Positions 1 to 64,000 of a stretch of 64,000 nucleotides of DNA are shown here, piece after piece (positions within the stretch are counted from its first letter, which is position 1; every line of letters starts with the position of its first letter). The stretch is from Mesorhizobium xinjiangense (GTDB lineage: Bacteria; Pseudomonadota; Alphaproteobacteria; Rhizobiales; Rhizobiaceae), in NCBI RefSeq assembly GCF_009749525.1, contig NZ_WOAC01000002.1, positions 248,001 through 312,000 on the forward strand, written 5' to 3'. The position numbers were made by a program, and so were the translations under genes. A model generated the notes under the pieces. The model was given only the letters and a program-made list of their open reading frames with translations. It was not told the origin of the DNA and searched no databases.

Positions 1-364
1 AACCGGAGGACTGGCCGAGAGCGGCGCGAAAGCTCGTATATTCGCTCGGCGTCATGGTGCGCAGCACGTCCCAGGCGCTGTTCAACTGCTCGAAGATGCG
101 CGCCACCCTGGTCAGCATCTTGAAGGCCGGTTCCAGGCGATCTTCCCTGATGGCCTCCATGGCCGACGAAATCTCGTGGACGGCGAGCTTCATCCACAGC
201 TCCGACGTCTGGTGCTGGATGATGAAGAGCAGCTCGTCGGGCGAACCCGACAGCGGTTCCTGGGCGTCCAGCACGCGTTCGAGATGCAGATAGTCCGAAT
301 AGGACATGCGCTCGGAGAAGTCGGTGACCGCGCCGCTCTGGCCTGGATCGTGCCGGGTGCTCAT
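1..364 (-). CDS. kynA: Tryptophan 2,3-dioxygenase, N-terminal part (cut by window edge)
   Basis: Haem dioxygenase that opens the indole ring of L-tryptophan to N-formylkynurenine, the first step of the kynurenine pathway. About 121 residues are visible. They contain the family signature [16 protein letters not shown] (near residue 45), which includes the substrate-pocket and proximal helix region of bacterial KynA. The start ATG overlaps the kynureninase stop by four bases (ATGA), so the two are probably translationally coupled. It is the last visible gene of the operon read from 8666. The truncation is only the window boundary; nothing suggests a pseudogene. Confidence 0.93.
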
Positions 365-1554
365 GTCACGGCCGCCCTGGTCTTGAATTCGGGATCGTCC
401 CAAAGCCGTTTCGCCATGATCTCTTCGACAATGTCGACGGCGCGGCGCACATCGGCCTCGCTGACATAGAGCGGCGCGAAGCCGAAACGCATGGTGTCGG
501 GTGCGCGGAAATCGCCGATCACGCCGCGCGCGATCAGCGCCTGCATGATGGCGTAGCCTTCCTCATGCCGGAAGGAGACCTGGCTGCCGCGCCGCTCGGG
601 ATCGCGCGGCGAGCCGAGCCTCAGGTCGCGACAGCGCTTCTCGACCTCGGTGATGAACGTCTCGCAAAGGGCGATCGAGGTGCGGCGTATGTCGGTCATG
701 TCCACACCGTCCCAGATATCGAGGGCCGCATCGAGCGCGGCCATGGCGATCACCGGAGGCGTGCCGACGCGCATGCGCTCGATGCCTTGTCCGGCGCGGT
801 AGTCGAGATCGAAGGCGAAGGGAGCCTCGTGGCCAAGCCAGCCCGACAGGGCAGGGCGGGCATTTTCAGCCAGTTCCGGCGCGACATAGATGAAGGCCGG
901 AGCGCCGGGCCCGCCGTTGAGATATTTGTAGGTGCAGCCGACGGCGAAGTCGGCCTTCGCGCCGCTCACGTCGACGGGCAGGGCGCCGGCCGAATGCGCC
1001 AGATCCCAGATCGTCAGCGCGCCGGCTGCATGCGCCTTCTCGGTCAGCCGCATCATGTCGTGCAGCCGGCCTGTGCGGTAGTCGACCTCGGTCAGCATGA
1101 GGACGGCGACGGTCTCGTCGATCGCGTCCTCTATTTCCTCCGGCGCCACCACTTTCAGCGCATGGCCCTTGTCGAGAGAATCGATGAGACCCGTCGCCAT
1201 ATAGAGGTCGGTCGGGAAATTGCCATTGTCCGACAGGATGACCTTGCGTTCGGGACGCAGTTCCAGTGCCGAGGCGAGTGCCTGGTAGACCTTGATCGAC
1301 AGCGTGTCGCCGACGACCACGGTGCCCTGCGGCGCGCCGATGAGGCGGCCGATACGGTCGCCGATTGCGCGCGGCTGGCCCATCCAGCCGGCTGCGTTCC
1401 AGCCGCGGATCAAGTCCTTGCCCCATTCCTCCGACAGGACGCGGGCCACACGTGCCCCGGCCGCCTTGGGCAGCGGTCCGAGCGAATTGCCGTCGAGATA
1501 GATGACGCCTTGGGGCAGGTCGAACCGGGCGCGGGTCTGGGCGAAATCGGTCAC
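361..1554 (-). CDS. kynU: Kynureninase
   Basis: PLP enzyme that cleaves L-kynurenine to anthranilate and L-alanine. The 397 residues match the usual length. The PLP lysine is K210 in [10 protein letters not shown], and D184 in WDLAHSAGA is the expected pyridine-nitrogen contact. The N-terminus has the typical [11 protein letters not shown]. The start is GTG and overlaps the upstream ligase stop (GTGA); the 3' end overlaps kynA in the same way. Lying between an aminobenzoate-CoA ligase gene and kynA, it links tryptophan opening to CoA-dependent anthranilate breakdown. Confidence 0.95.
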
Positions 1555-3176
1555 GCTTGGTGTCCCTCGCGCAATCTGAAACGCTGGATCTTGCCCGTCT
1601 GCGTCTTCGGCAGGGCGTCAACGAAGACGATGGAGCGCGGATATTTGTAGGGCGCGATCGCCGCCTTCACGTGATCCTGCAGCTTCTTCCTCATCAGGTC
1701 GTCGCCTTCGCAGCCTTCGGCGAGAACGACATGCGCCTGAACGATCTGGCCGCGCGCCTCGTCGGGCGCGCCGATGACGGCGCATTCGGCGACATCCTCA
1801 TGCGCGAGAAGCGCGGCCTCCACTTCCGGGCCGGCAATGTTGTAGCCGGCCGACACGATGATGTCGTCGGCGCGCGCGGCGAAGTGGAAATAGCCCGCTT
1901 CGTCCTGCACGAAGGCGTCGCCGGTGATGTTCCATCCGTCCTTGACATAGTCGCTCTGGCGCTCGTCGGCCAGGTAGCGGCAGCCGGTCGGCCCGCGCAC
2001 GGCCAGCTTGCCGATCGTGCCGCGCGGCACCTCCTTCATCGCGTCGTCGACGATCCTGGCCTCATAGCCGGTCACCGGTTTGCCGGTGCAGGCCGGCATC
2101 ATGTCGTCGAGACGGTTGGAGATGAAGATGTGCAGCATTTCGGTGGCGCCGATGCCGTCGAGGATCGGCTTGCCGGTTTTCGTCGTCCACTCCTCGAAGA
2201 CAGGCGCAGGCAGTGTCTCGCCGGCCGAGACCGCGATCCGCAGCGAGGAAAGATCGGCTCCGTCGTCCATCGCCGCCAGCATGGCGCGGTAGGCGGTGGG
2301 CGCGGTGAACGAGATGGTCGCCCTGTAGGTCTCGATGATCTCGACCATGTTGGGCGGCGAGGCGTTTTCGAGAAGCGTCGCGGCGGCGCCGAAACGCAGC
2401 GGGAAAATAGCCAGGCCGCCGAGGCCGAAGGTGAAGGCGAGCGGCGGCGAGCCGACGAAGATGTCGTCGGGCGTCACGCCGAGCACTTCTCTGGCATAGC
2501 CATCGGCGATGATCAGAAGGTCGCGATGGAAATGCATCGTCGCCTTCGGCACACCGGTGGTTCCGGAGGTGAAACCGAGCAGGGCGACATCGTCGCGGCC
2601 GGTTCGAACGGCGTCGAACAGCACCGACTTGTCGAGTGCGGCCCGATCGAGCTCGGCGTCATGGTTCGCCGTCCCGTCGAAACCGATCACTTGCTTGAGA
2701 AAACGGCTGTCCTTGGCGCAGGCGACCAGCTCGTCCTTGATGCGCGTGTCGCAGAGCGCCAGCGCGATCTCGGCCTTGTCGACGATCTTGGCCAGTTCGC
2801 CGGCGCGCAGCATCGGCATGGTGTTGACGACGACGGCGCCGGCCTTGGTGGCCGCCAGCCAGCAGGCGACCATGGCGGGATTATTGGGAGAGCGGATAAG
2901 GATTCTGTCGCCGGGCTTTACGTCGTAATCTTCAACCAGCGCATGAGCCAGCCGATTGGTCCAGTCGGCAAGTTCCTTGTAGGTGCGCCGCCTGCCATTG
3001 CCGATGAGCGCCGTACGATCGCCGAAACCGCGCTCGACCAGCCGGTCGGTCAGTTCCACGCCGGCGTTGAGATAGTCGGGATAGCCGAAGCCTTCGAGCG
3101 GCAGTTCCGGCCATTCCGCCTGAGGCGGCAGGTTGTCGCGTGAAAATGTGTCGATATGCCCCGTTGGTCCCAGCAT
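1551..3176 (-). CDS. abmG: 2-aminobenzoate (anthranilate)-CoA ligase, benzoate-CoA ligase family
   Basis: ANL-superfamily acyl-CoA synthetase of 541 residues, expected to adenylate anthranilate and transfer it to CoA in the cytoplasm. Visible motifs are the phosphate loop FTSGTTGVPK (202-211), DGIGATEM (340-347), the hinge region around GYNIAGPEVE and the catalytic lysine K529 in PKTQTGKIQRF. The sequence resembles the benzoate/2-aminobenzoate-CoA ligase branch. Substrate choice is inferred mainly from the operon: kynureninase makes anthranilate just downstream and the anthraniloyl-CoA monooxygenase lies upstream. A GGGGAG ribosome site lies 6 nt before the ATG. Benzoate or another aryl acid is the main alternative substrate. 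Confidence 0.85.
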   Translation of the reverse strand: MLGPTGHIDTFSRDNLPPQAEWPELPLEGFGYPDYLNAGVELTDRLVERGFGDRTALIGNGRRRTYKELADWTNRLAHALVEDYDVKPGDRILIRSPNNPAMVACWLAATKAGAVVVNTMPMLRAGELAKIVDKAEIALALCDTRIKDELVACAKDSRFLKQVIGFDGTANHDAELDRAALDKSVLFDAVRTGRDDVALLGFTSGTTGVPKATMHFHRDLLIIADGYAREVLGVTPDDIFVGSPPLAFTFGLGGLAIFPLRFGAAATLLENASPPNMVEIIETYRATISFTAPTAYRAMLAAMDDGADLSSLRIAVSAGETLPAPVFEEWTTKTGKPILDGIGATEMLHIFISNRLDDMMPACTGKPVTGYEARIVDDAMKEVPRGTIGKLAVRGPTGCRYLADERQSDYVKDGWNITGDAFVQDEAGYFHFAARADDIIVSAGYNIAGPEVEAALLAHEDVAECAVIGAPDEARGQIVQAHVVLAEGCEGDDLMRKKLQDHVKAAIAPYKYPRSIVFVDALPKTQTGKIQRFRLREGHQA

Positions 3177-3188
3177 CAGGCGCTCCCC

Positions 3189-4331
3189 TTATTTCATTGT
3201 TTGCCTGGCGATTACGATCTTCTGCACATCGGAGGCGCCTTCATAGATCCTGAGCGCGCGGATCTCGCGATAGAGGCTTTCCATGATGTGGCCTTTGCGC
3301 ACGCCGTCGCCGCCATGCAGTTGAACGGCCTTGTCGATGACCTCCTGCGCGCGGTCGGTGGCGAAGAGTTTGGCCATCGCCGCTTCGCGAGTGACGCGCG
3401 GCGCGCCCGAATCCTTGGTCCACGCGGCACGGTAGACGAGCAATGCGGCCGCATCGACGTCGAGCGCCATGTCGGCGATATGGCCCTGCACCATTTGCAG
3501 GTCGAAGAGCGGCGCGCCGAAGAGCTCGCGGCTTCCGGTGCGCGCGATCGATTCGTCGAGCGCCCGCCGGGCAAAGCCGAGCGCCGCCGCGCCGACGGTG
3601 GAGCGGAAAACGTCGAGCACCGACATGGCGATCCTGAAACCTTCGCCCGGCTTGCCGATCATGGCCGAGGCGGGCACGCGAACCGCGTTGAAGGCGAGGC
3701 GGGCCAGCGGATGCGGCGCAACCACGTCCAGGCGTTCGGCGACCTCCAGTCCCGGCGTGTCGGCGGGGACGATGAAGGCCGATATGCCCTTGGCGCCCGG
3801 CGCTTCGCCGGTGCGCGCGAAGACTGTATAGACATCGGCAATGCCGCCATTGGAAATCCAGGTCTTTTCGCCCGACAGCACGTAATCCTCGCCGTCGCGC
3901 GCTGCCGTCATGTCCATATTGGCGACATCCGAGCCCGAGCGCGGCTCGGATAGAACGAAGGCTGAAATCGCTTGACCGGCGCGGGTCTTTTTCAGCCATT
4001 GCCGCTGCTCGGGAGAGCCGAAGAGGCTGATGGCGCCGGTGCCGAGCCCCTGCATGGCGAAGGCGAAATCGGCCAGGCCGTCGTGGCGCGCTAGCGTTTC
4101 GCGCGCCAGGCAGAGCGTGCGCACGTCGAGCGGCGCGGGATCGTCCGGGTCGATTGCGCTTGGTTTGAGCCAGCCGTCGCGGCCAAGCCGGGCGACGAGG
4201 TCACGGCAGGCGGCGTCGACGTCGTCATGCGCCACCGGCAGGTTCTTCTCGCACCATGCCTCCAGCTTTTCGGCGTGCTCGCGGTGGCGGTCCTCGAAGA
4301 ATGGCCAGGAGAGGAAGGAGCGGTCAGGCAT
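3189..4331 (-). CDS. Acyl-CoA dehydrogenase family protein
   Basis: FAD-dependent acyl-CoA dehydrogenase of 380 residues. It has the flavin/substrate motif [12 protein letters not shown], the W-I-S/T-N-type segment EKTWISNGG, and the C-terminal catalytic glutamate E364 in IYEGASDVQ. It probably introduces a double bond into a CoA ester made after ring opening in the aminobenzoyl-CoA route. Its ATG follows directly on the stop of the enoyl-CoA hydratase gene (TGAATG), and 12 nt separate it from the ligase, so it lies within the operon. The exact substrate cannot be read from sequence. Confidence 0.9.
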
Positions 4332-5144
4332 TCAATCCCCCTCGAACACCGGCTTTTGCTTCGCGACGAAAGCCTGGTACGCCCGCTCGAAATCCCTGGT
4401 CTGCATGCAGATGGCCTGGGCCTGGGCCTCCGCCTCGATCGCCTGGTCGAGCCCCATCGACCATTCCTGGTTGAGCTGTGTCTTGGTGATTCCATGTGCG
4501 AAGGTCGGGCCGGAAGCGATTGATTGCGCAAGCTTCGCGGCTTCCGCCTCGAGCGCGTCGGCGGCCACGATGCGATTATAGAAGCCCCAGCGTTCGCCTT
4601 CCTCGGCACTCATGGAGCGCCCCGTATAGAGCAGTTCGGCCGCGCGGCCCTGGCCGATGATGCGTGGCAGCATCGCGCAGGCGCCCATGTCGCAGCCGGC
4701 GAGACCCACCCGGGTGAACAGAAAGGCCGTCTTGGCCTCCGGCGTGGCAAGCCGGATGTCGGAGGCCATGGTGACGATGGCGCCGGCACCGACCGCCACA
4801 CCGTCCACGGCCGAGATGATCGGCTTGGAGCAGTTGAGCATGGCCTTGACGAGATCGCCTGTCATGCGGGTGAAGGCCAGAAGGCCCTTCATGTCCATCT
4901 TCGTCAGCGGCCCGATAATATCATGCACGTCGCCGCCGGAGGAGAAATTGCCGCCATTGGGCAGAAAGACCACGACATCGATGTCGTCGGCATAGGGCAG
5001 GGCGCGGAAGGTGTCGCGCAGCTCGGCATAGGAATCGAAGGTGAGCGGGTTCTTGCGCTCGGGCCGATCGAGCTGGACATAGGCCACGTTTCCTTCGGCC
5101 CGCCAGAGGAAATGCTTGGGCTTCAGCCCGGCCATCTGGGTCAA
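4332..5144 (-). CDS. Enoyl-CoA hydratase/isomerase family protein
   Basis: Crotonase-fold protein of about 270 residues with the oxyanion-hole segments [10 protein letters not shown] and [11 protein letters not shown], and [17 protein letters not shown] further on. It is likely to hydrate or cleave an unsaturated CoA intermediate of aminobenzoyl-CoA breakdown. I chose the TTG at 5144 because a strong GGAGG lies 7 nt upstream and the TTG overlaps the marR stop (TTGA). The first in-frame ATG, at 5135, would leave that ribosome site 16 nt away. The reading frame stays open far upstream on this strand, but that part is antiparallel noise over marR. Confidence 0.88.
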
Positions 5145-5617
5145 TGTTCGTCCTCCCAATTGCTTCTGAACGTCTTCAGCATCGACGAGAGATGCCGCGC
5201 GTCCTCTTCCTCCACGCCGCTCAAGAGCTCGCTGACCCAGGCCTCGTGCGTGGTCGCCATTTCCTCGAATGCGCTCGTGCCTTGCGCGGTCAGGCGCACG
5301 ATGGAGGTTCTGCGGTCGCCCTCGCGCTTCGTGCGCACGACGAAACCGTCGGTGACGAGGCGGTCGACGATGCCCGTGACATTGCCGTTCGACACCAGAA
5401 GAAAGCGCGACAGGTCGCTCATCAGCATGCCGTCGGACTGCCGATAAAGCGCGGCCATGACGTCGAAGCGCGGCAGGGTCGAGTTGAACCGCGTCTTCAG
5501 CCGCTCGCGCAGTTCGCCTTCGATGATGCGCGAGGCGCGCAGCATGCGGATCCACAGCCGGAGCCGTTCCTTGTTCCTGGGCGGCCTATCGAGCGAGGTC
5601 AGCGGCGCGCTCACCAT
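5141..5617 (-). CDS. MarR-family transcriptional regulator
   Basis: Winged-helix dimeric regulator of 158 residues. The recognition region [20 protein letters not shown] is followed by the wing [20 protein letters not shown], with the DRR signature of MarR proteins. A GGAGG lies 6 nt before the ATG; a GTG at 5614 overlapping the SDR stop is an alternative start. It sits inside the operon it most likely controls. The tandem palindromes at 8721-8749 are the best candidate operator, and an aryl-CoA ester would be a plausible inducer by analogy with other aromatic-CoA MarR regulators; that is inference. Confidence 0.92.
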
Positions 5618-6375
5618 GTCTCGCCTCCCGAGATAGAGATCGTCTGGCCGGTGACGGACCCGGCGGTATCGCCGCACAGGTACAGTACGGATGCCGCCAC
5701 CTCCTCGGGCTGGATGAAGCGACCCTGGGGATTGCCGGCCGACAGGCTGGCGCGGGCTTCCGCTTCGCTTCGCCCGGTCTTTTGCATGATGCGGCGGACC
5801 GAGTCCTCCAGCATGTCCGTCTCGACGAAGCTCGGGCACACGGCATTCACCGTCACGTCGGTCTTGACCAGTTCGACCGCCAGCGCGCGCATCAGCCCGA
5901 TCACGCCGTGCTTGGAGGCAACATAGGGCGCAACGTAGCCATAGCCTTTCAGGCCGGCGACCGAGGCGACGAAGACGATGCGGCCGGCGCCGCGCTTGGC
6001 CATGCCCGCCAGCGCTGGCTGGACGGTGAGAAAGGCGCCGGTGAGGTTGACGTTCAGCGTATGCTGCCAGTCCTCGAGCGTCACCTTGTGGGCCGGCGCG
6101 CTGCCGGCAATGCCTGCATTGGCAACGACGATATCGAAGGGACCGCGCACGGCCTCGGCCTGCTCGTAGAGCCGTTGCACCGAGGCCTGGTCGGTCACGT
6201 CGGCGGCAATCGCGTGGATATTCCGGCTCGCCGCCGCCACGGCTTCCAGCGCGTCGGCGCGGCGGCCGCAAATGGTGACGGCCACACCGGCTTCGGCGAG
6301 CGCTTCGGCGATCGCCCTGCCAACGCCTGTTCCGCCGCCCGTGACGAGCGCGTGCGCGCCGGAGATCGTCGCCAT
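5611..6375 (-). CDS. SDR-family NAD(P)-dependent dehydrogenase
   Basis: Classical short-chain dehydrogenase of 254 residues. It has the Rossmann motif TGGGTGVG (12-19), NAG (86-88) and the catalytic set S138, Y151 and K155 (YVASK). In this operon it most likely oxidises a 3-hydroxyacyl-CoA or a ring-hydroxy CoA ester formed after the monooxygenase/reductase step. I chose the ATG at 6375, which begins [15 protein letters not shown]. It shares one base with the stop of the upstream gene (TGATG), whereas longer in-frame extensions run into that gene and are not family-like. Confidence 0.92.
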   Translation of the reverse strand: MATISGAHALVTGGGTGVGRAIAEALAEAGVAVTICGRRADALEAVAAASRNIHAIAADVTDQASVQRLYEQAEAVRGPFDIVVANAGIAGSAPAHKVTLEDWQHTLNVNLTGAFLTVQPALAGMAKRGAGRIVFVASVAGLKGYGYVAPYVASKHGVIGLMRALAVELVKTDVTVNAVCPSFVETDMLEDSVRRIMQKTGRSEAEARASLSAGNPQGRFIQPEEVAASVLYLCGDTAGSVTGQTISISGGETW

Positions 6376-8666
6376 CACACCTTCCCCGTCATGGCTTCCT
6401 GGCGCTCGGCCAGCCGGTAGAGCTGGTCGCGCCCGGCGCGGTAGGGATCGGGCCATGTCACGCCGCGGTCGCCGAGCTGGGCGGCTGCGTGCAGTGTCCA
6501 GTAGGGATCGGCAAGATGCGGCCGGGCCAGGCAGACAAGGTCGGCGCGGCCCGCCATCAGGATCGAATTGACATGGTCGGGCTCGTAGATGTTGCCGACG
6601 GCCATGGTCGCCATGCCGGTCTCGTTGCGGATGCGGTCGGAAAACGGCGTCTGGAACATGCGTCCATAGACCGGCTTCGCCTGCGTCGAGGTCTGGCCGG
6701 CCGACACGTCGCAGATGTCGACGCCGGCATCCTGGAGCATGCGGGCAATCTCGACGGCGTCGGCCGGCGTGATGCCGTCGTCGCCCACCCAGTCATTGGC
6801 CGAAATGCGCACTGAGATCGGCTTGTCCTCGGGCCATGCCGCGCGCACGGCGTGAAAGACCTCCAGCGGATAGCGCATGCGGTTTTGAAGGCTGCCGCCA
6901 TATTCGTCCGTGCGCTTGTTGGTGAGCGGCGAGATGAAGGCCGACAAGAGATAGCCGTGGGCGAAGTGCAACTCCAGCATGTCGAAGCCGCAGCGCTCGG
7001 CCATTTCGGCCGAAGCGACGAACTGGTCGCGCACCGTGTCCATGTCGGCACGGTCCATCGCCTTCGGCATCTGGTTCTTGTCGGACCAGGCGACTTCAGA
7101 AGGCGCAAGCAGCGGCCAGTTGCCGTCCTTCAGCGGCGCGTCCATTTCCTCCCAGCCGAGCTGGGTGGATCCCTTCGGGCCGGAATGGCCGATCTGGGCG
7201 CAGATCCTGGCCTCCGTCTCGGCGTGCACGAAGTCGACGATGCGCTTCCAGGCCGTCTCGTGCTCGGGCTTGTAGAAGCCGGGGCAGCCGGGCGTGATGC
7301 GGCCTTCCGGGCTGACGCATGTCATCTCGATATAGATGAGGCCCGCACCGCCCTTGGCGCGCTCGCAATAATGCACCAGATGCCAGTCGGTCGGGCAGCC
7401 GTCGATGGCCTTGTATTGCGCCATGGGCGAAACCACGACACGGTTTTTCAGCTCCAGTCCGCGCAGCTTGAACGGGGCGAACATCGGCGGCCGGTTGGTG
7501 TTGGCGGCCACGCCGGCGCGCTGCTGGAACCAGGACTCGGCACCGGAAAGCCATTCGGAATCGCGCAGGCGCAGGTTTTCGTGGCTGATGCGCTGCGAAC
7601 GCGTCAGCAGCGAATAATTGAACTGCACCGGATCGAGATGCAGGTAGCGCTCGACCTCCTCGAACCATTCCAGCGAGTTGCGCGCCGCCGATTGCAGGCG
7701 TAGCACCTCCAGCCGCCGCGCATCCTCGTATTTTTCGAAGGCGTCCTTCAACGTCGGTTCCGTGTGCAGATAGTCGGCCAGCGCGATGGCACTTTCGAGC
7801 GCCAGCTTGGTGCCGGAGCCGATGGAGAAATGCGCGCTCGCCGCCGCGTCGCCCATCAGGGCAAGGTTTTCGTGCGACCAGCGCTCGCACAGGACGCGCG
7901 GGAAATTGATCCAGGCCGAGCCGCGAATGTGGCTGGCATTCGACATCAGCTTGTGGCCGCCGAGGTGCTTTTCAAAGATCCGCTCGCAGGTGGCGATGGA
8001 CACTTCTTGCGTCATGTCGGCAAAGCCGAACCTGTCATAGGTGTCTTGCGAGCACTCGACGATGAAGGTCGCCGTGTCTTCGTCGAACTGGTAGGCATGC
8101 GCCCACACCCAACCATGCTCGGTCTTTTCGAAAATGAAGGTGAAGGCGTCGTCGAACTTCTGGTGCGTGCCGAGCCAGACGAACTTGCATTTGCGGATGT
8201 CGATATCGGGCTTGAACACGTCCGCGAAGGTCTGGCGCGCCTTGGAGTTCAGCCCGTCGCTGGCCAGCACCATGTCGTATTCGGCCATGAAGGGGCGGGG
8301 ATCGTCGATCTCGGTCTCGAAGCGCATTTCGACGCCCAGCTCGCGCGCCCGCTCCTGCAACAGGGTGAGCAGCCGCTTGCGGCCGATGCCGCAGAAACCG
8401 TGGCCCGTCGAGAGCGTGCGCACGCCCTTGTGGATGACGGCGATATCGTCCCAATAGGCGAAATGCTCGCGGATGCGCTCGGCGCTTGTCGCGTCGTTCG
8501 CCGCCAGATTGTCGAGCGTCTCGTCGGACAGCACCACGCCCCAGCCGAAGGTGTCGTCGGCCTTGTTGCGCTCGAACACCGTCACGTCGTGCGCGGCGTC
8601 GCGCAGTTTCATGCTAATGGCGAAATAGAGGCCGGCAGGACCTCCACCCAGCACTGCGATCTTCAT
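6375..8666 (-). CDS. Bifunctional 2-aminobenzoyl-CoA monooxygenase/reductase (anthraniloyl-CoA monooxygenase type)
   Basis: Fusion protein of 763 residues. The first half is an FAD-dependent aromatic hydroxylase starting with the dinucleotide motif [15 protein letters not shown] and containing [10 protein letters not shown]. From about residue 395 it continues as an old-yellow-enzyme-like FMN TIM barrel ([19 protein letters not shown], then [20 protein letters not shown]). The family hydroxylates and then reduces the ring of anthraniloyl-CoA; related proteins act on salicylyl-CoA. I chose the ATG at 8666 over 8684 because an AGGAG lies about 9 nt upstream and the protein then begins at the Rossmann strand. 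It is the first gene of the operon. Confidence 0.9.
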
Positions 8667-8720
8667 GCCGCTCAGCTCCTGCATCTATGCTGGAGGCAGC
8701 ATCGCACCGATCGGCGATTG

Positions 8721-8749
8721 TTTCAAGTATGAAATTTCAAGGTTGAAAT
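8721..8749. promoter_or_regulatory. Tandem palindromes, probable MarR operators in the divergent promoter region
   Basis: Two adjacent 14-bp units, TTTCAAGTATGAAA (8721-8734) and TTTCAAGGTTGAAA (8735-8748). The second is a perfect palindrome extending to ATTTCAA-GG-TTGAAAT (8734-8749). The first has perfect 5-bp arms TTTCA/TGAAA. They lie between the divergent catabolic operon (start 8666) and the formamidase-like gene (start 8855), where a MarR dimer could control both directions. Core promoter elements could not be assigned with confidence. Confidence 0.6.
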
Positions 8750-8854
8750 ATCTTCCTGCCCGGTGTCATGCTGGCATTCGATATGAAATCCGGGCTTGGC
8801 GCCGGGCACAAGAGTGTGCTGCATATTGCGGGGCGGGAACAGCGGAGGCGAGGC

Positions 8855-9685
8855 TTGATCTACCATCAAATCACCGATTGGGACGACGCATATGCCAATG
8901 GCGCCAACATTGCCGGCGGCGAGCGCTGGCCCGAGGCATGGGTCGCGCCGGCAAAGGCGTTTCGCGACAGGTTGACGGGAGAGGGACGGGCGCGGCTCGA
9001 CATTGCCTATGGTGCAGGGCCGCGCAACCGTTACGATCTCTTCCTGCCGCGCGAGGCACCGCATGGTCTGGTCGTCTTCGTCCATGGCGGCTTCTGGCTG
9101 CGTCTTGACAAGAGTTTCTGGTCGCATCTGGCGGAAGGACCGCTGGCGCATGGCTATGCGGTCGCCATGCCGGCCTACACGCTGTGTCCCGACATCCGCA
9201 TTTCCGGCATCGTCAGCGAGATCGCTGCGGCCATCGAGGCCGCGACCGCGCAGGTCGATGGACCGGTATATCTGACGGGCCATTCCGCCGGCGGACACCT
9301 GGTCACGCGCATGATCTCCGCGACGTCGCCGCTGTCACCGGCGGTCGGCGAACGCATCTGCAACACCGTTTCGATTTCGGGCGTGCACGACCTCCGCCCG
9401 ATCATGAAGACGGCGATGAACGCGACGCTGAAGATCGATGAGGAGGAGGCGCGGGCCGAAAGCCCGGCCCTGCTCGAGCCGATGACCGGGGCGCGGCTGT
9501 GCTGCTGGGTTGGTGCCGGCGAGCGCTCCGAGTTCATCCGCCAGAACGCGCTGCTTGCCAATGTGTGGACGGGATGCGCAGCGACAACCATGGCCGTCGA
9601 GGAGCCGGACCGGCATCATTTCAACGTCATAGACGGACTGGCCGATCCCGATCATGCCTTGACGCGGACCTTGTTGACGGGCTGA
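8855..9685 (+). CDS. Alpha/beta hydrolase, probable kynurenine formamidase (arylformamidase)
   Basis: Serine hydrolase of 276 residues with the oxyanion motif HGGFW (77-81), the nucleophile S144 in TGHSAGGH and a C-terminal histidine region DRHHFNVIDG. HGGFW plus GHSAGG is typical of the eukaryote-like arylformamidase/esterase group. Removing formate from N-formylkynurenine is the step missing between KynA and KynU in the opposite operon, so context strongly favours that role. I chose the TTG at 8855, with GGAGG 6 nt upstream. The ATG at 8768 has no ribosome site and would add a 29-residue tail overlapping the promoter region. It differs from the bacterial KynB cyclase-like formamidase family. 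Confidence 0.78.
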   Translation: MIYHQITDWDDAYANGANIAGGERWPEAWVAPAKAFRDRLTGEGRARLDIAYGAGPRNRYDLFLPREAPHGLVVFVHGGFWLRLDKSFWSHLAEGPLAHGYAVAMPAYTLCPDIRISGIVSEIAAAIEAATAQVDGPVYLTGHSAGGHLVTRMISATSPLSPAVGERICNTVSISGVHDLRPIMKTAMNATLKIDEEEARAESPALLEPMTGARLCCWVGAGERSEFIRQNALLANVWTGCAATTMAVEEPDRHHFNVIDGLADPDHALTRTLLTG

Positions 9686-9775
9686 AGCTTGCATTGGCCA
9701 CGCGCCCGTGACAGAGGGTGGATTCGATGATTGGCGGCGTCCATTGGACGCCCGACTGGGATAGAGCAAGACGCC

Positions 9776-10012
9776 ATGAGAGCCGTTTTCGTCCAGCTTC
9801 AATGCACGCCCGGCAAGACCTACGAGGTGGCCGACGAGATCTTCAAGCGCGAGATCGTGTCCGAACTCTATTCGACCAGCGGGGATTACGACCTGCTGAT
9901 GAAGATCTATATCGAGGACGGCGTCGATATCGGCAAATATATCAGCGACAACGTCGCCAATGTGCCGGGTATCGTGCGCTCGCTGACGACGTTGACCTTC
10001 AAGGCGTTCTAG
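9776..10012 (+). CDS. Stand-alone Lrp/AsnC ligand-binding (RAM) domain protein
   Basis: A 78-residue protein corresponding to the C-terminal ligand-binding half of Lrp/AsnC regulators without the DNA-binding helix-turn-helix. It shows VQLQCTPGKTYEVADEI, then SGDYDLLMKIYIED and a terminal VPGIVRSLTTLTF, the usual alpha/beta sandwich. Such proteins can form oligomers with each other or with full-length Lrp proteins and sense amino acids. The ATG at 9776 is preferred because the domain starts there; the upstream in-frame extension looks non-coding. Its position after the tryptophan-degradation genes is suggestive only. Confidence 0.82.
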   Translation: MRAVFVQLQCTPGKTYEVADEIFKREIVSELYSTSGDYDLLMKIYIEDGVDIGKYISDNVANVPGIVRSLTTLTFKAF

Positions 10013-10019
10013 CTGAGAC

Positions 10020-11273
10020 CTACGGCCGAACGCCGAGATCGGCCATGGCCGGCCGCTTCGCGCGCGTGCGCAGGAGCAGGAAGACCATGACCGAGACGTT
10101 CATGACGTTCCATGCGATGCCGTTGATGAAGGCGGCGCGATAGGACCCGGTCAGGTCGTAGATCCAGCCCGACAGCCAGCCACCGAAGGCCATGCCGACG
10201 ATCGTTGCCATGATGACGATGCCGATGCGCTGGCCGGCCTCGCGCGGCGGCAGATATTCGCGCACGATCATCGCATAGCTCGGTACGATGCCGCCCTGCG
10301 ACAGGCCGAAGACGAGCGAAACGGCATAAAGCGGCGCCAGGCCGTCGAAGGGTATGTAGAGGAGGAGCGAGATTCCCTGCAGAACGGAGCCGATGAGCAA
10401 TGTCCTTACACCACCTATGCGATCCGCGATGAGGCCCGACACCAAGCGGCTGACAATGCCGCCGGCGAGCATCAGCGACAACATTTCCGCGCCCCTGGCG
10501 ACGCCATAGCCGAGATCGGCGCAATAGGCGACGATGTGCACCTGCGGCATGGACATGGCGACGCAACAGCCCAGGCCGGCCGCGATCAGCAGCATTTGAA
10601 GCATGCGCGGCGATATGCCGGCATCGGCGAGCGACGGTCGCGACCGCGGTGCCGCAACACCGTCCAGTTCAGCGGATTCGACCGGCCGATGGCGCAGGAG
10701 CAGCGTCAGCGGCACCATGGATGCCAGGCAGAACAGACCGATGCCGGCATAGGTGAGCCGCCAGCCGTCGCTTTGCATGAAGAACTGGATGACGAGCGGC
10801 CAGATGGCTCCGGCAATATAATTGCCGGTGGCCGCGCCGGCCACCGCGATGCCCCGGCGCTTCTCGAACCATCGCGAAATATCCGCGATCAGCGGGCCGA
10901 AGGTTGCTGCCGTGCCCAGCCCGATCAGGCATTGGGCGGCCGACATGATCCAGACATTGGGAGCGAGTGAGGCTGCGAGGAATCCGGCGCACGACACGAC
11001 CGCGGCCAGCGCCACCGGCACGGCGATGCCCATGCGGTCGACCATGCGCCCGATCACGACATTGCCGAGCGCGAAGCCGATCATGGTGGCCGTGTAGGGG
11101 ATAGAGGCGTCCGCACGGTCGACGCCGAACTCGGCCTGAGCGGCCGGCAGGATCACGATGATGCCCCACATACCGACGCTGCCGATCGTGCCGAGCAGCA
11201 TGGCAATGGCGAGGCGGAACCAGGCATGCGGTCCGTCGACGGCAAAGGCCGGACGTGGCGCTGTTGCCACCAT
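10020..11273 (-). CDS. MFS transporter
   Basis: Integral membrane protein of 417 residues with about 12 hydrophobic segments. A cytoplasmic-loop motif between TM2 and TM3 reads GRMVDRMG, the classic G-x-x-x-D-R-x-G of MFS carriers, and is partly repeated at GLIADRIGG in the second half. The overall pattern resembles monocarboxylate/oxalate-formate-type porters. The substrate is unknown; an organic or aromatic acid is plausible given the surrounding catabolic genes. A GAGG lies about 10 nt before the ATG. Confidence 0.88.
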   Translation of the reverse strand: MVATAPRPAFAVDGPHAWFRLAIAMLLGTIGSVGMWGIIVILPAAQAEFGVDRADASIPYTATMIGFALGNVVIGRMVDRMGIAVPVALAAVVSCAGFLAASLAPNVWIMSAAQCLIGLGTAATFGPLIADISRWFEKRRGIAVAGAATGNYIAGAIWPLVIQFFMQSDGWRLTYAGIGLFCLASMVPLTLLLRHRPVESAELDGVAAPRSRPSLADAGISPRMLQMLLIAAGLGCCVAMSMPQVHIVAYCADLGYGVARGAEMLSLMLAGGIVSRLVSGLIADRIGGVRTLLIGSVLQGISLLLYIPFDGLAPLYAVSLVFGLSQGGIVPSYAMIVREYLPPREAGQRIGIVIMATIVGMAFGGWLSGWIYDLTGSYRAAFINGIAWNVMNVSVMVFLLLRTRAKRPAMADLGVRP

Positions 11274-11426
11274 GGGACAGTTTCCTCATATGGGTGACCG
11301 GCTCCATATCGTGGCCGGCTGATGCGTTGTCGGCGGGCAGAATGCCGCGATTCATCGGGCATTTCTAACGCCAGCGTCAATGGCGTGCGTGGTCCAATGC
11401 CTCGGGCGGCGGAAAACGATCCGCCG

Positions 11427-12122
11427 TCAGTCGCGCGATCCGATCTTGGTCGATATCGAGCCGAGCCCTTCGACGGTGACCGTGCACACATCGCCTGCGG
11501 TGAGCGCGCCGACGCCCGCCGGCGTGCCCGTATAGATCAGGTCGCCGGAAAAGACGCGCATCGACCGCGAGAGAATCGCGATGATCTCGGGAACCGACCA
11601 GATCATGTCGGCCAGGTCGGCATCCTGGCGCGTCTCGCCATTGACCGTGCTTGAAATCCTGCCGCCGGACAGATGATCCCCCTGCTTGGCGCGATGGATG
11701 GGGCCGCAGACCGCCGAATGGTCGAATCCCTTGGCCCAGTCCCACGGCCGGCCCAGCCTCTTCGCTTCGGCCTGGAGGTCGCGCCGCGTCAGGTCGTTGC
11801 CGATGGCATAGCCGAACACGTGATTGAGGGCTTCGCTCTCGGAAATGTCGGAACCGCCATGTTCGATCGCCACCACGAGTTCGCCCTCATAGTGGAGATC
11901 TTCGGTCAAAGGCGGGTAGGGCACGATCTCTTGATCGCCGACCACGGCGTCTGCGGGCTTGGTGAAGAAGAAGGGCGGCTCGCGGTCGGGATCCTTGCCC
12001 ATCTCCCGGGCATGGGCGGCGTAGTTGCGTCCGACGCAGAAGATGCGGCGGACCGGAAAACGCGCTTCCTCGCCGAATACGGCAAGGCTGGGGATCAGCT
12101 GGGGCGGGAATACATAGGTCAT
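11427..12122 (-). CDS. Fumarylacetoacetate hydrolase family protein
   Basis: 231-residue FAH-fold hydrolase. Conserved features are CVGRNYAAHAREMG near residue 30, the acidic metal-binding segment HYEGELVVAIE, the aspartate in LTRRDLQ, and TGTPAGVG near the C-terminus. Enzymes of this size hydrolyse beta-diketo acids such as fumarylpyruvate or acylpyruvates, at the end of aromatic-ring pathways. A link with the aminobenzoyl-CoA genes is possible but not required. The gene is divergent from cysE and is separated from the MFS gene by about 150 bp in which I see no signal. Confidence 0.88.
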   Translation of the reverse strand: MTYVFPPQLIPSLAVFGEEARFPVRRIFCVGRNYAAHAREMGKDPDREPPFFFTKPADAVVGDQEIVPYPPLTEDLHYEGELVVAIEHGGSDISESEALNHVFGYAIGNDLTRRDLQAEAKRLGRPWDWAKGFDHSAVCGPIHRAKQGDHLSGGRISSTVNGETRQDADLADMIWSVPEIIAILSRSMRVFSGDLIYTGTPAGVGALTAGDVCTVTVEGLGSISTKIGSRD

Positions 12123-12332
12123 TGGAACGTCCCGGTCTTATGCTCGCTCGGCAGGGCAGTGGTCGAAAACAGGAAAACAAGTGGCTCCCGCGAAAACGCC
12201 ATCTGCGTCGGCTTGAAATTCGGCCATTTCAATCCCATTGAACAAGGGTTGAGGAAATCGCGGTTCAATCCGCGGTCGTTCTGACGTATGTTCGGCCACC
12301 TCGCAAGCAGCCTTGGTCAGGGAGCAGAGACG

Positions 12333-13154
12333 ATGAGCACGCGCAGCACCGCAAGGTCGAGCGAAATCCATCCCGTCGATCCGATCTGGGATGCCGTGCG
12401 CGAGGAGGCCCTGGAAGCGGCCGAGCGCGACCCGCTCCTTGCGGCGTTTCTCTATTCATCGGTGCTCAACCACGACACGCTGGAAGGCGCCGTCATCCAC
12501 CGCATCGCCGAGCGCCTCGATCATTCCGACATCAGGGCCAATCTGATCGCCCAGACGTTCCGCGAGATGCAGCGCGCCGATCCGGATTGGGGTGCCGTCG
12601 TGCGCGTCGACATCCAGGCCTATTACGACCGCGACCCCGCCTGCGACCGGTTCATCATGCCGGTGCTCTATTTCAAGGGCTTTCACGCCATCCAGACGCA
12701 CAGGCTCGCCCACTGGCTGTGGCGCGAGGGCCGCAAGGATTTCGCCCTTTATCTGCAAAGCCGCTCCTCGGCCATCTTCCAGACCGACATCAATCCGGCC
12801 GCCAGGATGGGCAAGGGTATCTTCATCGACCATGCCACCGGCCTCGTCGTCGGCGAGACGGCGGCGATCGAGGACAACGTGTCGATCCTGCACGGCGTCA
12901 CCCTCGGTGGCACGGGCAAGGCGGGCGGCGACCGCCATCCCAAGATCCGCCATGGCGTTCTCATCGGCGCCGGCGCCAAGATCCTCGGCAATATCGAGAT
13001 CGGCCATTGCACGAAGGTGGCGGCCGGCTCGGTGGTGCTGGCCTCGGTGCCGGCCAACAAGACGGTCGCGGGCGTGCCGGCACGCATCGTCGGTGAGGCC
13101 GGTTGCCAAGAGCCTTCCCGGCAGATGGACCAGCTTCTTTCCGTGCAGGAGTAG
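12333..13154 (+). CDS. cysE: Serine O-acetyltransferase
   Basis: Makes O-acetylserine from serine and acetyl-CoA, the precursor of cysteine. The 273 residues have the alpha-helical N-terminal SATase domain (about 20-150) followed by a left-handed beta-helix of hexapeptide repeats. This includes HATGLVVGETA, ILHGVTLGGTG and VAAGSVVL. The ATG at 12333 has GGGAG 8 nt upstream; a longer in-frame ATG at 12288 lacks one. A GC-rich palindrome follows the stop. Confidence 0.95.
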   Translation: MSTRSTARSSEIHPVDPIWDAVREEALEAAERDPLLAAFLYSSVLNHDTLEGAVIHRIAERLDHSDIRANLIAQTFREMQRADPDWGAVVRVDIQAYYDRDPACDRFIMPVLYFKGFHAIQTHRLAHWLWREGRKDFALYLQSRSSAIFQTDINPAARMGKGIFIDHATGLVVGETAAIEDNVSILHGVTLGGTGKAGGDRHPKIRHGVLIGAGAKILGNIEIGHCTKVAAGSVVLASVPANKTVAGVPARIVGEAGCQEPSRQMDQLLSVQE

Positions 13155-13157
13155 GAC

Positions 13158-13171
13158 GGCCCGCGCGGGCC
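13158..13171. terminator. GC palindrome just after cysE, possible terminator
   Basis: GGCCCGCGCGGGCC is a perfect 14-base palindrome starting 3 nt after the cysE stop. There is no T-run, so termination efficiency is uncertain. Confidence 0.35.
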
Positions 13172-13287
13172 TCCTGTCCGAAAGCGATTGTAAGGAGACC
13201 GGCGGGGTTTACACTGCGACGGCCCGCATGGCAGAAGCCGGCTCCAACAGCGCGCTGTGCGCCTCGATTGCCCAACGGAGAAGTCGA

Positions 13288-13494
13288 TTGAAACCGGACG
13301 AAATCAGAAAGCTGGATGCTTATTTCAAGCGCACGTTTCAAAACCCCACGCTGGAAGTGAGGGCGCGGCCGCGCAAGGACGATTCGTGCGAGCTCTATCT
13401 GGGCGACGAGTTCCTGGGCATCATCTTCAAGGATGAGGAGGAGGGCGAGCTCTCCTACAATTTCTCGATGGCGATCCTCGACATCGATCTTTGA
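13288..13494 (+). CDS. DUF3126 family small protein
   Basis: A 68-residue acidic/charged protein beginning LKPDEIRKLDAYFKRTF (first residue read as Met) and ending YNFSMAILDIDL. It matches the small, function-unknown DUF3126 family common in Hyphomicrobiales. The start is TTG at 13288, with GGAG 7 nt upstream; no ATG in frame gives a sensible protein. It has no membrane segment. The gene follows cysE by 133 bp. Confidence 0.8.
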   Translation: MKPDEIRKLDAYFKRTFQNPTLEVRARPRKDDSCELYLGDEFLGIIFKDEEEGELSYNFSMAILDIDL

Positions 13495-13513
13495 CGATTG
13501 GCGGCCCTGCCGG

Positions 13514-14242
13514 CTATCGGCCGGCGTCAAGCAGCCGGGCCGCATAGGCGCGCACGGCCGCATCGAGTGCGCGCCAGTCCTTCAACAGGTGCTCGTGAAA
13601 CCGGTAGGCGAGACTGAGCTCGGTTCCGATCAGGATGTCGCGCTCGCAGCCGGCAAGGGATTGGCCGGCAAGCGGACCCGTAAGGCAGCGGGCGACGAAA
13701 CGCCCGCCTTCTTCTTCCGGCCCGATAACGAGCATTTCATTGTCATAGCCTGCCTCCGCCTTCAGGTCATGGAAGGCGAGGCCGGCCGGGCCGGATCTGG
13801 ATCGAGGGTCCATCAGCGCGCGATAGACGGGCGCGAGACGGCCGGACATGTCGCGCGACATCGTTTGCGGCCGAAGGCTCAGGAAGAGAATATCGGTTCG
13901 GTCCGCGGTATGGTTGAAGGCATCGCGCGTATCGGGCCGATAGCCTTCCATGTCGGGCCAATGCACATAGAGATGCACGCTTTGCGCGGCGCCGTTGCGG
14001 CGTTCGCTCGCGAATCGGATCGCATTGGCGGGCACGCTCAGCATGTTGGCGCCGATGATGATGCGCTTGGGTGCGATGTCGCTCGTGTGCCCGCCTTCCG
14101 ACAGCGTCTGGCCGAACCAGTGGCCGGCGGCGCCGACGACAAGCGACAGAACGGCCAGCGCGGCGAATGCGGTGAAAGTCCGTAAGGCAAGCGTGCGGCC
14201 GATGGCGACCGCGAAATCGTCCTGGTCTGCAGCCTGCTGCAA
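13514..14242 (-). CDS. Conserved hypothetical membrane-anchored protein
   Basis: 242 residues with one hydrophobic segment near residues 24-45 (FTAFAALAVLSLVVGAAGHW). A mostly polar region follows that is predicted to lie outside the cytoplasm. I recognise no catalytic motif. The sequence resembles conserved hypothetical proteins of rhizobia, and the even codon use and clear start suggest a real gene. It converges on the DUF3126 gene with a 19 bp gap. Confidence 0.7.
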   Translation of the reverse strand: MQQAADQDDFAVAIGRTLALRTFTAFAALAVLSLVVGAAGHWFGQTLSEGGHTSDIAPKRIIIGANMLSVPANAIRFASERRNGAAQSVHLYVHWPDMEGYRPDTRDAFNHTADRTDILFLSLRPQTMSRDMSGRLAPVYRALMDPRSRSGPAGLAFHDLKAEAGYDNEMLVIGPEEEGGRFVARCLTGPLAGQSLAGCERDILIGTELSLAYRFHEHLLKDWRALDAAVRAYAARLLDAGR

Positions 14243-14391
14243 TTTTACCCCCCAATGCGCCGCGCCGTCATTCGGACAAGCGACGTTCAGCCCTGCCGCG
14301 AGCCTCCACTTTTATGGTAAAGCACCGGTAAATGCGGCGGCTGCAATGTGCGTGGCCCGAAAACACTGAGTGATGAGACGAGGGAGTGCGC

Positions 14392-14919
14392 ATGCCTGTT
14401 TATGCACTGGATGGACACGAGCCGCGGTTCGAGGACCGTTCGACGAACTGGGTTGCGCCCGACGCGTCGCTGATCGGCAAGCTGGCGATCGCACGCAACG
14501 TCAGCATCTGGTTCGGTTGCGTGCTGCGCGGCGACAATGAGGAGATCGCCATCGGCGCCGACACCAATGTGCAGGAGCATACCATCATGCACACCGACAT
14601 GGGTTTCCCGCTCACCATCGGCAAAGGCTGCACCATCGGGCACCGGGCGATGCTTCATGGCTGCACGATCGGCGAAAACAGCCTGATCGGCATGGGCGCC
14701 ATCATCCTCAACGGTGCCTACATCGGCGACAATTGCATTGTCGGCGCCGGTGCGCTCGTCACCGAGGGCAAATCCTTTCCGGACGGATCGCTGATCGTCG
14801 GCAGCCCGGCCAAACCGGTGCGCGAACTCGACGACGAGGCCAAAGCCGGCCTCAAATGGACGGCCGATCATTATGTCGAAAACGGCCGACGCTTCATGAC
14901 GGGATTGGAGCCTCTATAG
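14392..14919 (+). CDS. Gamma-carbonic anhydrase family protein
   Basis: 175-residue trimeric left-handed beta-helix protein. The metal-binding histidines are visible in EHTIMHTD and in GHRAMLHG (H-x4-H), the gamma-CA arrangement. It may hydrate CO2 or bind a small CoA-linked or carboxylated ligand; many family members have no proven activity. The ATG at 14392 has AGGGAG 6 nt upstream. A very strong intrinsic terminator follows at 14956. Confidence 0.9.
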
Positions 14920-14955
14920 GCCCATCACGATGGTGGTTCCTGCCGGCCATAAAGC

Positions 14956-14988
14956 GGAGCCGGCCCGGGGAACGGGCCGGCTCCTTTT
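14956..14988 (+). terminator. Rho-independent terminator after the gamma-carbonic anhydrase gene
   Basis: Perfect 12-bp stem GGAGCCGGCCCG / CGGGCCGGCTCC with a GGGAA loop, followed by TTTT. Confidence 0.88.
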
Positions 14989-15044
14989 ACCCGGTCGGTG
15001 GGGACGGGGAGGGTGGGGACTCGACCGGGAACCCTGCGTTCGAT

Positions 15045-15650
15045 TCAGCGAACGCTGCCGACGGCCACGTCGCGGCCGTCCTCGATCGATACCCACGCGC
15101 CGGCGTTGCGCTCCGACTGGCGCTTGAGATAGCGGTACTCGGTATCCGTCCAGGCGAGGACGCGCGACTCGATGTTGTCGAGGATGAAATCGCCGAGATC
15201 CGTGCGGACCGACAGCACCGCATGTCCTTCGTCATTGGGCTGTTTGACCACGGTGATGAGCAGGTTGGCCGCCGGAACGCCGAGCGCGATCAGCCGCCGG
15301 CGCTTCTCCAGCACGAAATCCTCGCAATCGCCGACGCTGTCGGGATAGGACCAGTATTCCTCGATGCCCCAGATCTCGCGGTCGGTCATCGGGGTGACGG
15401 ACCGGTTCACCTCGTCGTTGATCTCGATGATCGCGTCCCACAGCTTGGGCGAAAGCTTGACCGGCGCGACACGGCCGGCGCTGCGGCGGCATTCCGCCGG
15501 ATCGCGCTGGCACAGCTCGAAATGACCGATCGGCTGCGAGGTCCTGCTGCCGGTGGGCATAAACGCGCCGGCAGGCGTTGCGCCGGCACCATGTGCCATG
15601 AAGGGTGCGAGAAGCAATGCGCCAAGCAATATACCGACGATTTTACGCAT
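15045..15650 (-). CDS. Transglutaminase-like cysteine proteinase (BTLCP, Peptidase C93/LapG-like)
   Basis: 201-residue exported cysteine proteinase of the DUF920/Peptidase_C93 family. A signal peptide (about 1-25, MRKIVGILLGALLLAPFM) precedes a domain with the catalytic triad C109 (GDCEDFV), H143 (EGHAVL) and D158 (ILDNI). LapG in this family cleaves surface adhesins under c-di-GMP control, but short rhizobial members are mostly uncharacterised. The ATG at 15650 has GAGGAG 8 nt upstream; an ATG at 15656 is only 2 nt from that site. The next gene upstream on the same strand encodes a PilZ protein. Confidence 0.85.
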   Translation of the reverse strand: MRKIVGILLGALLLAPFMAHGAGATPAGAFMPTGSRTSQPIGHFELCQRDPAECRRSAGRVAPVKLSPKLWDAIIEINDEVNRSVTPMTDREIWGIEEYWSYPDSVGDCEDFVLEKRRRLIALGVPAANLLITVVKQPNDEGHAVLSVRTDLGDFILDNIESRVLAWTDTEYRYLKRQSERNAGAWVSIEDGRDVAVGSVR

Positions 15651-15830
15651 GAACATGTCTCCTCAGTTGAGGGAGACAATGGCATCGCCGGATTTATTTC
15701 ACGCAAAGCGCCGTGCGCGGATTTGACTAAAGAAATAAAGGATTTGGACAGAAATCCGTTAGGTTTTGGTAAGATATCGGAACGTCCGGGGAACGCGCCA
15801 TGCGAACGGCAAGCGCTCTCAAACGACGGT

Positions 15831-16451
15831 TCAGCGCTGGTTGACCGTGCTGAATTGCGCTTCGAGCATTTCGGGCCGCTGGATCATGGCGAACTCGATG
15901 GCCACGCCTTCCTCGAAATGCCGCACGACGCGCCCGCGCATCGTGCCGAGCGTCACCGGTGTGCCGACGCCGGGGCGCGTCTCGACCTCGATGGCCGCAC
16001 CTGACATCGATAGGTCGACGATGCGGCAGCGAAATTCGCGTCCGTCCTCCAGCCTGATCGCGCTGATCGGGTTGCGCGGCGTGACGCGTTCGTGGCGGCG
16101 GTCTTCGGGCAGATCCAGCTCGTGCTTGTTGGCGAGCCAGGTGAGCTGTGCCGCGAGACGGTCGCGCTTGCGCTCGGAGGCGATGATGCGGGCGGCGAAC
16201 CCGTCGTCCTGCTTGCGCGTGATCACGCCTTCCACCCGACCGATATGGTCGAGATAGGCGATCACCTTCTCGCCGAGATGCCCAACCCTTTGCGAACGAA
16301 ACAGCACATCGCCCGGTGACATGTCGATCACCTGGCAATCGTGCTCGCTTCTGTCCTCGAGCATGAAACGACCGTAGATCGTGACACTCACCCGTTGGAA
16401 ATAGCGCCGCTCCGGACGCGACGGCACGGATTCGATCGCCGCTGACATCAT
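15831..16451 (-). CDS. Tandem PilZ-domain protein (c-di-GMP effector candidate)
   Basis: 206-residue cytoplasmic protein with two PilZ-like halves. The first has RxxxR at 16-20 but DMSPGD at 43-48, which departs from the D/N-x-S-x-x-G consensus. The second keeps both signatures: R118-R122 (RRHER) and DLSMSG at 146-151. So one competent c-di-GMP site is expected, in the C-terminal half. The neighbour downstream on the same strand is a LapG-like proteinase, which hints at cell-surface control. About 180 bp separate them, so co-transcription is uncertain. Confidence 0.85.
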   Translation of the reverse strand: MMSAAIESVPSRPERRYFQRVSVTIYGRFMLEDRSEHDCQVIDMSPGDVLFRSQRVGHLGEKVIAYLDHIGRVEGVITRKQDDGFAARIIASERKRDRLAAQLTWLANKHELDLPEDRRHERVTPRNPISAIRLEDGREFRCRIVDLSMSGAAIEVETRPGVGTPVTLGTMRGRVVRHFEEGVAIEFAMIQRPEMLEAQFSTVNQR

Positions 16452-16585
16452 CTTGTTCCGCCCACCTCTTTGCCCCTGCGCAGCGCAGCGCGCTTCGCTT
16501 TGGTCAAAATACTGGTGTGTCGGTTAACAAGCGGTAAGTCCGCGGCACGACAGGGCCGCCTGCGTTCACCATGTATGGCGGCAGA

Positions 16586-17221
16586 TCACTCCGGCTCGCG
16601 TCCGCCCTCCAGCACGACGAGGTGCCGGATACGCCGGGTGCCGTCGGTTGCGGCCGCTCCGAGACTGGAGTCGCTCGGGACAAGAGGCGGCACGGCAAGC
16701 GCGGGGCGGCTGCCCAGAAAGTGGCGTTCACGCTCCGGATCGATGAAGCGCATGGCGTTGATCCGGTTTTCCACGATCGGCTCGGCGCCCAGCCAGACCG
16801 TCTTTTCGGCCGGCGTTGCCACGCCGAGGATCCGTCCGTCCTGCCCCTTGCCGTCGAGGGGGAGAAGGATCAGTTCGAACCCAAGCTTGCGACCATGACG
16901 TGTGAGGCCGTCATAGGTCAGCACGGAGACGCTATTCGACGTCAGGGCGGCGTCGGTAAGGCTGGTTATCATTCCCTGGTCGGGCGCGGCCCAAAGCGAA
17001 GCGAAGGAGAAGCCCTTGAGCTCACGACCGAGCGTGGCGCAAAGCCGCGTCCCGGCGAGCCGGAACACCGCCTCGCCGCGCAGATCCTGCTCGAGGATGA
17101 ACGTGTCGGCCAACTGCGCCTTGATCGCCGCCGGCTCGATCTGCGTGCGCTGCGGCGCCGGCCGTCCTTGACGCAATCTGTCCCAATACTGGAAAAGTGC
17201 GACTGTTCCTTGGTGTTTCAT
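16586..17221 (-). CDS. PAS_5 domain protein
   Basis: 211-residue cytoplasmic protein of the alphaproteobacterial PAS_5 family (PF07310 type). It opens LFQYWDRLRQGRPAPQRTQI and contains LRGEAVFRLAGTRLCATLGREL and GFELILLPL, typical of this single-domain family. The terminal segment is basic and has no output domain, so it is likely a sensory or adaptor protein of unknown ligand. A GCGGGAA lies shortly before the ATG. Confidence 0.82.
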   Translation of the reverse strand: MKHQGTVALFQYWDRLRQGRPAPQRTQIEPAAIKAQLADTFILEQDLRGEAVFRLAGTRLCATLGRELKGFSFASLWAAPDQGMITSLTDAALTSNSVSVLTYDGLTRHGRKLGFELILLPLDGKGQDGRILGVATPAEKTVWLGAEPIVENRINAMRFIDPERERHFLGSRPALAVPPLVPSDSSLGAAATDGTRRIRHLVVLEGGREPE

Positions 17222-17575
17222 CTGTTCCCGCCCTTCAAATTCGTCCTGGGTGTCTCACCAGTGCACAGGGGGTGCTTGCCTGCGTGATACATGACGGACT
17301 GAGCAGGAAGCGTGCCAGTCGAATTAACGAATTGTTCACGGAGCGCTTCAATCGTGGTTAACAAATGGTTGATATTGCGCAGGCCGCGCGCGGCGTGCTC
17401 TACGCCATGAACAGCCGGTTCGCCGGCATTTCTTCAGGTCTGCCAGAGAAATGCCATTTATGGTGACGGTAAAGCGGCGTTTGCGGGGCTGCTTGCTGCG
17501 ATCTCCAAACGGCCATTTTTTAACGGTTGTTACCGCAAGCCACATCAACGACGACTAGGCCGAGAGAGACCATCC
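17222..17575. other. 354 bp without a supported gene
   Basis: Divergent upstream region between the PAS_5 and rhomboid genes. It is less G+C-rich than the coding DNA and contains the element GGTTAACAAATGG near 17356. I see no RNA gene or strong hairpin. The only open frame (17348-17548, minus) lacks family resemblance and a ribosome site. Confidence 0.6.
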
Positions 17576-18301
17576 ATGCCGAACAGTCCACAGCCCATGC
17601 AGAACAGGCACGATGGCGGCAGGCGGGGCGGTCGTGAGCCGGCATTCAACATTCCCGGCGTCGTCCTCGTCTTCGCGGCCCTGTGTGTCGGCATCTTCCT
17701 GCTGCAGGCCTATGTTCTGACGCCGCGGCAGAATTTCGAACTGCTGATCGCCGGCGCCTTCATCCCGCTGCGCTATTCGGGCGATTACGGCTATGACCTT
17801 TACGCCTTCACCAGCCCGTTTACCTATTCGCTGATGCATGGCGGCGTGGCGCATCTCGTCGTCAACATGATCTGGCTTGCCGCATTCGGCTCGCCGCTGG
17901 CAAACCGGCAGGGCAATCTGCGCTTCGTTGCCTTCTGGGCCGTCACGGCGCTTGCCGCGGCTTTGTTGCACTATGTTCTCCACCCACTCAGCGATGCGCC
18001 GCTGGTCGGCGCATCGGGTGCGATCTCGGGCATGATGGGGGCGGCGGCGCGCTATGGCTTCTGGATCGACCGCACGGATGGGCGCTCGATATTTGCGGGG
18101 CCGATCCTGGGATTGCCGGACATCCTGCGCTCGCGCACCGTCGCCACCTTTCTCGGCGTGTGGATGGTCATCAATATCGTGACCGGGCTGGCCGGCGCGG
18201 CGCCCGGCGGCGTGGCGACGATTGCCTGGGAAGCCCATATCGGCGGATTCCTGGCCGGCTTTCTCGGCGTGCGCCTGTTCGACCGGAAGCTGCCGGCATG
18301 A
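17576..18301 (+). CDS. Rhomboid-family intramembrane serine protease
   Basis: 241 residues with about six membrane segments. The catalytic serine is S147 in GASGAISG and the catalytic histidine is H221 in HIGGFLAG; the first-helix HxxxN motif is at H93-N97 (HLVVN). These are the full active-site features of a bacterial GlpG-like rhomboid that cuts membrane proteins within or near their helices. The N-terminal 20 residues are basic and glycine-rich and cytoplasmic. The target is unknown. Confidence 0.93.
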   Translation: MPNSPQPMQNRHDGGRRGGREPAFNIPGVVLVFAALCVGIFLLQAYVLTPRQNFELLIAGAFIPLRYSGDYGYDLYAFTSPFTYSLMHGGVAHLVVNMIWLAAFGSPLANRQGNLRFVAFWAVTALAAALLHYVLHPLSDAPLVGASGAISGMMGAAARYGFWIDRTDGRSIFAGPILGLPDILRSRTVATFLGVWMVINIVTGLAGAAPGGVATIAWEAHIGGFLAGFLGVRLFDRKLPA

Positions 18302-18409
18302 ATTGTCGGCATCGGCGCCATGGACTTGCAAAGGCTTGAAACCCGGCGCACCATGCCATGCCGGAGATGTGGAAGGGGGCAGACTTGGCATCATGCCCAG
18401 GAGGACGCC

Positions 18410-18841
18410 ATGACCGTCAAATCCATCCTAGCCGAGAAAGGCACAGATGTTTTTACGATCGCACCCAATCGCCCCTTGTCGGAGGCGGTGCACACACTCG
18501 CCGTGCACAAGATTGGCGCCATCGTCGTGACCAGGGGCGAGGCCAAGATCGCCGGCATCATCTCCGAACGCGATATCGTGCGCGCGCTGGCTGCCGGCGG
18601 CCCCGACCTTTTATCGAAACCGGTCTCCTTCGCCATGACGTCCAAGGTGAAGGTCTGTCATGAAGGCAACACTGTCCACGACGTCATGGAGATCATGACC
18701 GAGGGTCGGTTCCGTCACCTGCCGGTGGAACGCGACGGCAGGCTGGTGGGCCTCATCTCGATTGGCGACGTCGTCAAGCGGCGCATTCAGGAAGTCGAGA
18801 AGGAAGCGGAAGAGATCCGTACCTATATCGCGACCGCGTAG
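18410..18841 (+). CDS. CBS-domain-pair protein
   Basis: 143-residue protein made of two CBS motifs. The first spans about 10-65 and ends IAGIISERDIVRAL. The second spans about 75-130 and ends LVGLISIGDVVKRR. A short charged helix follows. Such proteins bind adenosine nucleotides and act as energy or redox sensors. AGGAGG lies 5 nt before the ATG at 18410. An end fragment of a dispersed repeat lies a few bases after the stop. Confidence 0.92.
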   Translation: MTVKSILAEKGTDVFTIAPNRPLSEAVHTLAVHKIGAIVVTRGEAKIAGIISERDIVRALAAGGPDLLSKPVSFAMTSKVKVCHEGNTVHDVMEIMTEGRFRHLPVERDGRLVGLISIGDVVKRRIQEVEKEAEEIRTYIATA

Positions 18842-19200
18842 CACCTTGAAGCGAATGCGCGCTAGGAGTAGCCCGCCTTTCTGATCGCCCGAGGATCCGG
18901 TGTTCATGATGCCGAATCCGTATCTCGTTGCGGACAATTGATCTCATGACCGCAGTTGCGGTTCGGCGCCGCGGCAGTGCCGACCGCGTCGTCTTGCCTT
19001 TCATCGCATGCTCTTGAGCAAATCGTAGACAATCTGTTCGACGCCCGCTACTATAGAGGGCAAAGTAGCAATCAACAACCTAAGGTATGTGTATCAGACA
19101 GGGCCGCGATTGCAGTGACCTGGCTGCTCGGAACGGCCCGATTGCGATGACGGCGCCAAGACCTCGATGCGAAGCGCCGCAAGTCAGAAGGCGTGACACC
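18842..19200. other. 359 bp intergenic stretch with a repeat remnant
   Basis: Bases 18846-18864 (TTGAAGCGAATGCGCGCTA) match the right end of the nested-palindrome repeat found complete at 40706-40820. The rest is AT-richer and presumably holds the promoter of the dehydrogenase gene. I see no gene in it. Confidence 0.6.
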
Positions 19201-20283
19201 ATGAAAGCACTCCGTTTCCATGCAGCGAAGGACCTGCGCGTCGAGCATGTCGACAATCCTGATGCACAGCCTCCTGCCGGCCAGGTTCTGATTCGCAACC
19301 GGTTCGTCGGCATCTGCGGCACGGATTTGCACGAATATGCCTATGGCCCGATCTTCATCCCGGTCGAGCCGCATCCCTTCACAGGTGCGCACGGGCCGCA
19401 AATTCTTGGCCATGAATTCGGCGGTGTCGTCGAGGCGGTGGGCGATGGGGTTAGCGACTTGGCAGCCGGCGACCGGGTGTCCGTGCAGCCACTCATCATG
19501 CCGCGCGCCGGTGACTCTTACACCGATCGCGGACTCTTCCATCTTAGCGAGAATCTGGCGCTGGCCGGCCTGAGCTGGCCATGGGGCGGAATGGCGGAAT
19601 ATGCCATGCTCAACGACTACAATGTGCAGAAGATTCCTGACGAGATGACCGACGAAGAGGCTGCGCTGGTGGAGCCGACGGCGGTGGCGGTCTATGCCTG
19701 CGACCGAGGCGGCGTGATGGCCGGCAACAGCGTTCTTGTCACCGGCGCCGGACCGATCGGCGTGCTTACCCTGCTTGCCGCTCGTGCGGCGGGTGCCGAA
19801 CCGCTCTTCGTGTCGTCGACCAACCCGGCACGGCTCGAACTGGCCTGCTCGATCCTGCCCGAGGTGATCCCCATCAATCCACACCAGGAGCGGCCGGGCG
19901 AGGTCGTGCGCGCCCGGACCGAAGGTGGGGTGGGTTGCGACGTGGCGATCGAGTGCGTCGGCGACGAGCATGCGTTGAAAGACTGCGTCGACGCCGTGCG
20001 CAAGCAGGGCATCGTTGTCGAGACGGGGCTCCATCCGCACGAAAATCCACTCGACTGGTTTCAGGTTACCTTCAAGGACATCGACGTGCGAGGTTCCTGG
20101 GCTTGCCCTACTCACTACTGGCCGCGTGTTATCCGCCTGATTGCGTCCGGGCTGCTGCCGGCCAAGAAGGTCATCACCAAGCGTATCGGCCTCGATCGAG
20201 CCGTCGTCGAAGGATTCGATGCTCTGCTCGACCGGTCGGGCAAAAAGGCGCAGTTGAAAATCCTGATCGACCTCGCCGCGTGA
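19201..20283 (+). CDS. Zinc-type alcohol/polyol dehydrogenase (2,3-butanediol dehydrogenase-like)
   Basis: 360-residue medium-chain dehydrogenase. The catalytic zinc ligands are C39 (GICGTDLHEY) and H71/E72 (GHEFGG), and the Rossmann motif is GAGPIG near residue 180. The GTDLHEY motif and overall sequence resemble the butanediol/threonine dehydrogenase branch. In the lobe around 98-120, where most relatives carry four cysteines for a structural zinc, the sequence is LIMPRAGDSYTDRGLFHLS with no cysteine. The ATG at 19201 has AAGG about 9 nt upstream. The true substrate is unknown. Confidence 0.85.
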   Translation: MKALRFHAAKDLRVEHVDNPDAQPPAGQVLIRNRFVGICGTDLHEYAYGPIFIPVEPHPFTGAHGPQILGHEFGGVVEAVGDGVSDLAAGDRVSVQPLIMPRAGDSYTDRGLFHLSENLALAGLSWPWGGMAEYAMLNDYNVQKIPDEMTDEEAALVEPTAVAVYACDRGGVMAGNSVLVTGAGPIGVLTLLAARAAGAEPLFVSSTNPARLELACSILPEVIPINPHQERPGEVVRARTEGGVGCDVAIECVGDEHALKDCVDAVRKQGIVVETGLHPHENPLDWFQVTFKDIDVRGSWACPTHYWPRVIRLIASGLLPAKKVITKRIGLDRAVVEGFDALLDRSGKKAQLKILIDLAA

Positions 20284-20472
20284 CTGTCTCGCGCCGGCGA
20301 ACTCAAGGCTTCGGCGCGCAGCGCTTCCGTCCGATCGGCAATAGCGTCGCATGAATGATGCCGCGCCGTCATGCAGTCAGGTCCGCCCCGTCCGGCGCTC
20401 CGAAAGTCTTGCCTCGACGGCACGATTGGTCTAGCGAACCGGCAGTACCCGCCAGACATGATCCGGAACGCT

Positions 20473-21972
20473 ATGAGCATCGTCGATACACGCACGCCCG
20501 ACCCCAAACGCCTGATTCCCGGAGCCACCGGCGACTGGGAGATCATCATCGGCCTCGAGGTCCACGCCCAGGTCATCTCGAAATCCAAGCTGTTTTCCGG
20601 CGCGCCGACCAATTTCGGCGCCGAGCCGAATGCCAATGTCAGCCTGGTCGACGCGGCCATGCCCGGCATGCTGCCGGTCATCAACGAGGAATGCGTCAAG
20701 CAGGCAATCCGCACCGGGCTTGGCCTGAAGGCCGAGATCAATCTGAAATCCGTCTTCGACCGCAAGAACTACTTCTATCCCGATCTGCCGCAGGGCTATC
20801 AGATCTCGCAGTTCAAGCAGCCGATCGTCGGCGAGGGCAAGGTGGTCGTGTCCGTCGGTCCCGACCGGCAAGGCAATTTCGAGGACATCGAGATCGGCAT
20901 CGAGCGGCTGCACCTGGAGCAGGATGCGGGCAAGTCGATGCACGACCAGCATCCCACCATGTCCTATGTCGACCTGAACCGGTCGGGCGTCGCGCTGATG
21001 GAAATCGTGTCGAAGCCGGACATGCGTTCGGCCGACGAGGCCAAGGCCTATGTGACCAAGCTGCGCTCCATCATGCGCTATCTGGGCACATGCGACGGCA
21101 ATATGGACGAAGGCTCGCTCAGGGCCGATGTCAACGTGTCCGTGCGCAAGCCCGGCGGGGATTTCGGCACGCGCTGCGAGATGAAGAACATCAACTCGAT
21201 CCGCTTCATCGGCCAGGCCATCGACTACGAGGCGCGTCGTCAGATCGCGATCCTGGAGGACGGCGGCACGATCGCGCAGGAAACCCGGCTGTTCGATCCC
21301 GCCAAGGGCGAAACGCGGTCCATGCGTTCCAAGGAGGAAGCGCACGACTACCGCTATTTCCCCGACCCCGATCTCCTGCCGCTGGAATTCGACCAGGCCT
21401 ATGTCGACGCGCTCGCGGTCGACCTTCCCGAACTGCCCGACGAGATCAAGAAGCGTCTCGTCGCCGAACTCGGCCTTTCGGCCTATGACGCCTCGATCAT
21501 CGTGTCCGACAAGGCAATTGCCGACTTTTTCTGGCAGGTTGCGGCCGGGCGTGACGGCAAGGCCGCCGCCAACTGGGTCATCAACGACCTCCTGGGCGCC
21601 TTGAACAGAACTGGCAAAACCATTGAAGAGACTCCGGTTTCGGCCGCCCAGCTTGGCGCCGTCATCGACCTCATCAAGGACGGCACCATCTCCGGCAAGA
21701 TCGCCAAGGACCTGTTCGAGATCGTCTGGAACGAGGGCGGCGATCCCAAGGAGTTGGTGGAGAGCCGCGGTCTCAAGCAGGTCACCGACACCGGCGCCAT
21801 CGAAAAGGCCGTCGACGAGGTCATCGCCGCCAATCCCGACAAGGTCGAGCAGGCCAGGGCCAAGCCGACGCTCGCCGGCTGGTTCGTCGGCCAGGTGATG
21901 AAGGCGACCGGCGGCAAGGCCAATCCGCAGGCCGTCAACGCGCTGGTGAAGGCCAAGCTCGGGGTCGAGTGA
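20473..21972 (+). CDS. gatB: Asp-tRNA(Asn)/Glu-tRNA(Gln) amidotransferase subunit B
   Basis: 499 residues. With GatA and GatC it converts Glu-tRNA(Gln) and Asp-tRNA(Asn) to the amidated forms. The start region [13 protein letters not shown], the zinc/tRNA region with [14 protein letters not shown], and the C-terminal YqeY-like helical tail ending NALVKAKLG are all typical. I chose the ATG at 20473 ([17 protein letters not shown]), where rhizobial homologues begin; an ATG at 20458 is possible. gatA and gatC are not in the window nearby. Confidence 0.96.
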
Positions 21973-21974
21973 CG

Positions 21975-22466
21975 ATGTTTTTGCGCACGGCCGGCGAGGC
22001 CGATCTGGCAGCTGTGCGGGCGTTGCTCGTCGAAACCTGGCACGACACCTATGACGCCATCTACGGCCGGGAAAAGGTGACGGCGATCACCGACGAATGG
22101 CATTCGCTGCCGGCGCTGCGGGCGCAGCTTACGGCACCCAATTCGGAATTCGTAGTGGCCGATGACGGAACGCGCCTCGCCGGGCTGGCCTTCGCGGTTG
22201 CGGCCGAGGACGGAAAGACGGTGCGCCTGCGCCAGCTCTATGTCCGGCCGGGGTTTCAGGGGAAGGGAACCGGCGGACTGTTGTTCGAGGAGATCGTCGA
22301 CAGCTTCCCCGAGGCCAGGCGCATCGAGCTCGAAGTCGAGGAGGCGAACCGGCGCGCCGTTGCGTTTTACGAGGCGCTCGGTTTCCAGCGCGTCGGCAAC
22401 ACCGCCAATTGCGGTTGCCAGGGATCCGGCATTCCCGCACTCGTCTATGCGAAGACGGTCCGCTAA
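21975..22466 (+). CDS. GNAT-family N-acetyltransferase
   Basis: About 163 residues with the acetyl-CoA-binding motif A (LRQLYVRPGFQGKGTGGLLF) and the motif B region NRRAVAFYEALGFQRVG. The substrate is unknown. It follows gatB at once: a GTG at 21969 overlaps the gatB stop (GTGA), but the ATG at 21975 has better spacing from the GGGG upstream. Either start is possible and coupling with gatB is likely. Confidence 0.88.
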   Translation: MFLRTAGEADLAAVRALLVETWHDTYDAIYGREKVTAITDEWHSLPALRAQLTAPNSEFVVADDGTRLAGLAFAVAAEDGKTVRLRQLYVRPGFQGKGTGGLLFEEIVDSFPEARRIELEVEEANRRAVAFYEALGFQRVGNTANCGCQGSGIPALVYAKTVR

Positions 22467-22626
22467 CAGGTAGGAGCGGGGGTAATACCGCAAGACAAAA
22501 TCCATACGCGATTGCCCCGAGTAACGGGGGTTGGCCAACCTCCACTTGCGTTCGCCGGCCGCTGACGCCATAACGCCCTCGAGCGCCGTGCGTCTCATTT
22601 GGACGCGCAAAACACAGAGGATGACG

Positions 22627-23025
22627 ATGTCGCAGTTCCTGAAGCAATTCTTCACCTGGTGGAATGGCCAGACGCTCGCCACGCGCTTTCATACCTGGCG
22701 CAAGGGCACCTTTGTCGGCGAGGATGAATTCGGCAACACATACTACCAAGGCGGCAAGGATTCCGAGGGCCGCACGCGCCGCTGGGTCATCTATAGCGGC
22801 TATTCGGAGGCTTCGATCATCCCGCCCGGCTGGAATGGCTGGATGCACCATCGCGTCGACACGTCGCCGGCGGATGAAAACTACAAGCCGCGTGAATGGC
22901 AAAAGCCGCATCTGCCCAACCTGACCGGCACGCCCGGGGCTTACCGTCCGCCCGGTTCGCTGGCGCGTCCCGGCGAACGCCCGCGCGTGACGGGCGATTA
23001 CGATGCCTGGACGCCGGGCGGCTGA
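22627..23025 (+). CDS. NADH:ubiquinone oxidoreductase 17.2 kDa-type accessory subunit (NDUFA12)
   Basis: 132-residue homologue of mitochondrial complex I subunit NDUFA12, found in alphaproteobacteria. Diagnostic segments are FTWWNGQTLATRFHTW, RRWVIYSG and IPPGWNGWMHHRVD. It is a peripheral supernumerary subunit that stabilises the matrix/cytoplasmic arm. The ATG at 22627 has AGAGG 6 nt upstream; the ATG at 22621 lies too close to it. A terminator-like hairpin follows. Confidence 0.93.
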   Translation: MSQFLKQFFTWWNGQTLATRFHTWRKGTFVGEDEFGNTYYQGGKDSEGRTRRWVIYSGYSEASIIPPGWNGWMHHRVDTSPADENYKPREWQKPHLPNLTGTPGAYRPPGSLARPGERPRVTGDYDAWTPGG

Positions 23026-23032
23026 TGCGGGC

Positions 23033-23060
23033 CCGCCGGCCAGCCGGCGGACGATCTTTT
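23033..23060 (+). terminator. Terminator-like hairpin after the NDUFA12 gene
   Basis: Stem CCGCCGG / CCGGCGG with CCAG loop (23033-23050), followed by ACGATCTTTT. Confidence 0.6.
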
Positions 23061-23110
23061 GTCGCCACATTTGGCAGCTAGCCAGAATGACGGACTGATG
23101 GTTCGGCACA

Positions 23111-23554
23111 ATGCGACGGGTGGATGATCCGGTGAACAAGCGTCTCAACGCAAAAGCATTCCTGATCGCCGGCGCGGTCTTCACAGCCGTATTGGCCGGA
23201 CCGGCGCAGGCGGAGCGGATCAAGAATCCGGTCGCCGAATTCACCGGCGTCGACAAGATCACCGGGCGCATCATCACGTTCGACGTCTATGTCGACGAAA
23301 CGGTGCAGTTCGGCGCCCTGCAGGTTACGCCGCGCGTGTGTTATTCGAGCCCCGAGACCGAGGAGCCGAAAACGGACTCCTTCGTCGAGGTCGACGAGAT
23401 CACGCTCGACCGCAAGATCAGGCGCATCTTCAGCGGTTGGATGTTCGCCGAGAGCCCCGGCCTCAATGCCGTGGAACACCCCGTCTATGACGTCTGGCTG
23501 AAGACCTGCAAGCAGGCCTCCGACGTGCCTGCGCCCGAGGCGAAGGCCCAGTAG
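23111..23554 (+). CDS. DUF2155 domain-containing exported protein
   Basis: About 147 residues. An N-terminal hydrophobic stretch AFLIAGAVFTAVLAGPAQA looks like a cleavable signal peptide. It is followed by the DUF2155 domain (AEFTGVDKITGRI, then GWMFAESPGLNAVEHPVYDVWL), presumably periplasmic. A GTG at 23132 would give a cleaner signal peptide (NKRLNAKAFLIAG...) with GGGTGG 8 nt upstream and may be the true start. The stop codon TAG touches the left end of a nested-palindrome repeat. Function is unknown; the gene next to aat is a common rhizobial arrangement. Confidence 0.87.
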   Translation: MRRVDDPVNKRLNAKAFLIAGAVFTAVLAGPAQAERIKNPVAEFTGVDKITGRIITFDVYVDETVQFGALQVTPRVCYSSPETEEPKTDSFVEVDEITLDRKIRRIFSGWMFAESPGLNAVEHPVYDVWLKTCKQASDVPAPEAKAQ

Positions 23555-23666
23555 AACATGTCCCGCTCAAACGGAATCGTTTGAGCGAAAGGTACATGCT
23601 CCAGCATATTGATCTGGCGCGCATATCCTTGCTTCAAACATTTCCGTTCGAAGCGAACGCGCGCTA
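23555..23666 (+). repeat. Nested-palindrome repeat, full copy A
   Basis: Fills the gap between the DUF2155 gene and aat exactly. The left hairpin is CGCTCAAACG-GAAT-CGTTTGAGCG (23564-23587). The right hairpin, GCTTCAAACA...CGTTCGAAGC, has mismatches. The two halves are imperfect inverted copies around the centre CCAGCATATTGATCTGG. The right end (GCGCTA) supplies the aat stop codon, read as TAG on the other strand. The same element occurs at 40706-40820, in half form inverted at 39212-39261, and as an end fragment at 18846-18864. Confidence 0.85.
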
Positions 23667-24275
23667 AAACCGCGCCTCGCCCTTGATCGCCTCTGCGAGC
23701 AGCTTCTCATATTGCCGCCTGGGCACGTCGATCGCTCCGAACCGCTTGAGATGCTCGGTCGTGAACTGCGTGTCGAGCAGGATGAAGCCGTGCGCGGCCA
23801 GCCGCTCGACGAGATGGACCAGGCACACCTTGGAGGCGTCGGCGACGCGCGAAAACATGCTTTCGCCGAAGAAGGTCCGTCCCAGTGTCACTCCGTAGAG
23901 CCCGCCGGCCAACCGGCCGTCCTGCCAGGCTTCGACGGTATGGCAGTGGCCGAGGTCGAACAGCCGTCCATAGGCGTCGCGTATCGGCCCGTTGATCCAG
24001 GTGCTCAAACGTTCCTGGCGCACCTCCGCGCAGCCGTCGATCACGCCGTCGAAGTCGTGATCGAAGGCGATTTCGAAGGCGTGGCGGCGTATCGCCTTGC
24101 GCAGGCTTCGCGGGATGTGGAAGGCGTCGAGCGGTATGATGCCCCGGGTCTCCGGCCGGACCCAGAAAACTTCCTGGTCGTCGGCGCTTTCGGCCATGGG
24201 GAAGACGCCCGACGCATAGGCTCTCAGCAACAGGTCGGTGGGTATGCGATAGCCGGGCGCGAAGGGGCGTGTCAT
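23664..24275 (-). CDS. aat: Leucyl/phenylalanyl-tRNA--protein transferase
   Basis: 203 residues. It adds Leu or Phe to N-terminal Arg/Lys of proteins and so marks them for ClpAP degradation. It has the conserved [22 protein letters not shown], the [19 protein letters not shown] block and [15 protein letters not shown] chose the ATG at 24275 ([17 protein letters not shown]). Upstream in-frame ATGs would add a basic tail not usual in the family, although no ribosome site clearly decides between them. Its stop codon lies within a repeat element. Confidence 0.94.
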
Positions 24276-24404
24276 GGCCAAACGACTTTTATGTCGGTCT
24301 CCGCTCTTGGCTTTGCCCATACCGTTGCCGGTGACGGGCATTGCCGTATGCAGTCAACAATATAGGACCGCCCGGCGGGCGATCCCAAGCCCCATCTCAC
24401 CCGC

Positions 24405-25748
24405 CTATTGCTCCTTGGCCAGATATTTTTCAAGCCAGTGGATGTCGTAGTTTCCGTTTGCAATATCGGCATTGCCGACGAGGTCGCGAAACAGCGGCAG
24501 CGTCGTCTGGATGCCGTCGACGACGAACTCGTCGAGCGCTCGGCGCAGGCGCATCATGCATTCCACGCGGTTGCGTCCGTGGACGATCAGCTTGCCGATC
24601 AGGCTGTCGTAATAGGGCGGAATCCGGTAGCCGGAATAGACGCCCGAATCGACGCGAATGCCGAGGCCGCCCGGCGTGTGAAAATGGCTGATCGTGCCGG
24701 GCGAGGGGGCAAACGTCCTCGGGTCTTCGGCGTTGATGCGGCATTCGATGGCGTGGCCGTCGAAGCGCACCTCATCCTGCGTGACCGACAGGCCGGCACC
24801 GGAGGCCACGCGGATCTGCTCGTGCACCAGATCGATACCGGTGATCGCCTCCGTCACCGGATGCTCGACCTGAAGCCGCGTATTCATCTCGATGAAGTAG
24901 AAACCGCCGTCCTCGTAGAGGAATTCGATCGTGCCGGCGCCCGAATAGCCGAGCTCGGCGACGGCGTTGGCGCAGACGTCGCCGATGCGCTTGCGTTCCT
25001 CGGCATTGAGTGCCGGTGAAAGAGCCTCTTCCCACACCTTCTGATGGCGCCGCTGCAAGGAGCAGTCCCGCTCGCCCAGGTGGATGCCCTGGCCGTGACC
25101 GTCGCCCATGACCTGGATTTCGATGTGGCGCGGCTTTTCCAGATATTTCTCGATATAGACCGCATCGTCGCCAAAGGCTGCGCCGGCTTCCGATCGCGCG
25201 GTTGCCAGCGCCATCTGCAGGTCGGCCTCGTTGCGGGCGACCTTCATGCCGCGTCCGCCACCGCCGGCCGATGCCTTGATGATGACGGGATAGCCGATTT
25301 CCGCGGCGATGCGCTTGGCCTCAATTTCGTCGCTCACCGCGCCGTCCGAGCCCGGCACGACCGGTATGCCGAGGCGCTTTGCCGTGCGCTTGGCCTCGAT
25401 CTTGTCGCCCATGACGCGGATATGGTCGCCTGTCGGTCCGATGAAGGTGATGTTGTGGGCCGCCAGGATGTCGGCGAACTTCGCGTTTTCCGACAGGAAG
25501 CCGTAGCCCGGATGCACGGCGTCGGCTCCGGTGATCTCGCAAGCGGCGACGATCTGGTGGATGTTGAGATAGCTGTCACGTGACGGCGGCGGGCCGATGC
25601 ACACGCTTTCGTCGGCCAGGCGCACATGCATGGCGTCGGCGTCGGCTGTTGAATGCACGACCACGGTCGGGATGCCGAGCTCCTTGGCCGCGCGCAGCAC
25701 CCTCAGCGCGATTTCGCCGCGATTGGCGATGAGAATTTTCTGAAACAT
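24405..25748 (-). CDS. accC: Acetyl-CoA carboxylase, biotin carboxylase subunit
   Basis: 447 residues. It carboxylates the biotin on AccB with ATP and bicarbonate, the first half-reaction of malonyl-CoA synthesis. It has the N-terminal [14 protein letters not shown], the ATP-grasp glycine loop [13 protein letters not shown], and the metal/catalytic segment [16 protein letters not shown]. It lies 7 bp downstream of accB in the order aroQ-accB-accC, a common proteobacterial operon. Confidence 0.97.
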
Positions 25749-25755
25749 GGCGGCT

Positions 25756-26235
25756 CTACTCGATCACCACCAGGGGCTCGCCATATTCGACCGGCTGAGC
25801 GTCCTCGAACAGGATTTCGGTCACCGTGCCGGCGCGCGGGGAGGGGATCTGGTTCATCGTCTTCATGGCTTCGATGATCAGCAGGGTCTCGCCTTCGCCC
25901 ACCTGCTGGCCGACCTGGATGAAGGGCGGGGAGCCGGGTGCTGCGGAGGCGTAAGCCGTGCCGACCATGGGCGAGGGCACGGCATTGCTGGAATTGGCCT
26001 TGGACTTCGCCGCCGGAGCCGGCGCGGCGGCTTCGAGCGCCGGCGCAGGCGCCGCGGGTGCGGCGATGGCCGGTGCCGGCGCGGGGGCGACGGTGTTGAC
26101 GACGGTGCCCTGACGGGACACGCGAATGCGCAGGTCGTCCTGCTCCACCTCGATCTCCGACAGGTTGGTGTCGTTCAATATGTCGGCGAGTTCGCGAATG
26201 AGCTGGTTGTCGATTCCCGGTTTCTTGGTCGGCAT
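25756..26235 (-). CDS. accB: Biotin carboxyl carrier protein of acetyl-CoA carboxylase
   Basis: 159 residues: an N-terminal helical part, an Ala/Pro-rich linker (about 60-90) and the biotinyl domain, with the modified lysine in IEAMKTMNQ. It carries carboxybiotin between AccC and the carboxyltransferase AccAD. It lies just downstream of aroQ (14 bp) and upstream of accC. Confidence 0.97.
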
Positions 26236-26249
26236 CGGTCGTGCAATCC

Positions 26250-26702
26250 TTATTGTTCTTCACGCGCCTGGAGCTGTGGCGCGAGTGCCTGAAGGGCAAG
26301 CGTGTAGCCGAGCGGCCCGAAGCCGCAGATCATGCCGACGGCGACCGGCGTGACCATCGAGGTGTGGCGGAACGCTTCCCTGGCGTGAATGTTGGACAGA
26401 TGAACTTCTGCGACCGGCAATTTGACGCCTCGGATCGCATCGTGAATGGCAATGGAGGTGTGGGAGTAGGCGCCCGGATTGATGATGATCCCCCCGGCCT
26501 TTTCTCCCGCCTCCTGGATCCAGTCGACCAGCACGCCCTCGTGGTTGGTTTGCCGGAATTCGGTCGAAATCTGCAGATCCCGCGCCGCCGCCACGCAATC
26601 GTCGCGGATTTCGTCAAGCGTCTTGCCACCATAAATGCCCGGCTCGCGCTTGCCCAGCAGATTGAGATTGGGACCGTTGAGTATGAAGACAGTTTTCGAC
26701 AT
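26250..26702 (-). CDS. aroQ: Type II 3-dehydroquinate dehydratase
   Basis: 150 residues. It dehydrates 3-dehydroquinate to 3-dehydroshikimate in the shikimate pathway as a dodecamer. Motifs are LNGPNLNLLGKREPGIYG with the catalytic tyrosine in the flexible lid, INPGAYSHTSIAIHDA and VHLSNIHAREAFRH with the catalytic histidine. It is the first gene of the aroQ-accB-accC unit; its promoter must lie in 26703-26838. Confidence 0.97.
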   Translation of the reverse strand: MSKTVFILNGPNLNLLGKREPGIYGGKTLDEIRDDCVAAARDLQISTEFRQTNHEGVLVDWIQEAGEKAGGIIINPGAYSHTSIAIHDAIRGVKLPVAEVHLSNIHAREAFRHTSMVTPVAVGMICGFGPLGYTLALQALAPQLQAREEQ

Positions 26703-26838
26703 CTGGACCTCGGGATGTGCGCCGACCCTGGCGGCGCGCCGGACCCTCTATAGTGGGCATAGTCGGCGCAGGAAAGAGCGCAAGCGCCAAGTTCGCCCGT
26801 CCACAGAAGCACTTTATGGTTAAAATGAAGTGAGTCCG

Positions 26839-27657
26839 TCAGCAGACCGCTGCGCCGCATTCGCGCAGATTGGCCACTTTCTCTTCTAGAACGTCCCGGC
26901 CGAGCGCGCCGAACACCACTTCTTCGCCGACCACATAGGAAGGCGTTCCGGTGATGGCGAGGCGATTGGCAAGCTCGTAGGTCTCGTTGAAGGCCTGCAT
27001 GATGGCCGGGTTCTCCATTTCCGCGCGCAACGCCTTCTCGTCGGCGCCGAGTTCCAGCGCGAGTTTCATGGCGCTTTCCTCATTGGCCCGGCCGGCGCCG
27101 CCCAAAAGCTGGCGGTGGAACGTGTCGTATTTCTCCGGCATCAGATTGCGGAAGGCCATGGACACGACATGGGCGGCCTGCGAATCCGGCCCCAGGATCG
27201 GGAATTCCTTGAGCACGAAGCGGACCTCCGGGTCCGTTGCCGTCATTTCCTCCATGTCCGGCAGGGCGCGCTTGCAGTAGCCGCAATTGTAATCGAAGAA
27301 TTCTACGACGGTGAACGCACCGTCGGGGTTGCCGACCACACCGTCATATTCGGCTTCGAACAGCGTCTTGGCCGCATCGCGGATGGTCGTGCTTTGTGCC
27401 AGCTTCTTCGCTTCTTCCTGCTTGATCTGCAATGCCTCCTGCACATCGAGCAGCAGTTCCGGGTTGGACAAGAGATAGTCGCGCACGACCGTCTCGATGT
27501 TTTCGCGCCCGGCATCCGCCATGACCGGCGCCTTGCCGGCGGTTCGGGTGGCCGGCGGGCCGGCATCGGCCGCCTGGCGTGCGGAAACGAACCCGGCAGC
27601 CAGCATGGCGGCCGAAACCGCGATCGCGGCGGCGCCGATTGCAACAGCATTCTTCAT
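26839..27657 (-). CDS. DsbA-family thiol oxidoreductase, exported
   Basis: 272 residues. A signal peptide or anchor (about 1-26) is followed by a helical N-terminal extension (about 50-105). The thioredoxin-fold DsbA domain has the active site CGYC at 125-128 and cis-proline in GTPSY. The N-terminal oligomerisation-like extension resembles ScsC/Com1-type proteins, which can isomerise or reduce disulfides rather than only oxidise. Two further cysteines lie at the C-terminus (ECGAAVC). The 27 bp gap to the M48 protease gene on the same strand suggests a joint periplasmic folding/quality-control unit. Confidence 0.9.
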   Translation of the reverse strand: MKNAVAIGAAAIAVSAAMLAAGFVSARQAADAGPPATRTAGKAPVMADAGRENIETVVRDYLLSNPELLLDVQEALQIKQEEAKKLAQSTTIRDAAKTLFEAEYDGVVGNPDGAFTVVEFFDYNCGYCKRALPDMEEMTATDPEVRFVLKEFPILGPDSQAAHVVSMAFRNLMPEKYDTFHRQLLGGAGRANEESAMKLALELGADEKALRAEMENPAIMQAFNETYELANRLAITGTPSYVVGEEVVFGALGRDVLEEKVANLRECGAAVC

Positions 27658-27684
27658 TTCAATTTCTCCATTCGCCGCAGCGGT

Positions 27685-29088
27685 TCAATTTTGCCGGCGC
27701 GGCGGCTTGGCGTTGATGATGTCCTGGGCCCTGATCCAGTTTGGCGAGCCGGGCTTGAATTTCTGCTGCGAGCGGGTGGCGAATAGCCGCGCGTCCTGGA
27801 TCTGGCCCGAATAATAGTGACCTTCGGCCGTGGCAAGTTCGGCTTCGCCGATTTCACCGAGTTGGCCGTGCGCCTGGGCGAGGTAGCGGTAGGCGGAAGG
27901 GATTTCGCGGTCGCGGTCGAGCGCGGCGGAAATCTGGCGCACCGCCTCGCGCACGGAATCGCGATTGCCGGTCGCCAGCAAGGCCTGCCCGTAGGCGATC
28001 TGGATGATCGGCGAATTGGCGCGGTCGAGCTTGCGCGCTGCCGAATAGGCCCGAGCGGCCTCGGCCGGTTGGTTGGCCTTCATCAGTATTTCGCCGCGCA
28101 TTTCATGGAAATAGGGGTTGTTCGGCCGTTCCCTGATCAGCCCGTCGATCTTGGACAGGGCATTGCGTGGGCTGCCATAGAGATGGGTCGATATGGCGTC
28201 GCCATAGCGCCCCGGCAGGCTGCGCGGATTGGACCTGAAAATGCGTGCCGCCGCCCCGGTGCCGCCTGTGTAGGCGGCGATCTTGGCCCGTATCATGTCG
28301 TGACGAAGCTGCAGATCGGACGGGTCTTTCCTGGAGAAATAGGGGCTTGCCTGCGCTGCCGCCGTGAGGTTGGCGATGCGCTCGCGCGGCATGGGGTGGC
28401 TGATCTGGTAGGGGTCGACCTGGGCTCCCGACAACGCCAGCGAGCTGGCGAAGCGCTTGAACGTATCGAGCATGCCCTGAGCGGACTGGCCGGTTGCATC
28501 GAGATAGTGCAGGGCCGAGCGGTCGGCCGTCGTCTCCTCGGTGCGCTGATAGCTCAAAAGGCTGCGCCGCGCCATTTCCGCGCCGCCCATGGCCAGCCCG
28601 GCGCCGCCGCCGGCAAGGCCGCCGCTGTCGCTCAGCGCGCCGCCGATCGCGGCGCCCATGCCGAGCAGGCCGGCGACGATCGCCATGGTCTGGGCGCGCG
28701 CCAATTGCTGGCGCAGGCGCTCCTGGTGCCCGCCGGCGATATGTCCGGCCTCATGCGCGATCACGCCGATGATCTCGTTGGGGGTTTCGGCCGTCATCAG
28801 CGCGCCGGTATTGATGAACATGCGTCGTCCGACGACGAATGCGTTGAAGCTGCGGTCGTTGACCAGGACGATGTCGATGCCGGATTTCGACAGGCCGGCG
28901 GCCCGCAGGATCGGCTGCGAATAGTCGCGCACCAGCGTCTCGATCTCCGCGTCGCGGACGATGGGCAGGCTGCGCTGCTGAGCCAGTGCGGCGCTCGAGG
29001 GTGCCAGGAACTGTGCCGCGGCCAAGCCGCCCGCCAGGACATGGGTGGCGAATCTGGTGGTGAAACGGGTCTTGATCTTGTTCAGCAT
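27685..29088 (-). CDS. M48-family metalloprotease with TPR repeats (BepA-like)
   Basis: 467 residues. After a signal peptide (about 1-38, ending ALAQQ) comes the M48 domain with zinc motif HEAGH (112-116) and a likely third ligand in EETTADRSAL. A glycine-rich hydrophobic segment lies between about 140 and 165. The C-terminal half (about 290-450) is a set of TPR-like helices. This is the layout of BepA/YfgC, a periplasmic protease-chaperone for outer-membrane protein assembly. It lies immediately upstream of the DsbA-like gene. Confidence 0.92.
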   Translation of the reverse strand: MLNKIKTRFTTRFATHVLAGGLAAAQFLAPSSAALAQQRSLPIVRDAEIETLVRDYSQPILRAAGLSKSGIDIVLVNDRSFNAFVVGRRMFINTGALMTAETPNEIIGVIAHEAGHIAGGHQERLRQQLARAQTMAIVAGLLGMGAAIGGALSDSGGLAGGGAGLAMGGAEMARRSLLSYQRTEETTADRSALHYLDATGQSAQGMLDTFKRFASSLALSGAQVDPYQISHPMPRERIANLTAAAQASPYFSRKDPSDLQLRHDMIRAKIAAYTGGTGAAARIFRSNPRSLPGRYGDAISTHLYGSPRNALSKIDGLIRERPNNPYFHEMRGEILMKANQPAEAARAYSAARKLDRANSPIIQIAYGQALLATGNRDSVREAVRQISAALDRDREIPSAYRYLAQAHGQLGEIGEAELATAEGHYYSGQIQDARLFATRSQQKFKPGSPNWIRAQDIINAKPPRRQN

Positions 29089-29212
29089 GACGGATCAACA
29101 GGTAAACGAGCGTAACCACAAAGGAAAGACAGAGCATGCCGGTTCATGGATTTGTGATCCTCAAGCAATCGGGCAATTGTGCGGCGTGTGATTCGTTTGT
29201 TCGGGAGTTGCC

Positions 29213-30361
29213 ATGATATCGGTGTCGCAGCGCAGCGCGGTCGAGCCCTTTCACGCAATGGATGTCCTGGCCGAGGCGAACCGGCTCAAGGCCATGGGCA
29301 AGCCAATTATCTCCATGGCCGTCGGCCAGCCGTCCGATCCGGCGCCGGCCGTTGTGCGTGCCGCCGCAGCCGCCGCGTTGAAGCACGGGCGGATCGGCTA
29401 TACCGACGCGCTCGGCCTGAAAGGATTGCGCGAGACGATCTCCAGGCACTATTCGAGCCACTACGGCGTCGATGTGCCGCCTTCGCGCATTGTCGTGACG
29501 ACAGGTTCCTCGGCCGGCTTCAACCTTGCATTCCTCGCCATGTTCGATGCGGGAGACCGCGTCGCCATCACCGCTCCCGGCTATCCCGCCTATCGCAACA
29601 TCATGAAGGCGCTCGGGATCGAGGTCGTGGAAATCCCCATGCACGGGCAGGCAAACCTGACACCCGCCAGGCTGGAGGCGGCATGGCGCGAGAGACCGTT
29701 CAAGGGGCTGCTTTTCGCCAGTCCGGCCAATCCGACCGGCTCCGTCATCCCGCATGACGAGTTGGCAGCGCTGGTTGCCGCCGCACGCGATCTCGGCGTC
29801 AGCCTGATCTCGGACGAGATCTATCACCGGCTGACCTTCAGCGGGCCCGACACGACGGCGCTGGCTTTCGACCAGAACGTCGCGGTCATCAACTCCTTTT
29901 CCAAATATTACTGCATGACCGGATGGCGCATCGGCTGGATGGTTCTGCCCGAGGCGCTCTTGCGGCCCGTCGAACGCATTCAGCAGAGCCTCTACATCTC
30001 GGCACCGGAGCTCTCCCAGATTGCCGCTGCCAGGGCCTTCGAGGCGACCGACGAACTGGACCGGATCAAGGAGCGCTACCGGTTGAGCCGGAGCATGCTC
30101 GCGGAGCGCCTTCCGCAGATCGGTCTAAAGCTTGCCTCGCCCATGGATGGGGCCTTCTACGCCTATTGTGACGTCTCGGCGTTCACCAATGACAGCATGG
30201 ATTTTGCCCGAAGAATGATCGCCGAGGCGCATGTGGCGGCGACGCCCGGCCACGATTTCGATCCGCTCGAGGGGCACCGCACCATGCGTTTTTCCTATGC
30301 CGGCGAGCCGGCCGAGATGGAGCAGGCGGTCGAACGGCTGAAGATCTGGCTGAATACGTGA
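29213..30361 (+). CDS. Class I/II pyridoxal-phosphate aminotransferase
   Basis: 382 residues, fold type I. PLP-binding features are the lysine K231 in NSFSKYYCMTGWRIGW, NPTG in SPANPTGSVIP and DEIYHRL near 201. The most similar well-known group is the aspartate/aromatic aminotransferase-like 'arAT-like' proteins. The amino donor cannot be decided from the sequence. It is divergent from the M48 protease gene and convergent with rne, with a shared terminator. Confidence 0.88.
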   Translation: MISVSQRSAVEPFHAMDVLAEANRLKAMGKPIISMAVGQPSDPAPAVVRAAAAAALKHGRIGYTDALGLKGLRETISRHYSSHYGVDVPPSRIVVTTGSSAGFNLAFLAMFDAGDRVAITAPGYPAYRNIMKALGIEVVEIPMHGQANLTPARLEAAWRERPFKGLLFASPANPTGSVIPHDELAALVAAARDLGVSLISDEIYHRLTFSGPDTTALAFDQNVAVINSFSKYYCMTGWRIGWMVLPEALLRPVERIQQSLYISAPELSQIAAARAFEATDELDRIKERYRLSRSMLAERLPQIGLKLASPMDGAFYAYCDVSAFTNDSMDFARRMIAEAHVAATPGHDFDPLEGHRTMRFSYAGEPAEMEQAVERLKIWLNT

Positions 30362-30372
30362 ATCAGGACAAA

Positions 30373-30400
30373 AGAAAACCGGGGCAAGCCCCGGTTTTCT
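30373..30400. terminator. Bidirectional terminator between the aminotransferase gene and rne
   Basis: Perfect 13-bp stem AGAAAACCGGGGC / GCCCCGGTTTTCT with a 2-base AA between the arms. A-run on one side and T-run on the other fit termination of both convergent genes. Confidence 0.85.
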
Positions 30401-30425
30401 CAGCGTAATTCGTATTTCGCGCGGA

Positions 30426-33113
30426 TCAGAAGAAGCCCTTGCGCTGCCACCAGCCGCTGCGCTTCGGTTGGCTGGACTCGTCCTCTGCGACCTGTGCATC
30501 TTCTTCCACAGGTGCCGTGGAGGTGACGACAGGATCGGCCGGAACGGGCTCGGCGTCGGCCCGCTTGCGCCCGCGCCGCGGCTTCTTGGGGGGCTCCTGG
30601 ACTGCCTCGCCTTCCGGCGTGGCGGCGGCATCGGACGCCTGAGGTACCGTGTCCGGCTCTGTGGGCTCTTCCGTCGGGGCCGCGTTGGCGACGTCCTCCT
30701 GAGGAGCTTCGCTGACGGCGGCTTCGTCGGCCGCTGTCTTCTTGCTGCGGCGGCGCGGCGCGCGCTTGGGCTTTTCCGCCTTGGCCTCGACCTCGACCAC
30801 GCTCACCGGTGTCTCGGCGGCAGGCTGCTCCGCCTCGGCAGCCGCGGCTTCGTCCGTCGGCGCCGGCACTGCAGCTTCCGCAGAAGCCGGAGCCTCGGCG
30901 TCGGCATTGTCCGCGGCTTCCGCGGTCACGCCTTCGTCGCCCTTGCGGTTCTTGCGTCCGCCGCGCTTGCCGCGGCGGCGTTTCTTCTGCTCGGAGGAGT
31001 CCACCGTTTCTTCGTCCGCCGTAGCATCCTCGTCGGCCTTGTCGCCGGCTTCGGCGGCGACCGTCTCGTCGGATTGCGTCTGCTGGTCGGCTTCGACCTG
31101 GTCGCGATCGCGCCCGCCGCGCCGCCGGCGCCGTCTCTTGCGCTTGCGTCCGCGTCCGTCCTCGCCCTCGGCGTTCTCCTGCCCGGGCGCGGCGGAGGCA
31201 TCGACCGGCTCCGTCTCCTCCTCCAGCGCTTCGCTCGGACCATCGAGCGGCGGAGTGGTGATCTCGACCGGGCGCTCCACGGGCGCGCCCTTCTGGATCA
31301 CATAGTGCTGGTTGCCGACATTCTCGTCGGCCTCGATCGTGATCGTCAGGCCGAAGCGCGATTCCAGGTCGGCAATATTGGCCCGCTTGTTGTTGAGCAC
31401 GTAGAGCGCCGTCGCCACCGGCGTGCGCACCGAGATATGAAAGCGCGCATCCTTGAGCAGATATTCCTCGATGGCCCGCATGACATGCAGCGCGATCGAG
31501 GAATCGGAGCGGATATGCCCGCTGCCGCCGCAATGCGGGCACGGCTTCATCGTCGATTCGAGCACGCTGGCGCGGATGCGCTGGCGCGACATTTCCAGGA
31601 GGCCGAAATGCGAGATGCGGCCGACCTGGATGCGCGCCCTGTCGTGCTTCAGATGGTCCTTGAGGCGTTTCTCGACAGCGCGGTTGTTGCGCTTTTCCTC
31701 CATATCGATGAAGTCGATGACGATCAGCCCGGCCAGGTCGCGCAGCCTGAGCTGGCGGGCGACTTCCTCCGCCGCCTCCAGATTGGTCTGCAGCGCCGTG
31801 TCCTCGATCGAGTGCTCCTTCGTCGAGCGCCCCGAATTGACGTCGATGGAAACCAGCGCCTCGGTCTGGTTGATGATGATGTAGCCGCCGGACTTCAACG
31901 TCACCTGCGGCTGCAGCATGCGGTCGAGTTGTGCCTCGATGCCCTGACGCGCGAAGATCGGCACGATGTCGCGGTAGGGCTGAACCACCTTGGCGTGGCT
32001 CGGCATCAGCATGCGCATGAAGTCCTTGGCTTCGCGGTAGCCTTCCTCGCCCGCCACCAGGATCTCGTCGATCTCCTTGTTGTAGAGATCGCGCACCGAA
32101 CGCTTGATAAGGCTGCCTTCCTCGTAGACGAGCGTCGGGGCGGTCGATTCGAGGGTCAGGGTGCGGACATTTTCCCACAACCGCATGAGGTATTCGTAGT
32201 CGCGCTTGACCTCGGCCTTGGTGCGGTTGGCCCCGGCGGTGCGCAGGATGACGCCCATGCCCTGCGGCACTTCCAGGTCCTTGACCACCGACTTCAGCCG
32301 CTTGCGGTCCTGGGCGTTGGTGATCTTGCGCGAAATGCCGCCGCCGCGCGCCGTGTTCGGCATCAGGACGGAATAGCGTCCGGCAAGCGACAGATAGGTC
32401 GTCAGCGCGGCGCCCTTGTTGCCACGTTCCTCCTTGACCACCTGGACGAGCAGGATCTGCCGCCGCTTGACGACCTCCTGGATCTTGTACTGCTTGCGGT
32501 CGGACCTGCGCCGGTTGGGCACTTCCTCCAGCGCATCCTCCGCGCCGACCGATTCGACGTCATCGTCGTTCTCGTCGTCGCGGTCATTGGATTCTTCGTG
32601 CCCGTTCGCGGCCTCGTCCTTGTCCGAGACAGTGTTGTCAGAGACGGTGTCGGCCGCGACAGCCGCGGCCATGGTGACGGCGGGGCTGTCGTCGTCACTG
32701 TTGCTCGCGTCGTCGTCCGGCTGCGCCTGGGGGGCTGCATCCTTCTTCGAACGCCTGCGGCTGCTGGCCCGCTTGCGCCGGGGACTGGCCGCCTCGGCGT
32801 CGTCCTCGTCGTCCTCGCCCTTCGCATCTTCGGCCTCGGCGCGCAGCAGCGCCTGGCGGTCGGCGACCGGAATTTGGTAGTAGTCGGGATGAATCTCGCT
32901 GAAGGCCAGAAAACCGTGCCTGTTGCCTCCATATTCCACGAAGGCCGCCTGTAGCGACGGTTCCACCCGGGTGACCCGGGCCAGGTAGATGTTTCCCTTT
33001 AGCTGCTTCTTGTCTTGAGATTCAAAATCAAACTCTTCGATACGGTTACCGCGTGTAACGACAACGCGTGTCTCCTCCGGGTGGGAGGCGTCTATTAGCA
33101 TTTTGTTTGGCAT
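30426..33113 (-). CDS. rne: Ribonuclease E/G family endoribonuclease
   Basis: 895 residues. The N-terminal half has the S1 domain, here split by a long acidic insert at about 90-200. The catalytic region has the metal aspartates in SIDVNSGRST and IDFIDMEEK, and the zinc-link CPHCGGSGH lies near residue 523. The C-terminal 280 residues are Glu/Ala-rich with Arg/Lys-rich patches (RKRKRRRRRR, PKRAPRRRSKK), fitting an unstructured degradosome scaffold and RNA-binding region. It processes rRNA and decays mRNA. The gene is preceded by more than 600 bp of non-coding DNA. Confidence 0.95.
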   Translation of the reverse strand: MPNKMLIDASHPEETRVVVTRGNRIEEFDFESQDKKQLKGNIYLARVTRVEPSLQAAFVEYGGNRHGFLAFSEIHPDYYQIPVADRQALLRAEAEDAKGEDDEDDAEAASPRRKRASSRRRSKKDAAPQAQPDDDASNSDDDSPAVTMAAAVAADTVSDNTVSDKDEAANGHEESNDRDDENDDDVESVGAEDALEEVPNRRRSDRKQYKIQEVVKRRQILLVQVVKEERGNKGAALTTYLSLAGRYSVLMPNTARGGGISRKITNAQDRKRLKSVVKDLEVPQGMGVILRTAGANRTKAEVKRDYEYLMRLWENVRTLTLESTAPTLVYEEGSLIKRSVRDLYNKEIDEILVAGEEGYREAKDFMRMLMPSHAKVVQPYRDIVPIFARQGIEAQLDRMLQPQVTLKSGGYIIINQTEALVSIDVNSGRSTKEHSIEDTALQTNLEAAEEVARQLRLRDLAGLIVIDFIDMEEKRNNRAVEKRLKDHLKHDRARIQVGRISHFGLLEMSRQRIRASVLESTMKPCPHCGGSGHIRSDSSIALHVMRAIEEYLLKDARFHISVRTPVATALYVLNNKRANIADLESRFGLTITIEADENVGNQHYVIQKGAPVERPVEITTPPLDGPSEALEEETEPVDASAAPGQENAEGEDGRGRKRKRRRRRRGGRDRDQVEADQQTQSDETVAAEAGDKADEDATADEETVDSSEQKKRRRGKRGGRKNRKGDEGVTAEAADNADAEAPASAEAAVPAPTDEAAAAEAEQPAAETPVSVVEVEAKAEKPKRAPRRRSKKTAADEAAVSEAPQEDVANAAPTEEPTEPDTVPQASDAAATPEGEAVQEPPKKPRRGRKRADAEPVPADPVVTSTAPVEEDAQVAEDESSQPKRSGWWQRKGFF

Positions 33114-33727
33114 TACCGATTGTCTCCCCGGCAGCCGCCGTCTGCGTCGGGCGCTGGGAGGCGCACGTCCGCGGACGCAACGGAATATACGTGCCGGATG
33201 ATTTTTTGTTCGCCAAGCGCTGTCCGGATGCGGAGGAATATCCGCCCGCTGCCATCACGGCGCGGGTGTTGTCGGATATTTCGCACGCTGTTCTCGGATT
33301 CATCGCGTTCCCGGCGAAGCCATTACACCAAAGCCCGGTCGAGCCGGACCAGCTTCATTTGCTCATTTTGAGCCGGCACGCCCCAACGGGTCGGCCGTTT
33401 CCTCACGCAAAGGCATTTCGCTTCGTAGGCGAAACCGCCTTGAAGAAATTCTTTCCGGCTACAAGTGCAGAGGAATACCGCCTGACTGTCGTGCCATTGT
33501 CTGTCCGCATTTCTGTCCCGGGGGTGTGGGGCGGGCAGCTTGGCGTGATTCCATGCGTTGAAGTAACCTTGGGTCGCTTTTATGATTTGCGTGCGCTATT
33601 GGCAACCCCGATTCCGATGCCGTCCAAATGGGCAGTGACAGGGGTAAGGGTTGGTAAACCATCGCAACTTACGATCCATTAACGATTTGCGCCGCTGCGT
33701 GTCGGAGCCTGTGGACGAGGGGATGAA
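33114..33727. other. 614 bp divergent upstream region of rne and the amidase gene
   Basis: No supported gene. An open frame on the plus strand (33068-33682) overlaps the start of rne and has no family resemblance. The part next to rne is likely a long 5' leader. A clear short hairpin is TTTCGC-N7-GCGAAA (33416-33434). Rne genes often control their own mRNA through such leaders, but no known leader family is recognisable here. Confidence 0.55.
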
Positions 33728-35002
33728 TTGAAGCGGGATCTCTACCGAGGGCATGTCTCGGGTCGCAATCCTCAGCATTCGCGCCGCGGTGAATCGTTTT
33801 GGCGCGCTGCGATGGCCTGCTTGCTGCTGGTCCTCGTCGTCATCGGCATGCACGTTCGCCCGGCGGCGGCCGACCCGCTTTCCGTGCATGCCTTTCGCAT
33901 GGCCGGCGACGCCACGCGGATGCGGGTCGTGGTCGAGTTCGATCGCGAGCCTGATTTTCAGTGGTTTCTGCTGCGCGGACCGCACAGGCTGGTGGTCGAT
34001 CTGCCCGAATCCAGCTTCGCCTTCGATTCAGAGGCGCTGGAGCCGCGCGGCCTGGTCTCCAATATCCGTTATGGCAAGCTTTATGACGGCCATTCGCGCA
34101 TGATCCTGGAGGTCAAAGGCCCGTTTGCGGTCGAGCGCGTCGATATGCTGCGCAACGAGACGTCGCCTGGCTATCGGATGGTCGCCGACATCGTTGCGGC
34201 GTCGGAAGAGGCCTTCGAGGCGGCGCTGGCCGAGCAGGCGGCGCCGGCGGGCTCGGCGGTGAAGGCGCCCAAGGCGGGCAACCCGGAAGTGCCGGCCAAG
34301 ACCGGCGACGACACGTTCACGCTGGTCATCGATCCCGGGCATGGCGGGATCGACGGCGGCGCCGAAGGGGTCAGCGGGACGCAGGAAAAGGACGTCACGT
34401 TGGCCTTCGCCCGCCAGCTGCGCGACGCGTTCAAGGACAAGCCTGGCATATCGGTGGTCATGACCCGCGACGGCGACCGGTTCCTGCGCCTTGACGAGAG
34501 GGTCAGGATCGCCCGCCAGGCTGGGGCGGACCTGTTTGTTTCGATCCATGCCGACACGATCCGGTACAAGGGCATCCGCGGGGCCACTGTCTACACCATC
34601 TCGGAGCGGGCGTCCGACGCGGTGGCCAAGGCGGCGGCCGATCGCGAGAACCTCGCCGATTCAGTCGCTGGTGTCGACGTCGCCGAGGACAATCGGCAGG
34701 TGGCCGACATTCTGGTCGACCTGATGCGCCGCGAGACCCATGGCTTTTCCGTCGGCTTCGCCCGCTCGCTCATCCGCGAGATGTCGGATACGGTCCAGTT
34801 GATCAAGAATCCCCACCGCTCGGCCGGATTCAGGGTGCTGAGGGCGCCGGATGTGCCCTCCGTTCTGGTCGAGCTCGGCTACCTCTCCAACAAGAAGGAC
34901 GAGGCGCAGCTCCTTGACGCGGACTGGCGCGCCAGGGCGATCGACAGCATGGCGGCGGCGATCAGGCGTTTTGCCGGTCTACGGAATGGAGCAGGTGGAT
35001 GA
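33728..35002 (+). CDS. N-acetylmuramoyl-L-alanine amidase (AmiC-type)
   Basis: 424 residues. An N-terminal signal/anchor (about 26-48) is followed by an AMIN domain (about 50-150) that targets the envelope and an Amidase_3 catalytic domain. The zinc ligands are seen in IDPGHGGIDGG, the glutamate of GTQEKDV and SIHAD; the general base glutamate lies in VLVELGYLSNKKDE. It cuts the stem peptide from murein, usually at division. The start is TTG with GAGGGG 5 nt upstream. PBP1a follows on the same strand after about 200 bp. Confidence 0.93.
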   Translation: MKRDLYRGHVSGRNPQHSRRGESFWRAAMACLLLVLVVIGMHVRPAAADPLSVHAFRMAGDATRMRVVVEFDREPDFQWFLLRGPHRLVVDLPESSFAFDSEALEPRGLVSNIRYGKLYDGHSRMILEVKGPFAVERVDMLRNETSPGYRMVADIVAASEEAFEAALAEQAAPAGSAVKAPKAGNPEVPAKTGDDTFTLVIDPGHGGIDGGAEGVSGTQEKDVTLAFARQLRDAFKDKPGISVVMTRDGDRFLRLDERVRIARQAGADLFVSIHADTIRYKGIRGATVYTISERASDAVAKAAADRENLADSVAGVDVAEDNRQVADILVDLMRRETHGFSVGFARSLIREMSDTVQLIKNPHRSAGFRVLRAPDVPSVLVELGYLSNKKDEAQLLDADWRARAIDSMAAAIRRFAGLRNGAGG

Positions 35003-35208
35003 GGACGCGGGCCGCACCGCGGCGCCTCGTTGCATTTCGGGCACAGACGGGCTGTGATTCGTCTCGACCCGGCGCCGTGCGGGTTGTATGCCCCATTTTG
35101 CCCACATCCGGCGCGCACACAGCGGCCGGAACATGTGGCGTAGGGCCGGCGTCATGCCGGCATGTGCATGTATATTGACGGGACGCAACGGTTCCGGCGG
35201 GAGACGGC

Positions 35209-37653
35209 ATGATTCGTTTGATTGGTTATTTCTTCGGCATCGGCATCATGCTTGCCCTGTTGGCGGCAGCAGCCGTCGGCATCTATGTCGGCAATCTGGC
35301 GGAGGAACTGCCGGACTACGAGGTGCTTGCCAATTACGAACCGCCAGTGACAACGCGCGTGCATGCCGCCGATGGCGCGCTGATGGCGGAATTCGCGCGC
35401 GAAAAGCGCCTCTACCTGCCGATCCAGGCGGTCCCCGATCGCGTCAAGGCGGCATTCCTTTCGGCCGAGGACAAGAACTTCTACCGCCATCCCGGCGTTG
35501 ACGTGACCGGTTTGGTGCGCGCCGTTGTGACCAATTTGCAGAATATGGGCACCGGTCGCCGTCCGGTCGGCGCGTCGACGATCACCCAGCAGGTGGCGAA
35601 GAACTTCCTCCTGAGTTCGCAGCAGACCTATTCGCGCAAGATCCGCGAGATGATCCTCTCCTTCCGCATCGAGCAGGCCTATTCCAAGGATCGTATCTTC
35701 GAGCTCTATCTCAACGAGATCTATCTGGGGCTCGGCTCCTACGGTATCGCCGGTGCTGCGCTGGCCTATTATGACAAGTCGGTCAACGAGTTGACGGTGG
35801 CCGAAGCCGCCTATCTCGCCGCTCTGCCCAAGGCGCCGTCCAACTATCATCCCTTCCGTCATACGGAGCGCGCGATCAGCCGTCGCAACTGGGTGATCGA
35901 CCAGATGGTCGCCAATGGATATGTCGATGCCGCCGAAGGCGAGAAGGCGAAGGCGACCGGCCTCGACGTCACGCCGCGGCGCGGCGGCAGCTACCTGTTT
36001 GCGGGCGATTATTTCACCGAGGACGTGCGCCGCGAGATCATCTCGCGCTATGGCGAGGACGCGCTTTACGAAGGCGGGCTGTCGGTGCGCACCACACTCG
36101 ACCCGGAACTGCAGGTCATGGCGCGCAAGGCGTTGCAGAACGGCCTTATCCGTTACGACACGCTGCGCGGATTCCGCGAGCCGATCACGCAGATCGACAT
36201 TTCGGGCGATTGGGGCATTCCGCTGGCCGAGGTTCCCGGATTGAGCGACGTGCCGGAATGGCAGGTCGCCGTCGTTCTGGACGCGTCCGGCGAGGGCCTG
36301 ACCGTCGGCCTCAAGCCGGAGCGCGAGGTGTCCGGCGACATCTCCGATGAGCGCGAACAAGCCACCGTCGCGCTCGATGACATGAAATGGGCAATGCGCC
36401 ATGTCGTGGATGGGCGGCTCGTCAAGGCGGGTTCGCCGGCGGAGGTGTTGCAACCCGGCGACGTGATCTATGTCGAAGAAGAAGACGACGGCGGCTGGCA
36501 GTTGCGCCAGGTGCCGGCGATCAATGGCGGCATGGTGGCAATGGACCCCCACACGGGGCGCGTGCTGGCCATGGTCGGAGGGTTCTCCTTTGCGGCATCG
36601 GAATTCAACCGTGCCAGCCAGGCCTACCGGCAGCCGGGATCCTCGTTCAAGCCATTCGTCTATGCCGCCGCACTCGACAACGGCTATACGCCGGCTTCGG
36701 TCGTCCTTGACGCGCCCATCGCGATCGAGGCGGGCGGCGAACTGTGGCAGCCGAAGAATTATGGCGGCAAATTCGCCGGGCCGTCGACGCTGCGCGCGGG
36801 CATCGAGCGATCGCGCAACCTCATGACGGTGCGGCTGGCCAACGATATGGGCATGGATCTCGTGGCCGAATATGCCGAGCGCTTCGGCATCTACGACAAG
36901 ATGCCGCCGCTGATCGCCATGTCGCTTGGTTCCGGTGAGACCACGGTGATGCGCATGGTTGCCGGCTATTCGGTGTTCGCCAATGGCGGCCGCTCGATCA
37001 AGCCCTCGCTCATCGACCGCATCCAGGACCGCTACGGCAGGACGGTCTACAAGCATGACGAGCGCGGATGCGAGGGCTGCAATGCAGAGAGCTGGATGGA
37101 TCAGCCGGAGCCTGAACTGATCGACAATTCCGAGCAGGTGCTCGATCCCATGACCGCCTACCAGATCACGTCGATGCTGCAGGGCGTCGTCCAGCGTGGC
37201 ACGGCGGTTACCGTTTCCGAGCTCGGCCGTCCGATCGCCGGCAAGACCGGCACGACGAATGACGAGAAGGACGCCTGGTTCGTCGGCTTCACGCCTGATC
37301 TCGCCGTCGGCCTGTATCTGGGCTACGATCAGCCCAAACCGATGGGCAGGGGTTCGACGGGCGGTGGCCTCGCCGCTCCGGTGTTCAAGCAATTCATGGC
37401 CAACGCGCTGAAGGACATGCGGCCGGTCGACTTCCATGCGCCTGACGGCATGAAGATGATCGCCATCAACCGCAAGACGGGGATGCGCGCGTCGGAAGGC
37501 GAAGGCGGGGTCATCATGGAAGCCTTCAAGCCGGGCACCGGTCCGGCCGATACATATGCGGTCATCGGCAGTGAATTCGGGCTCTCGGCGGAAGAGCTGT
37601 CTCCCTCGGCCAGTCGCGCGATCAACACGGGCAGCGGCGGCGGTCTTTATTGA
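35209..37653 (+). CDS. mrcA: Penicillin-binding protein 1A, bifunctional transglycosylase/transpeptidase
   Basis: 814 residues. One N-terminal membrane anchor is followed by the GT51 glycosyltransferase domain (SAEDKNFYRHPG near 86; GASTITQQVAKN). An OB-like insert and the transpeptidase domain come next, with SxxK at S478-K481 (SSFK), SRN in ERSRNLMTV and KTGTTN at K679. It polymerises and cross-links peptidoglycan. The neighbouring amidase gene gives a small cell-wall cluster. Confidence 0.96.
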   Translation: MIRLIGYFFGIGIMLALLAAAAVGIYVGNLAEELPDYEVLANYEPPVTTRVHAADGALMAEFAREKRLYLPIQAVPDRVKAAFLSAEDKNFYRHPGVDVTGLVRAVVTNLQNMGTGRRPVGASTITQQVAKNFLLSSQQTYSRKIREMILSFRIEQAYSKDRIFELYLNEIYLGLGSYGIAGAALAYYDKSVNELTVAEAAYLAALPKAPSNYHPFRHTERAISRRNWVIDQMVANGYVDAAEGEKAKATGLDVTPRRGGSYLFAGDYFTEDVRREIISRYGEDALYEGGLSVRTTLDPELQVMARKALQNGLIRYDTLRGFREPITQIDISGDWGIPLAEVPGLSDVPEWQVAVVLDASGEGLTVGLKPEREVSGDISDEREQATVALDDMKWAMRHVVDGRLVKAGSPAEVLQPGDVIYVEEEDDGGWQLRQVPAINGGMVAMDPHTGRVLAMVGGFSFAASEFNRASQAYRQPGSSFKPFVYAAALDNGYTPASVVLDAPIAIEAGGELWQPKNYGGKFAGPSTLRAGIERSRNLMTVRLANDMGMDLVAEYAERFGIYDKMPPLIAMSLGSGETTVMRMVAGYSVFANGGRSIKPSLIDRIQDRYGRTVYKHDERGCEGCNAESWMDQPEPELIDNSEQVLDPMTAYQITSMLQGVVQRGTAVTVSELGRPIAGKTGTTNDEKDAWFVGFTPDLAVGLYLGYDQPKPMGRGSTGGGLAAPVFKQFMANALKDMRPVDFHAPDGMKMIAINRKTGMRASEGEGGVIMEAFKPGTGPADTYAVIGSEFGLSAEELSPSASRAINTGSGGGLY

Positions 37654-37751
37654 AGTCGCCGGCGATGTCCCTTTACAGCGTCGGACCGTCTCCCTATGGT
37701 CCGGCCGCGATTCTTCTGAACACCTCGAAAAGAAAGAGCAGGCTCACTGCC

Positions 37752-38883
37752 ATGCGTACGGAAACCCAATATCTGGTCGACGAAATCAAGCAGGCCATAA
37801 GCCTGCTGAGGAGGCATCTTTGACTGGGATCAGGCCCTCAAACGTCTCGACTATTTGAACTTGCTCGCCGAGGACGGCGAGCTTTGGAACGATCCGCAGA
37901 AGGCCCAGGAACTGATGCGCGAGCGTCAGTCGCTCGAGGATTCCGTGGCAGCCATCAAGCGACTGGGCGCGGCGCTCGAAGACAATGTCGGTCTCATCGA
38001 GCTTGGCGAGGAAGAAGGCGACGACGCAGTCGTTGCCGATGCCGAAGCCGCCATTCGCTCGCTCAAGGGCGAGGTCGCCGCCCGCCAGATCGAAACCCTG
38101 CTTTCGGGCGAGGCGGACGCCAACGATACCTATCTTGAGGTGCATGCGGGCGCCGGCGGCACGGAGAGCCAGGACTGGGCCTCCATGCTCCTGCGCATGT
38201 ATACGCGCTGGGCAGAGCGGCGGAAGTTCAAGGTCGAAGTGCTGGAGATGCACGACGGCGAGGAAGCCGGTATCAAGTCCGCGACGCTGCTGATCAAGGG
38301 CCACAACGCCTATGGCTGGCTGAAGACGGAATCGGGCGTGCACCGCCTGGTGCGCATTTCGCCCTATGACAGCAACGCCAGGCGGCACACCTCCTTCGCC
38401 AGCGTGTGGGTCTATCCGGTGATCGACGATTCGATCCAGATCGACGTGTCGGAATCCGATGTGCGCATCGACACCTATCGCGCGTCGGGCGCCGGCGGTC
38501 AGCACGTCAACACCACCGATTCCGCGGTGCGCATCACCCATCTTCCCACCGGCATCGTGGTCTCCTGCCAGCAGGAGCGCTCGCAGCACAAGAACCGCGC
38601 CAAGGCCTGGGACATGTTGCGCGCGCGGCTTTACGAGGACGAGCTCAAGAAGCGCGAGGAGGCGGCAAGCGCGACGGAGGCATCCAAGACCGATATCGGC
38701 TGGGGCCACCAGATTCGCTCCTATGTGCTGCAGCCCTATCAGTTGGTGAAGGACCTGCGCACGGGCGTCGAAAACACCAGCCCTTCAAACGTGCTCGACG
38801 GCGATCTCGACGAATTCATGGAAGCCTCCCTGTCGGCCCGCGTCGAAGGCGCGTCGGGCGAGGAAGTGGCGGATATCGAGTAG
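37752..38883 (+). CDS. prfB: Peptide chain release factor 2, expressed by programmed +1 frameshift
   Basis: Reads stop codons UGA and UAA. Translation starts at the ATG at 37752 and meets an in-frame TGA at codon 24 (37821-37823). A +1 shift at CTT-TGA continues as [15 protein letters not shown] and gives a protein of about 376 residues. The GGQ tip is in [14 protein letters not shown] and the codon-recognition region follows the RF2 pattern. The N-terminal 23 residues ([20 protein letters not shown]...) are as expected for RF2. The downstream frame alone would start at 37855 without its first helix. Confidence 0.96.
37809..37824 (+). promoter_or_regulatory. prfB programmed frameshift signal
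   Basis: AGGAGG (37809-37814), three bases, then CTT-TGA-C (37818-37824). This is the classic RF2 autoregulatory site: an internal Shine-Dalgarno pairs with the ribosome and the slippery CTT slips by +1 when RF2 is scarce. Confidence 0.95.
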
Positions 38884-38896
38884 GCTGTTGCCACCA

Positions 38897-39016
38897 TTCG
38901 GAGCGCTCGGCGCTTCATCGCATAGGCCCGAGAATCGGAATCGATTTTCGGAAAGCGCGATGCGTTTATTTTCCAAGTGACAGAGCATTCTTTGCGCATC
39001 CGAATGGATGCACGGC
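38897..39016. repeat. Rhizobial-type intergenic palindromic repeat
   Basis: Contains two hairpins with GAAT loops: CCGAGAATCG-GAAT-CGATTTTCGG (38928-38951, one mismatch) and GCATCC-GAAT-GGATGC (38996-39011). The composition resembles dispersed intergenic elements of Mesorhizobium-like genomes. Only one copy is in this window, so the repeat status rests on recognition, not on internal comparison. Confidence 0.55.
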
Positions 39017-39112
39017 GCCCTGGCGGCCAAGTTCTGTGTCGTAGTCTACTTCTTCAATGAGAGAGCCGCGTATCTGATTGGCGGGCAGCAGGTGTCCGGT
39101 GGCAAGCATTTG

Positions 39113-39141
39113 TTGACGCTGCTACCATAGCGCGATATTAT
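39113..39141 (+). promoter_or_regulatory. Near-consensus sigma-70-type promoter of the salicylate synthase gene
   Basis: TTGACG (39113-39118), a 17-base spacer and TATTAT (39136-39141). Transcription would begin near 39148 and give a leader of about 245 nt that carries the half repeat. This matches the consensus better than other upstream regions in the window. Confidence 0.6.
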
Positions 39142-39211
39142 TTAGGTACTGATATTGCAGGTTGTTAGAGTTGGCTTGCAATCGCAGTGGCGAATATTCG
39201 TTCAATATGTT

Positions 39212-39261
39212 GGAGCATGTGCCTTTCGCTCAAACGGAATCGTTTGAGCGGGACATGCTCC
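39212..39261 (-). repeat. Nested-palindrome repeat, half copy B (inverted)
   Basis: Hairpin with outer arms GGAGCATGT (39212-39220) and ACATGCTCC (39253-39261). The inner arms are CGCTCAAACG (39227-39236) and CGTTTGAGCG (39241-39250). Its complement matches the left half of copies A and C, so it points opposite to them. Confidence 0.8.
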
Positions 39262-39393
39262 AGGAGCGCCCTGGCACTTTGAATCTGGGCATCAAGTTTT
39301 CCGATGGTCGCTTCCGAGTACCGATCCTATACGCTCGGCTCTCCAGGATTGCGGTAGTCGGAATGGCTGTGTCTGCGAACCATGGAGCCTTTG

Positions 39394-40707
39394 ATGCAAG
39401 AAACCCTTACTGTTCCGGTTGGAGACGTCTTGGGCCTCGTCGAGCGTATTCTGGGGCGGTATTCTGGCGAAGATTGCTACGCGTACGAACGGGAAGGTTG
39501 GTGGTATATCGGGATAGGGGCCCGGGCGCAGTTGTCGATCGATCCAACCGGCACCAAGGCCGCTGTGCACTCGAACGGCGAGAGGCGCTTCCAGGAATTG
39601 AACGGGCGGATGGCGGCTGTTGCTCGAGACTTCGTTGATCGTCACTTGCCGAAATGTCACCGGATGTTCGGACAGGTAGGGTTCAACTACGCGGCACATT
39701 CGAGGGGGCAGACGTTTCAGCCCGGACGATGGCCGCTTCTTGTCCTCATGGTACCAAAAAACGAGATCGTGATGTGCAATGGCGTCATGGTCGTTCGGGC
39801 GAGTGATGAAGATGCCGCAAAGGAACTGCGCGCAATGGCGCTCGGCACAGACCTTGACGCGAAGGCCGACCCCACGACCCTTCCGGTCAACTTGTCGGCG
39901 GACGAAGCCGACTATGAAGCGCGCGTGGCCCAGGCACTGGCTGAAATAGCCGAAGGTGCGTACGCCAAGATCATCATCTCGCGCGCAATCGAACTGGATG
40001 GCGCAATCAACCTGGCTTCGACACTGTGTCATGGCCGCAGGTTCAACTCGCCGGCGCGATCGTTTCTTTTCAAGCACGGTTGCTTCGAAGCGGTGGGGTT
40101 CAGTCCCGAGTTGGTGATGGCCGTCAAAGGAAGCCAGGTGTTCACGGAACCTCTGGCCGGGACACGCCGCCTCGCCGAACAAGGTGACGACAACGCGCGC
40201 CTGCGCCACGATCTGCAATCTGATGCGAAGGAGATTGTGGAGCATGTTCTCTCGGTCAAGGCGGCGGTAGAGGATGTGAGCGAGTTGTGCACCGCTGAAA
40301 GCGTGGTGATCGGTGATTTCATGTCCATACGTGAACGCGGCCGCGTTCAGCATCTGGGGTCGCGGGTGCAGGGAACGCTGGCTGAGGGAAAGGATGCCTG
40401 GGACGCTTTCGACATATTGTTCCCGGCGATCACTGCGTCCGGGATTCCCAAGCAGGCCGCACTTTCCGCCATCGGGCGATTGGAAGCCTCCCCGCGCGAA
40501 CTCTACGCGGGTGCGGTCTTGTTCCTGGAAGAAGAGTCACGCTTGGAGGCCGCACTCGTATTACGATCCGTGTTCCAGGATCCGGTACGGCGGTGGATCC
40601 AGGCCGGCGCCGGGGTGATTGCCCAGTCGATGCCTGATCGGGAATTGACGGAAACCAAGGAGAAGTTGGGCAGTTTCACTCCTTTTCTCGTTGCCAGCCA
40701 TCGCTAG
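39394..40707 (+). CDS. Salicylate synthase (Irp9/MbtI type, chorismate-utilising)
   Basis: 437 residues of the chorismate-utilising enzyme family. The C-terminal two thirds closely follow the salicylate synthases of siderophore pathways. Motifs are AYAKIIISRAIEL with the water-activating lysine, EPLAGTRRLAEQ, SDAKEIVEHVLSVKAAVED with magnesium glutamates, DFMSIRERGRVQHLGSRV, and AGAGVIAQSMPDRELTETKEK. It is expected to make salicylate from chorismate through isochorismate; a plain isochorismate synthase is the alternative. The ATG at 39394 has GGAG 6 nt upstream; the ATG at 39382 has none. No siderophore assembly genes are adjacent, and inverted repeat copies flank it. Confidence 0.85.
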   Translation: MQETLTVPVGDVLGLVERILGRYSGEDCYAYEREGWWYIGIGARAQLSIDPTGTKAAVHSNGERRFQELNGRMAAVARDFVDRHLPKCHRMFGQVGFNYAAHSRGQTFQPGRWPLLVLMVPKNEIVMCNGVMVVRASDEDAAKELRAMALGTDLDAKADPTTLPVNLSADEADYEARVAQALAEIAEGAYAKIIISRAIELDGAINLASTLCHGRRFNSPARSFLFKHGCFEAVGFSPELVMAVKGSQVFTEPLAGTRRLAEQGDDNARLRHDLQSDAKEIVEHVLSVKAAVEDVSELCTAESVVIGDFMSIRERGRVQHLGSRVQGTLAEGKDAWDAFDILFPAITASGIPKQAALSAIGRLEASPRELYAGAVLFLEEESRLEAALVLRSVFQDPVRRWIQAGAGVIAQSMPDRELTETKEKLGSFTPFLVASHR

Positions 40708-40820
40708 AGCATGTCCCGCTCAAACGGAATCGTTTGAGCGGAAGGTACATGTTCCAGCATATTGATCTGGCACGCATATCTTTGCTTCAAACGTTTCCGT
40801 TTGAAGCGAATGCGCGCTAG
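40706..40820 (+). repeat. Nested-palindrome repeat, full copy C
   Basis: Two perfect hairpins: CGCTCAAACG-GAAT-CGTTTGAGCG (40717-40740) and GCTTCAAACG-TTTC-CGTTTGAAGC (40784-40807). They sit as inverted halves around CCAGCATATTGATCTGG. CGCTAG occurs at both ends (40702-40707 and 40815-40820). The left end overlaps the TAG stop of the salicylate synthase gene, just as copy A touches the stop of the DUF2155 gene. Confidence 0.85.
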
Positions 40821-40885
40821 CGCCGACACGCAATCGCAGCCAGCGCCCGTTGCGTGGCGGTGAATCTGCATTCGGGAGGTGACGC

Positions 40886-41719
40886 ATGCAGAAGCAGGAT
40901 CTCTACGCTTTGGGCTATCGGGCCGAAGAGCAGGTTCGCCTGCAGGCGCAGGCACGGCAATTGGCCGAGGAATCGCGCCTCCTGTTTGACCGGATACCGT
41001 TGAACGCCGGTAGCCGCGTCGTTGAGATCGGATGCGGCCCGCATGGATGCCTCGATATTCTGTCCGAGCGTGTCGGCGGTTCCGGTCAGGTGATCGGGGT
41101 CGAGCGCAACGAGGATGCGGTATCGCTGGCGAGGAACATGGTTCGTGACCGCGGGCTGGCGAATGTGGAGATTGTTCATCGTGATGGCCGCTCGACAGAA
41201 TTGGAGAAGAATGCCTTTGACCTGGTGACATTGCGGCTCGTCTTGGTGAACGTCCCCAAGCCCGAGGAAATACTGTCGGAAGCCGTCGCTTTGGTGCGGC
41301 CGGGGGGATGGATCGCATTGCATGAGGCAGACTACCTGACCTTCATGTGCGATCCCCCTTCAGATGCATGGGCCAGGTACCTGGAATTGTTCTCGGATTA
41401 CTGCAACAGAAATGGGATCGACCCGAACATCGGAAGGCGGGTGCCGCGATTGCTTCGCGAAACCGCGGGAATACACGATGTCGGCGTGCAGCCCATCATC
41501 CATGTCTATCCGCTGGGTCACGAACGCCGATTTATCGCATGCGAGTTTGCCGACAATATCTGCGAAAGGCTCATCGCAGCGTCAATGGTTACGAGAGAGG
41601 AGTTTGCCGCCTTGAGGAAGGAACTTCTCGATCATGTCTCCAGGCCGGAGACGCTGGTCGTTTCACATCTCTTTTTTCAGGTCTGGGGGCAGAAGCCTGG
41701 CGACCAGCCGGGAAACTGA
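40886..41719 (+). CDS. SAM-dependent methyltransferase (class I)
   Basis: 277 residues. Motif I is VVEIGCGPHGCLDIL with the SAM-binding glycines, the acidic residue after beta-2 lies in GQVIGVERNEDAV, and the post-I region LVTLRLVLVNVPKPEEIL is typical of ubiE/Methyltransf_11-like enzymes. The C-terminal half is a cap with no recognised substrate motif. GGGAGG lies shortly upstream of the ATG. It follows the salicylate synthase gene after repeat copy C on the same strand. A role in modifying a salicylate-derived product is possible but unproven. Confidence 0.85.
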   Translation: MQKQDLYALGYRAEEQVRLQAQARQLAEESRLLFDRIPLNAGSRVVEIGCGPHGCLDILSERVGGSGQVIGVERNEDAVSLARNMVRDRGLANVEIVHRDGRSTELEKNAFDLVTLRLVLVNVPKPEEILSEAVALVRPGGWIALHEADYLTFMCDPPSDAWARYLELFSDYCNRNGIDPNIGRRVPRLLRETAGIHDVGVQPIIHVYPLGHERRFIACEFADNICERLIAASMVTREEFAALRKELLDHVSRPETLVVSHLFFQVWGQKPGDQPGN

Positions 41720-41727
41720 CCGTGCAC

Positions 41728-43002
41728 CTACATCACCTGGCCGATGCGCTTTCCGGCCTTGAGGAAGGGCAGGGGATTGACCGCCGCGCCGTCCTTGCGC
41801 ACCTCGTAATGCAGATGCGGGCCGGTCGAGCGCCCGCTGCTGCCGACCCGGCCGATCACGGTACCCGCTTCGACTTTCGCGCCTTTCTCGACGTTCAGGG
41901 CGCTGAGATGCGCATAGCGCGTGCTGAGCCCGTTTCCGTGATCGATCTCGATCAACCGGCCGTAACCCCCGGCCCAGCCCGCGCGCATCACCGTGCCGCC
42001 GGCGGCAGCCTTGACCGGGTGCCCGGAACGGCCGCGAAAATCGATGCCGCTGTGAAGAGCGGGACGGCCGAGGATCGGATCCTTGCGCATGCCGAAGCCG
42101 CTGGAAACGCTCATGCCGTCCGCCGGATTGGCCACCGGCGCCTTCTCGAGGGTGGCCTTGAGCCGGTCGAGTGTCGAAAGTGCCTCGTCGAGTTCGTCGA
42201 CCTGATCGTCGAATTTCATCGGCGCTTCGGGCGCAATCAGCGGCCCGCCTGTGCCGGCCGCGCCATAGTCGTCGGCGACCGGTAGGCCGGCCGAGCGAAG
42301 GGCCTCGCCGATCGTCTCGGCCGTTGCATAGGCGTTCTGGGTCAGGCTGCGGATGCGCGCCATCTGGCGGTCCTCGATGCGGCGCAGCGACCGGCCGAGC
42401 TCCATGAACAGCGCGTCCGCCCGCTCGGCTTGCATGAGCGTCCGGTCTGCTTTCGGCGCCGCGTCGCCGAGCGCCGTCAGCCGGAGCTGCGAAGCACCCG
42501 TGATGCGCAGATCGAACCGGTCGAGCGATGGGACGTTGCCGGCCTGCAGATCCGGCCTTGCGCGAGGCAGGGGGGCCTCCTCAGGCAGCCTGGCGCCGGC
42601 AAAGTCGACCCTGTGGAGAAGCGGTTCGAGTTTCAGGTTGCGTCGCGACAGGCGTTCCTGCCGGTCGAGCAACTCGCTGACCTTGCCTTCCATCAATTGC
42701 TGATCGAGCAACTGGCGGCTGGTGACACGGTCGACCTGCGCCCTGAGCGCCGAGATGCGGTCCTCATAGGCCTGCTGCAGGCGCGCCTGTCGTGCGACGC
42801 TGGCGCCGATGAGGTCGTCGCGCAGGACCAGATAAGCGGTGGCCGAGAGATAGGCGATCGCCAGCGCGCAAAAAAGCGACCCGGCGACAGCCAGCATCCA
42901 TGGCCGCAAGGTGAAATGCCGGATCGTGTCGCCACGCGCGATGATCACCGTGTGTGGCGGCTTCTTCGGTCCGAAAATGGCTGACGAGCGCGCAGTGCCC
43001 AC
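41728..43002 (-). CDS. M23-family metallopeptidase (LytM-like), membrane-anchored
   Basis: About 424 residues. A basic cytoplasmic start and one membrane segment (WMLAVAGSLFCALAIAYLSA) are followed by a long coiled coil (about 80-160). The C-terminal M23 domain has HSGIDFRG and HLHYEVR carrying the zinc ligands. It is likely a murein endopeptidase or an amidase activator. I favour the GTG at 43002, where the protein would begin MGTARSSAIFGPKKPP. The frame extends to a TTG at 43047 with no convincing ribosome site. Confidence 0.88.
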   Translation of the reverse strand: MGTARSSAIFGPKKPPHTVIIARGDTIRHFTLRPWMLAVAGSLFCALAIAYLSATAYLVLRDDLIGASVARQARLQQAYEDRISALRAQVDRVTSRQLLDQQLMEGKVSELLDRQERLSRRNLKLEPLLHRVDFAGARLPEEAPLPRARPDLQAGNVPSLDRFDLRITGASQLRLTALGDAAPKADRTLMQAERADALFMELGRSLRRIEDRQMARIRSLTQNAYATAETIGEALRSAGLPVADDYGAAGTGGPLIAPEAPMKFDDQVDELDEALSTLDRLKATLEKAPVANPADGMSVSSGFGMRKDPILGRPALHSGIDFRGRSGHPVKAAAGGTVMRAGWAGGYGRLIEIDHGNGLSTRYAHLSALNVEKGAKVEAGTVIGRVGSSGRSTGPHLHYEVRKDGAAVNPLPFLKAGKRIGQVM

Positions 43003-43128
43003 GATCCAGCGACCCCCCGATGTCGCAATCAAACCTCGCTGACCCAATAGACAATATTAGGGTTAACAAAGATTTGTCGCGGCGAAGGGGCAGGGCGAAG
43101 CACGCCGCGCGTTTCCCCATGCTCCCCG

Positions 43129-43962
43129 CTACCGCGACGTTGCCGTGAGCGAGCGGTAGAAGAGCGGAGTCAGGCCGGCGGCGGCGCGTGCCCGGTCGTT
43201 GAAGGGCGGCTTGAGCATGCCGCGGAAATTGGCACGCACCAGTTCCTGGAAGCGTCGGGCGGGGTCGATGCGGGCGCGGGCGCAGTAGAAGCGGAACCAT
43301 TTGGCGCCGATGGCGACGTGCTTCTTCTCGTCATTGTAGATGACCTCGAGGATCGCCGCCGTCTCCTTGTCGCCGGTCTGCAGCATCTTCTCGATCAGCG
43401 ACGGCGTGACGTCGAGGCCGCGTGCCTCCAGTATGAGCGGGACGACGGCGAGGCGGGCATGCAGATCGTTGCGCGTCTGATGGGCCGCCTCCCACAAGCC
43501 GCCATGGGCCGACAGGTCGCCATAGGCAGCGCCAAGGCTCGCCAGGCGCTCGCGCAAAAGTGAGAAATGCTTGGCCTCCTCGAAGGCCACCTGCAGCCAG
43601 CCGTCGAAAAAGGTCTGCGGCGGGCGTTCGTCGCAGAAGCGCGCGACGATGTCGAGCGCCAGGTCGATGGCGTTGAGCTCGATATGGGCGAGCGCGTGCA
43701 TCAGCGCGATGCGCCCTTCCTGGGTATGCAGCGAGCGCTTGGCCACGTGACGCGGATCGACCAGCACCGGCTTGTCGGGCCGGCCCGGCCTGTCGGGCAC
43801 GGCCGCGTCGAGCGGGCTTGCAAGCGAGATCGAACGCGCCTGCCAGCGCCGGCAGACGTCGCGCGTGATGGCGACCTTGCGGTCCAGATCGGCCGCGGCA
43901 AGCGCGTCGATCGCGCCGCCGCGCAGGCTTGTCGGCTTGTAGGGTGGCGCGTCGGAGGTCAT
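43129..43962 (-). CDS. DUF455 ferritin-like family protein
   Basis: 277 residues with di-iron-like carboxylate/histidine segments: MHALAHIELNAIDLALDI, FEEAKHFSLLRERL and EVIYNDEKKHVAIG. These form the E-x-x-H pattern of ferritin-like four-helix bundles. DUF455 proteins are related to tRNA-modifying MiaE-like oxygenases, but no function is assigned. I chose the ATG at 43962, as 18 upstream in-frame residues run towards the bcp gene. The gap to bcp is 16 bp, so the two are probably co-transcribed. Confidence 0.85.
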   Translation of the reverse strand: MTSDAPPYKPTSLRGGAIDALAAADLDRKVAITRDVCRRWQARSISLASPLDAAVPDRPGRPDKPVLVDPRHVAKRSLHTQEGRIALMHALAHIELNAIDLALDIVARFCDERPPQTFFDGWLQVAFEEAKHFSLLRERLASLGAAYGDLSAHGGLWEAAHQTRNDLHARLAVVPLILEARGLDVTPSLIEKMLQTGDKETAAILEVIYNDEKKHVAIGAKWFRFYCARARIDPARRFQELVRANFRGMLKPPFNDRARAAAGLTPLFYRSLTATSR

Positions 43963-43978
43963 GGCCGGCCGCCGTTCC

Positions 43979-44446
43979 TCATAGGGCCTTGACGGCGGCG
44001 AGCACATCTTCGGCATGACCGGCCACTTTCACCTTCGGCCAGACCTGCGCCACCTTGCCCTCGGCATCGATCAGCATCGTGGTGCGTTCGACGCCCATAT
44101 ATTTGCGGCCATACATGCTCTTTTCGACCCACACACCGTAGGCTTCGAGCATCGATTTTCCTTCGTCCGAGGCCAGTTCGATGGACAGGCCGTGCTTCGC
44201 CTTGAATTTGTCATGACTCTTTGCGCTATCGGGCGATATCCCGATCACGACTGCGCCGGCCTCGTCGAATTCCGGTTTGAGCGCGCTGAAGTCGAGCGCT
44301 TCCTTGGTGCAGCCGCTCGTGTCGTCCTTCGGATAGAAATAGAGGACCACGGGCTTGCCGCGCAGGTCCGACAATCTGATTGTGCCGCCGCCGTCTCGGG
44401 GCAGTTCGAAATCCGGCGCTTCCTGTCCAATGCCCGGTAAAGCCAT
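43979..44446 (-). CDS. bcp: Thioredoxin-dependent peroxiredoxin, Bcp/PrxQ type
   Basis: 155 residues. It reduces hydrogen peroxide and organic hydroperoxides. The peroxidatic cysteine is in DDTSGCTKEALDF. The resolving cysteine that many Bcp proteins carry five residues later is replaced here, so a 1-Cys or atypical mechanism is expected. The start MALPGIGQEAPDFELP is typical, with AAGGA upstream of the ATG at 44446. Confidence 0.93.
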   Translation of the reverse strand: MALPGIGQEAPDFELPRDGGGTIRLSDLRGKPVVLYFYPKDDTSGCTKEALDFSALKPEFDEAGAVVIGISPDSAKSHDKFKAKHGLSIELASDEGKSMLEAYGVWVEKSMYGRKYMGVERTTMLIDAEGKVAQVWPKVKVAGHAEDVLAAVKAL

Positions 44447-44542
44447 GTGGTTGTCCTTCTTTGCACGTCGCGCTTTGCGACACGGGCATATAGTATTGCG
44501 GCAGGATTCGTCCATGGACGATAAATTTGCAACGGTAGGGCC

Positions 44543-47500
44543 GTGGACAAGCAGGCAGCACCGCACGAAAAGGTCCGCTTTCGCCACGACGATTTCGAGG
44601 CGTTGGAGGGGATGCCTTCGGCCTGCGTCCAGGAGACCCACCGCCGCAGACCCCTCGGATCGATGATTCTGCGCGCCGTTTTGGGCACGGCGGCGGTGGT
44701 CGCGGTGCTCGTGGCCGTCCTTGTGGGAACGCTCTATCTCGCCGGTCTGGCGGGCATCGGCAGCGAAAGGCTGCGCGCGGAGGCGGAGGCGGCGATCCAG
44801 TCGCTGACCGGGCGCGAAGTCGACGTCGAGACAGGACCGGCACGGTTGTCGCTCGACCGGGCGCGGTTCGTTGCGCTCGAAGTGCCCGATATCCGGTTGC
44901 TTTCCGGCGATGACGGCAAGATGTTCACCGAAGCCGGGTCGCTGCGCTTCGGTTTCCATCTCCTGCCGCTGCTTGCCGGCGAGGTCGAACTGCGCAGCGT
45001 CCAGCTTTCGGATGCCCGCATCGTCTCGGCCGACGCCCCGCCGGGTGCCGGCAACGATTGGAGCGTGGCATTTCGCAATTCGCGCGGCCTGATCGATCCC
45101 GATCTCGTCATGGCCCGGCTGTTCGCCGCGCTGGACCGGTTTTTCTCGATGCTCGAAACGCGATCCACGCAGAGCATCGAACTCAGCAATGTCGCGTTCG
45201 TGATGGGCGCCGACGATTCGGCCCGCCAGCTGCTGGTCGATGAAGCGACCATTGCGCAGAAGTCCGACGGTTCGCTGGCCATCGATGCCAAAGTCGTCAT
45301 CGATGGATGGCAGGCGGCGATTTCCGGCGAAGCCGTCAGGGGCGACGGTGCGGCGGGCATCGCCTCCGTCGATCTCGAGGCCGAGGTCGAACCGCCGCAG
45401 CGTCCGGCGTCCATGACGGGGCGTCTGGCCGACGGCCAGAGGATGTGGCTGTCGAACGGGTTGCGGCTCACCCTGTCGGGCGGACAGCAGATGGCCGAGG
45501 GCGGCGACCGCGTCACCGTGCAGCTTACGGCCGAGGACGGGCTTTACGCCATGCCCGACGGCAAGGCGTTCGAGGCCGACCTGGCAATTCACGCCGTCCA
45601 TGTCGCCGGCAGCGACAAGATAGAAGTTGAGCGGCTGCGTTTCGCCGTCGGCCGTTCCGAGCTTGATTTCCACGGCGCGGTTGGCCCGGCGCCGGCGGCC
45701 GAGACGGATGAGGGGCCGCGCTATCGCTATGAATTCGTCAGCGACGGCTCGACCGCTGCGGCCGAGGACGCGCCCGAGCCGGCCGTGCGCTTCATCGCCA
45801 GGGTGGCCGGCACCTATGATCCGCTCGCGCGTATGCTCTATGCCGACGAGATCGGCATCCGCACCGGTCCGGGCAACCTGATCGGCAAGGCGTCGATCGG
45901 CCTTCCCAAGGGCCTTGCACCGTCCATGGCGCTGGCGCTCGACATTCCCGCCATGCCGGTCTCCCACGCCAAGCAATTATGGCCGACCGATGCCGCGCGT
46001 GGCGCGCGCCGATGGGTGATGAGCAATGTCTTCGGCGGCACGGTCAAGAACAGCCAACTGCGCCTCGGTGTGCCGGCGGGGCGGCTCGGCAACGGCGTGC
46101 CGCTCAATGGCGAGGAGATTTCGGGTCATTTCGAGCTCGAGGATACCCGCTTCGATGTTGCCGGCGACATTCCCCCGGTGCGCGATGCCTACGGCATCGT
46201 CGATTTCCGCGGCACCGGCATCGATATCGCACTCTCGTCGGGCACGGTCTACATGCCGACGGGGCGGACCGTGGCGGCGAGCAACGGTACGCTGACGATC
46301 CACGACGCAAAGGAGCGGCCGCTCATCGGCGCCCTGGATATCGACATTGCCGGCAATGCGCCCTCCGTGGTCGAGCTGTCCTCCTACAAGCCGATCGACG
46401 CCATGCGGCACCTGGACTTCGTTCCCGAGGATTTCGAGGGCAAGGTCGAAGGCAAGGTGGTGGCCGATATTCCGCTGCAGCGGGGCATTCCGGTCGACGG
46501 ACTCGATTGGAAGGTCGACCTCGCCTACGAGGACCTGGCGATCGGCAAGCCGGTGGAGGGACGTTCGTTCACCGATGCCCAGGGCACGATCGTCGTCGAT
46601 CCGCAAAAGGCCGTCATCGTCGCCGATGCGCGCATGGACGGCGCGGCCTCGCATGTCGAGATGACCGAGCCGCTGGGCGAAGCGCCGGTCGAGCGGCGGC
46701 GCAAGGTCGTCATGACCCTGGACGACGACGACCGCGCCCGTCTCGTGCCGGGACTGAACACGCTTCTGGCCGGTCCGGTCACCGTGAGCGTCGACGCTTC
46801 GCGGCCGGACTACCAGGCCATGGAAGCCGACCTCACCCAGGCGCGCCTTTCCATCCCCTGGGCCGGCTGGAGCAAGGGGGCGGGCGTGGCTGCAAAGGCG
46901 CGCTTCCGCCTCGAAACGGACGGCGCGACGGCGCGCTTGTCGGACTTGCGCCTGGAGGGTACGAGTTTCGGCGCCACAGGCCGTATCGTGGTCGAGGAGA
47001 GCAGTCTCGTCGAGGCGCAATTCGGCCATGTCGCGCTCAATCGCGGTGACGATATCAGCCTGTCCATCGCCCGTTCCGGCAACGGCTACTCGGTCAGGGC
47101 CAGTGGCGCGTCGCTCGACATACGGCCGATGATCAAGCTCTATCTGTCGGAGACGGAAAAGGCCGAGCAGGCGGCCGAGGCGACCCCTGTCACCGTCAAG
47201 GCCACGCTGGGGAGCGCGACCGGGTTCGGCGGCGAAAGGCTGAGCAATCTCGATTTCACCTATTCCGGCAGCGGCACGCGCATCGGTTCGCTCAAGGCCG
47301 ATGCCACGACCGACGGCGGTTCGCGCGTCACCCTGTCGAACGAGGTTTCCGGCAATGCGCGCCGCGTGACGATGCAGTCGGCCGACGCCGGCGCTGTGCT
47401 GCGCTTTCTCGACATCTATGAGTACATGCATGGCGGCACGATCAACCTGTCGCTGGCCGGAGAGCCGACGGGACCGCTTGCCGGGCAGGCCGACGCACGC

Positions 47501-47959
47501 AACTTCCAGATCGTCAACGAGCCGAAGCTGAAATCGCTCGTGTCGGCCCCGCTGCCGGAGAATGACGGACGCAGCCTAAACCAGGTGGTCAGACGTGATC
47601 TTGACGTCACCCGCGCGGTTTTCGATCGAGGGTTCGCACAGATCGAGAAGGGAAGCGGCTATCTCAGGATCCACAACGGCGTCCTGCGCGGGCAGGTCAT
47701 CGGAGCAACCTTCCAGGGCGATCTCTACGACCGTGCCGGCAACATGGCGATGACCGGCACCTTCATGCCCGCCTACGGGTTCAACCGGCTGTTTGCCGAA
47801 ATCCCGATTCTCGGCCAGATCCTCGGCAACGGCCGTGACCGCGGGCTGATCGGCATCACCTTCAAGCTGTCAGGCGACGCCAAGGACCCGCGACTGCAGG
47901 TCAACCCGATCTCTGTCATCGCGCCGGGAATCTTCCGCTCGATCTTCGAGTTCGATTGA
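44543..47959 (+). CDS. Large AsmA-like/DUF3971 protein (YhdP-related lipid transport family)
   Basis: 1138 residues. A cytoplasmic N-terminus and a single membrane helix (about 36-60, AVVAVLVAVLVGTLYLAGLA) precede a very long, beta-strand-rich periplasmic part. The C-terminal domain has FAQIEKGSGYLRIHNGVLRG and GLIGITFKLSGDAKDPRLQV, as in AsmA/YhdP bridge-like proteins thought to carry phospholipids to the outer membrane. The start is GTG with GTAGGG upstream. It is divergent from bcp. Confidence 0.88.
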   Translation: MDKQAAPHEKVRFRHDDFEALEGMPSACVQETHRRRPLGSMILRAVLGTAAVVAVLVAVLVGTLYLAGLAGIGSERLRAEAEAAIQSLTGREVDVETGPARLSLDRARFVALEVPDIRLLSGDDGKMFTEAGSLRFGFHLLPLLAGEVELRSVQLSDARIVSADAPPGAGNDWSVAFRNSRGLIDPDLVMARLFAALDRFFSMLETRSTQSIELSNVAFVMGADDSARQLLVDEATIAQKSDGSLAIDAKVVIDGWQAAISGEAVRGDGAAGIASVDLEAEVEPPQRPASMTGRLADGQRMWLSNGLRLTLSGGQQMAEGGDRVTVQLTAEDGLYAMPDGKAFEADLAIHAVHVAGSDKIEVERLRFAVGRSELDFHGAVGPAPAAETDEGPRYRYEFVSDGSTAAAEDAPEPAVRFIARVAGTYDPLARMLYADEIGIRTGPGNLIGKASIGLPKGLAPSMALALDIPAMPVSHAKQLWPTDAARGARRWVMSNVFGGTVKNSQLRLGVPAGRLGNGVPLNGEEISGHFELEDTRFDVAGDIPPVRDAYGIVDFRGTGIDIALSSGTVYMPTGRTVAASNGTLTIHDAKERPLIGALDIDIAGNAPSVVELSSYKPIDAMRHLDFVPEDFEGKVEGKVVADIPLQRGIPVDGLDWKVDLAYEDLAIGKPVEGRSFTDAQGTIVVDPQKAVIVADARMDGAASHVEMTEPLGEAPVERRRKVVMTLDDDDRARLVPGLNTLLAGPVTVSVDASRPDYQAMEADLTQARLSIPWAGWSKGAGVAAKARFRLETDGATARLSDLRLEGTSFGATGRIVVEESSLVEAQFGHVALNRGDDISLSIARSGNGYSVRASGASLDIRPMIKLYLSETEKAEQAAEATPVTVKATLGSATGFGGERLSNLDFTYSGSGTRIGSLKADATTDGGSRVTLSNEVSGNARRVTMQSADAGAVLRFLDIYEYMHGGTINLSLAGEPTGPLAGQADARNFQIVNEPKLKSLVSAPLPENDGRSLNQVVRRDLDVTRAVFDRGFAQIEKGSGYLRIHNGVLRGQVIGATFQGDLYDRAGNMAMTGTFMPAYGFNRLFAEIPILGQILGNGRDRGLIGITFKLSGDAKDPRLQVNPISVIAPGIFRSIFEFD

Positions 47960-48037
47960 GGGACGCAAATTCGCCGGTCCCGTGGAGGAGATGCTGGGAC
48001 CTGCGCGGCCGGATTGCTTCGCCGGACCGGTGGGAAG

Positions 48038-48058
48038 GAAGCCCCTGAGCGGGGCTTC
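48038..48058. terminator. Bidirectional terminator between the AsmA-like gene and the small membrane-protein gene
   Basis: Perfect 8-bp stem GAAGCCCC / GGGGCTTC with loop TGAGC. It lies 2 bp past the stop of the small minus-strand gene (48061) and about 80 bp past the AsmA-like gene. Confidence 0.65.
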
Positions 48059-48060
48059 GA

Positions 48061-48207
48061 TCATTTCATCGACGCTTCGAGTTGCCTGATGACGTCAGCG
48101 TAGATCGCTTCGATCTCGGCAGCGGCCTTCCTGCCGACATAGTTTGCCAAAGCGACCTGGATACAGAGGATGACGCTGAGTTGGATGAGACGTGACGAGA
48201 AGTTCAT
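48061..48207 (-). CDS. Small predicted membrane protein, 48 residues
   Basis: Begins MNFSSRLIQLSVILCIQVAL and ends RQLEASMK. The first half is one hydrophobic helix preceded by Arg; the second half is an amphipathic, charged helix. The ribosome site is weak (GAAAGCAAG). It lies 30 bp after the PilZ gene on the same strand and just before a hairpin terminator, which supports it as a real last gene of a two-gene unit. Function is unknown, and it is easily missed by gene callers. Confidence 0.55.
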   Translation of the reverse strand: MNFSSRLIQLSVILCIQVALANYVGRKAAAEIEAIYADVIRQLEASMK

Positions 48208-48237
48208 CTTGCTTTCAGCCGAAGCCGCAGCCGGTGC

Positions 48238-48552
48238 TCATCGACGCCATGCCGAGCCGTCCGTGGTCACGAATTGAACGCCGACCGATTTCGAAGACTG
48301 CCAGCGCACACGTGCAGCGCGCGTGACGTTTTCTTCTCCGATTGCAACGTCGAAGATGGGCGGAACGCCTCGCGTGTCTTCGAAGTCCAGTCTTGCCCCA
48401 TTTCGGGACAGGCTCCTGACGGTGGCCTCACGGGTGCAGTAGCCGCCGAAAAAGGTCACGAGACCACCTTTCAGGGCCCGCTGACGCGGCTCTGACCGCT
48501 TTTCGGCATGGTCCCGCATCTGCATTCGATATTGCTGAACGATGTCTGTCAC
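48238..48552 (-). CDS. Single PilZ-domain protein
   Basis: About 104 residues. The PilZ start has R19-R23 (RSEPR), and the second motif is SLSRNG (47-52), with Ser where D/N is usual, so c-di-GMP affinity may be reduced. I chose the GTG at 48552, where GGAGAGGG lies 5-9 nt upstream; an ATG at 48609 would put that ribosome site inside the gene. It is probably a cytoplasmic c-di-GMP-responsive or degenerate effector. Confidence 0.8.
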   Translation of the reverse strand: MTDIVQQYRMQMRDHAEKRSEPRQRALKGGLVTFFGGYCTREATVRSLSRNGARLDFEDTRGVPPIFDVAIGEENVTRAARVRWQSSKSVGVQFVTTDGSAWRR

Positions 48553-48665
48553 GAGTTCCCTCTCCTTTGTTAACCTCGCATGAAGCATAGGAAGCAGGAT
48601 GCGTGCCAATCAGCGGTTGTGTCGCCATGGTTGGAGATGGGTTCGGCCAAGTGGCCGTTGGCTAG

Positions 48666-49079
48666 CTAACGCCGACCAAGATCCTCAAAGAAGCGAAGCA
48701 GATAGCCATCCGGGTCGGCAACCACGAATTGACGGTTGCCAACCTCGCCACCATGCTTTCGATACCATTTGTCTTCCGGATCAAGATGAAGAGGGATTTC
48801 GGCTGCCGCGAGGGCGTTGAGAAGCGGCCCGATGCGCGGAACTTTGATCTGCACATTCAGTCCTTTGCCAAACGGAAAAGACCTCGGCAGGTGCCCGTCA
48901 TCGAAAGATCGTCCCAGACCGATCTGGTCGATCATAAGCTCGGCCCCATCAAGGCTGAGGTAACAGAATCCTTCCTCGGGGCGTTCATAGAGGCATTCGA
49001 AGCCGAGAATCCGACAATAGAAGTCCTTGGATGCCAGCCAGTTCGACACCGCGAATTCCGGAACAAGAATGTTTGCCAT
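48666..49079 (-). CDS. VOC/glyoxalase-bleomycin resistance family protein
   Basis: 137 residues with the beta-alpha-beta-beta-beta fold of vicinal-oxygen-chelate proteins. It shows WLASKDFYCRILGFECLYE at the start, DGAELMIDQ, and near the C-terminus NRQFVVADPDGYLLRFFEDLG. The DPDGYLLRF ending is the family hallmark. It may bind or detoxify a drug or a metabolite; the substrate is unknown. I chose the ATG at 49079, where the fold begins. Confidence 0.87.
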   Translation of the reverse strand: MANILVPEFAVSNWLASKDFYCRILGFECLYERPEEGFCYLSLDGAELMIDQIGLGRSFDDGHLPRSFPFGKGLNVQIKVPRIGPLLNALAAAEIPLHLDPEDKWYRKHGGEVGNRQFVVADPDGYLLRFFEDLGRR

Positions 49080-49174
49080 GACCGCTCGGATGACCTGCAA
49101 GTTGGGGACCGCATAGACGGTGAAACCCCGGTCCAACGGGCCGGGGCCTCAATCATAGTGCGGATTTGCGTCCG

Positions 49175-50425
49175 TCAGACCGGCTTGACGAGGATGTGCT
49201 TCTTCCTGCCGAGCGAAAGCTTGACCACGCCGTCGGCAAGGTCCTTGTCGCTCACGACGGCCTTCGCATCGCTCACCGCGACGTCGTTGAGGCGCACCGC
49301 ACCGCCCTGGACGTGGCGCCGCGCCTCGCCGTTGGAAGCGGCAAGGCCGGCCTTGACGAACAGCGACAAGAGGCCGACGCCTTCGCGCAATTCGGCCTTC
49401 GGCACTTCGATCGTCGGCAGCGTTTCGGCCAGTGCGCCTTCCTCAAAAGTCTTGCGCGCCGTTTCGGCGGCTTCTTCTGCCGCGGCGCGGCCGTGCAGCA
49501 TGGCCGCGACTTCGGTCGCGAGCACTTTCTTGGCGTCGTTGAGCTCCGCGCCTTCCAGCGCGCCGAGCCGTGCGATCTCGTTCATCGGCAGCGTGGTGTA
49601 GAGTTTCAGGAAGCGCTCGACATCGGCGTCCTCGGTGTTGCGCCAGTACTGCCAGAAATCGTATGCGCCGAGCATTTCCGGGTTGAGCCAGACCGCACCG
49701 TCCGCGCTCTTGCCCATCTTGGCGCCCGATGCGGTGGTGAGCAGCGGCGAGGTCAGTGCGAAGAGCTGTGGCGTGCCCATGCGGTGACCGAGATCGATGC
49801 CGTTGATGATGTTGCCCCACTGGTCCGAGCCGCCCATCTGCAGCCGGCAGCCGTAACGCCTGTTCAGTTCCACATAGTCGTAGGCCTGCAGGATCATGTA
49901 GTTGAATTCGAGGAAGGAGAGCGACTGCTCGCGGTCGAGCCGCGTCTTCACCGAATCGAAGGAGAGCATCCGGTTGACGGAAAAATGCCGGCCGACATCG
50001 CGCAGGAATTCGACATAGTTGATGCCCATCAGCCAGTCGGCATTGTCGACCATCAGCGCGTCGGCCGGCCCGTCGCCGAAGGTGAGATAGTTGGAAAAGA
50101 CGCGCTTGATGCCGGCGATGTTGTCGGCGATCGTTTCCGGCGTCATCAGCTTGCGCGCCTCGTCCTTGAACGACGGGTCGCCGATCATGCCGGTGCCGCC
50201 GCCCATCAGCGTGATGGCGCGATGACCTGTCTGCTGCAGCCAGTGGAGCATCATGATCTGGATCAGCCCGCCCGCGTGCAGGCTGGGGGCTGTCGGGTCG
50301 AAGCCGATATAGGCCGTCACGATTTCCCTGGCGAACAGTTCGTCGAGACCGGCATCATCGGAGGTCTGATGAATGAAGCCGCGCTCGGAAAGGGTGCGCA
50401 GGAAATCGGACTTGAAGGCGGACAT
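49175..50425 (-). CDS. tyrS: Tyrosyl-tRNA synthetase
   Basis: 416 residues, class I. It charges tRNA(Tyr). The HIGH-like motif is APSLHAGGL, the KMSKS-like motif is GAKMGKS, and the tyrosine pocket is in [17 protein letters not shown]. The C-terminal S4 RNA-binding domain includes [20 protein letters not shown] chose the ATG at 50425, with AGAAGAAA upstream; 15 extra in-frame residues upstream have no support. Confidence 0.97.
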
Positions 50426-50533
50426 CGTTTCTTCTTTCGGTGGACGTGAGACGCCGGGCGCAAGGCCCATGGCAATCGTGGATGCGCGCCTTTAGCATCG
50501 TGTCAACTGGAATCACAAGCGGAACGCACATCC

Positions 50534-51670
50534 ATGGCGCTCAAATGCGCGATCGGCCTGATGAGCGGCACCTCCATGGACGGCATCGACCTGGCCGTTC
50601 TGGAGACCGACGGCGAATATGCGGTGAGGCGCGGATCCTCGGCCTTCTTCGCCTATGAGGCGGGGTTTCGCCGCCGCATCGAAGCCGCGCTGAAGACGGC
50701 GCGGTCGATTGAAAAACGCGACGAACGGCCGGGCGATCTCACCGCGCTCGAAGGCGAGATCACACTGCGCCACGCCGAGGCCGTGCGCGCGTTCTTGGCC
50801 GAACACCCCGATTGCCGCCCCGACGTGATCGGTTTTCATGGCCAGACCGTGCTGCATCGTCCGCAAGAGGCACTGACGGTGCAACTGGGCGACGGACCTC
50901 TGTTGGCCGGTGAAACAGGGCTTCCGGTCATCTACGACATGCGGGCCAAGGATATGGTAATGGGCGGGCAGGGGGCGCCGCTGGCACCGGCCTATCATGC
51001 TGCGCTGGCCCGCGCGCTTCCCGACCGCTACGTCGGGTCCTTTCCCGCCGTCTTCGTCAATATAGGCGGCATTTCCAACGTCACCTTCGTTCCAGCCGCC
51101 GGCGATCCGGTCGCCTTCGACAGCGGGCCCGGCAATCAGTTGATCGACCAGTGGGTCATGGCCGAAGGCGGGGTTCCCTACGACGCCGACGGCATGATCG
51201 CCAGCGAGGGTGGTGTCGCGCAGGCTGTCGTCGGGCGCTACCTGGCCAATCCCTTCTTCGATCGCGGCGCGCCGAAATCGCTCGACCGGGGCGATTTCAC
51301 GCTTGAGGAGGCCGCCGGACTTGAGCTTGCCGACGGCGCGCGCACTTTGGCCGCCGTATCGGCAGAGGCGATCCTGAAGGCCGCGGCCTACATGCCGGTG
51401 CCGCCGAAACTCTGGGTCCTGTGCGGCGGCGGACGCAAGAACCCGCATATTGTGGCGGATCTGCGCGAGGGCGCGGCGCGCATGGGCGCCACGGTCATAC
51501 TGGCCGAGGATGCCGGCTTCGACGGCGATGCGATGGAGGCGGAAGCCTGGGCCTATCTCGCCGTACGCTCGCAAGAGGGGCTGGCGCTCACCTGGCCGAC
51601 GACGACCGGATGCCGCCGCCCCGCCACCGGCGGACAGCTTGCCTTGCCGGGCGGTGCGACCGCTGCCTGA
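50534..51670 (+). CDS. anmK: Anhydro-N-acetylmuramic acid kinase
   Basis: 378 residues of the actin/hexokinase-like ATPase fold. It phosphorylates and opens 1,6-anhydroMurNAc from cell-wall turnover. The ATP-binding motif is [16 protein letters not shown]; further motifs are [24 protein letters not shown] and [10 protein letters not shown]. It is divergent from tyrS, a frequent proteobacterial arrangement. Confidence 0.96.
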
Positions 51671-51790
51671 TCGCGCGATGCATGTTTCCGTGCGGCGAAA
51701 ATGTGTACCACTTCATATCGCTGAGAGCGCATAGGCCCTATCATCTTTACGGAGTTGGGGGCATGACCGTTTGTCGGGAGACCATGCGCC

Positions 51791-53164
51791 ATGGCCAAGC
51801 AAAAGGTACTGCTGGAATTCGAATCGGAAGGGGCCGCTCCGTTCTCGATGAACGAGGCCGCCGTCGAATCGCCGCTCGAGGCGGTGCGGCAGGCGCAATC
51901 CTTCGTCGACCAGGTGGCCGGCATGGGCATCGAGCTCGACGAGTTCTGTGCGCCGGTTCCCATGATGATCGGCCCGGGTGGCGGTTCGGCTCCGCCGGCT
52001 CTGGAAACCTTCGCCACCGAAGGCCGCGCCGCTGCCCGCGATGAAGTCGCTTCGCATACGGTCGTCGTTCCTGCCGAGGTGCCGCTTGCCGCCATGGAGC
52101 AGCTTCAGGGCCGGCCCGAGCTCAAGGTCTGGCCCAATTCGCCGATGGCGCTCTTCGACAATGTCATTGACGAGGCCCGCTCGGATTCGGGGCTCGACTG
52201 CCGGCCCTTCAAGCCGGCGGTCGAAATCGAGGTGTTGCGCGCGCTGCTTGCCGTCGATGCGCTGTGGAACGAGGGCTATCGCGGGCAGAACATCGTTGTC
52301 GGCATCATCGACGAAGGCGTGGACGGGTCCGTTTATCCGGTGATCGGCGGCTTTTCGCGGCCCGATGCCGGCCTGCAGCCGGGTGGCGCGCCCGTCACCA
52401 GCCATGGCTCCATGTGCGCGGCCGACGTGCTGGTCGCCGCCCCGCATTGCCGGCTCTACGACTATCCCTTCCTTGGCGTGCCGCGCTCAGGCGGCGCGCT
52501 GCAGATGTTCCAGGCCGTGCTCAACCAGCGCGGCATCGACGGTACGCCGCACATCACCAACAATTCCTACGGTTTCGTCGGTGTGCCGGATCCGGCGCAG
52601 TTTCCAGATCACGAGGTGCACAACATCGACCATCCCGTTCACCGCAAGGTGCGCGAGGTGGTCACTGCCGGCGTCACCTGCTTCTTCGCCGCCGGCAATT
52701 GCGGCGAGAACTGCCCGAGCGGCGCCTGCCACCATTCGGGCATCGGCCCCGGACGCTCGGTCCACGCCTCCAACAGCCTCGCCGAGGTCATCACGGTGGC
52801 TGCCGTCAACAGCCGTCACGAACGCATCGGTTATTCCTCGCAGGGGCCGGGCATGTTCGAGCCGCAAAAGCCCGACATCGCCAGCTACAGCCATTTCTTC
52901 GGCAATTTCGGGCCGGGCCGACCGGCCGATGGCACGAATTTCGACAATGGCACCTCCGCCGCCACCCCGGTCGCGGCAGGCGTCGGGGCACTCCTGATGA
53001 GCGCGATTGCGGGCCTCACGCCCGACATGATGAAGCGCGCCCTGACCGGCTCGGCGACTAATCTCGGCCGCACCGTCGGCTGGGACGCCGGTACGGGCCA
53101 CGGCGTCCTCAATGCGGCGGCCGCCTACGGATGGCTGCGCGGGCAAGGTGTCCCCGTGGCGTGA
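51791..53164 (+). CDS. S8-family (subtilisin-like) serine peptidase without signal peptide
   Basis: 457 residues. The catalytic triad is D174 (GIIDEGVDG), H205 (TSHGSMC) and S389 (NGTSAATPVAAG), with oxyanion asparagine N303 (AAGNCG). A domain of about 122 residues comes before the catalytic part and looks like an inhibitory pro-domain: a beta strand (KVLLEF), helix (SPLEAVRQAQSFVDQV), then HTVVVPAEV and VWPNSPMALF. No secretion signal is visible, so it is likely cytoplasmic. The Cys pairs around C304-C313 are unusual. A 74-residue gene that resembles this pro-domain follows after 98 bp. Confidence 0.93.
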   Translation: MAKQKVLLEFESEGAAPFSMNEAAVESPLEAVRQAQSFVDQVAGMGIELDEFCAPVPMMIGPGGGSAPPALETFATEGRAAARDEVASHTVVVPAEVPLAAMEQLQGRPELKVWPNSPMALFDNVIDEARSDSGLDCRPFKPAVEIEVLRALLAVDALWNEGYRGQNIVVGIIDEGVDGSVYPVIGGFSRPDAGLQPGGAPVTSHGSMCAADVLVAAPHCRLYDYPFLGVPRSGGALQMFQAVLNQRGIDGTPHITNNSYGFVGVPDPAQFPDHEVHNIDHPVHRKVREVVTAGVTCFFAAGNCGENCPSGACHHSGIGPGRSVHASNSLAEVITVAAVNSRHERIGYSSQGPGMFEPQKPDIASYSHFFGNFGPGRPADGTNFDNGTSAATPVAAGVGALLMSAIAGLTPDMMKRALTGSATNLGRTVGWDAGTGHGVLNAAAAYGWLRGQGVPVA

Positions 53165-53262
53165 AACCGACGGCCCCAACCGGCTTTTGGTAGCGGGCGG
53201 CTGTGGGATAGACGGGAAATGATCTATAATGACGGCAGTGCTTGCGGCCGTCGGAGGACCGA

Positions 53263-53487
53263 ATGGACCAGTGGCTCGTGACTTTTCCGGCAACCATGTC
53301 ATTGGATGCGTGCCTCACGATCGTCCGTCAGGCGGGCGCGGAAGAGCTTGCACAATCCGAGGCCGTGCCGCTCGGCGGCGACGAGATCGTCATCCAGATC
53401 GAGGCCGGGCCCAATGCCGTGGAGGCGCTGCGCGCCAGCGAACATGTTCTGGGCGTGTTTCCGAACTCGGAGATGAAGCTTTATTGA
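53263..53487 (+). CDS. Small protein resembling a subtilisin pro-domain/I9 inhibitor
   Basis: 74 residues. Strand QWLVTFPA, helix SLDACLTIVRQAGAEEL, strand DEIVIQIEA, helix NAVEALRASE and a C-terminal VFPNSEMKLY follow the I9-like pattern. The tail closely matches VWPNSPMALF in the pro-domain of the neighbouring protease (113-122 there). GGAGG lies 5 nt before the ATG at 53263. It probably acts in trans as inhibitor or folding helper of that protease; this is inferred from sequence and position. The last 7 bp overlap the convergent PaiB-like gene. Confidence 0.8.
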   Translation: MDQWLVTFPATMSLDACLTIVRQAGAEELAQSEAVPLGGDEIVIQIEAGPNAVEALRASEHVLGVFPNSEMKLY

Positions 53488-54131
53488 CGACCGTCCGCGA
53501 GACCGCCATAGGCGCGCACGAGGCGGGCCATGTCGGTATCGGCGGAGCTGTCCAACCCTTCGGCGACGCCCTCGCGGTCGGCAACGGGGCGGTTCTGGCT
53601 CACCTTCCACTTGCCTTCGAGATCGGCGATTTCGATGCGCAGGCCGACGATGCCCTTGATCTGCGCGCGGACGAAATCGTCGGGGGCGTCGGCGAGCTGC
53701 CAGGGTGTTTCGCGCCCGTCCTCATGGGTCGCGGTGAGCGAAGTTATCTGTCGGCGCAGCCATTCCGGATCGTCGACGATCTCCGCCTTTCCCCGCGCCT
53801 GGACGATTGCGTAGTTCCATGTCGGCACGACCTTGCCAGTCTGGCGCTTGGTCTCGTACCAGGAGGGCGTGACATAGGACTGCGGGCCCTGGAACACGAC
53901 CAGAACCGGTGTTTGCGGATCGTCGGCAATGGCACGCCACTGCAGATTGTCCCTGGAGAAATGGGCAAGAAGGACGCCCTGTCCAGTTCCCGCCTCATCG
54001 AGCAGAAACGGCAAGGAATTGGCGATCGGCCCGTCCTTGCCGTTTGAAACGACGAGCCCCAGCGGATGCGCGCGGATCAGCTCATGCATCACCTCCAGGC
54101 GCGTTTCCTTGAAATGCGGCGGCTGGTACAT
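53481..54131 (-). CDS. FMN-binding negative transcriptional regulator family protein (PaiB-like)
   Basis: 216 residues. It begins MYQPPHFKETRLEVMHELI, with the split-barrel flavin-binding segments GLVVSNGKDGPIANSLPFLL and VLVVFQGPQSYVTPSWYE and the terminal KGIVGLRIEI of the PaiB family. Members bind FMN or haem; the regulatory role is not well proven. I chose the ATG at 54131. It overlaps the end of the pro-domain-like gene and lies 20 bp after the alpha/beta hydrolase gene on the same strand. Confidence 0.9.
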   Translation of the reverse strand: MYQPPHFKETRLEVMHELIRAHPLGLVVSNGKDGPIANSLPFLLDEAGTGQGVLLAHFSRDNLQWRAIADDPQTPVLVVFQGPQSYVTPSWYETKRQTGKVVPTWNYAIVQARGKAEIVDDPEWLRRQITSLTATHEDGRETPWQLADAPDDFVRAQIKGIVGLRIEIADLEGKWKVSQNRPVADREGVAEGLDSSADTDMARLVRAYGGLADGRQ

Positions 54132-54151
54132 GACGCTCGGGCCTTTCCGCC

Positions 54152-54826
54152 CTATCTCAATCGCTTCGGCTTCGGCTCGGCCAGTTCGCCGTTGAGGCGC
54201 CGGTCGAGATAGTCGGAGCATTCCTCGAGCAGCAATTCGGAGTCGTTGCTGAAAAAATGATTGGCGCCCGGCAGCGTCTTTTGCGTGATGGTGATGCCTT
54301 TTTGCGTGTGCAACTTGTCGACGAGGACCTGGACGTCCTTGGGCGGGGCGACCTTGTCGGCATCGCCGTGGATGATCAGACCGGAAGACGGGCAGGGCGC
54401 CAGGAAGGAGAAATCGTAGATGTTGGGCTGCGGGGCAATCGAGATGAAACCCTCGATTTCCGGACGCCGCATCAGAAGCTGCATGCCGATCCAGGCGCCG
54501 AAGGAATAGCCGGCGACCCAGCAGCTCTTGGAATCGGGATGCATCGACTGCACCCAGTCGAGTGCGGCGGCCGCGTCGGAAAGCTCGCCCGTGCCGTGGT
54601 CGAAGGTGCCCTGGCTGCGTCCGATGCCGCGAAAGTTGAAACGCAGCGTCGTGAAACCGCGCTTCTGGAACATGTAGAACAGATCGTAGACGATCTTGTT
54701 GTTCATCGTTCCGCCGAACTGCGGGTGAGGATGCAGCACGATCGCGATCGGCGCATTCTTTTCGGGCGAGGGCTGGTAACGGCCCTCGAGACGACCATCC
54801 GGTCCGGCAAAGATGACCTCGGGCAT
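54152..54826 (-). CDS. Alpha/beta hydrolase (YqiA/OsmC-fused type, small)
   Basis: 224 residues. It has the oxyanion region HPHPQFGGTMNNK, the segment LRFNFRGIGRS and the nucleophile serine in GYSFGAWIGM. Aspartate is in IIHGDADKVAPP and the histidine in GANHFFS, so the triad is complete. It resembles a widespread rhizobial group of small alpha/beta hydrolases of unknown substrate. It has no signal peptide. It is divergent from the suf operon. Confidence 0.88.
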   Translation of the reverse strand: MPEVIFAGPDGRLEGRYQPSPEKNAPIAIVLHPHPQFGGTMNNKIVYDLFYMFQKRGFTTLRFNFRGIGRSQGTFDHGTGELSDAAAALDWVQSMHPDSKSCWVAGYSFGAWIGMQLLMRRPEIEGFISIAPQPNIYDFSFLAPCPSSGLIIHGDADKVAPPKDVQVLVDKLHTQKGITITQKTLPGANHFFSNDSELLLEECSDYLDRRLNGELAEPKPKRLR

Positions 54827-54918
54827 GAGAACTCCACTCTTCGTCCAAAGGGACGCCTATATGCAACTTCAATGTCGCTCCGGCCTTGACGTCGGGGCGG
54901 AGCCTTCATAGAAGCTAG

Positions 54919-54935
54919 TTTAGAACTGTTCAAAA
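54919..54935. promoter_or_regulatory. Irr-box (iron control element)-like palindrome upstream of the suf operon
   Basis: TTTAGAA-CTG-TTCAAAA differs by one base from the rhizobial Irr consensus TTTAGAA-N3-TTCTAAA. It lies 118 bp before the first suf gene, in a region that also serves the divergent hydrolase gene. Irr control of suf operons is known in alphaproteobacteria; binding here is inferred. Confidence 0.55.
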
Positions 54936-55052
54936 ATCCGGCGTCACCGCCGATCCGACAAAGCGGGTAGATAGGACGTCAGGGCTTACGATTTCAAGGA
55001 AATTGCGCGTGGACGTTCTGCAAATTCGGATTGCGGGATAAATTGAACCAAA

Positions 55053-56219
55053 ATGGCCGACGAACGCAGCTATCTCGATCATAATGCCAGCGCGCCGCTG
55101 CGCGCCTGTGCGCGTACGGCCATGCTTTCGGCACTCGACAACGCCGCCAATGCCTCTTCCGTTCACGCCGAAGGCCGCGCCGTGCGGCGGCTGGTCGAAA
55201 GGGCGCGCCGCGAGGTCGCCACACTCGTCGACGCCGCCGCCGAGCATGTCGTCTTCACGTCCGGCGCGACCGAGGCGGCCAACATGCTGCTTACGCCCGA
55301 TTGGCGCATGGGCCGGGCGCCGCTGACGATGGGACGTCTTTATGTATCGGCTGCCGATCACCCATGCATGCTGTCGGGTGGCCGCTTTGCCGGCGAGGCG
55401 GTCGAGACCTTTGCCGTGCGCTCCGACGGGCTTGTCGACCTGGACGCCCTGGCGGCGGTGTTGGCGGCGCATGACGGATCGACAGGCCTTGCGCTCGTGG
55501 CGGTCCATGCCGCCAACAACGAGACCGGGGTGATCCAGCCGGTCGGCGAGATCGCCCGCCTGGTCAAGGATGCCGGCGGCGTGCTGGTGGTCGACGCGGT
55601 GCAGGCGGTCGGACGCATTCCTGTCGATATTGCAGAGGGTTGGGGCGATTTCCTGATTCTTTCCTCGCACAAGCTGGGCGGCCCCAAGGGCGCCGGCGCC
55701 ATCGTCGGACGCTCCGATTTGATGATGCCGGCCCCCCTGATGTCCGGCGGCGGCCAGGAAAAGGGCCATCGCGCCGGCACCGAAAACGTGGCCGCTATTG
55801 CCGGATTTGGCGCTGCCGCGGCCGAGTCGCTGTCGGAACTTGAAAACATGACGACCGTGCGCCAGATGCGGGATGACATCGAGGCCGCGATACGGCATAG
55901 CGCGCCAGACGCGATCATTCACGGCACAACGGCGCCGCGCCTGCCCAACACCAGCTTCTTTTCGCTGCCGGAAAGCAAGGCGGAGACGTTGCAGATCGCC
56001 TTCGACCTGCAGGGCGTGGCGTTGTCGGCCGGGTCGGCCTGTTCCTCGGGCAAGGTCGGGCCGAGCCATGTGCTGAAGGCGATGGGGCAGGGCGAGGAGG
56101 CGACGGCACTGCGGGTTTCGATCGGTACCGTCACGACGCAAGACGATGTGGTGCGATTCCGCCGGGCGCTGGCGGAAATCGCCGATCGCCAGGCGCGAAA
56201 AAGGTCCCGCGCCGCGTGA
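55053..56219 (+). CDS. Cysteine desulfurase, NifS/IscS-like, first gene of the suf operon
   Basis: 388 residues, PLP fold type I. It takes sulfur from cysteine as a persulfide. The PLP lysine is in SSHKLGGPKGAG and the active cysteine in SAGSACSSGK on the long IscS-like loop. The start LDHNASAPL is typical (more often LDNNATT). This is the position of the second desulfurase ('sufS2') in rhizobial suf operons, distinct from the SufS at 60094. A 171 bp gap with a hairpin separates it from sufB. Confidence 0.92.
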   Translation: MADERSYLDHNASAPLRACARTAMLSALDNAANASSVHAEGRAVRRLVERARREVATLVDAAAEHVVFTSGATEAANMLLTPDWRMGRAPLTMGRLYVSAADHPCMLSGGRFAGEAVETFAVRSDGLVDLDALAAVLAAHDGSTGLALVAVHAANNETGVIQPVGEIARLVKDAGGVLVVDAVQAVGRIPVDIAEGWGDFLILSSHKLGGPKGAGAIVGRSDLMMPAPLMSGGGQEKGHRAGTENVAAIAGFGAAAAESLSELENMTTVRQMRDDIEAAIRHSAPDAIIHGTTAPRLPNTSFFSLPESKAETLQIAFDLQGVALSAGSACSSGKVGPSHVLKAMGQGEEATALRVSIGTVTTQDDVVRFRRALAEIADRQARKRSRAA

Positions 56220-56355
56220 TGCGGCCGGAATTGCGCAGTGATGCGCGGGAAATGTTGTCGCAAGCGGTAAAGAATCGCCAAAAAGGGTGATTTTGGCCTG
56301 CGATCGCACTACATGAGGCATACGCCGTGTGCGCGGTGCCATAGTTTGAAAACGG

Positions 56356-56372
56356 CCGGGCCTTGAACCCGG
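56356..56372 (+). promoter_or_regulatory. Leader hairpin before sufB
   Basis: CCGGG-CCTTGAA-CCCGG, 18 nt before the sufB ATG. An almost identical element lies before sufA (61807-61823). The conserved core is CGGGCCTT(G/T)AACCCG. Confidence 0.6.
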
Positions 56373-56390
56373 CATGGATGGAGAACGCTG

Positions 56391-57905
<1,515 letters not shown>

Positions 57906-57982
57906 GCGGTGACGCTCATTCGCCGACATCAAATCGACGCGCGCTGCGGCGCGGTCGTCTGAACGGATTTGGAAGAACAAGA

Positions 57983-58738
57983 ATGCTTGAAATCAAGAAC
58001 CTGCATGCACGCATCGCCGAGGACGGCACCGAGATCATTCGCGGCCTGAACCTGACCGTGAAGGCCGGCGAGGTCGCCGCCATCATGGGGCCGAACGGTT
58101 CGGGAAAATCGACGTTGTCCTATATTCTCGCCGGCCGCGAGGATTACGAGGTGACCGAGGGCGACATTCTCTACAATGGCGAGTCGATCCTTGAGATGGA
58201 CCCGGCCGAGCGCGCTGCTGCCGGCATTTTCCTGGCCTTCCAGTATCCGCTGGAAATTCCGGGCGTGGCGACGATGGAGTTCCTCAAGGTGGCGATGAAC
58301 GCCCAGCGCAAGGCGCGCGGCGAGCCGGAGCTGAAGATCCCCGATCTGCTGAAGAAGGTGCGCGAGGCGGCCGGTTCGCTCGACATGAACATGGACATGC
58401 TCAAGCGCCCGCTGAATGTCGGCTTTTCCGGCGGCGAGAAGAAGCGCGCCGAGATCCTGCAGATGAAGCTGCTCGAGCCGAAGCTGTGTGTGCTCGACGA
58501 AACCGATTCCGGCCTCGACATCGATGCGTTGAAGATCGTCGCCGAGGGTGTCAACGCACTGCGGTCGCCGGACCGGGCGATCGTCGTCATCACGCACTAT
58601 CAGCGTCTGCTCGAATATATCGTGCCCGACAGCGTGCACGTCCTCTACAAGGGCCAGGTCGTGAAGTCGGGCGACAAGTCGCTGGCGCTCGAGCTGGAGG
58701 AAAACGGTTATGCCGGCATTGTCGGCGAGGCTGCGTAG
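57983..58738 (+). CDS. sufC: Fe-S cluster assembly ATPase SufC
   Basis: 251-residue ABC ATPase. Walker A is GPNGSGKST, the signature FSGGEKKRAEILQM, Walker B CVLDETDSGLDID and the switch histidine in VVITHYQRLL. It drives conformational changes in SufB-SufD. The ATG at 57983 has GGAAG 7 nt upstream; the frame is open further up but antisense to family length. Confidence 0.97.
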   Translation: MLEIKNLHARIAEDGTEIIRGLNLTVKAGEVAAIMGPNGSGKSTLSYILAGREDYEVTEGDILYNGESILEMDPAERAAAGIFLAFQYPLEIPGVATMEFLKVAMNAQRKARGEPELKIPDLLKKVREAAGSLDMNMDMLKRPLNVGFSGGEKKRAEILQMKLLEPKLCVLDETDSGLDIDALKIVAEGVNALRSPDRAIVVITHYQRLLEYIVPDSVHVLYKGQVVKSGDKSLALELEENGYAGIVGEAA

Positions 58739-58747
58739 GTGGTTGCC

Positions 58748-60013
58748 ATGAACATACAAACGCAACCGCAAAGGACGCCCGCCGAGACGGCGCTGATCGA
58801 CGCATTCGGCGAGCGCGTCTCCTATCTGCCGGGCGATTCTGTCGTCACGGTCAAGCGTGACGAGGCGATCGAGGCACTGAAGACGGGATTGCCGAACCGC
58901 AAGGTCGAGGCGTGGCACTACACCGACCTGCGCCGCCTCCTGGCCACCGTGCCGGCCTGGGACGGAACGCTCGCCGCCGAGGCGTGTGAACCGCTCGTTG
59001 CGGGCTCGTCCGTGCTGGCGGTGCTGAACGGCCAGGCGGGCAAGGTCGGGACGATCGACGGCCTGACGGTTGAACGTCTCGCGGACAAGCTGACCGACGG
59101 CAGCCTCGCCGACACACTCGGCACGCTCGATGCGGCCGATGCCGTCGGCGCCATCAACACCGCCTATGTGGCCGACGGGTTCGCCCTCGCCATTGCGTCC
59201 GGCGCTGCGCTCGATGCGCCGGTTGAACTGCAGAACGTGCAGGCTGGCGGTCAGACGCATGTGCGTTTCGACGTGCGCGCCGGTGCCGGCTCGAAGGCAA
59301 CCATCGTGGAACGCCAGACCGGAACGGCCGACGCGCTGGCCACGTCGATTTCCAGCCTGGATGTCGCCGATGGCGCGGAGGTCGTCTGGATCATCCTGCA
59401 GGAGCAGCCCGACGACGCGACCCATCTGGCGCGTTTTCAGGGCCGGCTCGGCAAGGATGCTAGGCTGACATTGTTCATCATGAATGCCGGCGGCAAGCTG
59501 GTGCGCCAGGAGGTCAATGTCGATGCGGCCGGCGAGGGCGCGGACTTCCAGCTGCGCGGCGTCAATCTGCTGGCCGGCGAGACGCACAGCGACATCACCA
59601 TGCAGCTCGACCACTCCAGGGAGCACACGACCTCGACGGAGGTGCTGCGCAATGTGGTGACCGACCGCGCCCAGGGCGTCTTCCAGGGCCAGATCCGTGT
59701 TGCCCAGCGGGCCCAGAAGACCGATGCCCGCATGGCCTGCAACACGCTGCTTCTGTCGGATGACGGTGAGTTCTCGACCAAGCCGGAGCTCGAGATCTTC
59801 GCCGACGACGTGGCCTGCGGCCACGGTGCCACGGTGACCGAGATCGACCACAACCACCTTTTCTATCTGATGGCGCGCGGTGTGCCGGAAAAGGACGCGC
59901 GTGGTCTTCTGGTCAAGGCGTTTTTGGCCGAGGTCATCGAGGAACTGGACGACGAGGTGGTGATCGAGGCTCTCGAGGCCCGGTTGAACGCCTGGTTCGA
60001 CGCGCACGGGTGA
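58748..60013 (+). CDS. sufD: Fe-S cluster assembly protein SufD
   Basis: 421 residues, paralogue of SufB. Motifs are VEAWHYTDLRRLL near the start, the beta-helix core, then ACGHGATVTEIDHNHLFYLM and GVPEKDARGLLVKAFL. It helps acquire iron and bind SufC. The ATG at 58748 has AGGTGG 5 nt upstream and lies 9 bp after sufC. Confidence 0.95.
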   Translation: MNIQTQPQRTPAETALIDAFGERVSYLPGDSVVTVKRDEAIEALKTGLPNRKVEAWHYTDLRRLLATVPAWDGTLAAEACEPLVAGSSVLAVLNGQAGKVGTIDGLTVERLADKLTDGSLADTLGTLDAADAVGAINTAYVADGFALAIASGAALDAPVELQNVQAGGQTHVRFDVRAGAGSKATIVERQTGTADALATSISSLDVADGAEVVWIILQEQPDDATHLARFQGRLGKDARLTLFIMNAGGKLVRQEVNVDAAGEGADFQLRGVNLLAGETHSDITMQLDHSREHTTSTEVLRNVVTDRAQGVFQGQIRVAQRAQKTDARMACNTLLLSDDGEFSTKPELEIFADDVACGHGATVTEIDHNHLFYLMARGVPEKDARGLLVKAFLAEVIEELDDEVVIEALEARLNAWFDAHG

Positions 60014-60044
60014 GGCGGTGGCGGCCCTGCCGCGTGCTTATTCG

Positions 60045-60077
60045 CCGTCATCCTCGAGACAAGCCCGAGGATGACGG
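60045..60077. repeat. Intergenic hairpin between sufD and sufS (dispersed-repeat type)
   Basis: Perfect 12-bp inverted repeat CCGTCATCCTCG / CGAGGATGACGG around AGACAAGCC. The sequence CGTCATCCTCGGGC is a frequent intergenic motif in alphaproteobacteria. It ends 16 bp before the sufS start, so it may affect operon mRNA stability or sufS translation. Confidence 0.65.
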
Positions 60078-60093
60078 TCGCAAGGATTGAGCA

Positions 60094-61335
60094 GTGGACC
60101 AGAAGATCGAACATATCCCCTATGACGTCGAGGCGATCCGCCGCGACTTTCCCATCCTGTCGCGCGAGGTCTACGGCAAGCCGCTGGTCTATCTGGACAA
60201 CGGGGCTTCGGCCCAGAAGCCTCAGGTGGTTCTCGATGCGATCCAGAAGGCCTATTCGAGCGAATATGCCAATGTGCACCGCGGCCTGCATTTCCTGTCG
60301 AATGCAGCGACCGATGCCTATGAAAAGGCGCGCGAGACGGTGCGCCGCTTTCTGAACGCCGAAAGCACCGACGAGATCGTCTTCACCAAGAACGCGACCG
60401 AGGCGATCAACACCGTCGCTTATGGCTGGGGCATGCCCCATATCGGCGAGGGTGACGAGATCGTCCTGTCGATCATGGAGCACCATTCCAACATTGTGCC
60501 GTGGCACTTCATCCGCGAGCGCCAGGGCGCAAGGCTCGTCTGGGCTCCGGTCGACGACGAAGGCCGGTTTCATATCGAGGATTTCGAGAAGTGCCTGACC
60601 GAGCGCACCAAGCTGGTGGCGATCACCCATATGTCGAACGCCCTCGGCACGGTTACGCCGGTCAAGGAGATCTGCCGCATCGCGCATGAGCGCGGCATCA
60701 AGGTCTTGATTGACGGCAGCCAGGGGGCGGTCCATCTGCCGGTCGACGTGCGCGACATCGACTGCGATTTCTACGTCTTCACCGGTCACAAGGTCTACGG
60801 CCCGTCCGGCATCGGCATCCTCTACGGGCGCAAGGAGATGCTCGAGGAAACGCGTCCCTTCCAGGGCGGCGGCGAGATGATCGAGGAGGTGACGACGGAC
60901 AACGTCACCTACAACCATCCGCCGCACCGTTTTGAGGCCGGCACGCCGCCCATCGTCCAGGCGATCGGCCTGGGTGCGGCGCTCGACTACATGGACACGA
61001 TCGGCCGCGAGCGCATCGCCGCCCATGAGGCGGAACTGAAGGATTATGCGCATGAGCGCCTGCATGGTATCAATTCGCTGCGCATCTTCGGCCATGCGCC
61101 GGACAAGGGCGCGATCATTTCCTTCGAACTCGAAGGCATCCATGCGCACGATGTCTCGATGGTGATCGACAGGTCGGGTGTGGCGGTGCGTGCCGGCACC
61201 CATTGTGCCCAGCCGCTCTTGAAGCGCTTCGGCGTGACCTCCACCTGTCGGGCATCCTTTGGTATGTACAACACGAGGGAAGAGGTCGACCGCCTGGCCG
61301 AAGCGCTGGAAAAGGCGCGCACCTTTTTTGGATGA
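60094..61335 (+). CDS. sufS: Cysteine desulfurase SufS
   Basis: 413 residues. It releases sulfur from cysteine for the SUF scaffold. PLP lysine lies in FTGHKVYGPSG and the active cysteine in RAGTHCAQPLLKRF on the short SufS-type loop. It has YLDNGASAQKP and HRGLHFLSNAATDAYE near the start. The start is GTG with AAGGA 7 nt upstream. No sufE gene is adjacent, so the sulfur-transfer partner is unknown. Confidence 0.96.
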   Translation: MDQKIEHIPYDVEAIRRDFPILSREVYGKPLVYLDNGASAQKPQVVLDAIQKAYSSEYANVHRGLHFLSNAATDAYEKARETVRRFLNAESTDEIVFTKNATEAINTVAYGWGMPHIGEGDEIVLSIMEHHSNIVPWHFIRERQGARLVWAPVDDEGRFHIEDFEKCLTERTKLVAITHMSNALGTVTPVKEICRIAHERGIKVLIDGSQGAVHLPVDVRDIDCDFYVFTGHKVYGPSGIGILYGRKEMLEETRPFQGGGEMIEEVTTDNVTYNHPPHRFEAGTPPIVQAIGLGAALDYMDTIGRERIAAHEAELKDYAHERLHGINSLRIFGHAPDKGAIISFELEGIHAHDVSMVIDRSGVAVRAGTHCAQPLLKRFGVTSTCRASFGMYNTREEVDRLAEALEKARTFFG

Positions 61336-61748
61336 ACGCAATGATCGAGAACCAGACGACAGGCAAGGACATGGACGAATTTGATGCCGCCGGCCCGGCG
61401 GCCGAGGGCGACGCTCCGGTTTCGGCCATTCCGCGGGAAGACCTGGCGCGCCTGACCGACGACATCGTCTCGGCGCTGAAGACGGTCTACGATCCCGAGA
61501 TACCGGTCGATATCTACGAACTGGGCCTCATCTACCGGATCGATATCGAGGATGACCGTGCGGTCAAGATCGACATGACACTGACGGCGCCGGGCTGTCC
61601 CGTCGCCGGCGAGATGCCCGGCTGGGTGGAAAACGCCGTCGGCGCCGTCGAAGGCGTTTCCGGTGTCGAGGTTGGCATGGTCTTTGATCCGCCCTGGACG
61701 CCCGACCGGATGTCGGAAGAGGCACAGGTCGCCTTGGGATGGTATTGA
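61332..61748 (+). CDS. SUF system Fe-S assembly protein, DUF59/MIP18 family (SufT-like)
   Basis: 138 residues. A variable N-terminal part of about 40 residues precedes the MIP18-like domain: VYDPEIPVDIYELGLIYRID and LTAPGCPVAGEMPGWVENAV, with the conserved cysteine, ending VALGWY. Such proteins help cluster maturation or carriage. Its ATG overlaps the sufS stop (ATGA); an ATG at 61341 is also possible. Confidence 0.9.
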   Translation: MNAMIENQTTGKDMDEFDAAGPAAEGDAPVSAIPREDLARLTDDIVSALKTVYDPEIPVDIYELGLIYRIDIEDDRAVKIDMTLTAPGCPVAGEMPGWVENAVGAVEGVSGVEVGMVFDPPWTPDRMSEEAQVALGWY

Positions 61749-61806
61749 GCCGACGGGTTGCACTGTCGGCGAATCTTTACCATCTTGAACGCAGAATGAT
61801 CATTCG

Positions 61807-61823
61807 GCGGGCCTTTAACCCGC
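61807..61823 (+). promoter_or_regulatory. Leader hairpin before sufA
   Basis: GCGGG-CCTTTAA-CCCGC, 19 nt before the sufA ATG. It matches the sufB leader hairpin (56356-56372) in stem core and loop. Confidence 0.6.
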
Positions 61824-61842
61824 ACGCAATGGAGATGTTTCA

Positions 61843-62226
61843 ATGGGTCGTTTTGCCGTAATTTCCATGACGGACACCGCTGCACAGCGCGTGCGCGAGA
61901 TCGTTGCCGCGCGGGAAGGCGGCGCCGGTATTCGCGTCGGCGTGAAAAAGGGCGGCTGCGCGGGCATGGAATACACGATCGATCTGGTCACCGTGCCTGA
62001 TCCCAAGGACGACCATGTCGAGCATCAGGGTGCCAATGTCTGGGTGGCGCCGGAAGCCGCATTGTTCCTGCTCGGAACGCAGATGGATTTCGAGGTGACG
62101 AAGCTCAGGACGGGCTTCACCTTCAACAATCCCAACCAGTCCTCGGCCTGCGGCTGTGGCGAATCGGTGGAATTGAAGCCGGCCGATCTGAAGGCACTGG
62201 CCGAAGCGCGCACCGGCGCGCCCTGA
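61843..62226 (+). CDS. sufA: Fe-S cluster assembly A-type carrier SufA
   Basis: 127 residues of the HesB/IscA family. The three cluster cysteines are in KKGGCAGMEY and SACGCGESV. It passes Fe-S clusters from the SUF scaffold to target proteins. GGAG lies 8 nt before the ATG. It closes the operon and is followed by repeat sequences. Confidence 0.95.
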   Translation: MGRFAVISMTDTAAQRVREIVAAREGGAGIRVGVKKGGCAGMEYTIDLVTVPDPKDDHVEHQGANVWVAPEAALFLLGTQMDFEVTKLRTGFTFNNPNQSSACGCGESVELKPADLKALAEARTGAP

Positions 62227-62245
62227 ACGGCCGAATCCAGCCTCT

Positions 62246-62396
62246 CACCCTGAGCTTGTCGAAGGGCGAGGGCGCGGTGTCCCGCGACGTGCCGATGCTA
62301 TCGGCTCACCTTTTCACGGAATCGGTTCGCCGATCTAACATTTTGATTCGACGCAATTCCGGACGGAGAACCGGATTCCACTTCTCCTGGAATTGC
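62246..62396. repeat. Two dispersed intergenic repeat motifs after sufA
   Basis: The first motif, CACCCTGAGCTTGTCGAAGG (from 62246), is a common proteobacterial intergenic sequence. The second is a hairpin with outer arms GCAATTCC (62353-62360) / GGAATTGC (62389-62396) and inner arms GGAGAA (62365-62370) / TTCTCC (62382-62387), of the kind common in Mesorhizobium-type genomes. The second one ends 1 bp before the stop codon of the GFA-family gene. Confidence 0.6.
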
Positions 62397-62397
62397 T

Positions 62398-62895
62398 TTA
62401 GTCCACCCATAACCCGCGCTTCTTGTGCCAATCGGCGATCGATTCGGCCGGGTAGAGATCGAAACTCTGGTCGTTCTCCGCGATATCGGGCTCGACCCAC
62501 GACGCCTTGTATTTGAGCATCAGGTGGACACGCTCCGGCGCCTTCGGCAGGTCGCTGTCGATCGCCGAGGCGAAGGGGTGGACGAGATCGGGCCAGGTCG
62601 GATCAAAGAGCCATAGCGCCGAGCCGCATTGCCGGCAGAAGCGCCGCTCGCCCGTCGACAATTCGCATTGCGGCCGTTCCTCGTCCTCGATCCTGGCGCG
62701 ATAGAGCCCAAGATGCTCTTCGCCCTCGATCTTGAGCGTGGCGGCATCGGCGGCCAGGTTGATCGCATATCCGCCGCCGCCCTGCTGCTTGCGGCAGATC
62801 GAGCAGTAGCAGAGCTGATAAGGCACCGGCGTGTGGCTGTCGGCCTCGAAGCGCACGGCGTGGCAATGGCAGGAGCCTTTCAGCAGCATCGGCAT
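62398..62895 (-). CDS. GFA-family (Gfa-like/CENP-V) zinc-binding protein
   Basis: 165 residues. Cysteine zinc motifs are GSCHCHAV, LCYCSICRKQQ and FCRQCGSALW, the Mss4-like fold of GFA-domain proteins. Most members have no proven enzymatic role; glutathione-dependent formaldehyde activation is known for a few. I chose the ATG at 62895 (MPMLLKGSCHC), with GGAG 7 nt upstream. The stop codon touches a repeat element. Confidence 0.9.
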   Translation of the reverse strand: MPMLLKGSCHCHAVRFEADSHTPVPYQLCYCSICRKQQGGGGYAINLAADAATLKIEGEEHLGLYRARIEDEERPQCELSTGERRFCRQCGSALWLFDPTWPDLVHPFASAIDSDLPKAPERVHLMLKYKASWVEPDIAENDQSFDLYPAESIADWHKKRGLWVD

Positions 62896-63069
62896 GGGAC
62901 ATCTCCTTGCACCTGTATGGGGCTCCAACGAGACCATTGCCTGGCGGGACGGGCAAGGTCCGTCTCGTGGCGCGGCATGCCGCTGCTGACAATTTCAATC
63001 AGATGCTCGTCTCGAGATGCCGCGCTGCGGCAGGTGGCCAGATGCCACCGTCGACACTGGAAACAGGCC

Positions 63070-64000
63070 TCAGACCTTGGCCGAAACCTTCATGAAGGCC
63101 GGGACATCCTCGCCGAAGCCGATCGTGCCGTCATCGAGGTTGTCGTCGCGTTTGCGGCGTTCCCGCTTGGGCTCCTGTGGACCGTCCTGCTGCTTGCCCC
63201 GGCGGTTCGAATTGTCCGCCTTGATGGCCTCGCGGTGATCGGACTTCGTCTTCTTCGGCGCCGTCTTTTCAGCCGTCTCAGGTGCATCGGTGGCTTCAGT
63301 TGAGGCCGGCTCGGACGTCTTCCCGCGCGGTGCGCGCTTGGTCTTGGCCGTTTCCTTGCCGCTGCGCCCGCGTCCGCGACGCGGCGCCTCGTCATCCTCG
63401 GAGGGCGGGGGCAATGCGGAGAGGTCGCCGTCGAGCCACTCGATCGTCTGACTGGTCAGCTTCTCGATCGCGTCGACATATTTCTTGTCGGCGCGGGTGA
63501 CGATGGTAAAGGCCTTGCCGCTGCGCCCGGCGCGGCCGGTGCGGCCGATGCGGTGCACATAATCCTCGGCATGGATCGGCACGTCGAAATTGAAGATATG
63601 GCTGACGTCGGGGATGTCGAGGCCGCGCGCAGCGACATCCGACGCCACCAGGAGCTTCAGCTTGCCGTTGCGGAAATTCTCCAGCATCGCCATGCGCGCG
63701 CGCTGGTCCATGTCGCCGTGCAGGGCACCGGCGTCGAATTCGTGCCGCGTCAACGAGCGGAACAGTTCGGAGACGTCCACTTTGCGATTGCAGAAGATGA
63801 TGGCGTTCTTAAGCGTCTCGTCTTCAGCCGTGATCAGGTCGCGCAAAACGGCGCGCTTGTCCCAGGCCTTCGATCCGGACTTGACGAGGCGCTGCGTAAT
63901 GTTGGCGCCGGTGGTGGCGGCGCGCGCCACTTCCACCCGCACGGGCGCCTGGAGGAACTGTTGCGTGAGCTTGGTGATCTCCGGCGGCATGGTGGCCGAG
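63070..64000 (-). CDS. DEAD-box RNA helicase, C-terminal part (cut by window edge)
   Basis: About 310 residues are visible. They start at motif III (SAT, encoded near 63985-64000), then motif IV IIFCNRK, motif V LLVASDVAARGLDIP and motif VI HRIGRTGRAGRSG. A charged, Lys/Arg- and Glu-rich tail of about 100 residues follows, typical of rhizobial RhlE-type helicases. It unwinds RNA duplexes, for example in ribosome assembly or decay. The N-terminal half lies outside the window. Confidence 0.92.
   Translation of the reverse strand, partial: SATMPPEITKLTQQFLQAPVRVEVARAATTGANITQRLVKSGSKAWDKRAVLRDLITAEDETLKNAIIFCNRKVDVSELFRSLTRHEFDAGALHGDMDQRARMAMLENFRNGKLKLLVASDVAARGLDIPDVSHIFNFDVPIHAEDYVHRIGRTGRAGRSGKAFTIVTRADKKYVDAIEKLTSQTIEWLDGDLSALPPPSEDDEAPRRGRGRSGKETAKTKRAPRGKTSEPASTEATDAPETAEKTAPKKTKSDHREAIKADNSNRRGKQQDGPQEPKRERRKRDDNLDDGTIGFGEDVPAFMKVSAKV

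What the first reader, a model, noticed from the sequence alone, without database searches (positions are those of the whole stretch)
51791..53487. Cytoplasmic subtilisin paired with a separate copy of its pro-domain
The S8 protease has no signal peptide but keeps a built-in N-terminal pro-domain ending VWPNSPMALF. A separate 74-residue gene 98 bp downstream has the same beta-alpha-beta-alpha-beta order and ends VFPNSEMKLY. Strand, helix and tail positions correspond along the whole length. A second, trans-acting pro-domain could keep a cytoplasmic protease silent or help it fold, in the manner of a protease-inhibitor pair. I know of no described system with an internal pro-domain plus a paralogous stand-alone copy in this family, though related I9 inhibitors exist.
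Basis: partly seen in the sequence, partly recalled or inferred. Interest (0 to 1): 0.7.

Follow-up and report, generated by a model that had tools for sequence, protein, structure and literature searches.

The report
Intracellular subtilisin with stand-alone pro-domain partner
A bacterial protein-cutting enzyme that appears to stay inside the cell is encoded beside a small protein shaped like the enzyme's own built-in safety plug, and the two genes recur together in distant bacteria, so the small protein is most likely a separately made inhibitor of the enzyme.

Summary
An S8 protease (51791-53164; intact triad, no visible signal peptide, N-terminal pro-domain ending VWPNSPMALF) is followed 98 nt later by a 74-codon gene ending VFPNSEMKLY. 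The pairing is not chance: of 32 distinct family members collected, 27 have the small gene beside the protease. In one draw of 389 genomes, 17 of 19 with the protease and 0 of 370 without it had the small gene, always beside the protease. [quoted passage not shown] E only 0.01). Sequence similarity to the internal pro-domain is detectable only through the tail, which tracks its own subfamily. One congener has an empty site there. Best reading: a separately encoded, product-like inhibitor (perhaps also foldase) of the neighbouring protease. Binding and inhibition are untested; the protease fold prediction failed. My searches listed no bacterial S8 case. New variant of a known kind.

The parts
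51791..53164 (+). S8 subtilisin-like protease gene, 457 aa, no visible signal peptide
   Evidence: D174, H205, N303, S389 present
51791..52156 (+). N-terminal pro-domain region of the protease (residues 1-122)
   Evidence: position before the catalytic domain; the family's profile of this region matches the small-protein profile (hhalign 86.5%), driven by the tail; its fold was not confirmed
52127..52156 (+). pro-domain tail VWPNSPMALF (residues 113-122), expected to lie in the active-site cleft
   Evidence: role inferred from subtilisin propeptides
52283..53104 (+). Peptidase_S8 catalytic domain (residues 165-438)
52700..52729 (+). CGENCPSGAC cysteine cluster (C304, C308, C313) directly after oxyanion N303
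   Evidence: C304, C308, C313 and C137 present in 31 of 32 family members
53253..53257 (+). GGAGG, likely ribosome-binding site of the small gene, 5 nt before the ATG
   Evidence: read
53263..53487 (+). stand-alone pro-domain-like protein, 74 aa
53455..53484 (+). tail VFPNSEMKLY (residues 65-74); the C-terminal Tyr sits at the P1-equivalent position
   Evidence: Pfam I9 match of residues 50-73 to profile positions 58-81 of 82 (below threshold); residues 71-74 are of low confidence in the model

Best explanation
The two genes form a self-contained protease/inhibitor module. The protease is made in the cytoplasm with its own N-terminal pro-domain, which folds it and is probably clipped after the aromatic tail residue (inferred). 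The neighbouring 74-residue protein folds like a subtilisin propeptide, docks on the same face of the catalytic domain and lays its C-terminal tail into the cleft like a cleavage product, its last residue (Tyr74) in the S1 pocket. Because it is made separately, it can be kept in excess over the protease and re-inhibit molecules whose own pro-domain has been lost, so a potent endopeptidase can be held silent in the cell until the inhibitor is degraded or diluted. Shown here: pairing, adjacency, predicted fold of the small protein, tail matching by subfamily, co-inheritance, intact catalytic residues. Inferred: binding, inhibition, processing, cytoplasmic location, and the signal that releases the protease.
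For: Co-occurrence 17 of 19 against 0 of 370 genomes; without the 6 genomes whose small protein was itself in the search profile, 11 of 13 against 0 of 370. Predicted fold with the highest TM-scores of the 50 hits listed to propeptides 1spb_P and 1scj_B. A profile of 20 small proteins, run on 3424 six-frame segments, gave 33 rows of small genes; the next 28 rows (E 0.002-0.73) were 26 proteases of the family (21 distinct) and 2 others; all 10 protease alignments printed reach the pro-domain tail, two of them weakly. Subfamily-matched profiles agree (A-A 90.2%, B-B 81.4%), crossed ones do not (0.6%, 0.4%); catalytic-segment controls reach at most 8.2% and reversed controls at most 0.3%. The tail position aligned with the helix-capping Asp of the BPN' propeptide is D or N in 32 of 32 pro-domains (BPN' register recalled). 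Distances of protease and small protein correlate (r 0.95, n 27; r 0.93, n 23; 0 of 5000 permutations). The only member with a destroyed triad (L038) has no partner. Propeptides inhibit cognate subtilases in trans, and tail swaps strengthened stand-alone I9 inhibitors (PMC10580911, passages).
Against: No binding or inhibition data. The Foldseek E-value is weak (0.0099), no hit reaches 0.001, and a ribosomal chain ranks first by E-value; residues 71-74, the end of the tail, have pLDDT under 50. Pfam I9 is not met (12.6 bits against 21.2) and only 1 of 14 members reaches E 1; PDB sequence searches found no propeptide with the small protein alone and at best a chance-level one with the profile. 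Two members with intact triads (L032, L039) have no adjacent partner; none was found genome-wide for L032, while the genome of L039 holds the pair L008 elsewhere. Divergent L007 and L011 also lack it in the stretch held. The protease model failed (pLDDT 33), so the internal pro-domain fold and docking were not confirmed. Co-inheritance alone would give a high distance correlation, and the tail difference between subfamilies may be a single historical split.
Confidence: 0.7

Rival explanations
1. The small protein is mainly a trans-acting foldase: it helps the protease reach its active fold and inhibition is secondary.
For: Propeptides of mesophilic bacterial prosubtilases act as chaperone and inhibitor (PMC10580911, abstract start and passages). 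In group B the built-in tail mostly has a poor P1 residue (F/Y in 2 of 23 paired members), so the built-in domain might not suffice.
Against: The members aligned already carry an N-terminal pro-domain-like region; two members with intact triads have no adjacent partner.
Confidence: 0.14
2. A conflict module: the protease is a cell-damaging effector (against phage or as an addiction toxin) and the small protein is its antidote, moving as a two-gene cassette.
For: Sporadic distribution (1 of 61 genomes, own included; 3 of 385 in the class draw), a two-gene insertion against one congener's empty site, mostly different neighbours in the loci read.
Against: No further gene was seen to travel with it across clades in the loci read; for the protease only generic S8 and weak IetS/IteS matches to defence models, none for the small protein; no match in the phage collection at E 1e-12 and none of 4 viral-contig stretches confirmed. 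No defence island was looked for.
Confidence: 0.1
3. The small protein is a substrate or precursor that the protease matures (signal peptide or RiPP-like).
For: Adjacent gene, tail that fits the cleft, and in group B residues beyond the P1-equivalent (GPP in 16 of 23) that could be cut off.
Against: The whole protein is a predicted compact propeptide fold; in the window, L006 and L037 nothing lies beyond the P1-equivalent residue. Exporter or modification genes were not searched for systematically.
Confidence: 0.05

Closest known systems
Plasmodium SUB1 and SUB1-ProM (PMC6993865, abstract and passages)
   Same: S8 protease with its own propeptide plus a separately encoded propeptide-like protein at a locus adjacent to subtilisin genes; inhibition shown there; fold recognised by modelling.
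   Different: Eukaryotic, parasitophorous vacuole; here bacterial, no visible signal peptide, a two-gene module found in different classes and phyla.
SpeB-Spi of Streptococcus pyogenes (C10 family; PMC2873492, passages)
   Same: Bacterial protease gene juxtaposed and co-transcribed with a specific inhibitor that is a propeptide analogue.
   Different: Cysteine protease of another family; SpeB is a secreted enzyme (recalled).
Stand-alone I9 inhibitors POIA1, yeast proteinase B inhibitor, Arabidopsis SPI-1, and Toxoplasma MIC5 (named in passages)
   Same: Small gene products with propeptide fold; for the two fungal ones the tail governs potency.
   Different: All eukaryotic; adjacency to the target protease gene is not described in the passages read.
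Bacillus intracellular subtilisin Isp1 with IPI/BsuPI (PMC3901451, passages) and ISPs (PMC6220982, passages)
   Same: Intracellular subtilisin that must be kept silent; a separate inhibitor protein has been reported.
   Different: ISP propeptide is typically 16-20 residues with a LIPY/F motif; IPI has an immunoglobulin-like fold.

Membership tests
Peptidase family S8 (PF00082) | profile match above curated cut-off | tested here: met
   81.6 bits against 21.8
Peptidase family S8 (PF00082) | Asp/His/Ser triad and oxyanion Asn | tested here: met
   D174, H205, S389, N303 in the window protein and aligned in 31 of 32 members; the exception is L038
Inhibitor family I9 (PF05922) | profile match above curated cut-off | tested here: not met
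   12.6 bits against 21.2; 1 of 14 members at E 1 or better
[quoted passage not shown]
   pLDDT 78 model with this order; TM 0.77/0.80 to 1spb_P, E 0.0099; predicted, not solved
Inhibitor family I9 (PF05922) | inhibits a subtilase through the active-site cleft | not testable with these tools
   needs purified proteins; no complex was modelled
Intracellular subtilisins (ISP) | short 16-20 residue pro-peptide with LIPY/F motif | tested here: not met
   about 120-residue N-terminal region without LIPY or LIPF (read; definition from PMC6220982)
Intracellular subtilisins (ISP) | no signal peptide | tested here: inconclusive
   no signal peptide by inspection of the N-terminus; no predictor was run
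Known anti-phage proteases (PADLOC, IetS) | match to a system model together with its partner gene | tested here: inconclusive
   only generic subtilase (E 9e-12) and weak IetS (E 0.006 at best) matches for the protease, none for the small protein; no partner ATPase was searched for

The most novel reading that the evidence does not exclude
A bacterial intracellular subtilisin family in which the two pro-domain jobs have been split between two genes: the built-in domain folds the enzyme but in group B has mostly lost a good P1 residue (F/Y in 2 of 23 paired members), while the separate protein keeps it (F/Y in 16 of 23, in all 16 as P-[FY]-GPP, which may resist cutting) and serves as the true inhibitor. 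The pair moves between phyla as a two-gene cassette, and loss of inhibitor by stress or infection would unleash general proteolysis in the cell.
Probability: 0.2. Interest if true: 0.78.

Novelty: new variant of a known kind. Interest (0 to 1): 0.57.

Why it matters
How a subtilisin is kept silent inside a bacterial cell is known for few enzymes (Isp with a short propeptide; the status of IPI as an inhibitor was questioned). A recurrent two-gene family with a matched stand-alone pro-domain gives a small, expressible system to test whether folding and inhibition by a propeptide can be separated, and what releases such a protease. It would also be, as far as my searches (open-licence papers only) could tell, the first bacterial S8 counterpart of Plasmodium SUB1-ProM.

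Tried and rejected
Fold of the full protease with a three-row alignment failed (pLDDT 33); nothing is built on it. PDB sequence searches with the small protein or its profile gave only chance-level hits, among them one extracellular serine proteinase of 112 residues at E 0.7. The scan for the small protein in genome contigs confirmed none of 393 pattern matches by tblastn, because it diverges fast; the protease query found two loci. A viral role was considered and not supported: no phage record matched at E 1e-12 and none of 4 stretches in viral contigs was confirmed. A separate promoter for the small gene: no promoter-like site was found; the one terminator-like site is inside the small gene, with 1.4 expected by chance. 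Chance resemblance of two short tails was rejected by the co-occurrence and subfamily-matching tests. The whole-length homology claim was weakened by the tail-removal test. Limits: the large whole-genome draws scored only 4 or 5 first-look candidates per genome for the protease and 14 for the small protein; cut-offs differed between calls; the draws overlap and are not summed; 16 of the 27 pairs were first met in one class-level draw, so members are not independent; 6 of the 17 small-protein genomes were represented in the query profile; the regular expression that located the small-protein tails demanded N, D or S at the cap position, so the 26 of 27 D/N count there is not an independent test (the pro-domain count is by alignment column). 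Small-gene starts in relatives were chosen by eye; subfamily A was set by eye and agrees with catalytic-domain identity to the window (64-79% for the other three members, 31-39% for all the rest).

Full report
What is there. The window holds, on the + strand, an S8 protease gene (51791-53164, 457 aa) and, 98 nt later, a 74-codon gene (53263-53487). The protease matches Peptidase_S8 over residues 165-438 at 81.6 bits and keeps D174, H205, N303 and S389. Before the catalytic domain lies a region of about 120 residues ending VWPNSPMALF. The small gene has GGAGG five nucleotides before its ATG and ends VFPNSEMKLY. Neither N-terminus looks like a signal peptide; this is by inspection, no predictor was run. 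In the own genome the small protein has no second copy (the two further hits have E above 0.5).

The pairing is real. The protease query in genome contigs gave two named relatives, at 67% and 57% identity to the window protein over the alignment, in a Rhodobacteraceae record (L005) and a Solirubrobacteraceae MAG (L006). Both have a small gene directly downstream that ends in the same kind of tail. Records of Streptomyces akebiae (L009) and Nonomuraea gerenzanensis (L008) in the plasmid collection have it too, more diverged. Whole-genome searches, own genome or the centre genome counted in, found the protease in 1 of 61 relatives (E 1e-20), 3 of 385 of the class (E 1e-25), 2 of 299 of the class of G446 (E 1e-50), 5 of 396 of its phylum (E 1e-60) and 19 of 389 of the class of G791 (E 1e-60). 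The draws overlap and are not summed. I collected 32 distinct members, leaving out duplicate loci (L001, L004, L012-L015). In 27 the small gene is adjacent: 25 downstream and 2 upstream (L037 with a 30 nt gap, L016 with about 617 nt; found only by the profile). In the stretches held it is missing from L007, L011, L032, L038 and L039. Of the 27 small proteins 20 made up the profile and 7 were found with it.

Co-occurrence. In the draw of 389 genomes the small protein was found in 17 at E 1e-5 or better. All 17 are among the 19 with the protease, and each hit lies beside the protease (positions); none of the other 370 genomes has it (Fisher p 8e-28). Six of the 17 genomes were represented in the small-protein profile; without them it is 11 of 13 against 0 of 370 (p 1e-19). 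Genomes are related, so the p-values overstate independence, and only the best few candidates per genome were scored.

The pair is an accessory unit. Among 61 genomes (own plus 60 relatives) only the own genome has either gene at the cut-offs used. In the congener G001 the gene for anhydromuramic acid kinase (anmK; gene names here are recalled from sequence) is followed 22 nt later by the convergent PaiB-like gene (L058); the flanks align with the window up to 51633 and from 53547 on. The window thus has about 1.8 kb more at this place, holding just these two genes. Of the three congeners examined, L057 has anmK without the PaiB-like gene next to it in the ORFs listed, and in L059 no PaiB-like ORF was detected by my pattern, so one of three shows the clean empty site. 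GC of the insert is 0.656 against 0.636 for the window, so composition gives no sign of recent arrival.

Fold of the small protein. AlphaFold2 with three sequences gave pLDDT 78 and the order E2-9, H14-24, E35-38, E41-48, H50-58, E64-67, with residues 71-74 under 50. In the PDB, Foldseek ranks the subtilisin BPN' prosegment second by E-value (1spb_P, E 0.0099, TM 0.77/0.80, rmsd 2.4) and 1scj_B sixth (TM 0.76/0.79). A ribosomal chain, by the neighbouring hits protein S6, is first by E-value (0.0076) but with TM 0.51/0.42. No hit reaches E 0.001; of 1286 matches at E 10 or better I saw the first 50, in which the two propeptides have the highest TM-scores. I read this as a ferredoxin-like fold whose closest geometry is a subtilisin propeptide. 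Pfam I9 is not met by score (12.6 bits against 21.2; 1 of 14 members at E 1 or better), so the protein works like an I9 inhibitor by anatomy but is not filed as a Pfam I9 member by sequence.

Relation to the built-in pro-domain. BLASTP finds nothing between the two window proteins. The profile of 20 small proteins, run over 3424 six-frame segments of the loci held, gave 33 rows of small genes (duplicates counted); the next 28 rows, at E 0.002 to 0.73, were 26 rows of the family's proteases (21 distinct of 32) and 2 other segments. All 10 protease alignments that I printed reach the pro-domain tail, those of L032 and L039 only as weak second domains. Profile-profile comparison gives 86.5% for small against pro-domain, at most 8.2% for the catalytic segments and at most 0.3% for reversed controls. 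Split by subfamily, group A (window, L005, L006, L018) matches its own pro-domains at 90.2% and group B its own at 81.4%, while crossed comparisons give 0.6% and 0.4%. With the tails cut off all three matches fall to 5.1% or less. So what the two proteins share is above all the tail, and the tail changes together in both. This is what a common binding site would enforce, but it amounts to one main split (A against B) and could also reflect history; I count it as strong but not decisive.

Tail anatomy. In the 32 pro-domains the position that I align with the helix-capping Asp of the BPN' propeptide is D or N in all. In the 27 small proteins it is D or N in 26 and S in 1, but the expression that located those tails demanded N, D or S there. 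Six residues on, at the P1-equivalent, the small proteins have F or Y in 19 of 27, the pro-domains in 6 of 32. In the window, L006 and L037 the small protein ends exactly there. In group B the small proteins have F or Y in 16 of 23, in all 16 followed by GPP, while the paired pro-domains have F or Y in 2 of 23. The BPN' register is recalled; the Pfam match of residues 50-73 to profile positions 58-81 of 82 agrees with it but is below threshold. The difference in P1 quality suggests that in group B the separate protein, not the built-in domain, is the better plug. That is inference.

Co-inheritance and losses. Distances of catalytic domains and small proteins correlate at r 0.95 over 27 pairs and 0.93 within 23 group B pairs, with 0 of 5000 permutations as high; travelling together would suffice to explain this. 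One member, L038, has lost D174, H205, N303 and the cysteine cluster, and no small protein was found in its genome: consistent with an inhibitor being needless for a dead enzyme. Against a strict need, L032 and L039 have intact triads and no adjacent partner; no small protein was found in the genome of L032, while the Nonomuraea record of L039 also holds the pair L008.

How it most likely works. A cytoplasmic subtilisin made as a zymogen with its own pro-domain, plus a second, separately translated propeptide mimic that binds the same face and tail groove and keeps the mature enzyme silent in trans. Shown: pairing, adjacency, predicted fold, matched tails, accessory two-gene nature. Inferred: location, binding, inhibition, self-cleavage, trigger. 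The attempted protease model failed, so docking was not modelled.

Comparison with what is known. Three eukaryotic stand-alone I9 proteins and TgMIC5 are summarised in PMC6993865 (passages), whose own subject, SUB1-ProM, is the nearest match: a separate propeptide mimic encoded at a locus adjacent to subtilisin genes and a potent inhibitor of SUB1, which has its own propeptide. SpeB-Spi is the bacterial parallel in C10 cysteine proteases (PMC2873492, passages). The ISP enzymes are silenced by a propeptide of typically 16-20 residues (PMC6220982, passages), and IPI has another fold (PMC3901451, passages). My literature searches for a bacterial S8 case listed none; they cover open-licence papers only. 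Verdict: a new, recurrent bacterial variant of a known kind.

Noticed in passing
L038:1495-2682 (minus strand): A pseudoprotease of this family: catalytic D, H and oxyanion N replaced, cysteine cluster missing, and no small partner found in its genome.
   Followed up: partly
window 52700-52729: A run of three cysteines (NCGENCPSGAC) right after the oxyanion Asn, plus C137, present in 31 of 32 members: a possible metal or disulfide site in a protease without signal peptide, unexplained.
   Followed up: partly
window 53481 to about 54100 (minus strand): A PaiB-like FMN-binding gene (name recalled) converges on the small gene and overlaps its end; PaiB is recalled as a regulator of protease production in Bacillus. 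It sits beside anmK in congener L058 without the pair, so the neighbourhood is probably coincidence.
   Followed up: partly
L037:478-2985: Reversed gene order (small gene upstream) and a protease with a C-terminal extension ending in what looks like a peptidoglycan-binding repeat (by eye); L016 also has the small gene upstream and a C-terminal extension.
   Followed up: no
L024, L030, L031, L034 downstream of the small gene: A P-loop kinase-like ORF (VVSGPPGAGKST or similar) recurs 274-384 nt after the protease end, just past the small gene.
   Followed up: no
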